Source: Comamonadaceae bacterium (GTDB lineage: Bacteria; Pseudomonadota; Gammaproteobacteria; Burkholderiales; Burkholderiaceae_C). Taken from it: 38,545 bases of DNA. Shown piece by piece: positions 1 to 38,545 of this stretch. Below the pieces are notes generated by a model. That model was not told where the DNA came from and made no database searches. It saw nothing but the letters and a program-made list of their open reading frames with translations. The stretch spans positions 1-38,545 of the forward strand of contig CANFYL010000006.1 of the NCBI GenBank assembly GCA_947451285.1, read 5' to 3'. Both the position numbers and the translations under genes were made by a program. Position 1 is the first letter of the stretch. Each line of letters opens with the position of its first letter.

Positions 1-623
1 CCGGTGTTGAGCACCACGATGTCGTCGGCCAAGCCCATGGCGAGTTCGAAGTTTTGTTCCACCAAGATGATGGACAAACCTTCTGACTTGAGTTTGGCGA
101 TGCCACGTGAAACCTCGGCCACGATGAGCGGCGCCAAGCCTTCCGAGGGCTCGTCGAGCAACAGCACATCGGGGTTGCCCATCAGGGCACGGCCAATCAC
201 CAGCATTTGTTGTTCGCCCCCCGACAAGGTGCCTGCGCGCTGCTTGTGGCGTGGCAGCAGCTGCGGGAATAGCTCGTACACACGCTCGCGCGTCCAAGGG
301 TGGGCAATGTCGCGCTGTTGTTCGGCCACGAGGAGGTTTTCTTCCACGCTCAGGCTGGCAAACACGCGGCGGCCTTGTGGTACCAAGCGGATGCCGCGCT
401 TGGCAATCGCCTCAGGTGGCATGGCGCCAATGGACTCGCCGTTGAGCAGCACCTGTCCGCCCGAACAAGGCAACAGACCTGCCATGGTGAGCATGGTGGT
501 GGTTTTGCCCGCACCGTTGCGCCCAAGCAGGGCCAGCACATGGCCTTTTTTCAAATTAAACGACACGCCATGCAGCACATGGCTGTCGCCGTAATGCGCA
601 TGGATGGCGTCCAGGGTCAACAT
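1..623 (-). CDS. livF: Branched-chain amino acid-type ABC transporter ATPase LivF (partial)
   Basis: This is the second ATPase of a high-affinity branched-chain amino acid/amide-type importer, which powers uptake from the cytoplasmic face of the membrane. The ATG at 621-623 lies one base after the livG stop. About 207 residues are visible and the C-terminus runs off the left edge; LivF proteins are usually about 235 residues. Walker A GRNGAGKTT is near residues 34-42. The signature LSGGEQQM and Walker B VLLLDEPSEGL follow, and the switch region reads LVEQN, with Gln where other ABC ATPases have His, as is normal for LivF. It is the last visible gene of the operon that also carries livG, livM, livH and the binding protein. 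The transported compound cannot be read from the ATPase. Confidence 0.95.
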   Translation of the reverse strand, partial: MLTLDAIHAHYGDSHVLHGVSFNLKKGHVLALLGRNGAGKTTTMLTMAGLLPCSGGQVLLNGESIGAMPPEAIAKRGIRLVPQGRRVFASLSVEENLLVAEQQRDIAHPWTRERVYELFPQLLPRHKQRAGTLSGGEQQMLVIGRALMGNPDVLLLDEPSEGLAPLIVAEVSRGIAKLKSEGLSIILVEQNFELAMGLADDIVVLNT

Positions 624-624
624 A

Positions 625-1365
625 TCAGTGGCCAAGGTAGACCTCCCGGGTACGCGGGTGGTTGACCACGGTCTCGCGGTCACCTTCCACAATCAAGCTG
701 CCGTAATGCAGCACTGCAATTTGTTCGGCAAAGGCCAAGGCCACGTCCATGTCGTGCTCGATCATCACGATGGTGGTGGTCTTAGGGAGTGCAGCCACCA
801 AATCACGCACGATGATGCGCTCGTCATGCGACAAGCCCGCCAGCGGCTCATCGAGCAACAACAAGCGCGGCGATTGGGCCATGGCCACCGCAATCTCGAC
901 CCGGCGTTGCTCGCCGTAAGAGATTTCGCTGGCGGCCAAATGTGCGCTGTCTTTCAAGCCCACCGAATCCAAGATGGTCTCGGCTTGTTGGTACAGGGTG
1001 TCATCGAGCGTCAACGGACTGAACGCCTGAAAACGCCGTGGGCTCACGCCCAACAAAGACAAGGCCACGTTGTGCAACAAGCTGTCTTTGGGAAACAAGG
1101 TGATGATCTGGTAGGTGCGGCTCACCCCGGCGTGGGCACGCCGATGAACCGGCTGGTGGGTGACGTCTTCGCCAAACACCTTGATGCTGCCCGAGTCGGG
1201 TTGCAACTCGCCCGAGATTTGATTGAACAGCGTGGTTTTGCCTGCGCCATTGGGGCCAATGATGAGGCGACGCTCACCGGGTTTGACTGCAAAGGAGACG
1301 TCTTGCGTGACCTTGACGCCGCCAAAGCTTTTGCACAGATGGCTGATTTCAAGCGCGTAGGTCAT
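625..1365 (-). CDS. livG: Branched-chain amino acid-type ABC transporter ATPase LivG
   Basis: First ATPase of the Liv-type importer, 246 residues, a normal length for LivG. The ATG at 1363-1365 overlaps the livM stop by 4 bp, which suggests translational coupling. A longer open frame continues upstream through livM but is not the real N-terminus, because the LivG homology begins at MTYALEISHL. Walker A GPNGAGKTT is near residues 37-45. The signature is SYGEQRR, Walker B is LLLLDEPLAGL, and the H-loop is in MIEHDM. It should form a heterodimer with LivF beneath the LivH/LivM permease pair. Confidence 0.96.
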   Translation of the reverse strand: MTYALEISHLCKSFGGVKVTQDVSFAVKPGERRLIIGPNGAGKTTLFNQISGELQPDSGSIKVFGEDVTHQPVHRRAHAGVSRTYQIITLFPKDSLLHNVALSLLGVSPRRFQAFSPLTLDDTLYQQAETILDSVGLKDSAHLAASEISYGEQRRVEIAVAMAQSPRLLLLDEPLAGLSHDERIIVRDLVAALPKTTTIVMIEHDMDVALAFAEQIAVLHYGSLIVEGDRETVVNHPRTREVYLGH

Positions 1366-2300
1366 GCCTTGCTCCCGCCATGAAAACGTTTCTTCCACAC
1401 ATCCACGGCAGACACCAAGCCTGCAGGCATGAAGATCACGATGAACAAGAACACCAGGCCCAGCAGCATGTTCCAACGCTCCACGTACGCAGACGCGTAG
1501 TTCTTGAGCATCACCACCACCAAGGCACCCAGCAGCGGCCCCACCAAGGTGCCCGAGCCGCCAGCGATCACGCACAGCAAGGCTTCGGCAGAGACGGTGA
1601 TGGCCATCACGCTGGGGTGGATGTATTTATGGAAATACACGTACAGCAAACCGGCCACAGCGCCCAAAAAGCTCGCAATCACAAACGTGGTCCAGCGGAT
1701 GGCCCACACGTTGTAGCCCAGCGCGCTCATGCGGCGCGCTTGGTCGCGCGTGCCGCGAATGGACACACCAAAGGGCGAGCGAATCAACACGCTGATGGCA
1801 TACACACAGGCGCAGGTGATGAGCAATGCGAACCAGTAAAAGTTGTTGCTGATGTCGAGGTCAATGCCAAACGGATGAGGACGCGTCAGGCCCGACAAGC
1901 CGTTGTCGCCGTTGGTGACCGACACCCAGCGGTAGCCCAAGCCCCACACAATTTGCGACAAGGCCAAGGTCAACATCAAAAAGCCCAGGCCCGTGGCACG
2001 CAATGCGATCCAACCAAACACCATGCCAATGAAGGTGGTGAGCAGCAAGGCCGCAGGGGCCGTGATGGTGTGGTCAAGTCCCATCTTGATCGACAGCCAA
2101 GCCGATATGTAAGCCGACAAGCCCATGTAGGTGGCGTGCCCGAGCGAGGTCAACCCAGCGTAGCCCACCAACAGGTTGAGGCCGGACGCAAAGATGACGG
2201 CAATGAGGATTTGGCTGCCCAGGTTGACGAAGTATTCGCCAGAGACCAAGGGCAGCACAGCGAGAAATACGATGCCCAACAGCACCCACACACGGTTCAT
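1362..2300 (-). CDS. livM: Branched-chain amino acid-type ABC transporter permease LivM
   Basis: Inner-membrane permease of the Liv-type importer, 312 residues. The protein is a series of hydrophobic membrane segments. It has the conserved GLNLLVGYAGLTSLGHATYM stretch near the N-terminus and a GTRDQARRMSALG loop, where the cytoplasmic ATPase is expected to dock. The C-terminus ends in a hydrophobic helix followed by a basic tail. It overlaps livH upstream and livG downstream by 4 bp each, so the four transporter genes are probably translated as a coupled set. Family membership is clear; the substrate is unknown. Confidence 0.95.
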   Translation of the reverse strand: MNRVWVLLGIVFLAVLPLVSGEYFVNLGSQILIAVIFASGLNLLVGYAGLTSLGHATYMGLSAYISAWLSIKMGLDHTITAPAALLLTTFIGMVFGWIALRATGLGFLMLTLALSQIVWGLGYRWVSVTNGDNGLSGLTRPHPFGIDLDISNNFYWFALLITCACVYAISVLIRSPFGVSIRGTRDQARRMSALGYNVWAIRWTTFVIASFLGAVAGLLYVYFHKYIHPSVMAITVSAEALLCVIAGGSGTLVGPLLGALVVVMLKNYASAYVERWNMLLGLVFLFIVIFMPAGLVSAVDVWKKRFHGGSKA

Positions 2301-3157
2301 GTTGTGACTCTTCCAAAGAGGCCTTGCGGCTTGAAGGCAATGACCACCACCATGGGCAGAAACAAGATGACGTAGGCCAAATCAGGAATGAGCGCAATGC
2401 CAAAGGTGTAGATAAAGCCCACAATGAAACTGGCCACAAAGGTGCCGATCAAGCTGCCGACGCCGCCCAGAATCACAACGATCAAGGCCAAGGGCAACAT
2501 GTCAGCGTCCAAGCCCGGATAGGCATTGAAGATCGGCCCACCCAGCGCCCCACCCAAGCCTGCCAAGGCCGCCCCCAAGCAAAACACCGTGGTGAACAAA
2601 CCCGAAGCCGGAATGCCCACGGCACGCGCCATGGGCATGTCGTCCACACCCGCACGAATCATGGCGCCCAAGCGGGTGCGCTCCATCAACAGGTACAGCA
2701 ACACACCCACCACGATGGAAAAACCCAGCACCACCAAACGATAGGTGGGAAATCTCAGGTTGAACATTTCCATCGGCGCCTGAAACATTGACGGGGTTTG
2801 GATTGGCAGTGGATCGCCTCCCCAAATCATCAAACACAGATCGGCCACCACAAACGACAGCCCCAAGGTGGCCAGCACCTGACCTTGGGCGTTGTTGGTG
2901 AGGCGACGCAAGATGAATCGCTCAATCAAACCGCCCACTACCGCCATGGTCAACATCGCGGCACATGCGGCCAGCGCCAGGCCGTGCCCTGCACGAATCA
3001 TGGACGCAGCCACGTAGGCGCCCAACATGAACAAGGAACCGTGGGTCAGATTGGCAATGCGCATCAAACCGAAGATGAGCGCAAATCCGGAGGACAGCAT
3101 GAACAACAGTCCTCCGAATGCCAAGCTGTTGAGGGTTTGAATGACCCAAATCTGCAT
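2297..3157 (-). CDS. livH: Branched-chain amino acid-type ABC transporter permease LivH
   Basis: Second inner-membrane permease of the importer, 286 residues, the usual LivH size. It opens with MQIWVIQTLNSLAFGGLLFM and continues with the LivH-type segment FALIFGLMRIANLTHGSLFM. Several further membrane spans follow. The conserved loop RTRLGAMIRAGVDD is the expected contact for the ATPase. The gene begins 15 bp after the binding-protein gene and overlaps livM by 4 bp. It pairs with LivM to form the translocation pore. Confidence 0.95.
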   Translation of the reverse strand: MQIWVIQTLNSLAFGGLLFMLSSGFALIFGLMRIANLTHGSLFMLGAYVAASMIRAGHGLALAACAAMLTMAVVGGLIERFILRRLTNNAQGQVLATLGLSFVVADLCLMIWGGDPLPIQTPSMFQAPMEMFNLRFPTYRLVVLGFSIVVGVLLYLLMERTRLGAMIRAGVDDMPMARAVGIPASGLFTTVFCLGAALAGLGGALGGPIFNAYPGLDADMLPLALIVVILGGVGSLIGTFVASFIVGFIYTFGIALIPDLAYVILFLPMVVVIAFKPQGLFGRVTT

Positions 3158-3172
3158 GATGAACCTTGCGCT

Positions 3173-4417
3173 TTAAGACTCGAGGTTTTTGGCGGGTGGC
3201 CAATCACGCGAGTAGACCGGATTGCCCAAGAACTGCTTGGTGTCGTAGGTCCAGAACTGACTCACGTTGGGATAGGTCTTGATCACCGAGTTGACCAAGC
3301 GGCCTTCTTTGCGCGCCACCTGGCGGATGTACACATCACCCACCACGTTGCCAAACTCATCAAACTTCACGTTGCCACGTGCGGTGGCAATGTTGGTTTT
3401 CTTCAAGGCGGCCATCAGTGCGTCGCGGTCGGTGACCTTGCCGCCAATCGCTTTGACGGCGGCTTCCAAGATGGCACCGCTCACATAGGTGCCCGAGGCG
3501 TAGTAACCGGGGTCGTAGCTGAACTGCTTGCGGAAAGCGGGGGCGAATTTGGCGTTGATGGGGTTGTCCAACTCGGCCGAGTACCAGCACACGGTTTGGA
3601 TGCCCAGGGCTTCGTCGCCCATATTGCGCAGAACGGCTTCGTCGAGCGCGGTCATGCCGCCCACGATGGTCATTTTGTTGCGCAGACCGTATTCGTTGAA
3701 CTGGCGCACAAAGCGGAAACCGTTGGAGCCGGCAAAACCCAAGAAGATGCCATCGACATCGGTCTTGAGTTGCGCCAAGAAGCTACCGTAGTCAGGCGCA
3801 GTGAGTGGCGGGAACATTTTTTGAACAATCTTGCCGCCGTTTTCTTCGAACACGCGCTGAAAGCCCGCGTTCATTTCGTGGCCGTAGGCAATGTCGTCAG
3901 CGATCATGGCCATGCGCTTGAACTTCAAGGTTTTGGCGCAATGGTCGGCCATCACATGCGAGCACTGTGACGACGACGAGGTGGCACGCACAAACCAAGG
4001 GTTGGGCTTGCGCTGGGTCATGTCGTCGGCGGCAGCCACCGACAAGGTGGGTATTTTTTGGGCCTTGATGTAGTCATCAATGGCCAAAGCTTCAAACGCA
4101 GCCAAGGGGCCCATCAACACATGCACCTTGTTGAGCTCCACCAGTTCTTGCACTTTGGACTTGGCTGTGGCGGGCACACCGCCCGTATCGGCCACGAAGA
4201 GTTGCACTTTCTGGCCGGCCATCATGTTGTTGCGCTCAGCCAAGTACATGACCAAGGCGCGCTCCATGTCGATGCCGCCTGAAGCCAAGGGACCGGTTTT
4301 AACGGTCAACAGACCTAAACGAATGCCCTCGCCCGCTTGGGCTTGTGCGCCCATAGGCAAGGCCATGGTCACGCCGGCAGCTGCCGTGGTTTGTAAAAAG
4401 TCGCGTCTTGTGGTCAT
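3173..4417 (-). CDS. ABC transporter periplasmic substrate-binding protein (LivK/Peripla_BP_6 type)
   Basis: Periplasmic binding protein of the importer, 414 residues. The N-terminus carries TRRDFLQ followed by a hydrophobic stretch ending in AQA, which fits a twin-arginine export signal. The mature part has the type I periplasmic-binding fold features of the LivK/AmiC/UrtA group, including LGLLTVKTGPLASGGIDME and VLMGPLAAFEALAI. The start is supported by AGGAG a few bases upstream of the ATG at 4415-4417. It lies between the hydrolase gene and livH. Binding proteins of this group take amino acids, amides, urea or aromatic acids. The neighbouring hydrolase and monooxygenase argue for a non-amino-acid organic substrate, but that is inference. 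Confidence 0.92.
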   Translation of the reverse strand: MTTRRDFLQTTAAAGVTMALPMGAQAQAGEGIRLGLLTVKTGPLASGGIDMERALVMYLAERNNMMAGQKVQLFVADTGGVPATAKSKVQELVELNKVHVLMGPLAAFEALAIDDYIKAQKIPTLSVAAADDMTQRKPNPWFVRATSSSSQCSHVMADHCAKTLKFKRMAMIADDIAYGHEMNAGFQRVFEENGGKIVQKMFPPLTAPDYGSFLAQLKTDVDGIFLGFAGSNGFRFVRQFNEYGLRNKMTIVGGMTALDEAVLRNMGDEALGIQTVCWYSAELDNPINAKFAPAFRKQFSYDPGYYASGTYVSGAILEAAVKAIGGKVTDRDALMAALKKTNIATARGNVKFDEFGNVVGDVYIRQVARKEGRLVNSVIKTYPNVSQFWTYDTKQFLGNPVYSRDWPPAKNLES

Positions 4418-4486
4418 GTGTGTCTCCTGATGTGGATGCGGTGAAAGAAAGAACTCACTGGGTGATCGGACTTCCTCTGTGGGAAG

Positions 4487-6271
4487 TTAGGGGTTGCGCC
4501 CTCGCGGGATGACGGGCAGCAGCAAGTATGGCTGCGCGTCGGCATCAAAATGAACGGTAGTTTCCCCGTCAAACACCGCACGCGGTCTGTCGCGTGGGTC
4601 GTTGTGCAAGAAAGGGCCACAACCGAGCAATTCGTTTTTGAAGTTGGACAACTTCAAACCGGTTTTCTCGGCGTAGATGTAATCACGCCCACGCACCGAC
4701 AGCGCCAGGCGGTGGCCTGCGGGGATGACGATGGAGGTGGGCCACAGTTCCACATCCAGCGTCACCGCTTGACCCGGTGTCAAAGGCTGGGGCTGGGTGT
4801 GCGTGTGGTAGGGACGGTAGGGGCGCGTCAGCTCGGCATCCAAGGCGCGATGCGACGCACGCAACCAACCCTGGGCCACCGGCGTGTGCGGATCGATCGC
4901 ACCGGCAAAGGTGAGTTCACGCAGATCGGGGGTCAACACCCGCAACACCAAAAACACATCGGCGTCGGTGGTGCTCGACGACACCTTGAGTTGCGCCGCC
5001 AAGGGGCCGGTCAACTCCATGTCGTGGCTCAGCGGTGCCGACACAAAACTCAACCCATCGCCCATGGCCTGAAAGCTCAAGCGCCCGTTCGTGGTTGGGG
5101 CTTGCTCGGACAAAGACTGGTCATGCGCTGACAAATACATCTTGGTCCATTGCGTCTGCGGCAAGGGCCAGTTGCTGTCGGTGCGTTCTTCAAAACGCTT
5201 GGGATGGCGCACTTGCAAGCGCACGGGCGGCTCTTGGTCCCAGCCGTTGGCTTCGCCTTTGAGGAAATGGGCGAAGAAGCGCTTTTGAATCTGAATGCCG
5301 TAGTCGGTGTAGAAGTGAGTCCAGTGCTCCAGGCCATGCATCTCCAGCCACTTGTGCTTGGATGCGGCGCGCATGAAGCTCTCGGAATTGCCCCGCAAAT
5401 GCAAGCCCTGGCCACCCCAGTTGCCGGCCGACAAAAACGGCACGGTGATCTTGTCCCACTGGGCTGAGCGTTCGCGGTGGTAGGCGTCGTCTTCGGGGTG
5501 CGACAAGATGTCTTGACCGAACTGGCAGCGGTTGGTGGCCAGCTCGGCATCGGACAACGTCACGTCACCACACACCAGGGCGCCGGTGGCTGGGCTCTTG
5601 GGGCCGCGCTCGCCCAAACCGTACTGCACGGTTTTGACTTGCATGTCGTACCAGTTGTCCCAAAAGGTGGACACGATGCCACCGTGGTGGGTCATGTCGC
5701 GGTACCAATCGGCGGCGCCCTCCCAAATGCACATGGCCGTGAGGTGCTTGGGCTGGCGACTGGCCACTTGCCACTGGTTGATGCCAAAGTAAGACACACC
5801 CGACAACCCCACTTTGCCGTTGGACCAGCCCTGCTGGCCTGCCCATTCGATACAGGCCACAAAGTCATCTGTTTCACGCGGGGAGAAATGGTCCACATAG
5901 CCCGGTGAGCGGCCACAACCACGCGAGTCAACGCGCACGCACACGTAACCGTCGGGCACCCATTTTTCAGGGTCAACCACTTCCCAGTTTTGAAACAGGT
6001 TGGATGAGCCGTGCGGCACATCGGGGTGCTCGCTGACCATTTTTTGCCAAGCGCTGGGGTAGCCTTCTTGAAAGGCCAAACCTTTGGCATAGGGCCCGTA
6101 GCTCAACAGCACCGGGTATTGCCCCGGTGCAATGGGACGAAACACATCGGCACGCAGCACCAAGCCATCGTCCATCTGAATCGGCACATCCCAATCGATG
6201 GTCATGCCAGCGCGAACTTCGGTGAATGAACTGTTGCTGGGGGCGGTCAAGTGGAGCTCCAACGCATTCAA
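4487..6271 (-). CDS. CocE/NonD family serine hydrolase (X-Pro dipeptidyl-peptidase S15-like)
   Basis: Alpha/beta-hydrolase that probably cleaves an ester or amide bond, 594 residues from a TTG start at 6271. An in-frame ATG at 6203-6205, just before the family's usual N-terminal strand (MTIDWDVPIQMDDG), is an alternative start; neither site has a strong ribosome-binding site. The nucleophile motif GVSYFG places the catalytic Ser at about residue 160. The VRVDSRGCGRSPG segment is typical of CocE/S15 enzymes. A likely catalytic His is in LEHWTHFY. The C-terminal part is the beta-sandwich (jelly-roll) domain of this family. It sits 9 bp after the monooxygenase gene and upstream of the importer, so it may hydrolyse the imported compound or a product of the monooxygenase. 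The substrate is unknown. Confidence 0.9.
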   Translation of the reverse strand: MNALELHLTAPSNSSFTEVRAGMTIDWDVPIQMDDGLVLRADVFRPIAPGQYPVLLSYGPYAKGLAFQEGYPSAWQKMVSEHPDVPHGSSNLFQNWEVVDPEKWVPDGYVCVRVDSRGCGRSPGYVDHFSPRETDDFVACIEWAGQQGWSNGKVGLSGVSYFGINQWQVASRQPKHLTAMCIWEGAADWYRDMTHHGGIVSTFWDNWYDMQVKTVQYGLGERGPKSPATGALVCGDVTLSDAELATNRCQFGQDILSHPEDDAYHRERSAQWDKITVPFLSAGNWGGQGLHLRGNSESFMRAASKHKWLEMHGLEHWTHFYTDYGIQIQKRFFAHFLKGEANGWDQEPPVRLQVRHPKRFEERTDSNWPLPQTQWTKMYLSAHDQSLSEQAPTTNGRLSFQAMGDGLSFVSAPLSHDMELTGPLAAQLKVSSSTTDADVFLVLRVLTPDLRELTFAGAIDPHTPVAQGWLRASHRALDAELTRPYRPYHTHTQPQPLTPGQAVTLDVELWPTSIVIPAGHRLALSVRGRDYIYAEKTGLKLSNFKNELLGCGPFLHNDPRDRPRAVFDGETTVHFDADAQPYLLLPVIPRGRNP

Positions 6272-6280
6272 CGGGATGGG

Positions 6281-7369
6281 TCAGCGGCCAATGGCGGCGT
6301 TGACGCGTGGCATCACCTCATTGGCAAACAGCTCCATCGAGCGTTTGCCCAAGGCGGGGTCCATCCAGTCGTGGCAGGCGTACAAGAGGTTGCCAAAGTC
6401 GCCCACGTGCTCGCGGAAGGCCAAGATCTGATCCACCACCGAGTTGACCGTGCCGGCCAACACCAAGCGTTGGGTCACATAGTCAGGGGTGACCAAGGCG
6501 TCGTCCATGTTGGGGTCGGTCTTGAACAAATTGCTGCGTCCGCCGTTGAGCATCTTGCGCACCAACTGCTTGAAGTAAAAGTGATAAGGACCGCCCTCTT
6601 CCAAGCCATAGCGCTTGGCGGTGGCGTCGTCGTCAGCCACAAAAATGCTCTTGGCCACGCGCCACTCGCTCGGGCTGGCGACGGCTCCGACGGCCTCGCG
6701 ACCTTCCACATACTTGGGCCAGTGGGTCTTGACCCACTCGGGCATGAGGAAGTTGGCGGAAATAGGCTGCCAGCCGCGCTTGGCCATTTCGGTCACGCCC
6801 TTGGAAAACGGAGCCACCGCCGTGCCCACGATCAGCGGATGCGGGCGTTGGTAAGGCTTCATGATGTAGCCTTGACCGATTTCAGGCAGCATGGTTTTGC
6901 CCACGGAAATTTTCCAGAACTCACCATCGATGTCGTACGGCGGATCGGACTCCCAAATTTTCAACACCGTGTTGATGCTCTCGACAAACATGGCGTTGCG
7001 GTCTTTGCCAAAGTTGCCAAACACTTCGGCGTCAGACATCAAGCCACCAGGGCTGATGCCCATGATGAAGCGGCCCTTGAGCATGTGGTCCATCATGGCG
7101 GCCTGCGCGGCAATGGCTGCAGGATGGGCGTTGGGCATGTTGATGGTGCCTGTGCCCAGCATGATGTTTTTGGTTTCAGAAATCAGGCTGGCCAAAAAGA
7201 TCATGCTCGACGTGACCGTCTCAGCGGCATCGGTGACGTGCTCGCCCACATAGGCCTCGCTGTAACCACAACGGTCAGCCAACAAAATGGCTTCGCGGTC
7301 TTCGGCCAGCGTCTCGCCAATGTTTCGTCCGGGGGGATGCAAGGGCATCATGAACATGCTGTGTTTCAA
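6281..7369 (-). CDS. LLM-class flavin-dependent monooxygenase
   Basis: Bacterial-luciferase-like monooxygenase, 362 residues, which uses reduced flavin and oxygen to oxidise an organic substrate. The start is TTG at 7367-7369, supported by AAGGAG at 7376-7381 on the minus strand at ideal spacing. The N-terminal region has the family pattern AILLADRCGYSEAYVGEHV. A TGTINMPNAHPA segment and GRFIMGISPGG follow, resembling limonene 1,2-monooxygenase-like and alkanal monooxygenase-like members. The flavin reductase immediately upstream in the same operon is the natural source of reduced flavin, making this a two-component monooxygenase. The real substrate is not identifiable. Confidence 0.93.
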   Translation of the reverse strand: MKHSMFMMPLHPPGRNIGETLAEDREAILLADRCGYSEAYVGEHVTDAAETVTSSMIFLASLISETKNIMLGTGTINMPNAHPAAIAAQAAMMDHMLKGRFIMGISPGGLMSDAEVFGNFGKDRNAMFVESINTVLKIWESDPPYDIDGEFWKISVGKTMLPEIGQGYIMKPYQRPHPLIVGTAVAPFSKGVTEMAKRGWQPISANFLMPEWVKTHWPKYVEGREAVGAVASPSEWRVAKSIFVADDDATAKRYGLEEGGPYHFYFKQLVRKMLNGGRSNLFKTDPNMDDALVTPDYVTQRLVLAGTVNSVVDQILAFREHVGDFGNLLYACHDWMDPALGKRSMELFANEVMPRVNAAIGR

Positions 7370-7398
7370 TGTCTTCTCCTTCGATGGTGATGGGGTGC

Positions 7399-7905
7399 TC
7401 AGGCGACGCTGTACTCAGCGCCCTGCAGGTAACTGCCTTGGCAAAACAACAAGGTGGGCTTGCGCTCGTAGGCATACTTTTCAACCTGCCCCAAAAACAA
7501 AATGTGGTCGCCGACCACCAAACGCTCAATGGTTTTGCACTCCAGCGTGGCCGCGCAATCGTGGAGCACAGGCAAACCGCCAAGACCAAAGCCGTGGTCT
7601 AAGCCTTCAAACTTGTTGGTCACCGCAGCGCTGGAAAAGCGCTTGGACAAGTCCACTTGGTCGAGCGACAAGATGTTGATGACAAAGCGTTCGGTTTGAT
7701 CGAACACATCCAAACTGGGGGAGCCTTTGACCAAGCTCCACAACACGATGGGCGGGTCCAAAGAGACTGAGCTGAACGAGTTGGCGGTGACCCCCACCAA
7801 GCGGGTTTGGGCTGTGCCAGAGGTCACAACCGTGACGCCCGTTCCAAAACTTCCAAAGGCATTGCGCAAGTCGCGCGGGTCGAAAACGGGCTTCTTGGTG
7901 TTCAT
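7399..7905 (-). CDS. Flavin reductase family protein (FMN-binding split barrel)
   Basis: Small flavin:NAD(P)H reductase, 168 residues, the usual length for the reductase of two-component monooxygenases. It shows the family pattern FGSFGTGVTVVTS, VGVTANSFSSVSLDPPIVLWSL, and the later FVINILS and GDHILFLGQV segments. It should supply reduced FMN or FAD to the LLM monooxygenase encoded 29 bp downstream. The region immediately upstream of its ATG holds stacked TGATCAC palindromes, so a promoter controlled by the adjacent TetR protein may begin here. Confidence 0.94.
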   Translation of the reverse strand: MNTKKPVFDPRDLRNAFGSFGTGVTVVTSGTAQTRLVGVTANSFSSVSLDPPIVLWSLVKGSPSLDVFDQTERFVINILSLDQVDLSKRFSSAAVTNKFEGLDHGFGLGGLPVLHDCAATLECKTIERLVVGDHILFLGQVEKYAYERKPTLLFCQGSYLQGAEYSVA

Positions 7906-7952
7906 ATGATCACTTTAAGGTGATCACGTGATCAACAGCATCAGTGATTTCC
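7906..7952. promoter_or_regulatory. Putative TetR operator: stacked TGATCAC palindromes
   Basis: The 47-bp gap between tetR and the flavin reductase contains TGATCAC (7907-7913), six bases, then GTGATCA (7920-7926), a perfect 7-bp inverted repeat. Overlapping its right arm is a perfect 14-bp palindrome, TGATCACGTGATCA, at 7921-7934. Such repeats one to three helical turns wide are typical TetR-family operators. The site abuts the reductase start codon. Binding by the neighbouring TetR protein is inference. Confidence 0.65.
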
Positions 7953-8648
7953 CTAGCTCCGGGCTTTATTTCGTGGTTTCTTGTCAGGCGTCAAGCCCAA
8001 GATCTGCGGCAAGACCACGCGCGCGCCGGCCATGAAGTGCGCAATGGTGACGCGAATCATCTCGTCCACATCGTCTTCGATCGGGACATTGAAGATCCAA
8101 CGCCGTTGACCAAAGTAAAAGATACGGGCGTTGATGCTCCACACCAACTCGGTCTCGGCAGTTTTGAGGGGCAACTCTTGCACGCTTGGCAAATTCAACT
8201 CATGGCGCAACTCGGCTGCGACCGGCTCCAAGATACGGCTGCGCAGCACATCCAGGTATTTTTTGTTGATGCTCTCACCACGCAGACCTGAGAACATGAA
8301 AATGCGCACCCAATCCCGCGTCAATGCCGCCTTGGAATACTCGATGTACAGGCTGACCAAACGCTCTTCCAAGGGGATGCTGCGGTCTTGGATGACCGAC
8401 TCCCAAAACGGGTTCCAGCGCCCCAGGTAGACCTCTTCATAAACCCGGTCAATCAAGGCGTCTTTGTTGGGAAAGTATTTGTAGAGCAGCGATTGGGTCA
8501 CCCCTAAACGCCGCGCCAACTCACGCGTGTCACCGCTGAACCCCACTTCGGCAAAAAACTCGACCGCGCCGCGCGCGATCTGCTGCTCACGCTCTTGGCT
8601 GCTGAGGCGTTTTTTTTCAGGTGGTGGGGTCTTGGAAGGCATGCGCAC
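7953..8648 (-). CDS. TetR/AcrR family transcriptional regulator
   Basis: DNA-binding repressor-type regulator of 231 residues. The N-terminal helix-turn-helix is clear in DTRELARRLGVTQSLLYKYF, followed by PNKDALIDRVY. This is the classic TetR layout after a basic, low-complexity leader. The C-terminal ligand-binding half is predicted helical and is not assignable to a known ligand. It lies between the MocA-type dehydrogenase (6-bp gap) and the flavin reductase, with the probable operator in the 47 bp downstream. The arrangement suggests ligand-controlled expression of the monooxygenase, hydrolase and importer genes. Confidence 0.93.
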   Translation of the reverse strand: MRMPSKTPPPEKKRLSSQEREQQIARGAVEFFAEVGFSGDTRELARRLGVTQSLLYKYFPNKDALIDRVYEEVYLGRWNPFWESVIQDRSIPLEERLVSLYIEYSKAALTRDWVRIFMFSGLRGESINKKYLDVLRSRILEPVAAELRHELNLPSVQELPLKTAETELVWSINARIFYFGQRRWIFNVPIEDDVDEMIRVTIAHFMAGARVVLPQILGLTPDKKPRNKARS

Positions 8649-8654
8649 AAGACC

Positions 8655-9704
8655 TCAATCGGGAGAAGTCACAGCTTCAATCTTCTGGGTCAGCACAGAC
8701 GTCATGATGGCCTCAAGTGCTGCCACGTTGGCCAGCATCTCACGGTGCGTCACAGGGTAAGGCTTCTCCTGGCGAATGGCGGCCGAGAACGCCTCAAGGT
8801 TGGCCCGCACCGTCGGATGGGGCGCCGCAAAGCTGGTGACAGGCTCTTGGCCTTGCATGACGCGTTTGAGGTCCCAGCCCGTTGGATTTTCAGGATGGGT
8901 GCGGTCACGAATTTCAAACCAACCCTTGGAGCCATAGACCGTGAAACGGCCTTCAAAGGGCGTCGCCAAGATGGCGCTGATCAAAGCATTGGCGCCCTCT
9001 GGGAAGGCCAGCATGATTCCTAGGGTGTCGCCGTTTTCAAACTCGGAACCGCGCGTGGCCAAACGCGCCCACACCGCTTCGCTGGGGCCCAAAATGGCAA
9101 TCGCCAAATCCACCAAGTGAATGCCTGTGGCGGTCAGTGGCCCCACCGGTGCGTGCTGGTTCGAGAGGCGCCAGTTGTCTTTGGGCAAGGCAAAGAATTT
9201 GTCTTGGCTGAAGTTGGCTTCAATTTGCAAAATGGTGCCAAAAGTGCCCGCCTCGATCTCACGGCGTAACTCGATCACCGAGGGCTCAAAGCGGCGCTCA
9301 TGGCCAATGCCCAAGACCCGCTGGTGCTGGGTGCAACTGTCGATGGCGCGTTGCGCGTCTTTGACAGTAAGGCACAAGGGCTTTTCACAAAACACGTGTT
9401 TGCCGGCTTCGGCCGCCGCCACAATTTGGTCGGCATGTTGCTGGTGTGGCGTGCACAAGATGACCGCTTCCATCTCTGCGATTTGCAAAAACGCATCGAA
9501 GCTGGACAGCACTTGAACGCCCTTCAAGACAGGGTCTGCTGCCATCTCTTGGCGCAATTCGGCACTCACCTCCACCACGGCCACCAAAGACATGTGGCTG
9601 GAGCTGTTGATTTGCTTGGCGATGGTCTTGCCCCACCAACCGTAACCGACCAAACCCATGCGAACTGGTTGGCGTGAAGAGGGGGATTGGGATGAATTTG
9701 TCAC
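8655..9704 (-). CDS. Gfo/Idh/MocA family NAD(P)-dependent oxidoreductase
   Basis: Soluble dehydrogenase of 349 residues with an N-terminal Rossmann fold (MGLVGYGWWGKTIAKQI) and the family's EKP motif in FCEKPLCLT. It has a C-terminal alpha/beta catalytic domain (Gfo_Idh_MocA_C) with the expected His-containing segment IHLVDLAIAILG. The start is GTG at 9702-9704, supported by AGGAG about eight bases upstream. It is the first gene of the long minus-strand operon and is divergent from the dehydrogenase at 9772, so the 67-bp gap must hold both promoters. Family members act on sugars, inositols or other hydroxy compounds; the substrate here is unknown. Confidence 0.93.
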   Translation of the reverse strand: MTNSSQSPSSRQPVRMGLVGYGWWGKTIAKQINSSSHMSLVAVVEVSAELRQEMAADPVLKGVQVLSSFDAFLQIAEMEAVILCTPHQQHADQIVAAAEAGKHVFCEKPLCLTVKDAQRAIDSCTQHQRVLGIGHERRFEPSVIELRREIEAGTFGTILQIEANFSQDKFFALPKDNWRLSNQHAPVGPLTATGIHLVDLAIAILGPSEAVWARLATRGSEFENGDTLGIMLAFPEGANALISAILATPFEGRFTVYGSKGWFEIRDRTHPENPTGWDLKRVMQGQEPVTSFAAPHPTVRANLEAFSAAIRQEKPYPVTHREMLANVAALEAIMTSVLTQKIEAVTSPD

Positions 9705-9771
9705 AGCGGTGTCTCCTGAATTGGGTTCTTGTTTTAGACTGTGCGCGAATTTACACCAATTAGGAGATCAA

Positions 9772-10779
9772 ATGACCACCAAAACAAAAACCAGCACACC
9801 TCTTCGGGTTAAAACCAGCGTCAAAGCCTCTGTCAAAGCCAATCCAGCCAAGCCCTCAGGGACACGCATTGGCTTCTTGGGGCTGGGCATCATGGGCTCG
9901 GCCATGTCGGGCAATTTGTTGAAGGCTGGCTTTTTGGTGTTTGGCTTTGATCCCAGCGATGCGGCACGTGCACGGCTGAAAAAAGCCGGCGGCACACCAT
10001 GCGCCAGCATGGGTGAGGTGGCAGCCCACGTTGATGTGATCATTGCGTCCCTGCCCCACGCACAGGCCTTGATCGATGCCTCACACGCTGTGGCACAAAG
10101 CGGTAAAAAAGGCTTGATCGTGGTCGACACCAGCACCTTGGACATTGACGACAAGGTGACGGCGCAAAAGATTTTGGCCAAACAAGGCATCACCCTGCTC
10201 GACTGCCCCTTGTCCGGCACGGGGGCACAAGCAGTGCGCAAAGACCTGTCGGTGTACTCCAGCGGCCCGGCCAAAGCCGTGCAGCAACTCACGCCCGTGT
10301 TTGAAGGTTTTGCCAAAGCCAACTATTACCTGGGTGAGTTTGGCAATGGCATGAAGATGAAACTGATGGCCAACTTGCTGGTGGCCATCCACAACGTGTC
10401 GACCGCTGAGGTGCTGCTGTTTGGCGAGCGCTTTGGCATTGCGCCTGAGGTGGCGGTGAAGGTGCTGGCCGACGGCGCGGGTGGCTCACGCATGCTCGAT
10501 GTGCGCGGCCCCATGATGGTCAACCAAAGCTGGGACCAGGCCACCATGAAAGTCTCTGTCTGGCAAAAAGACATGAAGCTCATTGGTGCAGCGCTGGCGC
10601 AAACCCATACCGCAGCGCCGCTGTTTGCGGCCACCATCCCGGTCTACAACGCGGCCATGGGTTTGGGCCATGCCGAGAACGACACCGCAGCCGTGTTCGA
10701 TGTGCTCTCGCACATGTGCGTGCCCAAGAAAACGGGCAAAGCCAAAGCAAAACCCCAAGTGAAAGCCAAGGCCAAATAA
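9772..10779 (+). CDS. NAD(P)-dependent beta-hydroxyacid dehydrogenase (3-hydroxyisobutyrate dehydrogenase family)
   Basis: Reduces or oxidises a beta-hydroxyacid or related compound, 335 residues. The ATG at 9772 is preceded by TAGGAG, which rules out the longer upstream frame. After a Lys/Ser/Ala-rich leader of about 32 residues comes the cofactor motif GFLGLGIMGSAMSGNL. The substrate-binding segment is CPLSGTGAQA, and the catalytic Lys is in GNGMKMKLMANLL. The C-terminus ends in another basic tail (KKTGKAKAKPQVKAKAK). Both basic tails are outside the family fold. It is divergent from the MocA-type gene and stands alone, with a 9-bp-stem hairpin after it. Confidence 0.93.
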   Translation: MTTKTKTSTPLRVKTSVKASVKANPAKPSGTRIGFLGLGIMGSAMSGNLLKAGFLVFGFDPSDAARARLKKAGGTPCASMGEVAAHVDVIIASLPHAQALIDASHAVAQSGKKGLIVVDTSTLDIDDKVTAQKILAKQGITLLDCPLSGTGAQAVRKDLSVYSSGPAKAVQQLTPVFEGFAKANYYLGEFGNGMKMKLMANLLVAIHNVSTAEVLLFGERFGIAPEVAVKVLADGAGGSRMLDVRGPMMVNQSWDQATMKVSVWQKDMKLIGAALAQTHTAAPLFAATIPVYNAAMGLGHAENDTAAVFDVLSHMCVPKKTGKAKAKPQVKAKAK

Positions 10780-10792
10780 AGGCCATGCCAGC

Positions 10793-10817
10793 GGCTTGGC
10801 GTGCCAAACGCCAAGCC
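10793..10817. terminator. Hairpin between convergent genes, possible terminator
   Basis: GGCTTGGCG at 10793-10801 and CGCCAAGCC at 10809-10817 form a perfect 9-bp stem with a 7-base loop. It lies between the convergent ends of the dehydrogenase (10779) and the CobW-like gene (10825). There is no clear T run on either side, so intrinsic termination is uncertain. Confidence 0.4.
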
Positions 10818-10824
10818 CGATGCG

Positions 10825-11883
10825 TCAGGCTGTGGGCGTAACCGCACCCACTGCCGCAAACAAATTGCGAATCACCTCGGCCTCGATGTTGCGGGTGATG
10901 AACACCAGGCGTGAATCGGTGTCGGCGCTGGGCCAACGGTCCAGCTCCACAGGGGTGTGAAAAATATGCTGCACGCCCTGCACCACCACCGGCTTGCCAT
11001 CCACATTGACGATGCCCTTGACACGCAACAAGTCGGGGCCGCGCAAGGTGCTGAGCAATTCCAGCGCGGCTGAAAAAGACGTCCACTGGAACGGCTGCTT
11101 GAAACGCAAGGACACCGTGCGCACCGAGCGGTCATGGGTGGCAGCAGCTTGCGCCAAATAACGCCCACCCTCGGGTGCGTCTGTCGACGCTGAGCCATCG
11201 AGCGCTTCGCCCAAAAACCGCAAGGTCTGCTGACCGGCACGTGCACTGGCCAGCCCCAAAGCCATCAGGGCGTGCGGTTCAATTTCACCGTTGACCAAGT
11301 TGTCGATGCTGGCTCGGGGGTTGAGCGTGTGAATGGCCTCGCGCAAAGCTTGCAAGCCAGGCGCATCGGCCAGGTCCGACTTGGTGATGAACACCTTGTC
11401 GGCAATTGCGATTTGTTTGACCGCTTCAGTCTGGTCTTGTATTTGCCCCAGCCCCAGCACGCCGTCGACCAAGGTGATCAAGCCATCGAGCCGGTACTGC
11501 GCCTCCAGCAAGGTGTCGCTGGACAAGGTCTGGACCACGGGTGCGGGGTCTGCCAAGCCGGTGGTCTCGACGATCACGCGGTCAAAGTCAAACACCTCGC
11601 CCACACGGCGTTGGGCAAACAAGTCGCGCAGGGTTTCTTGCAAGTCGGTGCGCACCGAACAACAGATGCAGCCGTTGGCCAGCAAGCTGATGTTCTCGGA
11701 CGACAGGGTGACCAGGTCATGGTCAATGCCAATCTCACCCACTTCGTTGATCACCACCGCCACCCGACGCATGTCGGGGTGCTTGAGCAACTTAGTGATC
11801 AGCGTGGTTTTGCCACTGCCCAGAAAGCCGGTGATGAGGGTGACAGGAATTTTTCCGGCCAGCGCGTCGCGTTGCCAAGTCAC
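10825..11883 (-). CDS. CobW/COG0523 family GTP-binding metal chaperone
   Basis: G3E-family P-loop GTPase of 352 residues, thought to deliver metals such as zinc, cobalt or iron to target proteins. It has Walker A GFLGSGKTTL near the N-terminus and the family metal-binding motif GCICC. An EVGEIGID segment and VETTGLADP follow, and the C-terminal CobW_C domain comes last (LLRVKGIVNVDGKPVVVQGV). The GTG start at 11881-11883 lies 10 bp after the LVIVD gene, so the two are probably co-transcribed. No cobalamin, nitrile hydratase or zinc-responsive genes are nearby, so its client protein is unclear. Confidence 0.93.
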   Translation of the reverse strand: MTWQRDALAGKIPVTLITGFLGSGKTTLITKLLKHPDMRRVAVVINEVGEIGIDHDLVTLSSENISLLANGCICCSVRTDLQETLRDLFAQRRVGEVFDFDRVIVETTGLADPAPVVQTLSSDTLLEAQYRLDGLITLVDGVLGLGQIQDQTEAVKQIAIADKVFITKSDLADAPGLQALREAIHTLNPRASIDNLVNGEIEPHALMALGLASARAGQQTLRFLGEALDGSASTDAPEGGRYLAQAAATHDRSVRTVSLRFKQPFQWTSFSAALELLSTLRGPDLLRVKGIVNVDGKPVVVQGVQHIFHTPVELDRWPSADTDSRLVFITRNIEAEVIRNLFAAVGAVTPTA

Positions 11884-11893
11884 AGCAGCGGCT

Positions 11894-13141
11894 TTAGATG
11901 TTCATCTCAAGGATGTAGAGGCCCCCGGTGAAACGGTCCACGGTGTAGACGATGCGGCGGTCGTCCACATACACATCGTTCAACTGGATCGCACCTGCTG
12001 GTGAGAGCTTGGGCGCACCGGGCACAAAGTAGGCAATCTCTTGCACTTGGTAAGGGTTGCTGGTGTCGTACACACGCACGCCCGCGTTGAAGAACGAACC
12101 CACGATGAGGGTGTCGGAGCGAAACGATGTGGGACCAGGCAAGTTTTCGTGCAAGTTGTGGGCGCCAAATCGGCCACCGCGTTTGGCGAAGGCGTCGTAA
12201 GACGGCGCGGGGAAGGTGCCGATGGGCACAGGGTTGCCTTCGTTGCGGGCGTCGACCACCCACACCAATTTGGGCCAGTCGGCACCGTTGTCTTGCACGC
12301 ATTCGTCACTCACGATCCACAAGCCGCGATCGAACAAAGGCAAGACCGTGTGGGTGAATCCGTTGAAAGGGGGCGAGTGGTTCCATTGTGAGACCACCTT
12401 GATGTTTTTCATGTCCGAGATATCGAGCACCACGGCGCCACCGTCGATGTAACCCACAAAGGCACGGTCAGGACGGTCGGGAAACACATTGGTGTTGTGG
12501 GTGCGAAACCCGGTGTCGAACTGTTTGGGCAAACGTGCAGGCGGCGGCGCTTCGTCACCTTCACGCGTGCCGGGGTACCACCAGCGGCCCGCTTCAAAAG
12601 GCTTCGTGGGGTCAGAGATATCGACGATGCGGTAGAACTGGTCGTCCAGCGGATTGCGTGGCTGAAAGTCGGGCGCACCCGAGGACATGTGAATGTATTT
12701 GCCATCCACAAACCAGACCGCGTGCACACCACGTGAGTGTGGGCCCGAGCAATCAAAGTGCGACAACAAACGGGGTGTTTCAGGAATGCTCACATCAAAA
12801 ATATCCACGCCAGCAGGCTTGATGCCCACCTCAGACGCTTGGTAGGCCACCACCAAGGTGTTGCCCACCACATCGAGTGAGTTCGAACGCAGCTTCATGT
12901 GCGGCAGCTCGGTTTGCACAATCAGCTTAGGCGCTGTCGGGTCGGTGACATCCACACCCGAGAAGTTTTTAGGGGCTGATTCATGGGCCAACCACAAGAT
13001 GCGGCGACCGTCTGAGGTGAGCTGCATGCCCATGCCCTCGCCCAATCCACCAAAGCCAGCGAGCTCATGGTGGGCCAACAATTTCATGTTGTGTGAGAGG
13101 GTTTGATCGGCACGTGAAGCGGGGGATGGTGCATGAAGCAT
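11894..13141 (-). CDS. LVIVD repeat-containing beta-propeller-like protein
   Basis: Protein of 415 residues built from repeated blade-like units, each with a D(I/V)SD or D(V)S-type turn. Examples are VDIFDVSIPETPRLL, RIVDISDPTKPFEAG, VVLDISDMKNIKVV and VRVYDTSNPYQVQ. These match the LVIVD repeat family, which is presumed to form a propeller. No convincing signal peptide is present at the ATG at 13139-13141. A later in-frame Met (start of MKLLAHHELAG) is an alternative. Function is unknown. It is upstream of the CobW-like gene in the same direction and divergent from the Bug gene, sharing a roughly 100-bp promoter region that is A+T rich. Confidence 0.85.
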   Translation of the reverse strand: MLHAPSPASRADQTLSHNMKLLAHHELAGFGGLGEGMGMQLTSDGRRILWLAHESAPKNFSGVDVTDPTAPKLIVQTELPHMKLRSNSLDVVGNTLVVAYQASEVGIKPAGVDIFDVSIPETPRLLSHFDCSGPHSRGVHAVWFVDGKYIHMSSGAPDFQPRNPLDDQFYRIVDISDPTKPFEAGRWWYPGTREGDEAPPPARLPKQFDTGFRTHNTNVFPDRPDRAFVGYIDGGAVVLDISDMKNIKVVSQWNHSPPFNGFTHTVLPLFDRGLWIVSDECVQDNGADWPKLVWVVDARNEGNPVPIGTFPAPSYDAFAKRGGRFGAHNLHENLPGPTSFRSDTLIVGSFFNAGVRVYDTSNPYQVQEIAYFVPGAPKLSPAGAIQLNDVYVDDRRIVYTVDRFTGGLYILEMNI

Positions 13142-13245
13142 GGGTTAACACTCTCTGAATTTTTAACGCTTTGTAATATAACTTGAAGGTTGATTTGTAT
13201 GTCGACACGTAAGTGACTTACCCACAAAAACAGAGGAAACAAAAA

Positions 13246-14235
13246 ATGAAATCGGTGTTGCGATCAGGTTTGAAAAAACACAGTGCATGGCTCTTGGCTT
13301 TGGCGATCGGCTGCTTGGCGCCGTTGGCACAAGCGCAGAACTTTCCCAGCAAACCTGTCAAGCTGGTGGTGACTTATCCGCCAGGGGGCAGCTCTGATTT
13401 GATGGCACGCATCATGGGACAAAAGCTCAGTGAACACTGGGGTCAGCCTGTGATCATCGAGAGTCGACCCGGTGCTGCCGGCTCGATCGGCATGGAGTAC
13501 GCCGCACGACAAGCTGCCGATGGCTACACCTTTGTGGTGGGTAACTTGGGCCCAGCGGCAGTGAACCCGCTGATCAGCAAAGTGCCCTACAACATGGAGA
13601 AGGATTTCATCCCCGTCTCGCTGACAGCCACCGGCCCCAACATCTTGGTGGTGCCAGCCGCATCGCCCTACAAGACATTGGCTGATCTGCTGGCCGATGC
13701 CAAGGCCAAGCCCGGCGTGTTGAACTTTGGCACCAGCGGCGCTGGCAGCATGGCGCACTTGGGCGGTGAATTGATCATGCGCCAAGCTGGCGTGAAGATG
13801 ATTGGCGTGCCCTACAAAGGCGGCGGCTTGGCGGTGAACGACCTGATCGCCGGTCAAATCAACATGATGGTGTCTGATGCATTGCCCGTGAGCCAACACA
13901 TCAAGACCGGCCGCTTGCGTGCACTCGCCATCACCAGCGCCAAGCGCTCGCCCATGAACCCTGACATCCCCACCTTTGCCGAAGCCGGATTGTCCGGTTT
14001 GGTGGCGGTGAACTGGTGGGGCGTGTACCTGCCCACCGGCACACCCAAAGCGATTGTCGAGAGCTACCACGACGCCTTGGTCAAGATCATGGCCAACGCC
14101 GATTTGAAAGACCGCTTTGCCGGTTTGGGTGTGGAAGCACAAGCCAGCACGCAAGACGAGTTCAAAGCGTTCTTGGCTGCAGAGCACAGCAAGTATTCCA
14201 AGCTGATTGCCGACAACAACATCAAAGCCGATTAA
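13246..14235 (+). CDS. Tripartite tricarboxylate transporter-type (Bug/TctC) substrate-binding protein
   Basis: Periplasmic binding protein of 329 residues. The ATG at 13246 follows GAGGAAAC, a good ribosome-binding site. A Sec signal peptide ends near AQAQ. The mature protein starts with the Bug signature FPSKPVKLVVTYPPGGSSD, and further signatures are RPGAAGSIGMEYAAR, DGYTFVVGN and VPYKGGG. Bug proteins bind carboxylates or small carboxylated ligands in an aspartate-free pocket. No TctA/TctB membrane components are adjacent. The gene is followed 22 bp later by a beta-hydroxyacid dehydrogenase, suggesting the ligand feeds that enzyme. Confidence 0.93.
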   Translation: MKSVLRSGLKKHSAWLLALAIGCLAPLAQAQNFPSKPVKLVVTYPPGGSSDLMARIMGQKLSEHWGQPVIIESRPGAAGSIGMEYAARQAADGYTFVVGNLGPAAVNPLISKVPYNMEKDFIPVSLTATGPNILVVPAASPYKTLADLLADAKAKPGVLNFGTSGAGSMAHLGGELIMRQAGVKMIGVPYKGGGLAVNDLIAGQINMMVSDALPVSQHIKTGRLRALAITSAKRSPMNPDIPTFAEAGLSGLVAVNWWGVYLPTGTPKAIVESYHDALVKIMANADLKDRFAGLGVEAQASTQDEFKAFLAAEHSKYSKLIADNNIKAD

Positions 14236-14257
14236 TTTTTAAAGTGAGTTTTCATTC

Positions 14258-15148
14258 ATGCGTATAGGCATAGCAGGAACCGGCAAGATGGGCAGCGTGA
14301 TCGCTGCGCGCTTGCACACATTGGGCAATTCAGTGGCGGTCTGGAACCGCTCGAAAGAGCGCGCCCAAAGCTTGATCGACGCAGGCATTGGCTGGGCGAC
14401 AACGCCCGCCGAATTGGCTGCGCAGTGCGACATCGTGCTCAGCTTGGTAACCAACGAACAAGCCTTGGACGACGTGTACCTGTCGCCCCACGGCTTGCTC
14501 AGTGGTGACGTCAAGGGCAAGCTGTTTATCGAGATGAGTACGGTCAAGCCCGCCAAACAACAAGAGTTGGCCAAGCTTGCCGAGAACGTGCATGCGGCCT
14601 ACTTGGAGTGCCCCGTCAGTGGCAGCGTAGGCCCCGCCAAAGACGGCAAGCTGATTGGTTTTGTCGGCGGTGATGCGCAGCACTTGGAGCGTGCCAAAGC
14701 TGTCCTGGAACAACTCTGCCGTCGCATTGAGTTTGTCGGACCGCACGGCTCAGGCGCCACCATGAAACTGGCCATCAACTTGCCACTGATGGTGTACTGG
14801 CAAACCTTGGGTGAAGCGTTGTCGCTGATTGAGCCCTTGGGGCTAGACCCACAGCGCGTGATCGAGGTGTTCTCAGAGTCGTCGGGCGGCCCCAACATGC
14901 TCAAGGTGCGCGGCCCCATGATTGCGCAAGCACTAGCTGGCGAAAAAAACGATGCCGTCACCGTGGACGTGGCCACCATGCGCAAAGACGTGCGCGCGAT
15001 GTTGGCCCAAGCACAAGCGCATCAGCGCAAGCTGCCATTGACCGAAGCCACGCTCATGAGTTTTGATGCCGCCGCAGACAGCGGCCTCAATGCCGCCGAT
15101 TGCTCGAAGTTGTTGGTGTGGTGGCTCAATGAAGGTGGCAAGGCTTAA
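14258..15148 (+). CDS. NAD(P)-dependent oxidoreductase of the 6-phosphogluconate/3-hydroxyisobutyrate dehydrogenase family
   Basis: Cytosolic beta-hydroxyacid dehydrogenase of 296 residues, the normal family length. The cofactor loop is MRIGIAGTGKMGSVIAARL. The substrate loop is ECPVSGSVGPAKDG, and the catalytic Lys lies in SGATMKLAINL. The C-terminal helical domain carries the MLKVRGPMI segment seen in related enzymes. It is the second gene of a two-gene operon with the Bug protein just upstream, and it is followed by a strong intrinsic terminator. The exact hydroxyacid substrate is not determinable from sequence. Confidence 0.93.
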   Translation: MRIGIAGTGKMGSVIAARLHTLGNSVAVWNRSKERAQSLIDAGIGWATTPAELAAQCDIVLSLVTNEQALDDVYLSPHGLLSGDVKGKLFIEMSTVKPAKQQELAKLAENVHAAYLECPVSGSVGPAKDGKLIGFVGGDAQHLERAKAVLEQLCRRIEFVGPHGSGATMKLAINLPLMVYWQTLGEALSLIEPLGLDPQRVIEVFSESSGGPNMLKVRGPMIAQALAGEKNDAVTVDVATMRKDVRAMLAQAQAHQRKLPLTEATLMSFDAAADSGLNAADCSKLLVWWLNEGGKA

Positions 15149-15186
15149 GGCTACAACCCGCTGCTGCGCTTCATACAAGAAGCCTA

Positions 15187-15220
15187 CAGGGCCACATCCA
15201 TGATGTGGCCCTGTTTTTTT
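15187..15220 (+). terminator. Rho-independent terminator
   Basis: CAGGGCCACATC (15187-15198), a three-base loop, and GATGTGGCCCTG (15202-15213) form a perfect 12-bp stem, followed by seven T residues (15214-15220). It ends the plus-strand Bug/dehydrogenase operon. The T run overlaps the last base pairs of the convergent Bug gene at 15219. Confidence 0.95.
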
Positions 15221-16211
15221 AGTCGAGCCTCATGTCACGAATGACTCCGCGGAACTGGTCCATTTGACGACGCAGCATGGCGTCTTGCTCGGCGGGCGTT
15301 GAGCCCACGGGGTCCGCACCCAAATCGGCCAAGCGCTTCATCACCTCGGGGTGGCGCACAGCTGCTGCGATTTCTTTGTGCAAACGCTCAATGATGTCTT
15401 TGGGTGTTTTGGCAGGCGCAAACACGCCGTTCCAACCTTCGAGCTCCAGCGAGGCAAACCCAAGTTCACGCACCGTAGGCACATCGGGCAAGCTGCCAAT
15501 GCGCTTGGACGCCGTGGTAGCGATGGCACGCAAGGTGCCCGAGCGAATTTCAGCCAACGATGATGACAACTGATCACCGCCAATTTGAAGGCGGCCACTC
15601 AGCAACTCTTGCTTGAGGGGTGCTGCGCCTTTGAAGGGCACATGCTCCATCTCCACCTTGGCGTCGCGTTTGAAGGCCTCCCCTAATACGTGTACTGCAG
15701 TGCCAGGGCCGGTCGAGCCGTAGTTGTACTGCAGGCTTTTGTTGGTCCTCAGCAAATTAGCCAGCTCACGCAAGTCTTTGGCGGGTACGGCAGGGTTGGC
15801 GGTCAACACAAACGGCACATACACCGCAATCGACACACCGGCGAAATCGGTCTCTGCGTTGAACGGCGAACGGTTGGCCAAGGATTGCGCCACGTAAGAC
15901 AAGGGGAACGAAATGTTATGCATCAACAGGGTGTAGCCGTCCGGTGCGGCCTTGGCCACCAAGTCAGCGCCAATGGCGCCCCCAGCACCGCCCTTGTTGT
16001 CCACCACCACAGGTTGACCCATGGTCTCGCTCATGCGCTGCGCCACAATGCGCGCCACGATGTCGGTGGTGCCACCCGCTGGGAACGGCACGATCAACTT
16101 GATGGGTTTGGACGGATAAGCCTGTGCCATCACCGCCGTGCTGGTCACCGCAGCCCACACCATCAGCCCTGAAGCCAAGGCCTGAACCATGCGTCGTTTT
16201 GTGAATGCCAT
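15219..16211 (-). CDS. Tripartite tricarboxylate transporter-type (Bug/TctC) substrate-binding protein
   Basis: Periplasmic binding protein of 330 residues with an N-terminal signal peptide ending around VMAQA. The family segments are YPSKPIKLIVPFPAGGTTD, VVVDNKGGAGGAIGAD, DGYTLLMHN and HVPFKGAAP. It is the second gene of an operon, 17 bp after the BKACE gene, so its ligand may be the BKACE substrate or a precursor. No membrane components of a tripartite transporter are adjacent. Its stop codon overlaps the T run of the plus-strand terminator from the neighbouring operon. Confidence 0.93.
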   Translation of the reverse strand: MAFTKRRMVQALASGLMVWAAVTSTAVMAQAYPSKPIKLIVPFPAGGTTDIVARIVAQRMSETMGQPVVVDNKGGAGGAIGADLVAKAAPDGYTLLMHNISFPLSYVAQSLANRSPFNAETDFAGVSIAVYVPFVLTANPAVPAKDLRELANLLRTNKSLQYNYGSTGPGTAVHVLGEAFKRDAKVEMEHVPFKGAAPLKQELLSGRLQIGGDQLSSSLAEIRSGTLRAIATTASKRIGSLPDVPTVRELGFASLELEGWNGVFAPAKTPKDIIERLHKEIAAAVRHPEVMKRLADLGADPVGSTPAEQDAMLRRQMDQFRGVIRDMRLD

Positions 16212-16228
16212 CTTGTGTCTCCTTGAGG

Positions 16229-17152
16229 TTAAAACTTGACCTGATCGCTGCCTTTGAGTTGCAGCATCTGACGGGCTTCATCGGGGGTGGCCACCTCGTG
16301 GCCCAAACCCTCGATGATTTGGCGCACCTGGCGCACTTGGTCGGCATTGCTTTTGGCCAAGGTGCCTTTGCCCTGCCACAAGCTGTCTTCCAGGCCCACC
16401 CGCACATTGCCGCCCATACCAATCGACAAGGTGGCAATGCGCATTTGATGGCGACCGCCTCCGAGCACCGACCATTGGTAGTCTTTGCCAAACAAGCGGT
16501 CGGCCGTGCGCTTCATGTGCATCACGTCTTCTTCGTGCACGCCAATGCCACCTAGGATGCCAAACACCGACTGCACAAAAAACGGAGGCTTGATCAAGCC
16601 ACGCTCGGCAAAGTGCGCCAGGTTGTAGAGGTGGCCAATGTCGTAACACTCCAACTCAAAACGCGTGCCGTTGGCAGCACAGGCGGCCAAGGCGTATTCG
16701 ATGTCTTTGAAGGTGTTGCGAAAAATCAAGTCACGGCTGCCCTCGAGGTGCTCTTTCTCCCAGGGGTGCTTGAAGGTTTTGAAACGCTCGAGCATCGGGA
16801 ACAAAGCAAAGTTGATGGAGCCCATGTTGAGCGACGCCACCTCGGGCGCAAAGCGCAGCGAGGGCTGAATCCGCTCATCGATCTTCATGAACGGCGAGCC
16901 TCCGCTGGTGAGGTTCAGCGCGGCGTTGGTGCGGGCTTTGATCTGCGGTAGAAACTTGGCAAAGGCCTCGGGGCTTTGGTCTGGCTTGCCGGTGATGGGG
17001 TCACGTGCGTGCAAGTGGATGATGGCTGCGCCCGCTTCGGCAGCGCCCACCGAGGCTTCGATGATTTCCTCGGGCGTGACGGGCAAATACGGAGACATGG
17101 AGGGGGTGTGGATGGCCCCGGTGACCGCACAGGTGATGATGACTTTAGACAT
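16229..17152 (-). CDS. BKACE family beta-keto acid cleavage enzyme (DUF849)
   Basis: Zinc-dependent enzyme of 307 residues that condenses a beta-keto acid with acetyl-CoA to give acetoacetate and a new acyl-CoA. The prototype is 3-keto-5-aminohexanoate cleavage enzyme of lysine fermentation. The zinc ligands are visible as IIHLHARDP near residue 45 and the later Glu in RVGLEDSLW. NLTSGG and YDIGHLYNLAHF are also typical of the family. It heads an operon with a Bug binding protein. BKACE substrates range from carnitine-derived dehydrocarnitine to beta-ketoadipate-like acids, so its own substrate is open. Confidence 0.92.
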   Translation of the reverse strand: MSKVIITCAVTGAIHTPSMSPYLPVTPEEIIEASVGAAEAGAAIIHLHARDPITGKPDQSPEAFAKFLPQIKARTNAALNLTSGGSPFMKIDERIQPSLRFAPEVASLNMGSINFALFPMLERFKTFKHPWEKEHLEGSRDLIFRNTFKDIEYALAACAANGTRFELECYDIGHLYNLAHFAERGLIKPPFFVQSVFGILGGIGVHEEDVMHMKRTADRLFGKDYQWSVLGGGRHQMRIATLSIGMGGNVRVGLEDSLWQGKGTLAKSNADQVRQVRQIIEGLGHEVATPDEARQMLQLKGSDQVKF

Positions 17153-17161
17153 GGTTCGCAG

Positions 17162-17191
17162 TTGACAAATGAGACCGCTACATCGTATTTC
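17162..17191 (+). promoter_or_regulatory. Possible sigma-70 promoter in the BKACE/GlcG divergent gap
   Basis: TTGACA at 17162-17167 is a consensus -35 hexamer. TATTTC at 17186-17191 after an 18-base spacer is a weak -10. It is about 180 bp upstream of the GlcG-like gene and overlaps the leader of the divergent BKACE gene. Only the -35 element is convincing. Confidence 0.25.
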
Positions 17192-17368
17192 TCGACCCCT
17201 GTTTTCGCACGCGCGTTAACCCTCTGCCCTCCAGCGAACATGCCAAAATCTGTCGCCTGCGGCACACCCGGCGCCCCCAAGGGCAACGCATCTGCTTGTC
17301 TAATCAACACCGATGCAACCCTGTGTTGCGAACGCTTTTTTTCACTCTGACATTTCAAAGGAATTCAC

Positions 17369-17794
17369 ATGTCCCAACTGACCCTCGATGCTGCCTTGAA
17401 GATTGCGCAAGAAGCCGCCAAAGCCGCTCGTGCAGCCGGTTACCAACCCATGGGCATCGCGGTGCTCGACCAGGCGGGTGACTTGGTGACCTATGTGCGT
17501 GAAGACGGCGCCAGCATGTTCCGCTTTGACATTGCCAAGGCCAAAGCCTGGGGTGCGGTGGGCATGGGCGTGTCCAGCCGCGTGTTGGCCACACGCGCCA
17601 AAGACAACCCCAACTTCTTTGTGTCCTTGTCGGCCACCTCGCAAGGTCAGTTCTTGCCCCAACCCGGTGCGGTGTTGATCAAAGACGCGCAAGGCCACAT
17701 CCTGGGTGCTGCGGGCGCCAGCGGCGGCACCGGTGACGAAGACGAAAAAATCTGTATCGCCGGCATCGAAGCCGCTGGCTTGATCGCAGGCTGA
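17369..17794 (+). CDS. GlcG/HbpS family protein
   Basis: Small protein of 141 residues of the GlcG/HbpS (DUF336, heme-degrading-like) family. The start at 17369 is supported by AAAGGA upstream. Conserved features are an N-terminal helix with repeated Ala, MGIAVLDQAGDLVTYVREDGA, and the C-terminal GAAGASGGTGDEDEKIC segment. Family members occur beside glycolate, lactate and diol oxidation genes and some bind heme or cobalamin-related ligands, but the role is poorly defined. It converges on the FMN-dependent hydroxyacid dehydrogenase gene with a 13-bp gap, which fits that association without placing it in the same operon. Confidence 0.9.
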   Translation: MSQLTLDAALKIAQEAAKAARAAGYQPMGIAVLDQAGDLVTYVREDGASMFRFDIAKAKAWGAVGMGVSSRVLATRAKDNPNFFVSLSATSQGQFLPQPGAVLIKDAQGHILGAAGASGGTGDEDEKICIAGIEAAGLIAG

Positions 17795-17807
17795 GCGCCC
17801 TCCTCGC

Positions 17808-18956
17808 CTAGGCTTGCATCACCTTCGCCAACAACGCGGGGGTGATGTCGGCCACGCTGCGCACGCCACACAGTTGCAGAGTGCGCACCAGCTCAGTGTG
17901 CAAAATTTCCAACGCCCGTTGTGCGCCGCGTTCGCCGTGTGACACGGCGCCAAACAAAGTGGCACGCCCGAGCAGCACCCCGCCAGCCCCCAGCGCCAGC
18001 GCCTTGACCACATCTTGGCCACGGCGCACGCCACCGTCCACCCACACCGGCACACGGTGTGCCACCGCTTGCACCACGCTGGGCAAAGCATCGAGTGTGG
18101 CCACAGCACCGTCGAGCTGACGCCCGCCGTGGTTGGACACCACCAAGGCATCACAGCCCATGGCGCAAGCACGGTCGGCATCGTCGGGATGCATCACCCC
18201 TTTAAGAATGAGCCGACGCGGCCACTGGTCACGGATTTTTTGCAGCGCCGCCCAATCGAACGATGCGTCGTAATTGCGGCCTACCGACGACGCCATGCTG
18301 GATGCGCTTTTGGCTTCATCGTCCAAACCAATGAGGTTCTCCATCACCGGCATGCCACGGCTGAGCATGTGCCAGCACCAACCGGGCTTTTGTGCAAAGT
18401 CCCACACGTTCTTGGGCGTGAAGCGAAACGGCACCGAGAAGTGGTTGCGCTGGTCACGCTCGCGCTTGCCGCCTACGGGCAAGTCCACCGTGATCATCAA
18501 GGCCTCGTACTCGGCCACACGAGCGCGTTCGATCAGGCGGGCCAAGAAGGCTTTGTCTTTGAGGATGTAGGCCTGAAACCACAAGCGCCCAGGCGCTGCG
18601 TTGGCAATGCGCTCGATCGACGCGGTGGCTGTGCTCGACAGTGTGTAGGGAATGCCTGCAGCCACCGCCGCTTTGGCAATGGCCACATCGCCGCCCGGAT
18701 AACCAAAGCCCACCGCACCGGTGGGCGCGATGGCCATGGGCCGCGTGATGGAGCGACCAAAGATTTGGGTCTGAGTCTCGATCTGTGACACGTCCTGCAA
18801 CACACGCGGCAAAAACCGATGGCGCTGAAAGGCGGCGCGGTTGGCGCCCAGTGTGATTTCGTCTTCTGCGCCACCGTCGAAGAAATCAAAAATCGCCCGA
18901 GGTAACCGGCGCTGCGCTGCAGCGCGCAAATCGGCAATCGAATAGGCGGCGCTCAT
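17808..18956 (-). CDS. FMN-dependent alpha-hydroxyacid dehydrogenase, mandelate dehydrogenase-like
   Basis: Flavoenzyme of 382 residues that oxidises an L-2-hydroxyacid to the 2-keto acid. The catalytic His lies in VVSNHGGRQLDG, FMN-phosphate binding is in DGGVRRGQDVVKALALG, and the Arg residue in GKRERDQRNHF is conserved. A 40-residue internal insertion (WCWHMLSRGMPVMENL onward) corresponds to the membrane-anchoring loop of mandelate dehydrogenase and related LldD enzymes. The usual Tyr in the N-terminal YDY motif is replaced: the site reads IFDFFDGGAEDE. It is the third gene of the dioxygenase, Bug protein and dehydrogenase operon, 28 bp after the Bug gene. Confidence 0.92.
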   Translation of the reverse strand: MSAAYSIADLRAAAQRRLPRAIFDFFDGGAEDEITLGANRAAFQRHRFLPRVLQDVSQIETQTQIFGRSITRPMAIAPTGAVGFGYPGGDVAIAKAAVAAGIPYTLSSTATASIERIANAAPGRLWFQAYILKDKAFLARLIERARVAEYEALMITVDLPVGGKRERDQRNHFSVPFRFTPKNVWDFAQKPGWCWHMLSRGMPVMENLIGLDDEAKSASSMASSVGRNYDASFDWAALQKIRDQWPRRLILKGVMHPDDADRACAMGCDALVVSNHGGRQLDGAVATLDALPSVVQAVAHRVPVWVDGGVRRGQDVVKALALGAGGVLLGRATLFGAVSHGERGAQRALEILHTELVRTLQLCGVRSVADITPALLAKVMQA

Positions 18957-18984
18957 ACCAAGTTCCGTTCTGTGCGAAGCCGTG

Positions 18985-19980
18985 TCAATTCAAATCTGCT
19001 TTCACTGCAGCAGCCTTGATGACACCATCCCAGCGTTCGTAATCGCGCTTCAAAAAGGACGCAAATTCAGCTGGCGTGTCCCCCACGATCACGGCGCCGA
19101 GTTTTTCCAGCTGTGCGCGCACATCGGGCTTGGCCAAGGCTTTGGTCATGGCGTCGTGCAAACGAGTGACCACGGCCTGAGGGGTTTTGGCAGGGCCTAG
19201 CAATCCCACCCAAGGCGCTGTCTCTTCAAAGCCGCTGAAGCCTACTTCGGCCATGGTGGGGGCATCGGGGAATTGCGCCAAGCGCTTGGACGTGCCGACC
19301 GCCAAAACATGCACGCGCTTGGTGGCCACGAAATCGGCCAAACCCACCACGGGATAAATCATGAAGTCCACGCGACCGGCCATCACCTCCAGCAACGCGG
19401 GGCCATTGCCCTTGTAGGGCACGTGCAGCATCTTGGCTTTGGCCGAGGTAGCCAACAATTCAGCCGCCAAGTGACCAGAGCCACCGCTGCCAGATGAAGC
19501 GAAGCTCACCGCATCGGGTTTGCTGCGGGCTTGCTTGAGCAAGTCGGGGATGGTGCGCAAGGGCGAGTCGTACGCCGCCACCACGACCATGGGCAACACC
19601 GCCGCATTGGAGATGGGCGTGAAGTCGGTCTTGGGGTTGTAGCCGGCTTGATCACCCAACAAGATGGGGTTGACGTTCATGCCCAGCGAAGAAAACAACA
19701 AGGTGTACCCATCGGCAGCGGCATGGCGCACCTCGCGGGTGGCGATCATTGAGCTGGCACCGGCTTTGTTCTCCACCACCACGGCTTGTCCCAAAGTGAC
19801 CGACATGTCTTTGGCCAACACGCGCGCAATCACGTCGGTCGGGCCACCTGCTGCAAAGCCCACCAGCAAGCGAATCGGCTTAGTGGGATACACATCGGCA
19901 GCATGAACAAAGCCAGCACAGGCCAGCAAGCCGGCACTTAGGAAACGGAAAAAAGTGTGTGTCATGCGTGTCTCTTTCAT
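18985..19980 (-). CDS. Tripartite tricarboxylate transporter-type (Bug/TctC) substrate-binding protein
   Basis: Periplasmic binding protein of 331 residues from the ATG at 19978-19980, which overlaps the dioxygenase stop by 4 bp. A second ATG at 19963-19965 has AAAGAGA upstream and gives a more standard signal peptide, so it may be the true start. Family features are YPTKPIRLLVGFAAGGPTD, VVVENKAGASSM, DGYTLLFSS and HVPYKGNGPALLE. It lies between the 2-oxoglutarate dioxygenase and the FMN dehydrogenase, so its ligand is probably a hydroxyacid or an organosulfur/ether acid used by those enzymes. No TctA/TctB is adjacent. Confidence 0.92.
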   Translation of the reverse strand: MKETRMTHTFFRFLSAGLLACAGFVHAADVYPTKPIRLLVGFAAGGPTDVIARVLAKDMSVTLGQAVVVENKAGASSMIATREVRHAAADGYTLLFSSLGMNVNPILLGDQAGYNPKTDFTPISNAAVLPMVVVAAYDSPLRTIPDLLKQARSKPDAVSFASSGSGGSGHLAAELLATSAKAKMLHVPYKGNGPALLEVMAGRVDFMIYPVVGLADFVATKRVHVLAVGTSKRLAQFPDAPTMAEVGFSGFEETAPWVGLLGPAKTPQAVVTRLHDAMTKALAKPDVRAQLEKLGAVIVGDTPAEFASFLKRDYERWDGVIKAAAVKADLN

Positions 19981-20888
19981 GCGGTAGGGAGAATGGTTGG
20001 CGGGGCTGCGTCAGAGGGAAAATAACGGTTGGCCATGACTTGGCATCGTTTGATGTATCGCGGTTCATCAGGACGGTAATCTGGCACCGCGTTGTGGAGC
20101 GTGCCCAGGTTGTCCCACATCAAGACATCGCCCACTTGCCAGCGGTGCTTGTACTGGTACTTGTCTTGGAGTTGGTGTTCAAACAAAAAAGCCAAGGTCT
20201 CTTCGCTCTCTGTCTGTGGCATTTCGTTGATGCGCATCGAATAGCCGGGGTTGGCATACAAGACCTTCTTTCCCGTGATGGGGTGCAACAAGATGACCGG
20301 ATGTGACACCGGCGGCTTGGCCAAGCGTTGCGCGGGCGTCAAGGGAGGGCGCGTGCTGCCCTCTTTGGCGCGCATCAAGTCCCAAAACTTCGCGAAGTCG
20401 TGGGTGATGGTCATGCCGTCCAAGCGTAGTTTCAAGTCCTCGGGTAAATCGTCGTAAGCGGCATGCATGCTGCAGAACTCGGTGTTGCCCAAAGGTTCGC
20501 CGTTGCGGTGCGGAATTTCCAGACCGTACAAGATGTTGGAAAAAGCCACCATCTTGCTGTACGACATGTCGGTGTGCCAGTCCTGACCCGCATCGCTGAG
20601 CCCCAAGGGTTTGCCATCGGTGCCAATTTTGTTGGACAAGATCATCACTTCGGGCAAGCCAGGTTCTTGGTACATATTGGCCACGTTGATTTCCAACTGG
20701 CCAAAACGCTCAGCAAACTGTTTGAGCTGCAAGGACGTCAAGCTTTGTTTCGGATAACTCAGCACACCGAAGCGGCCCAGTGCCTGTTCCAGAGCCTGAA
20801 ACTGCGCATCGCTCAGGGGCTGCGACAAGTCCAAGCCCTCCACACGGGCACCCAAAATTTTTCCACTTTCAACAATCTTCATCTTCAT
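19977..20888 (-). CDS. TauD/TfdA family 2-oxoglutarate-dependent dioxygenase
   Basis: Iron(II)/2-oxoglutarate dioxygenase of 303 residues that hydroxylates a substrate, often releasing sulfite, phenol or an aldehyde. The iron ligands are visible as HTD at residues 105-107 in DWHTDMSY and the distal His in GTLHNAVPDYRP. A conserved Arg further on (RYIKRC) probably binds 2-oxoglutarate. It is the first gene of an operon with a Bug protein and a mandelate dehydrogenase-like enzyme. The upstream 142-bp gap contains a 14-bp palindrome. TauD, TfdA and related enzymes differ in substrate, and the neighbours do not fix which this is. Confidence 0.92.
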   Translation of the reverse strand: MKMKIVESGKILGARVEGLDLSQPLSDAQFQALEQALGRFGVLSYPKQSLTSLQLKQFAERFGQLEINVANMYQEPGLPEVMILSNKIGTDGKPLGLSDAGQDWHTDMSYSKMVAFSNILYGLEIPHRNGEPLGNTEFCSMHAAYDDLPEDLKLRLDGMTITHDFAKFWDLMRAKEGSTRPPLTPAQRLAKPPVSHPVILLHPITGKKVLYANPGYSMRINEMPQTESEETLAFLFEHQLQDKYQYKHRWQVGDVLMWDNLGTLHNAVPDYRPDEPRYIKRCQVMANRYFPSDAAPPTILPTA

Positions 20889-20993
20889 CTTTCGGGTTCG
20901 TCAGAGCTTCACCTCGCCACATTCGCGCAGCAGGGACGCACTGGGGTCAAGCACACCCACAGCGCATGGAGCTTATCGAGTTTTGTCTTGCGC

Positions 20994-21007
20994 CATGACG
21001 CGTCATG
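20994..21007. promoter_or_regulatory. Perfect 14-bp palindrome upstream of the dioxygenase gene
   Basis: CATGACGCGTCATG is a perfect palindrome about 105 bp upstream of the dioxygenase start, in the gap after capA. It could be a regulator-binding site for the dioxygenase operon. No matching regulator gene is adjacent. Confidence 0.35.
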
Positions 21008-21030
21008 TCACACGCTCGACATGCGCCCCA

Positions 21031-21996
21031 TCACCGCAAGTTCACGGTCTGCACGGACGCTTGCCGGTGGGGCAAGCCTTGGCGATCGATCTTGGCCGTG
21101 TGGACTTGCCAAGAACGCACGCCTTGTTTGTCCAGCTCAAAGCGGATGGCCCAGCCGATGTTGTTAACAGGATCTGAAAAACCATCAAACACAAAGTTGC
21201 CCAGACTGTAGAAAATTGGCTTGCCCTTGTACTGCTCGGTGTCTTGCACTTGGTGCGGATGTCCCCCAATCACCAAGTCAGCCCCCGCGTCCACCATCAA
21301 GCGAGCGAGCTTGCGTTGGCGTGCGTTGGCGATGGGTTCTTCCCAGCCCCAGTGCATGATGGGGATGACCACATCGGCATGCCACTGCGTGCGTGCCAGA
21401 CGAATATCGCGCACCACTTGCTCGTCTTCGCTCCAAGCCACACCAGGTCGGTCGTGGTCGGCTTCAAAGCTGCGCGGTTGAAATTCGTCATACCCCAGCA
21501 GCGCAATGCGCAGTCCTTTGCGCTCAATGATCAAGGGGGTGTGCGCCTCTTGCAGATTCATGCCCCCACCGTAATAACCAATGCCTTGGCGTTTGAGCGC
21601 TCCCAACATGTCTGCAAATGCTTTGGGGCCAAAGTCACCCGAGTGGTTGTTGGCCAAACCTACCGCATCGAAATGGCGTGCGATGTATTTCAAACGTTGT
21701 GGATGCACCCGAAAGGTGTTGGGCTTGTCCGGCTCTGCCGAACCGACGGTGGATACCACACACTCCAAATTACCCACGCGCACATCGGCGCTTTTGAACA
21801 AGGCGGCAAAGTCTAAAAACGGGTCACGCCGAGCACGCATGGCACGATCTGGCCCGCCCTCCAACATGATGTCGCCCACCACCACCAACGAGACCGACGC
21901 ATTCAATGACGTCGTCTGGGCCAAAGCGGCCCCACTCCATATGAACACACACACACAAAAGCAACAACGCCACCAGCTATTTGCGATCGTCCTCAT
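21031..21996 (-). CDS. CapA family metallophosphatase-like protein
   Basis: Exported protein of 321 residues in the CapA/PgsA (poly-gamma-glutamate and capsule synthesis) group, which has a calcineurin-like metallophosphatase fold. A signal peptide ends near GAALAQ. The metal-site motifs appear in order: VVGDIMLEGG, VGNLECVV, LANNHSGDFG, MHWGWEE, GGHPHQVQ and YSLGNFVFD. It overlaps the upstream secreted-protein gene by 4 bp. No capsule or polyglutamate synthetase genes are nearby, so it may act on cell-envelope material, but its substrate is unknown. Confidence 0.9.
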   Translation of the reverse strand: MRTIANSWWRCCFCVCVFIWSGAALAQTTSLNASVSLVVVGDIMLEGGPDRAMRARRDPFLDFAALFKSADVRVGNLECVVSTVGSAEPDKPNTFRVHPQRLKYIARHFDAVGLANNHSGDFGPKAFADMLGALKRQGIGYYGGGMNLQEAHTPLIIERKGLRIALLGYDEFQPRSFEADHDRPGVAWSEDEQVVRDIRLARTQWHADVVIPIMHWGWEEPIANARQRKLARLMVDAGADLVIGGHPHQVQDTEQYKGKPIFYSLGNFVFDGFSDPVNNIGWAIRFELDKQGVRSWQVHTAKIDRQGLPHRQASVQTVNLR

Positions 21997-22466
21997 GGTG
22001 TTACCTCATGCAAGGCACAGCGGTATTGCAGCTCTTTGCCCAAAAACGGCGAATACACCGCCATTTGCCCCGTCAATGCATCAGGCGCTGGAGAGACTTG
22101 CGCCACAGGCGCCACAAACTTCACATGCTGCATCAACATGGGCTGTCGATGCGTTTGGTAGTAGACGTACAAATTGATCAGCTCTAGTTTTTGGTCATCA
22201 CCAAGCATCACCGCCTTGAATCGAAAACGTTGACTGAGGTCCACGCTGGGGACGCGATAGGGATCTTGGCTCGGAGAAAAAGCGTGCTGATGCACTGCGG
22301 CATTGACTTCAAATTGGCATCGCAATTCTGGCGCCGCACTGGCAAAACTTGCCAGCACGGCACTCAGAAGGCCCAGCGTGAATTGACACCAACGGCCAAG
22401 TTTGTTGAGGGGGATGGTGTGCAAGTCGGGTTCTCCATTCGATTCGTCAGTCTGAGCTAAGACCAT
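21993..22466 (-). CDS. Hypothetical secreted protein upstream of CapA
   Basis: Protein of 157 residues that I do not recognise. A hydrophobic segment near residues 28-44 (FTLGLLSAVLASFASA) ending in SAAPELRC looks like a signal peptide, so the true start may be shorter than the ATG at 22464-22466. The mature part has two Cys, one in LRCQFEVNA and one near the end in QYRCALHEV, that could form a disulfide. It overlaps capA by 4 bp, so a coupled envelope function is likely. The promoter lies in the 137-bp gap shared with the divergent membrane-protein gene. Confidence 0.7.
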   Translation of the reverse strand: MVLAQTDESNGEPDLHTIPLNKLGRWCQFTLGLLSAVLASFASAAPELRCQFEVNAAVHQHAFSPSQDPYRVPSVDLSQRFRFKAVMLGDDQKLELINLYVYYQTHRQPMLMQHVKFVAPVAQVSPAPDALTGQMAVYSPFLGKELQYRCALHEVTP

Positions 22467-22514
22467 TTGATGCGCCCCAGAGATGCATGGCCATTCAGGT
22501 TGACCCGATACACG

Positions 22515-22568
22515 ACCCTAAACTAGGGTTAATACTTATCTCACGACAAAAAGTAGGTAAAAACCCTA
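22515..22568. promoter_or_regulatory. ACCCTA inverted repeat plus third copy upstream of a membrane-protein gene
   Basis: ACCCTA (22515-22520), AAC, then TAGGGT (22524-22529) is a perfect 6-bp inverted repeat. A further ACCCTA lies at 22563-22568. TAATAC at 22530-22535 directly abuts the repeat and could be a -10 element. The arrangement resembles a repressor site at a promoter for the gene at 22604. The binding protein is unknown. Confidence 0.4.
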
Positions 22569-22603
22569 TGATTGGTTCATTCACCATTCACAAGGAGTCT
22601 TCC

Positions 22604-22987
22604 ATGACCAGTTTTGTTCACCTTGATTACACAACCGATCACCCTGGCGTCGCTCGCGTAGAGCGGGCCTTTCATCCGGTCAAGTCACTTGGAACGCGTC
22701 TGCAAGGCGAAAGCGGCCTTGCCACACTGTTATTGACTGTGGCCGCCTTGAGCTTGGTCGCATCCATCTATGAAATCATAGAAACCTCACCCGAAGGTCA
22801 ACTGTTGGCCGCATGGGTGGTGTTTTGGGTTGCGGGTACCGCCTTGATCTTGGGTACGCGCAAATATGTGGTTCGTATGGTGCAGGCCTGGAAACTGCAA
22901 GAACAAGACGCTCGTATGTGGGAAGTCGCGCAAGCAGACCCTCGCGTGATGGCCGACATCCGCTGCGCACGCGGTCGCGCCGATTAA
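22604..22987 (+). CDS. Small membrane protein of unknown function
   Basis: Hypothetical protein of 127 residues. The ATG at 22604 has AAGGAG at 22592-22597, which rules out the longer frame upstream. Two hydrophobic helices are visible: LATLLLTVAALSLVASIYEI (about residues 40-58) and LLAAWVVFWVAGTALIL (about residues 67-83). These are followed by a cytoplasmic tail rich in charged residues. I cannot assign a family. It converges with the phosphatase-dehydratase gene (5-bp gap) and is preceded by ACCCTA repeats. Confidence 0.8.
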   Translation: MTSFVHLDYTTDHPGVARVERAFHPVKSLGTRLQGESGLATLLLTVAALSLVASIYEIIETSPEGQLLAAWVVFWVAGTALILGTRKYVVRMVQAWKLQEQDARMWEVAQADPRVMADIRCARGRAD

Positions 22988-22992
22988 CACTC

Positions 22993-23724
22993 TCAAGAAT
23001 TCGCCAGCGCGCTGATCGCGCTGGCAAGAGCCACATCTTTGTGCGTCAATCCACCTGTATCATGGGTGGTCAATGTCAGCCTGACACGTCGGTACACATT
23101 CCAAATCTCCGGATGATGGTCATGCAAGTCTGCCAGCTCAGCAACTTGTTGAATCAACGTCATAGCGACTTTGAAACTGCTGAGTTCCCATTCCCGTTGA
23201 ATGCATCCGATTTGCGCATCGTGGGACCAGTCTGGCACACATCGCGCAAGGACAGTAGGACTCGCAATGTGTCGCAAAATGCCTGCGCAACCGTCCTCCA
23301 CCAAGTCCAATACTTCCTCAAAGCCCGCGTCTCCTGCATAGTAAGGATCTGGTACCACCGTCTGATTTGAGGTTTGGAAAAACTCTGCAAAGCGCCGAAC
23401 TTTATGCAGGTGAGCTGGCGGACACTGTTCCTCAAGCAAGGCCAGGTTGTCCCAGTCCATGGCCAAAATCAAATCCGACTGCGCAAAGTCATATTCCTGC
23501 ACCTGACGCGCGCGTAAGTCAGAGAGGTCATAGCCGCGACGCTGGGCATGCGATTGACTTCGCACATCGGGCGGCGCATCCGGGTGGTAGTTGTGGGTAC
23601 CTGCTGAATCCACCGTCACCACACCCGACAAATGCGCACGTGCCAAATGATGTCGCAGCACCCCATGGGCGCTTGGGCTGCGACAGATATTGCCCATGCA
23701 CACCAATAAAATTTTGTAACTCAT
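22993..23724 (-). CDS. Fusion: low-molecular-weight protein tyrosine phosphatase + pterin-4a-carbinolamine dehydratase
   Basis: One uninterrupted 243-residue protein. Residues 1 to about 152 are a complete low-molecular-weight tyrosine phosphatase. The CX5R loop is VCMGNICRS (Cys9, Arg15) and the general-acid motif is PDPYY (Asp126); the usual C-terminal helix FEEVLDLVED follows. Residues about 156-243 match a full pterin-4a-carbinolamine dehydratase. PDW lies at its start, and HDHHPEIW supplies the paired His at 203-204. The third active-site His is 221 in TTHDTGGLT, and the LTHKDVALASAI ending is typical. The dehydratase recycles oxidised pterin or aids folate-type pathways; the phosphatase removes phosphate from tyrosine or arginine residues. 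Both sets of catalytic residues are intact. No pterin-dependent hydroxylase is nearby. Confidence 0.93.
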   Translation of the reverse strand: MSYKILLVCMGNICRSPSAHGVLRHHLARAHLSGVVTVDSAGTHNYHPDAPPDVRSQSHAQRRGYDLSDLRARQVQEYDFAQSDLILAMDWDNLALLEEQCPPAHLHKVRRFAEFFQTSNQTVVPDPYYAGDAGFEEVLDLVEDGCAGILRHIASPTVLARCVPDWSHDAQIGCIQREWELSSFKVAMTLIQQVAELADLHDHHPEIWNVYRRVRLTLTTHDTGGLTHKDVALASAISALANS

Positions 23725-23815
23725 CTTGTCCCATTTGATTGCATGTGCACAACTCTAGCCCAGACGCGTCGCCAAGGCGCCAAGCAGGGATATGTTGTAT
23801 TCATAAAATCCCCCC

Positions 23816-24094
23816 ATGACACACCCTTCCCTTCCTGAGTTCAAACAGCAAGCCCTGGCTGACGGTTACCAAGAGGTGGTCGAACGCAATTGGGAACCCA
23901 ACACCGTGGCGCCTACTCACACGCACCCGTTTGCAGCCCGTGGCTTGGTGACCCAGGGCGAGATGTGGCTGAACTGCGATGGTCACACCCAGCATCTGCT
24001 ACCTGGTGACATCTTCACCCTAGAGCCCAACACGCCCCACGAAGAAATCTACGGTCCCGAGGGCGCCACCTACTGGGCCGCCCGCCGTTCATGA
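23816..24094 (+). CDS. Small cupin-domain protein
   Basis: Single-domain cupin of 92 residues. The metal-site pattern is visible as HTHPFAARGLVTQGEMWL (His-x-His plus Glu) and PGDIFTLEPNTPHEE with the second-motif His. The start ATG at 23816 has only a C-rich run just upstream, so translation may be leaderless or weakly initiated. It overlaps the SDR gene by 4 bp and shares a 91-bp divergent gap with the phosphatase-dehydratase gene. Function beyond ligand or metal binding cannot be read. Confidence 0.88.
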   Translation: MTHPSLPEFKQQALADGYQEVVERNWEPNTVAPTHTHPFAARGLVTQGEMWLNCDGHTQHLLPGDIFTLEPNTPHEEIYGPEGATYWAARRS

Positions 24095-24786
24095 TCAGCC
24101 TGGGCGCGTCTTACCGCGCGCTGGTGGTGGGATCAAGCGGCGCCATTGGCAGCGCCTTTGTGCGCGCCTTACAGTGCGACCCACAATGTCAAGAGGTGCT
24201 CGGCATATCAAGACAAACCCACCGAGATTTTGATTTGGCAGATGAAGCCAGCATCGTCACGACCGCAGCCGGGTTGGCACAGGCTGGGCCTTTTGACCTC
24301 GTCGTCGATGCGACCGGCGCTTTGGCCATCGCCCAACACGGTCCTGAAAAAAGTCTGAACGCTCTTCACGCCCAGCCCCTCCTGCAGAGCATGGCCGTGA
24401 ATGCGGTGGGGCCGGCGCTGTTGTTCAAACACCTGCTGCCTTTGTTAGACACCAAGCAACGTACGATCTACGCCAAACTGTCGGCACGCGTCGGCAGCAT
24501 CGCCGACAACCGCAAGGGGGGCTGGTACAGCTACCGCGCAGCCAAGGCCGCACTCAACATGCTGTTGCACACCGCTGCCATCGAAGCGACGCGCAAACGG
24601 CCACACTTGGTGGTGGCCGCGCTGCAACCCGGCACCGTGGAGTCGGCCTTGTCACAGCCCTTTGTGGCCTCCGGTGCACTCTCGCCCGAGACATCGGTCA
24701 CTGGCATGCTCAAGGCCTTGGATGAACTGCCAGCTTGCAGCGGTGCACACTTTGTGGATTACCAAGGCCAGGCCATTCCTTGGTGA
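24091..24786 (+). CDS. Short-chain dehydrogenase/reductase (SDR)
   Basis: NAD(P)-dependent oxidoreductase of 231 residues. The cofactor motif is VVGSSGAIGSAF near the N-terminus. A Ser-containing strand (KLSARVGSI) precedes the catalytic YSYRAAKAALNML, where Tyr and Lys have the YxxxK spacing. The shape resembles CsgA/C-factor-like SDRs of short length. It overlaps the cupin gene by 4 bp, so the two are probably co-translated. The C-terminal part (GTVESALSQPF) is typical of this SDR group. Substrate unknown. Confidence 0.92.
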   Translation: MISLGASYRALVVGSSGAIGSAFVRALQCDPQCQEVLGISRQTHRDFDLADEASIVTTAAGLAQAGPFDLVVDATGALAIAQHGPEKSLNALHAQPLLQSMAVNAVGPALLFKHLLPLLDTKQRTIYAKLSARVGSIADNRKGGWYSYRAAKAALNMLLHTAAIEATRKRPHLVVAALQPGTVESALSQPFVASGALSPETSVTGMLKALDELPACSGAHFVDYQGQAIPW

Positions 24787-24797
24787 TGTGACGAGTC

Positions 24798-24815
24798 AGC
24801 GGTAGGGTCACCGCT
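24798..24815. terminator. Weak hairpin between convergent SDR and aminotransferase genes
   Basis: AGCGGT (24798-24803) and ACCGCT (24810-24815) can form a 6-bp stem with a six-base loop in the 36-bp gap between convergent genes. Only a short T-rich stretch follows, so it is a weak terminator candidate. Confidence 0.3.
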
Positions 24816-24822
24816 TTGTCGC

Positions 24823-26130
24823 TCAGTCCTGCATGGCCTTGTGCATGGCAGTGGTTGCCACATCTTCCAGCCATGCCAAGTCAACACTTTGATGGGCCTC
24901 GCAAATGAACCAAGGTTCGCGCGAGTCAGGCTCCAGCATGACACCTGCGTCAATCAAATGCCAAGCAAATTTTTGGTAAAGCGCGCTGTCGGTCTTGCGC
25001 CAATCGCGGTAGTTGCTGGGCACATCCGGCGTGAAGTGGATGCCAAACATCGCAGGTGGCCCTGCAAAAGCATGGGCAATACCCGCCGCTGTGAACACTC
25101 GGCCTAAGACTTCTTGTATCTGTGTGCCCACCCGATCGATGGTGGCAAAGGCATCGGTCTCGGCCAAGATCTTGAGGGTTGCATGGGCTGCACTGATGGC
25201 CACTAAATTGGCGGTGTAGGTACCGCCGTGCACCACGCCACCTTTGTGCGAGCCCACCACGTCCATCACCTCAGCTCGACCGCCAAAAGCGGCCACAGGG
25301 TAACCATTGCCCATGGCTTTGGCATAGGTGGTCAGATCGGCGTGAATGCCATAGAGCTGCTGTGCACCACCTTTGGCCACACGAAAACCGGTTTTCACTT
25401 CGTCAATCAACAACAGCGTGCCGTGCTGATCACATAAGTCGCGCAATCGCTGTAGCCAGTCAGGGGTAGCCGAAATGCTGCCCGCGTTGCCAATGATGGG
25501 CTCCAACATCACACACGCCAAAGTCTTGGCATGGGCGGCAAACAAGCGATCTAAAGATTCAAAGCTGTTGAGCTCGATGATGTCAAGCAAGCCGCGCGTG
25601 CTGGCAGGAATGCCAGCACCAAAGGGAATCACCTGAGGCGCTTGTGTGCCATGGGGGTCCCAATGCTCGATATCGGACTTCCACATCATCTCGTCATACA
25701 AGCCATGGAATGAGCCTTCGACAATCGCCACCCGGTCTCGTCCGGTGAAGCCACGAGCGGTTCGCAGGGCCCCCATCACCGCTTCGGTGCCTGAGTTGGC
25801 AAAGCGCAGTTTGTCAATGTTGGGGCACAGGGCTTTGATTTGTTGCACCACCTCGGTGTCAAGCGCCGTCGAAAAACCTGAGAGAGTGCCGTGGCGGGTG
25901 ATCTGCTCGATCACTGCGGCATCGACCCGCTCATCGCGGTAGCCCAAGATGATGGGGCCGTACCCTAAGCGAAAGTCCACAAAGGTCTTGCCATCGCAAT
26001 CGGTCAGCACACAGCCTTTGGCGCTTTCAATGAAGACCGTACGGTCATCTCCCCAGTAGCGGTAGTTCTCTGCCACACCTTGCGGCATGTGCAAATGGGC
26101 TTGGGCCATGAGTCGTGATTGTTGGGTCAT
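24823..26130 (-). CDS. Class III aminotransferase (glutamate-1-semialdehyde aminomutase-like)
   Basis: PLP-dependent enzyme of 435 residues from the ATG at 26128-26130. A TTG eight codons upstream could add residues but overlaps the preceding gene. PLP-site features are GTEAVMGALRTARGFTGRD, the Asp motif LLIDEVKTGFRVA, and the Schiff-base Lys in YAKAMGNGYPVAAFGG. The overall layout is that of glutamate-1-semialdehyde 2,1-aminomutase relatives used in catabolism, since the surrounding genes are not heme biosynthesis genes. It is the third gene of an operon with a methyltransferase and a beta-hydroxyacid dehydrogenase. Confidence 0.92.
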   Translation of the reverse strand: MTQQSRLMAQAHLHMPQGVAENYRYWGDDRTVFIESAKGCVLTDCDGKTFVDFRLGYGPIILGYRDERVDAAVIEQITRHGTLSGFSTALDTEVVQQIKALCPNIDKLRFANSGTEAVMGALRTARGFTGRDRVAIVEGSFHGLYDEMMWKSDIEHWDPHGTQAPQVIPFGAGIPASTRGLLDIIELNSFESLDRLFAAHAKTLACVMLEPIIGNAGSISATPDWLQRLRDLCDQHGTLLLIDEVKTGFRVAKGGAQQLYGIHADLTTYAKAMGNGYPVAAFGGRAEVMDVVGSHKGGVVHGGTYTANLVAISAAHATLKILAETDAFATIDRVGTQIQEVLGRVFTAAGIAHAFAGPPAMFGIHFTPDVPSNYRDWRKTDSALYQKFAWHLIDAGVMLEPDSREPWFICEAHQSVDLAWLEDVATTAMHKAMQD

Positions 26131-26150
26131 AGGTGACTTCCCGTTCAAGA

Positions 26151-27065
26151 TCAAAGAGGCTGCCCGTGCGGTGGTCGCAACAACAAGCCGGCTTGCTCTT
26201 CCAACAAGCGCACCACGTGCAACTCAGCGGCTTGCTCGCCGTAGGTCTGTCGGGCTTTTTGAAACAAGGACTGCGCAGCCCCCGCCATGGGCAAGTTGAC
26301 ACCTTGTGAGTCGGCGATGTCGTGAATCAGACCCAAGTCTTTGCAGCACAACGCCAACGAGAAACTCGGGTCATAGTGGCCTGCAAAAATCGATGGCACA
26401 TCGTGCTCGGCCACCCAGCTGTTGCCAGCGCTGGATTTGATCGCCTCCCAGACCGTCTCCAATGGAACGCCAGCCTTGGCACCCAACATCAAACCCTCGC
26501 CAATGGCAGCAGCGCTCACGAACCACAGCAAGTTGGTCAACAACTTGATGGTCGCACCGTTGCCAGGCGCACCCACATGAAATATTTTTTCCCCCACCAC
26601 CTCGAAGATGGGTTTGTGCTTTTCAAAGCAGGCTTTGTCACCCCCGACAAAAATTGACAACCGGCCCAAAGCAGCAAAGTCAACCGCATTGGTCACCGGC
26701 GCCTCCAAAAAGTCGATCTCCCGAGCTTTGGCCAAGATCACCAACTCACGCACCAAGTCCACTGCGCTGGTCGACGTGTCGATCACACACGTGCCTGGCT
26801 TCATGGCAGCCAGCACTCCATCCTCTCCCATCATCACCTCTCGCACTTGTGAGGGTCCTGGCAAAGAAGCCAACACCACATCAGCTGCTGCTGCACCTTC
26901 GGCCAGGCTCTCGACCCAAGTCGCGCCAAGCACAAGCAAGTTATCTGCTTTGCCAGGGGTGACGTCAAACACACTGACTTTGTAACCCGCCTTGATGAGG
27001 TTGGCTGCCATGGGGTTGCCCATGTTGCCAACGCCGACAAAAAACAAATGCGGTAGTGGACTCAT
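26151..27065 (-). CDS. NAD(P)-dependent beta-hydroxyacid dehydrogenase (2-hydroxy-3-oxopropionate reductase-like)
   Basis: Beta-hydroxyacid dehydrogenase of 304 residues, third member of this family in the window. The cofactor motif is FFVGVGNMGNPMAANLIKAGY. The substrate loop is LEAPVTNAVDFAALG, where the usual SGG is altered to TNA, and the catalytic Lys is in GNGATIKLLTNLLWF. It overlaps the methyltransferase gene upstream by 4 bp and lies 20 bp before the aminotransferase start. A dehydrogenase and a class III aminotransferase in one operon suggest conversion of an alcohol or aldehyde to an amine or the reverse. Confidence 0.91.
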   Translation of the reverse strand: MSPLPHLFFVGVGNMGNPMAANLIKAGYKVSVFDVTPGKADNLLVLGATWVESLAEGAAAADVVLASLPGPSQVREVMMGEDGVLAAMKPGTCVIDTSTSAVDLVRELVILAKAREIDFLEAPVTNAVDFAALGRLSIFVGGDKACFEKHKPIFEVVGEKIFHVGAPGNGATIKLLTNLLWFVSAAAIGEGLMLGAKAGVPLETVWEAIKSSAGNSWVAEHDVPSIFAGHYDPSFSLALCCKDLGLIHDIADSQGVNLPMAGAAQSLFQKARQTYGEQAAELHVVRLLEEQAGLLLRPPHGQPL

Positions 27066-27772
27066 GACTTTGTGAACCCTAAAAACAACTTCCCTCGATT
27101 TTGTTCTGGGGCATAACTGAAGCCATAAAGCGCCATCATCGCTTGTGCCTCAGCAAAAGAATAAGTCCGGTACTTCACGGTTTGGGCCATCATGGTTTGG
27201 GCCCCATCCTTGAGGTAGTAGTGCTTGGTGAAGCCAATCGGAGTGGGCTCAATCTTTTGGGAGTAAACCATGCCATTGGAGATCACCGTTTCATAGTCAT
27301 GGTGTGGCCCTTGGATACCGAGCAACAAGGTGCCATTTTTGGCCACACACTTTGACAAGCATTGAAAACCGGCATGGTTGGCGGCATCTTCTGGAATATG
27401 ACTGACCAGGAAGGGCTCTTGATCACCGTCGATCACAAAGTACCACACGCCCCCATAGGAAAAGGCCAAGTCATGCTCATGACCTAAGACCAACTCACAC
27501 ACGTTTTGTTGAGAGAGCGACACATTTGAAAACGACTCCAAACGTTGCTGCGCAATATCCAACATCGGCTGCGTCAAATCTATGCCGTCAATCCGCACAT
27601 GGGGTCGCCTTTTGGCTAACTCTTCCAGAATCAAACCTGTGCCACAGCCAATTTCTAAAACATGATGGAGTGGCTCATGTGTCACTAAATTGTTCACAAT
27701 CTTTTCGTAGTCGTAATACCCTGATGTCATGATGACATCGTAGTAATTCGCCATATTGGAATAGTCCCCCAT
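27062..27772 (-). CDS. Class I SAM-dependent methyltransferase
   Basis: Cytosolic methyltransferase-like protein of 236 residues from the ATG at 27770-27772, which has AGGG just upstream. A GTG four codons earlier and a Met six codons later (MANYYDVI) are alternatives. Motif I is LEIGCGTGLILEEL, followed by the Asp/Glu of motif II in RIDGIDLTQPMLDIA. The later segment AFSYGGVWYFV corresponds to motif IV. The C-terminal half is not assignable to a specific substrate class. It is the first gene of the operon with the dehydrogenase and aminotransferase. Confidence 0.88.
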   Translation of the reverse strand: MGDYSNMANYYDVIMTSGYYDYEKIVNNLVTHEPLHHVLEIGCGTGLILEELAKRRPHVRIDGIDLTQPMLDIAQQRLESFSNVSLSQQNVCELVLGHEHDLAFSYGGVWYFVIDGDQEPFLVSHIPEDAANHAGFQCLSKCVAKNGTLLLGIQGPHHDYETVISNGMVYSQKIEPTPIGFTKHYYLKDGAQTMMAQTVKYRTYSFAEAQAMMALYGFSYAPEQNRGKLFLGFTKS

Positions 27773-28053
27773 AAGTCCCTGCACCCCTTGTCATTCGTTT
27801 TAAAAATCTTCGCAAATTGCGCATCCTGCGGGGTCAGTTTATGCGACTTGATTGAGCGCATAAAAGTCAAGAAACTCACTCAATGATTTGAGTTCTTTTG
27901 TACTATTCAAATCCAATTGAACAAACGAACACATTTGCGCAAACTAACGTCAGGCCCCGCCCTGCAACGATCAGTTCAATCAATCAAGGGAGCAAAACTG
28001 GGCACAAATGCGCGACACTTATGTGGTCTGCGTTTCACCTTTGACATTCATCC
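27773..28053. other. A+T-rich intergenic region between divergent genes
   Basis: This 281-bp gap separates the methyltransferase (minus) from the SET-domain gene (plus), so it should hold both promoters. I see short imperfect inverted repeats, such as ATGCG at 27841-27845 with CGCAT at 27857-27861. No convincing -35/-10 pair, RNA gene or coding frame is visible. Confidence 0.5.
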
Positions 28054-28482
28054 ATGAAAAAAAACAAAATAGAAATCATCAAGCACCTGCAACAAGAGGT
28101 GTATTGCAAATTGGGCATTTCTAAGATCGCCGGCATTGGGGTTTTTGCATTGCGATCTATTCCCAAAGGCATCGACCCTTTGAAGTCTTGGCTTCCCACC
28201 AAAGAGGTAGAAATTCCGCTCAAAGAGTTGAACAAACTACCCACAAGTGTGAGAAAGCAAGTTCATTCTTTTTGTTATGTCGACAACAAAGACAAGTACT
28301 TTTCCATCCCTACATATGGAATGAATGCCATGAACATGGCCATCTATCTGAACCATTCCAAAAATCCCAATCTTCGTTTCAAGAAGAATGGCACGCTGGT
28401 TTCCTTAAAAAACATACGTGTTGGCGAAGAACTTTTCATCGACTACGACGAGAGCTTTGGAGAAACCCATATTTTCAAATGA
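28054..28482 (+). CDS. Stand-alone SET-domain protein, putative protein lysine methyltransferase
   Basis: Protein of 142 residues consisting almost wholly of a SET domain. The N-terminal piece GISKIAGIGVFALRSIPKG matches the opening SET strand. YLNHSKNPNL is the NHSxxPN cofactor motif. IRVGEELFIDYDESFG matches the GEELxxDY catalytic motif with its Tyr. There is no post-SET cysteine region. Small bacterial SET proteins methylate lysines of ribosomal, chromatin-like or host proteins. The coding stretch has many AAA and AAT codons and is A+T-rich relative to the catabolic operons, consistent with acquisition. It converges on the transferase-like gene at 28517. Confidence 0.9.
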   Translation: MKKNKIEIIKHLQQEVYCKLGISKIAGIGVFALRSIPKGIDPLKSWLPTKEVEIPLKELNKLPTSVRKQVHSFCYVDNKDKYFSIPTYGMNAMNMAIYLNHSKNPNLRFKKNGTLVSLKNIRVGEELFIDYDESFGETHIFK

Positions 28483-28486
28483 ATTT

Positions 28487-28510
28487 GCGCACCCTCATCC
28501 CAGTGTGCGC
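28487..28510. repeat. Inverted repeat between convergent genes
   Basis: GCGCAC (28487-28492) and GTGCGC (28505-28510) form a 6-bp inverted repeat with a 12-base loop in the gap after the SET gene. There is no T run, so it is only a weak terminator candidate. Confidence 0.25.
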
Positions 28511-28516
28511 CATGAT

Positions 28517-29368
28517 TCAGTGTGAATCGCGATAAATTTGATTCAACTGATGGGGTTTGAAATCGATGTGTAAGGGCGAGGTGGGATCCATGACCAAAGG
28601 ATGGTCTAGATCTGTGAGCGCAATGGCATAGATAGGTTCAAAGTCAGTGACAAACAATGCTTTGTAACCATAGTCGTCCACTGGACCTAGGTTGTAGTAC
28701 TTGTAACCATTTTTCGCGGCCCATTTAGAGGCAAGCAAGCACGCGTAAATTCCGGGTGATCGATTCTTGAATGCACGGTTCCACTGACAAAAACTACCGT
28801 AGACCTGGTTGTACTTGGGCAGCAACACCGAAACATCTGTCAAGACCAACTCACCTTGGCTGTCATGAACGCGCAAGATCAAGACATCCAAATCTTTGAT
28901 GTAGTCGACGAAACCGTCAATTTCACGATCGTCAATTTCATAGGCTGCAAAGTGTTCACCGCCCATTTCGTACAAGTCCTCGACCGTCAAATCACGCCCT
29001 GCAATGACGATTTCGTTGTAGGTAAATGTTTTGTAGAGCTTTTCAAGTTCTTTGAACTTTCTCTCCCGTCGAGGCTCTGACCAAAATCCTTGATCTGCCA
29101 CATTCACCAAGCCATATTTGTCATTGATGGGTACGCCATAGGGACCGTCAGGCGGTAAAGCGTAGACCACGAAGGGTTTTGGCGCCGATGCCAACATTTC
29201 TTCTGAAACATCAATGTAAGGACACAAAGCATCCCATCGGGTGGTGTAGTAGTGAATGTCGTTGTGCGAGCTGTCCACGCATAAATTGTCTTGCGTCCAA
29301 CTCTGGTAGCCAACTGACCTGGTCACCAATTCAGCTTCTACTTCGTCAAAGGAACAAAGGCCATTCAT
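28517..29368 (-). CDS. GNAT/aminoacyl-transferase-like protein of unknown substrate
   Basis: Protein of 283 residues without a family I can name firmly. The C-terminal half (about residues 165-255) runs as LILRVHDSQGELVLTDVSV, GIYACLLASKWAAKNGYKYY and NLGPVDDYGYKALF. This resembles the GNAT-fold C-domain of leucyl/arginyl-tRNA-protein transferases, where a GTFAILRQIELARERGL-type helix is followed by YLGYWI and a KARF-like strand. The N-terminal half is rich in Tyr, Asp and Trp and is unassigned. The ATG at 29366-29368 overlaps the stop of the cysteine-cluster gene by 4 bp, so the two products probably act together. Acyl- or aminoacyl-transfer to a protein or small molecule is inference. Confidence 0.7.
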   Translation of the reverse strand: MNGLCSFDEVEAELVTRSVGYQSWTQDNLCVDSSHNDIHYYTTRWDALCPYIDVSEEMLASAPKPFVVYALPPDGPYGVPINDKYGLVNVADQGFWSEPRRERKFKELEKLYKTFTYNEIVIAGRDLTVEDLYEMGGEHFAAYEIDDREIDGFVDYIKDLDVLILRVHDSQGELVLTDVSVLLPKYNQVYGSFCQWNRAFKNRSPGIYACLLASKWAAKNGYKYYNLGPVDDYGYKALFVTDFEPIYAIALTDLDHPLVMDPTSPLHIDFKPHQLNQIYRDSH

Positions 29369-29808
29369 TGTTTAATTTCCTTTTTCAAGGGCTGTTGAGG
29401 CATTTTCTTGAGCTCAAAATAATCGCGATCAACTTCTGAATTTTTCTTTAAAAAATTCGGATCGGTTTTGATAAGATTTTTCAACTCTCTGACCACGCCA
29501 TTGAAGTGGCGTGAGGCATTGCTGAGAGGTTGCTTCAATTGATCGATGTAGTCTGGCATCAAAGGACATTCCACATCAAAATACAAGTTGCCGGAGGTCG
29601 GGTTGAATGACAGTGGATAAAGTTTGCATGAAAACGGTTTCTCATCTGCAAGCACACAACCAGATGCACCCAAATGCTCGCAATCACCTTGAATACAAAG
29701 AGGACCAAATTTTTTCATTTCTTTAGCTGTGAGTGTGATGTCAAGCGCTGGATAACCAGCTTCGACATTGCAACAGCGCTGACATTCAGCACAGCGATTA
29801 AAAGGCAT
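29365..29808 (-). CDS. YkgJ-type cysteine-cluster protein
   Basis: Protein of 147 residues with CAECQRCC (Cys 6, 9, 12, 13) at its N-terminus and further Cys in GPLCIQGDC, GCVLADEKPFSCKLYP and VECPLMPD. The CxxCxxCC pattern and the KLYPLSF segment define the YkgJ/UPF0153 family, whose members are thought to hold zinc or an iron-sulfur cluster. The ATG at 29806-29808 with AGG a few bases upstream is preferred to a TTG five codons earlier. It overlaps the transferase-like gene by 4 bp. The C-terminal 50 residues are lysine-rich. Confidence 0.88.
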   Translation of the reverse strand: MPFNRCAECQRCCNVEAGYPALDITLTAKEMKKFGPLCIQGDCEHLGASGCVLADEKPFSCKLYPLSFNPTSGNLYFDVECPLMPDYIDQLKQPLSNASRHFNGVVRELKNLIKTDPNFLKKNSEVDRDYFELKKMPQQPLKKEIKQ

Positions 29809-30091
29809 GTGCTGACCTAGCAAAAGAAAAAAGAGGGGTCACAAATACAAGGCATTTAAATTGGACGGTGGTGGAGTTTAATCAAAAAAATCGTCAAAAA
29901 ACAAACTCAGCTCAAAGCAAGCTTTCACGCATGCCATGCTGCCTGAAATCGATCACATCCATCACACCGAGTTCGATCGAATCAAGCTCCGATCATGGGA
30001 GTGATGTAATAGAGCCTTCAAGAAAAATTCAATTCGAAATTTGCAACTGCACAATCTGCAAATGTGTGCAATTTACAAAGGGGAATTTCCA
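29809..30091. other. Intergenic region upstream of yebC
   Basis: This 283-bp gap separates the divergent cysteine-cluster gene and yebC. It is A+T-rich near both genes and contains TTTGCA and TGCAAA elements just before the yebC ribosome-binding site. I see no confident promoter hexamers, RNA gene or coding frame. Confidence 0.45.
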
Positions 30092-30805
30092 ATGGGCGCT
30101 CAATGGAAAGCCAAACACAAAGACGTTGCTGCCAACGCCAAAGGTCGCATGTTTGGCAAATTATCCAAAGACATCATGGTGGCTGCACGTCATGGTGCCG
30201 ACCCGGCATCTAACGCTCGGTTGCGTTTGGTGGTCGAACAAGCGCGCAAAGTCTCCATGCCCAAAGAGACGCTCGACCGGGCGATCAAAAAGGGGGCTGG
30301 ACTCACCGGAGAAGCCGTGCATTTTGAACACGTCATGTACGAGGGCTTTGCCCCACACAGGGTGGCCGTCATGGTGGAGTGTTTGACCGACAATGTGAAC
30401 CGCGCCGCTTCAGAGATGCGTGTCCTTTTTCGCAAAGGACAACTCGGCACCTCGGGCTCGGTAGCATGGGACTTTGATCACTTGGGCATGATTGAGGCGC
30501 AAGCAAGCACCCCCAATGCAGACCCAGACATGGCAGCGATTGAATCTGGCGCACAAGACCTAGAAGCCGGTGACGAAGCTGGAACAATCTTGTTTTTGAC
30601 CGACCCAAGCGACCTTGATTTGGTCAGCCGCTCACTGCCAAACTATGGATTTCATGTGTTGTCAGCCAAGCTAGGCTACAAACCTAAAAACCCCATTGAT
30701 CCAAACAGCTTGAGCGCTCAAGCCTTGGATGAAGTTGAAACATTTTTAGCAGCCATCGACAACAACGACGATGTGCAAAACGTCTTTGTTGGTTTGGCAG
30801 GTTGA
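30092..30805 (+). CDS. yebC: YebC/PmpR (TACO1) family protein
   Basis: Cytosolic protein of 237 residues, the usual family length. The start at 30092 follows AAAGGGG; an upstream in-frame ATG lacks this site and the family N-terminus [18 protein letters not shown]. The core family signatures [46 protein letters not shown] and [14 protein letters not shown] are intact. YebC-type proteins bind DNA as regulators in some bacteria. More recent work on the family indicates a ribosome-associated role in translating proline-rich or difficult sequences. It is often near ruvC, but here it stands alone, convergent with the response regulator. Confidence 0.96.
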
Positions 30806-30807
30806 GT

Positions 30808-30820
30808 CCCAACTGTTGGG
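30808..30820. terminator. Short palindrome between convergent yebC and response regulator genes
   Basis: CCCAAC T GTTGGG (30808-30820) fills most of the 18-bp gap between the two convergent stop codons. It can form only a short hairpin and has no T run, so bidirectional termination is tentative. Confidence 0.3.
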
Positions 30821-30823
30821 TCA

Positions 30824-31801
30824 CTATGCGCCCATCATGGCTAAGAAATGGTCCGCGATGACGGGGCAATAAAGTTTGCCACGGTTGCTGGCCACGATGC
30901 GAAGAGCCTGCGCAGGCGAACTGGCTGTTTCTGTGTACTCACCACTGATCAACTCCTCATAGGACTCCACCAAACCCACAATACGCGCGCCCAGCGGAAT
31001 GCTGTCGCCACTAAGTTTGTCAGGGAAACCTGTGCCATCAAAGAATTCATGGTGCGATCGCACAATCGCGCCAACCGCCTCTAGCTCTTGAGAAATCGTT
31101 AAACTCATCTGCCCCATGGCGCAGTGCTTCTTGTACAACTTAACTTCTGACAGCGGCAACTCGAAATACTTGATGGCCAAGATGCGATCACTGAGTCCAA
31201 TTTTTCCTACGTCGTGCAACAAGCCTGCAATGAATACCTCTTGCTGTGCAATCTCATCCAAGCCAGCCTGATGCGCTAACTTCTTGGACAAATCTGCAAC
31301 ACGCCGAGAATGGGCCAGCAAGGCAGGCATGCGTAAATCCATCAGCCCAGAAAACGCTTTGATGGAAGACACATACGACGCACGCAAACGCGCATGCTTG
31401 GCCTTAGCCAACTCGCCCAACTCAATCGCAGACTTGATCACTCCCACCAATTCAGCATCAATCCAGGGCTTGGTTAAATAACGGTAAATTTCACCCTGGT
31501 TGATGGCGGCAACTGCGCTGTTGATATCAGCGGTCCCCGTCAACAACAAACGCATGGTGTCAGGCCATTTCTCTCTCACCTTTTCCAACAACTCCACGCC
31601 AGTCATTCCAGGCATTTGCAAGTCCGTGAGTAAAACGTGGAATTGATCTTTCTGCATCAGCTCCAAAGCTAAGGCCCCACTTTCGGCAGTGACCACTTGA
31701 AACCCCTCCAAGACCAACATACGTCGAAGAGCTGAAAGAATATTCGCTTCATCGTCAACACAAAGTACTGAAAACTGCGAAGGATCAAAGGCGATGGTCA
31801 T
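30824..31801 (-). CDS. Response regulator with HD-GYP-type output domain
   Basis: Two-component regulator of 325 residues in the RpfG style. The receiver domain has the acidic pair in LCVDDEAN, phosphoacceptor Asp60 in LLTDLQMPGMTG, Thr in LLTGTAD, and Lys in YLTKPW. The HD-GYP domain follows with LLHDVGKIG (His195-Asp196) and SHHEFFDGTGFPDKLSG. Here the GYP triplet reads GFP. Such domains hydrolyse cyclic-di-GMP or bind it. The Tyr-to-Phe change is conservative. It overlaps the histidine kinase gene by 4 bp and is the last gene of a PhnD-like protein, kinase and regulator operon, so it is the likely output of that sensor. Confidence 0.94.
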   Translation of the reverse strand: MTIAFDPSQFSVLCVDDEANILSALRRMLVLEGFQVVTAESGALALELMQKDQFHVLLTDLQMPGMTGVELLEKVREKWPDTMRLLLTGTADINSAVAAINQGEIYRYLTKPWIDAELVGVIKSAIELGELAKAKHARLRASYVSSIKAFSGLMDLRMPALLAHSRRVADLSKKLAHQAGLDEIAQQEVFIAGLLHDVGKIGLSDRILAIKYFELPLSEVKLYKKHCAMGQMSLTISQELEAVGAIVRSHHEFFDGTGFPDKLSGDSIPLGARIVGLVESYEELISGEYTETASSPAQALRIVASNRGKLYCPVIADHFLAMMGA

Positions 31802-33267
31802 GTCTGACTCCTAGAAAGAGCTGCCTCTAAGGCGTGTTGCTTGATTGGCAAAGTGATACGAAATGTTGTGCCTACACCCAATTTGCTCTGAACAGTCAGT
31901 GTGCCTGAGTGGCGGTGGATGATGCCCAACGATACCGACAACCCCAGACCAGTACCCAAACCTTGGGGTTTGGTGGTGAAAAATGGATCGAAGATTTTTG
32001 AGATCACTTCTTCGGAAATACCCGAACCATTGTCTTGCACCTCCAACCACACCTGTGTGGCCTCATGGCCGCTGCGAAGCGTGATCAAGCCACGCGTGTC
32101 AGGGTTCATGGCATGGGCTGCATTGACGATCAAATTCAGCAGAACTTGGTTGATTTGAGAGGGTACGCATTCCACGTGAGGAATTGGCGTGAGGGCCAGT
32201 TCAACATCGGCGCGACGTTTGACTTCACCGCTGACAATGTTGAGTGTCGATTGCAAACCCTGCAGCAAATCAGAGGGCACAAACTCAGTGATGGCATTGG
32301 AGCGAGAGAAATCTTTCAAATCTCTCACGATATTTTTGATCCGAGTCAAACCCTCTTGGGTCTCTGCCATCAAAGGTTGAAGGTCTGCGCGGATGGCTTC
32401 GTAGTTTAATTTTTTCGTCAACATCACCAAATCGTGCGCGTGGGATGCGTCCATCGACGTGTCTTGTGCAATCGCAGTGTCGAGAATTTTTTCGTACACC
32501 TTCAGGTATTTTTCAAGCGTTGACAAATTGGACGAAACATAACCCACTGGATTGTTGATCTCGTGGGCTACGCCTGCTGCCAGTTGACCTAAAGATGCCA
32601 GCTTTTCAGAGGCTAGCAAACGCTCGGAAGCATCATCGAGTTGCATGCCAATGAAGTGCTCGCGGCGCACCACTGAAAAGTAAAAGCGCCATAAAAAGAC
32701 CCCCAGGATCACGCTGCCAGAAAGCACTGACATGGCTGACAACCACAACGTTTGCTGGCGTAAGTGACTGACATCGTCCGTGTCCAGAGAATTACTGGTT
32801 TGAATACGCACCCACCCCAAATTCAGTCCCAGGGTAATTTTTTGCCACGTGGTGATGAAATGTTCGTCCCTGGATTGAATGATGTCGGATGCATCTTCTG
32901 TCGGTACGGTGACCTTGTCTGCTGCCATTTGATGGGTCGGAGTTTTTCCTTGTACCCGCGCCAAGTGCGTCATCACCCTGCCCTGCATGTCTGTCACCAT
33001 CACAGCGTAGACATCGTCGTTGGCCATGGTTTGGAACATACGGGCTTCAACCGCGGAATAGTCTTTCAACACCACTTGGTCAGCAACCGCCACCACCAAA
33101 CCCTGCGTGAGATTTTTGGCCATTTGAAACTTGCTCTCCCACAGCAAGCTTTTGGACTGGTAATAAGCCAACACACCCGTTCCAATTTGCAACAAGGCCA
33201 AAGCCAGCCCAATCATCAAGGCAGGACGAAGACTCTTCCATTGACGCTGGCCGATATGGATGTTCAT
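31798..33267 (-). CDS. Membrane sensor histidine kinase
   Basis: Kinase of 489 residues. A first membrane helix (about residues 17-36) and a second (about 174-198) flank a periplasmic region of roughly 135 residues with no domain I can name. The dimerisation box has [18 protein letters not shown], with His235 as the phosphorylation site. The ATP-binding part shows the N box (LIVNAAHAM), then [15 protein letters not shown] and [13 protein letters not shown]. It starts 1 bp after the PhnD-like gene stop and overlaps the HD-GYP response regulator by 4 bp, so the three genes form one module. The PhnD-like protein may deliver the signal to its periplasmic domain. Confidence 0.95.
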
Positions 33268-33268
33268 A

Positions 33269-34111
33269 TCAGGGGTTGCTCAAGACCAAGAACTTCTCGA
33301 GTTTCAAAGATTCCAAAACCTTGTAATGCTGGGCATAGCTCACCGCTTTGGGCTGATGAATGTTGATGCCGTCTAACAACTTTTGACCTTCTGCATCTTG
33401 CGTCAGGCTGAGCATGGCTTTCAAAAATTTGGCTCTGGCCTCTGGAGGTATCGAGGGATGCGTCACCACGGGATGTGGCGAATAAGCCTGGGTTTCATAC
33501 AACACCATCAGCTTGTCTTGAATCTCGGGCGGTTCGCTGCTGAGTGTGTTGTTCACGCCTCCACCGGCTTTCATGTCTGCGGCAATGACAGCACGATAGA
33601 CATTGCTGTGGTTTTTCACAAAGACAGGTTGAATGTCAACTTGCTTGCGTGCCAACTCAGCACGAATCAGCAAAGACGCAGCAAACGCATTAGGCGCTGG
33701 AAACGCCACCGATTTGCCTTTGAGCGCATCAATGCTGGCAATACCACTGTCTTTACGGATCACCAAAATCCCTGTCAACAACTCATGCCCGTCGGCCAAC
33801 AAAGGCGCGTATTTCTTCTTTTGGAAGGCCAACACGGCATGGTAAGGATTGACAAATGCAAACTGTGCATCCCCTTTCAAGAGGACTTGCTCGAAATCTG
33901 GAATATTGGCCGAGACACGCAAGTCAAAGCAAAGACCGGCTTCTTTGCCAACACGCTGCAACACCGGAGCCCAGGTGCTGTAGATCTTGGATGCCGTGTA
34001 CTGAGGCACCACATCAAAGGAAAAAGTTTTGGTGGCTTGGGTATCGCCTAAACATGCGGCCCGTGCAGCCAAAGACACGATCCCTAGAAAGAGCAGGAAT
34101 AGACATTTCAT
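33269..34111 (-). CDS. PhnD-like phosphate/phosphonate-type periplasmic binding protein
   Basis: Exported protein of 280 residues with a signal peptide ending near AARAAC. The mature protein has the PhnD/Phosphonate-bd-like pattern FDVVPQYTASKIYSTWAPVL, GDAQFAFVNPYHAVLAFQ, ILVIRKDSGIASIDALKGKSVAFP and NAFAASLLIRAEL. No ABC permease or ATPase accompanies it. Instead it is followed by a histidine kinase 1 bp away, which points to a ligand-sensing rather than an uptake role. The ligand could be a phosphonate, phosphite or an unrelated anion. Confidence 0.9.
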   Translation of the reverse strand: MKCLFLLFLGIVSLAARAACLGDTQATKTFSFDVVPQYTASKIYSTWAPVLQRVGKEAGLCFDLRVSANIPDFEQVLLKGDAQFAFVNPYHAVLAFQKKKYAPLLADGHELLTGILVIRKDSGIASIDALKGKSVAFPAPNAFAASLLIRAELARKQVDIQPVFVKNHSNVYRAVIAADMKAGGGVNNTLSSEPPEIQDKLMVLYETQAYSPHPVVTHPSIPPEARAKFLKAMLSLTQDAEGQKLLDGINIHQPKAVSYAQHYKVLESLKLEKFLVLSNP

Positions 34112-34253
34112 GGAGACCCTTCACACACGTGAGTTCAAAAAAGTTGAATGGGTGTGATTGTCCACGCAATGATCGCTTGACGTCATTGGCTTGTGCAAAG
34201 ACGCTTTATTAAACTTCAGTCCCTGCGCACATGCCCTTCGCAATAGGTGGGTG

Positions 34254-34279
34254 GTCGCCAAAGAATACCCGTTGGCGAC
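34254..34279. repeat. Perfect 8-bp inverted repeat upstream of the PhnD-like gene
   Basis: GTCGCCAA (34254-34261) and TTGGCGAC (34272-34279) form an inverted repeat with a 10-base spacer. It lies about 140 bp upstream of the sensor operon and 46 bp after the globin-like gene end. It could be an operator or an RNA hairpin; no T run follows. Confidence 0.4.
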
Positions 34280-34324
34280 ACATATTAAAGGTCTGGTTTT
34301 ACTTGCACGTGAATGTTGACTCAG

Positions 34325-35142
34325 CTAAACATCGCGAACTAAATTGATCAAACGCTCGTCCTTGTCCTGAGCCATTACTTCTTCGAATCGCCAAGAAAAC
34401 TCTTTCACTAAATTAAGCAGCATTCGGCTTGGTATTCCTGCCCCAGCGTAATCAATCGTGTGGCTGGCGTGAATGAAAACTCCATCTTCATCTTTTTTGA
34501 TCTCAAGCGGGAAGAACGGAAATCGCGTCATAGCCGCATCCAAGACTTTTTGAATCTCCACCAATTCAACACCCTGTCTGGCATAGCCCCTTCCGATCAG
34601 CGTCAATTTCTTGGTACTGGGTAAAAGATGGAGTGAGATAGGGTAGGCCACGCTGTTGCCAACGCTTATCGACAATTCTCCTGTGCCTTTGATAGAGCTT
34701 GTGAGACCTTTCTTGGCCAGTGTCTTTTGCAGAATATCCAGCGTAGCGAGTGCAGGATCTATCGTGGTTTTGACGACGTCGGTTGGGGCAGATCGGGTTT
34801 CCTCGGCGATTTCAATGATGTGATGAGACATGCGTGGAATTTCTTTCCAATGCACGCCCATGATCTTGAGCTGCGCTTGAAGCGTCTTCATCACGTCCTC
34901 AAACACATTGGGTTTGACACGAATGGCAACTGTTGCAATTTGCATCGGTAGATCGCGATACATATGCTCCGGCTTACGCATCACGAAGCTTCGAAAATTC
35001 ACCTGATCTTTAATAACGTTGTCCAAATTGACGCCAAAAAAATAGTGCTTGATTCCTCTTTCTTGACAGACTTTTTGATAAAAAAATCCAAATGCTTTTT
35101 CAGGTTCGGCAAACCACCATATTTTTTTAATAAGTCTTCCAT
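34325..35142 (-). CDS. Frame-disrupted protein with truncated-hemoglobin-like N-terminal domain
   Basis: Two overlapping minus-strand frames together give one protein-like sequence. From the ATG at 35140-35142 the first frame reads MEDLLKKYGGLPNLKKHLDFF and then ends at 34999. A -1 shift inside the T7 run (35080-35086 on the plus strand as A7) continues as YQKVCQERGIKHYFFGV, then QVNFRSF and LPMQIATVAI, to the stop at 34325. The reconstructed protein has 272 residues. Residues 4-115 match truncated hemoglobins: GG spaced ten residues before FY (B10 Tyr22), FFxGV, the E-helix Gln/Phe pattern and a final helical segment. The proximal F8 His is absent; Thr71 occupies its approximate place, so heme binding is doubtful. 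Residues about 130-272 form an alpha/beta domain of unknown family. Pseudogene, programmed frameshift and assembly error are all possible. Confidence 0.7.
35080..35086 (-). other. Homopolymer where the globin-like frame must shift
   Basis: On the minus strand the coding frame reads GAT TTT TTT ATC at this T7 run. A -1 slip on U UUU UUU gives GAT TTT TTT TAT CAA and restores the globin FY motif. A missing T in a T8 run would give the same result. Confidence 0.6.
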
Positions 35143-35176
35143 TGCGCTCAAACTTTCAAGATGATGCTTAGATAGA

Positions 35177-35197
35177 CCTCGTGAATAAGCCACGAGG
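35177..35197. promoter_or_regulatory. Inverted repeat upstream of the globin-like gene
   Basis: CCTCGTG (35177-35183) and CACGAGG (35191-35197) form a perfect 7-bp inverted repeat with a 7-base spacer. It lies about 35 bp upstream of the preferred ATG and overlaps the alternative GTG start at 35191-35193. It could be an operator or a translational hairpin. Confidence 0.4.
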
Positions 35198-35330
35198 GAA
35201 CGCGTGCTGTTTCAAAAACAATTGCTCATCTAAAGTTTATGAGGCGATGGCTGCTTTAGCGCACCCTGTCACGCTCCTTAACAAATCCGTAATGTTGAAT
35301 CGTGTTTTTGAGCACTAAATCATCACCTGA

Positions 35331-36017
35331 CTAAGTGCGACTGGCCGCCCGCGCCTGCTGCACTTGGTGCAAGGTGATGTGGCGCACCTCGGTCTGGCTC
35401 GATTGAATATGGGCACGCAACAAATGCACGGCCTCGTCTTGGCGGCGGTCCAACACGGCTTGCAAGATCTGGCCATGTTCGGCGTAAGTGATGTCAATGC
35501 GGTTTTGGTAGGTGAAGTCGAGCCGGCGCACGATACGGATGCGCTCGGTCACCGCTTGGTGCACACGCACCATCTCCACATTGCCCGTAGCTGCCACCAA
35601 CTGGTGGTGAAACGCTTCGTCCCATTCGGCCACTTGGTGCTGGTCGCTGCTGCGGGCCTGTAGCGGCACGAGCCAGATACTCGCTAAGCTGTGCAACACG
35701 CTGCGGTCGGTGCGTACATCGTCATGGCACAGGCGTTGCACCGCCTCGGCTTCGAGCACACGGCGCAGGTCGTAGAGCTGATCGAACTTGTCAAAGTCAA
35801 ACGGGCGCACCTGCCAGCCACTGCGAAACAGCACATCCACATAGCCTTCTTGCCGCAGCCTGAACAGCGCTTGGCGCACCGGCGTGCGTGACACGCTCAA
35901 GCGCTCGCTGATTTCAGTTTCGGTGATGCGGTCACCCGGCACCAGGCGAAAGTCGGCGATGTCACGCTTGAGCTGTTGGTACACCTCATCGGCACGCGAC
36001 GGGTGCGACAGCGTCAT
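35331..36017 (-). CDS. GntR family (FadR subfamily, FCD domain) transcriptional regulator
   Basis: Regulator of 228 residues. The winged helix-turn-helix is [36 protein letters not shown]. The C-terminal FCD helical ligand-binding domain contains [15 protein letters not shown] and the metal-ligand-like pattern [19 protein letters not shown], with His residues in [14 protein letters not shown] and LLRAHI. It overlaps the AtzH-like gene by 4 bp at the end of the operon, so it probably regulates the whole set according to a carboxylate ligand such as the substrate or a product. Confidence 0.94.
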
Positions 36018-36388
36018 GCCAGCAAGCTCACATGTGCGGCCACCACACGCCAGCCCTCAGGTGTGCGCATCCAGGTTTGGCTTTGTCGGCCTGTGCGTGG
36101 GTTGCCCGTTCGTGCGAACTCGGTGTTGGCGGTGGCAAAGTCGCGCCCGTAGGTGGTGATCACCGTGTTCATGCAGGTGCGTGCCAAGCCTTGCGAGGGC
36201 CGGTTGGCGCGGAAGTCTTGGATGGCTTGGTAGCCATACAGGTTTTCGGTGGCGCCATAGCGCAGGGTGTGCGGGCTGTTCCAAAACAGCTCGTCAAGCA
36301 CCGCCACGTCGTTGCTGACCAGGGCTTGTTCGTAACGGTCAAAGGCGGCTTGCATCTCGGCCAGCACCTCAGGCAAATTGATGTCCAT
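36014..36388 (-). CDS. AtzH-like/HpxZ-like small protein (DUF3225, SnoaL-type fold)
   Basis: Protein of 124 residues in the AtzH/HpxZ group, recognised from the N-terminal helix [22 protein letters not shown], the segment [25 protein letters not shown] and the strand [17 protein letters not shown]. The fold is the cone-shaped NTF2/SnoaL type. Family members sit next to AtzE- or oxalurate-type amidases, but their catalytic or structural role is not settled. It starts directly after the amidase stop and overlaps the regulator by 4 bp. Confidence 0.9.
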
Positions 36389-37786
36389 TCAAAGCTCCAC
36401 AGGTTTGACATGGGCCACGCCCGCCGACTCCAGCGCCAGCGCCACCCGAAAGGCCAAGTCTTCGCGCCAGGGCGCGGCAATGATTTGCACGCCCAAGGGC
36501 AAGCCCTCGGTGCACGTTGGCCACAGCGGTGCAGCCACCACCGGGCAACCGGCAAACGAGATGGGTTGGGTCAACAGCCCCATGGCCGCGCGTGCAGGCA
36601 AGGTCTGGCCCTGAATGTCGAGCCACTCGGTGCCAATCGGCGTGGCGCTCACGGGTGTGGCGGGTGCCAGCAGCACATCCCAGTGTTCAAACAAGGCATT
36701 CACCTGGTCACGGTAGAGGCGGCGAAAGCGCTGGGCTTTGACGTACCAGTCGGCGGGTTGCAGGGCACCGGCCCAAAAACGGTCCACCGACAAAGGCTCG
36801 AAGTCGTCGCTGCGGGTGCGCAACTCATTCAAATGCAAGCTGCCGCCTTCGCTGGCGGTGATGATGAAAGCTGCCGCACGCGCCAGCGCCGCACTGGGCC
36901 AGCTCACCTGCGCCGTGGCCCCCAAGCACTGGGCCGCCGACTGCACCGCCTCGCGTGCCGGGGCACTGGCGTGGTCATGAAAGTAACCGTCCAGCACACC
37001 CACGCGCAACCCTTGCAGCCCATGGGCCAAGCTGCCCATGACGGGCTCCACGCGGCGGGCGTGACAGCCGGGGTCGAGCGCATCGGGGACTTGCAGCGCG
37101 TCGTACATCTGGGACAAGCCGGTGAGTGAATTGGCAAAGCCACCCAGGTGGTCAATGCTGTGCACAAACGGGTAACTGCCCCGGCGCGACAAGCGGCCAA
37201 ACGTGGGCTTGATGCCCCACACGCCGCACAGCGATGCGGGCACGCGGATGGAGCCATTGGTGTCTGAGCCCAAGCTCAAGGGCACTTGCCCCGCAGCCAC
37301 TGCCGCACCCGAGCCGCCTGATGACCCGCCCGCAATGCGCGACAGGTCATGCGGGTTGTGGCACGGGCCGTAGTGGGTGTTCTCGGTGGTGAAGCCGTAG
37401 GCAAACTCGTCCATGTTGAGCGCGCCCACCAGCACCGCACCGGCGGCGTCCATCTGCTGCACCAGCAGCGCATCGGCCTGTGCCGGTGCATGACCCTGGT
37501 TAACGATAGAGCCCGCCAGCGTGACCTCGCCTTGCACATCGAACAAGTTTTTCACGGCATAGGGCACACCGGCCAAGGGAGGCAGCACCTCGCCACGGGC
37601 GCGCTGGGCATCCACCGCCTGCGCTTTGGCGCGCGCGCGGTCATGGCAATGGCTGGTGAACGCATTCACCTGCGGGTCGGTAGCCGCAATGCGTTCTTGG
37701 TGCGCATCCAACACCTCGCAGGCGCTGAACTGGCCGCTGGCAATGCCGCGCGCCAAGTCGGGGGCAGACAAGGTGGTGAGGGTCAT
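36389..37786 (-). CDS. AtzE-like amidase-signature hydrolase
   Basis: Amidase of 465 residues from the ATG at 37784-37786, which overlaps the AtzG-like gene by 4 bp; a TTG seven codons upstream is not needed. The amidase-signature triad is visible: Lys79 in VPYAVKNLFD, cis-Ser at about residue 155 in GGSSGGSG, and nucleophile Ser179 in DTNGSIRVP. AtzE with its small partner AtzG hydrolyses 1-carboxybiuret in cyanuric acid breakdown. The neighbours here lack atzD and atzF, so the substrate may be another ureide- or amide-type compound. The operon also carries AtzH and GntR genes and an ABC importer ATPase. Confidence 0.93.
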   Translation of the reverse strand: MTLTTLSAPDLARGIASGQFSACEVLDAHQERIAATDPQVNAFTSHCHDRARAKAQAVDAQRARGEVLPPLAGVPYAVKNLFDVQGEVTLAGSIVNQGHAPAQADALLVQQMDAAGAVLVGALNMDEFAYGFTTENTHYGPCHNPHDLSRIAGGSSGGSGAAVAAGQVPLSLGSDTNGSIRVPASLCGVWGIKPTFGRLSRRGSYPFVHSIDHLGGFANSLTGLSQMYDALQVPDALDPGCHARRVEPVMGSLAHGLQGLRVGVLDGYFHDHASAPAREAVQSAAQCLGATAQVSWPSAALARAAAFIITASEGGSLHLNELRTRSDDFEPLSVDRFWAGALQPADWYVKAQRFRRLYRDQVNALFEHWDVLLAPATPVSATPIGTEWLDIQGQTLPARAAMGLLTQPISFAGCPVVAAPLWPTCTEGLPLGVQIIAAPWREDLAFRVALALESAGVAHVKPVEL

Positions 37787-38010
37787 GGCGTCACCTGCTT
37801 GGGGCAATAAATTTCAGCCAACTCCAGTTCGGGCGGCATGTCCAGGCCGTCTAGCAATTGCGCCATGGCGGCTGTGCGCTGCAAATGCGCGGCCACGCGC
37901 ACCGCGCGGGCCTCGTCCACCGGCAGGCCCAACACGGTGGCGCTCACTTGCACGTACTGCACCATCTGTGCATCGGTCAATGCGGCATGGGTCGTTGTGG
38001 CATGGGTCAT
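37783..38010 (-). CDS. AtzG-like amidase partner subunit (DUF4089)
   Basis: Protein of 75 residues that forms the small subunit of the AtzE amidase, in the manner of GatC with GatA. Recognisable parts are YVQVSATVLGLPVDEARAVRVAAHLQRTAAMAQLLDG and the C-terminal PPELELAEIY. The ATG at 38008-38010 overlaps the ABC ATPase stop by 4 bp, and its own stop overlaps the amidase start by 4 bp. Three coupled genes in a row support a single pathway from import to hydrolysis. Confidence 0.9.
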   Translation of the reverse strand: MTHATTTHAALTDAQMVQYVQVSATVLGLPVDEARAVRVAAHLQRTAAMAQLLDGLDMPPELELAEIYCPKQVTP

Positions 38011-38545
38011 TTGCGCACCTCGCGTTGAAAAATTTCCAAGCTGAGTTTTTTGGCGCTCACAAAGCTGGGCTCGGTGAGGGTCTCCACCGTGCGCGGACGA
38101 GGGTCGTTGTAGTCCAAGATTTCGGCCACTTGGGTGGGGCGCTTGGTGAGCAACAAAATTTGATCGGCCAGGTACACCGCTTCTTCCAGGTCGTGCGAGA
38201 CCAGCAACATGGTGGTGCCGGTTTTCATGAACACGTCTTGCAGCTTTTCGCGAATGAACAAGGTCATCTCAAAGTCGAGGGCCGAGAACGGTTCGTCCAA
38301 AAACAGCACCTCGGGGTTGGGTGCCAGCGCCCGCATGATGGACGCGGTTTGTTGTTGACCGCCCGACAGCTCGTAGGGGTAGCGGTTGAGGTCAAACTTC
38401 ACATCGAACGAGGCCACCAGTTCTTCCACACGCTGGTCCACCTCGCCCTTGGACTTGCCTTCGAGCTTTAAGGGATAGGCAATGTTGTCGATGGTGCGCA
38501 TCCACGGAAACATGGCTTCGCGGTAGTTTTGAAACACATAGCCAA
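38007..38545 (-). CDS. Nitrate/sulfonate/taurine-type ABC transporter ATPase (partial)
   Basis: C-terminal 179 residues of an importer ATPase of the SsuB/TauB/NrtD group; the Walker A end lies beyond the right edge. Visible parts are the Q-loop VFQNYREAMFPWMRTIDNI, the signature LSGGQQQTASIMRAL, Walker B VLFLDEPFSAL, the H-loop VSHDLEEAVYLAD, and ILLLTKRPTQVAEI. It is the first visible gene of the amidase operon and probably energises uptake of the amidase substrate. Confidence 0.94.
   Translation of the reverse strand, partial: GYVFQNYREAMFPWMRTIDNIAYPLKLEGKSKGEVDQRVEELVASFDVKFDLNRYPYELSGGQQQTASIMRALAPNPEVLFLDEPFSALDFEMTLFIREKLQDVFMKTGTTMLLVSHDLEEAVYLADQILLLTKRPTQVAEILDYNDPRPRTVETLTEPSFVSAKKLSLEIFQREVRK

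Follow-up and report, generated by a model that had tools for sequence, protein, structure and literature searches.

A globin-like/YbjN-like fusion gene divided between two reading frames at a T7 run in a draft genome of a freshwater Comamonadaceae bacterium

Described counterparts and the domains of the gene

The closest described counterparts of the gene analyzed here are the group 1 truncated hemoglobins (PF01152; for instance 3aq5 and the cyanoglobin 1mwb) and the YbjN family, represented by E. coli YbjN (6vu7) and Erwinia AmyR (5fr7 and 5frk). A third comparison, by analogy only, is with the stressosome protein RsbR, which carries a STAS domain and whose globin is of another class. The stressosome literature gives RsbR an N-terminal domain with a heme-less globin fold that serves as the sensor head of a signalling protein, so that non-heme globin sensors are known from stressosomes; unlike RsbR, the family reported here has a YbjN-like partner domain and a globin of the group 1 truncated kind. 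As to YbjN proteins, the conclusion of the AmyR paper is that they work through protein-protein contact, with no enzyme activity (PMC5398634). Each half of the architecture is of a known kind, and it is their fusion that is apparently undescribed, a provisional statement based on one open-access literature collection: the searched literature yielded no paper that brought together truncated hemoglobin and YbjN, and none that brought together globin, transposase and YbjN in a fusion protein.

The window, i.e., the whole stretch of DNA that was analyzed, comprises 38,545 bases from a draft metagenome-assembled genome (MAG) of a freshwater bacterium (1.96 Mb in 141 contigs, 62% complete). The gene occupies 818 bases of the minus strand (34325-35142), with an ATG at 35142 and a stop codon at 34327-34325, and it is spread over two frames. 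Read from the ATG without a shift, the upstream frame reaches a stop at 34999 after 47 residues. The downstream frame is offset by one base; it stays open between about 35155 and its stop at 34325, and its first ATG, GTG or TTG start is the TTG at 35026. The frame changes, with a net one-base offset, at a run of seven T (35080-35086, minus strand) that sits in the zero-frame register of a U UUU UUU slippery heptamer. When both frames are joined at this run, a protein of 272 residues is obtained. The upstream-frame part (35080-35142, including T7) contributes the start and helices A and B of a globin-like domain and aligns to residues 1-21 of the relatives; the downstream frame provides the remainder of this domain, from B10 to a conserved EETR linker (34793-35080, the lower limit being approximate), and then a C-terminal domain (34325-34792, boundary approximate).

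The joined protein was matched in 44 of 101 genomes, its own counted, and its four best non-self hits (G010, G001, G003 and G039) aligned with it unbroken and in a single frame over residues 1-271, at 44-52% identity. Since the relatives read both halves in one frame, these are genuine parts of one gene, far beyond chance, and the gene is disrupted relative to its intact orthologs. The first-pass annotation had placed a frame break at T7 and proposed that joining the frames there restores Tyr22 at position B10, directly after FF; the unbroken alignment to whole relatives bore out both points. Viral contigs gave no match, and scans of the whole window for Rfam families and tRNAs found nothing.

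A truncated-hemoglobin-like domain without the proximal F8 His had also been proposed from the sequence, and both features were upheld. Searched directly against Pfam and NCBIfam, the joined protein showed no match at E ≤ 1, and the upstream piece alone gave weak matches to two irrelevant Pfam families. A profile of the family (A1), in contrast, retrieved solved group 1 truncated hemoglobins from the PDB chains with hmmsearch (3aq5, E 1e-10, positions 2-111), and PF01152 matched 6 of 23 family members at E ≤ 1, with a best value of 0.0029; one such match, seen in detail, scored 16.8 bits against a cut-off of 21. In agreement, the YGG and FF.GV motifs and the later helices follow in the order found in group 1 truncated hemoglobins, and the window copy has FY at B10. 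The family differs from these proteins in its extra C-terminal domain and in B10, where Tyr was found in only 26 of 46 rows (His in 13, Phe in 4, Arg in 2 and Ala in 1). It also differs in the replacement of the F8 His: this residue was present in 0 of 48 placeable family rows, one row being gapped, versus 10 of 10 ordinary truncated globin rows. Most family rows have Pro at F8 and the window has Thr. As the His is absent throughout, its loss is a family trait. In the AlphaFold2 model of a whole, intact relative (L071), the globin part had low confidence, and a model of the globin alone reached a pLDDT of 46; the globin fold is therefore assigned on sequence profiles. By these profiles, the N-terminal domain derives from a group 1 truncated globin and lacks the F8 His that anchors heme; it is probably heme-free, a natural reading of the loss of this residue, which is not by itself proof of heme loss.

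Ordinary truncated hemoglobins of the same genus (L055, L057-L061, L064 and L065) retain the F8 His and carry two N-terminal CxxC pairs that look zinc-ribbon-like by eye. The profile of ordinary globins was built from these eight rows plus L056 and L069, from outside the genus, and in a profile-profile comparison it matched the family with an E value of 3.6e-17 over 114 columns. Unlike the family, these proteins have both the F8 His and the CxxC pairs and no YbjN-like domain. When the MAG of the window was searched by profile, no ordinary truncated hemoglobin was found, the globin-YbjN gene being the only match.

The separate C-terminal domain of the first-pass annotation stood up as well and can now be described as YbjN-like, by the predicted fold of the relative L071. 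The model of this protein had pLDDT values of 71-90 over most of the domain, and in a Foldseek search all 7 matches at E ≤ 0.001 were to E. coli YbjN (6vu7) or Erwinia AmyR (5fr7 and 5frk), with E values from 6e-5 to 4e-4. Type III secretion chaperones matched more weakly, and this likeness carries no implication of secretion here. At the level of sequence, a match to PF10722 was found in 1 of 23 members at E ≤ 1 (E 0.013, 16.2 bits versus a cut-off of 22). Thus, the domain resembles the YbjN family in predicted fold and differs from it in having no clear sequence match and in being fused behind a globin-like domain.

The frame break at the T7 run

The break is private to the gene in the window. 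The fetched loci, a subset of all matches, gave 59 distinct rows; 46 family rows with the N-terminus were compared, leaving aside 10 ordinary globins, the contig-end fragments L027 and L045, and L063, in which the start is missing. The comparison of T7 with T8 among relatives, suggested by the first-pass annotation, gave a uniform answer: all 46 were whole, with an in-frame ATG ahead of B10, and none had a T7 within the 18 bases around B10, where the longest T run was 6. In several of the closest relatives, a C interrupts the T run at the same place. The joined frame of the window contained no further stop, its other ~250 codons being without decay, and its branch in the tree of the joined protein (0.38) did not exceed in length the branches of the neighbouring lone rows (0.5-0.8). 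This ordinary branch length and the lack of any other stop indicate that the shift is either recent or an artefact.

We consider it somewhat more probable than not (about 0.55) that the gene was broken by a genuine mutation of recent date, seen as the private net one-base shift at T7, and that the locus is starting to decay. What suggests a real mutation over an assembly error, although not decisively, is that the small gene next to it in related loci is at most a remnant here (see below). The full-length protein is probably not made in the species of the window, although translation from an internal start, for instance TTG 35026, may give a truncated product.

The strongest competing explanation, clearly less probable and still to be taken seriously, is that the length of the T run in the contig is wrong and that the frame is intact in the organism. 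The source is a fragmented and incomplete draft MAG, the tested relatives are whole, and the rest of the frame shows no damage and a normal rate of evolution; judged on the gene's own sequence, in the single genome of the species, a one-base assembly error fits equally well. Against this stand the possible remnant of the neighbour gene, which fits real decay better, and the behavior of other homopolymers, whose errors do not look systematic in this MAG. In 438,545 bases (20 stretches plus the window), 101 homopolymer runs of at least 7 were counted. Outside the window, 22 of them were listed as candidate breaks, and the 7 that were translated revealed no broken gene by eye; they corresponded to adjacent genes, antisense-looking frames, or an intact frame of 1300 residues. 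The remaining 15 had fewer than 60 codons upstream. Inside the window there were 6 candidate runs, three of them within the globin-YbjN gene. A systematic homopolymer error was therefore dropped, as unsupported by the 7 translated candidates. Between the two alternatives of the first-pass annotation, a T8-to-T7 error or decay, we lean to a real private mutation, with the possible neighbour remnant as the basis.

It is improbable that the downstream frame is used by itself, with an internal start such as TTG 35026 and a product made up of the latter half of the globin plus the complete YbjN-like domain, a reading that overlaps with that of a real mutation. From this TTG the frame is open for 233 codons, and it overlaps the end of the upstream frame, which makes reinitiation possible; however, none of the 46 tested relatives is arranged in this way, all having the ATG upstream of B10, and half a globin domain would be unlikely to fold.

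The least probable explanation is a working -1 ribosomal frameshift or transcriptional slippage at T7 that would yield low levels of the full-length protein, although the run lies in the exact register of the heptamer and joining the frames recreates the conserved FY motif. According to Baranov et al. (PMC1088944), a large fraction of 108 genomes shows evident selection against slippage at nine-base runs, slippage may occur at shorter runs in some bacteria, and 'pseudo pseudogenes' can be rescued through slippage; the latter two points would speak for such a mechanism. The run of seven is below the length of about nine A or T taken as the criterion for transcriptional slippage, and 400 kb of the MAG contain the same heptamer register within 5 long open frames, some of them perhaps antisense. 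The RNA downstream of T7 was not more stable than its shuffles (z of 0.17, -0.85 and -1.25 for 80, 60 and 50 bases; pseudoknots fall outside this test). Programmed frameshifting, offered by the first-pass annotation as a fitting mechanism, was discarded as the leading reading, since neither the site nor the split is conserved in the 46 relatives and the RNA structure is ordinary.

Neighbouring genes and a possible remnant

Immediately behind the globin-YbjN gene, 7 of 20 relatives' loci encode a small, secreted and Cys-rich protein, and these 7 are the rows that share a group with the window in the tree, at an open node with a support of 81/88. In the window, the corresponding place holds a stretch (34318-34220, minus strand) that resembles only the middle of this protein. 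It was searched for with small-protein queries over 33800-36400, with a profile over the window, and on a 213-base stretch, and the bit score changed with the size of the searched region (0.6, 4.8 and 9.3, respectively). The 9.3 bits obtained on the 213-base stretch were reached by 2 of 2000 dinucleotide shuffles. The match ranks first in the whole window but with an E value of 0.03, and among 200 shuffles of the 2.6 kb around it, 1 gave a higher score. These profile matches suggest that the small neighbour gene is at most a weak remnant in the window. In L036-L039, another small protein with Cys residues, different from the first, is encoded immediately upstream of the globin-YbjN gene (~110 residues in L039).

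On the other side of the gene, 7 of the 20 loci carry an OmpR-type regulator and a kinase, and an eighth has the kinase alone at a contig end. The window has a GntR/FCD-family regulator on that side (35331-36017, minus strand), and no remnant of the two-component genes was found in the window at E 1e-5. They are also missing from 12 of the 20 loci, including those of the whole close relatives L035 and L071, so their absence in the window says little. The genome of the window gave 11 kinase matches to the adjacent kinase, at 25-38% identity, none close enough to be taken as its orthologue in a MAG that is 62% complete.

Downstream of the gene, the window encodes a phosphonate-binding-like protein, a histidine kinase and an HD-domain response regulator (30824-34111, minus strand). 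The relative G001 (L033) has homologues of the three near its globin-YbjN gene, arranged differently. There, the homologue of the histidine kinase (31798-33267 in the window) matches in two pieces in different frames (L033:4079-5421), either a break or an assembly fault.

Distribution of the family and its possible role

The family profile matched 55 of 84 genomes of the genus, or 53 of 84 after removal of G008 and G043, which have the globin part only, in short frames, and were taken as ordinary globins; G043 corresponds to L065 and has the F8 His. Some of the 53 matches are fragments at contig ends. No full-length fusion was found outside the genus in 299 genomes of the taxonomic family, where the sole non-genus match was a lone globin. 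Among 399 genomes of the order and 398 of the phylum there were 7 and 6 matches, respectively, besides the window, with the globin part only, one of them (L127) in a frame of 271 residues. In the genomes searched, the globin-YbjN fusion is thus restricted to the genus, apart from the three named relatives L071, L074 and L076.

Two variants of the architecture were observed. In five loci of the same genus (L048:2880-4532, minus strand; L049:2138-3961, plus; L050:2434-4155, minus; L051:1676-3325, plus; and L052:3341-5131, minus), the globin-YbjN unit lies behind a long N-terminal part, the frames measuring 550-608 residues from stop to stop. Scans of two of them, L048 and L049, revealed the transposase domain PF05598 (DUF772; E 5e-9 and 1e-8), and the five formed one clade with a support of 100/100, subject to a long-branch warning. 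By this domain match, the N-terminal part is possibly a domesticated transposase part. In the second variant (L053:2978-4102 and L054:2831-3928, both on the minus strand; 375 and 366 residues), about 100 extra residues follow the YbjN-like domain, and B10 is Arg and F8 is Ser.

The whole relatives would most likely be non-enzymatic signalling or adaptor proteins, in which the globin fold may sense or bind something other than a heme ligand and the YbjN-like domain may contact a partner. From the gene order, the adjacent OmpR-type regulator and kinase, where present, would be the likely partner system. The loss of the F8 His and the fusion to a YbjN-like domain sustain the probable non-heme globin of the first-pass annotation, while the sensor-like role given to it there stays conjectural. 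As a tentative picture, to which we give less weight than to the mutation itself, a truncated globin would have become, in a freshwater genus, a signalling domain that works without heme; it would have been joined to a YbjN-like protein-contact domain, multiplied into several paralogs and coupled to an OmpR-type two-component system encoded next to it. In one branch, it would lie behind a transposase-derived, possibly DNA-binding part, and the module would be in the course of being lost from the species of the window.

The frame break itself is ordinary and matters little; the interest lies in the apparently unreported globin-YbjN family to which the gene belongs. With its dozens of sequences, this family would form a natural series of truncated globins that have been retained in spite of losing the heme anchor, perhaps as a sensor or scaffold, in parallel to the non-heme globin domains of the stressosome RsbR proteins. 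Within the same genus, globins with a retained F8 His offer built-in controls for such a series, and the family gives YbjN-like domains a concrete genomic partner.
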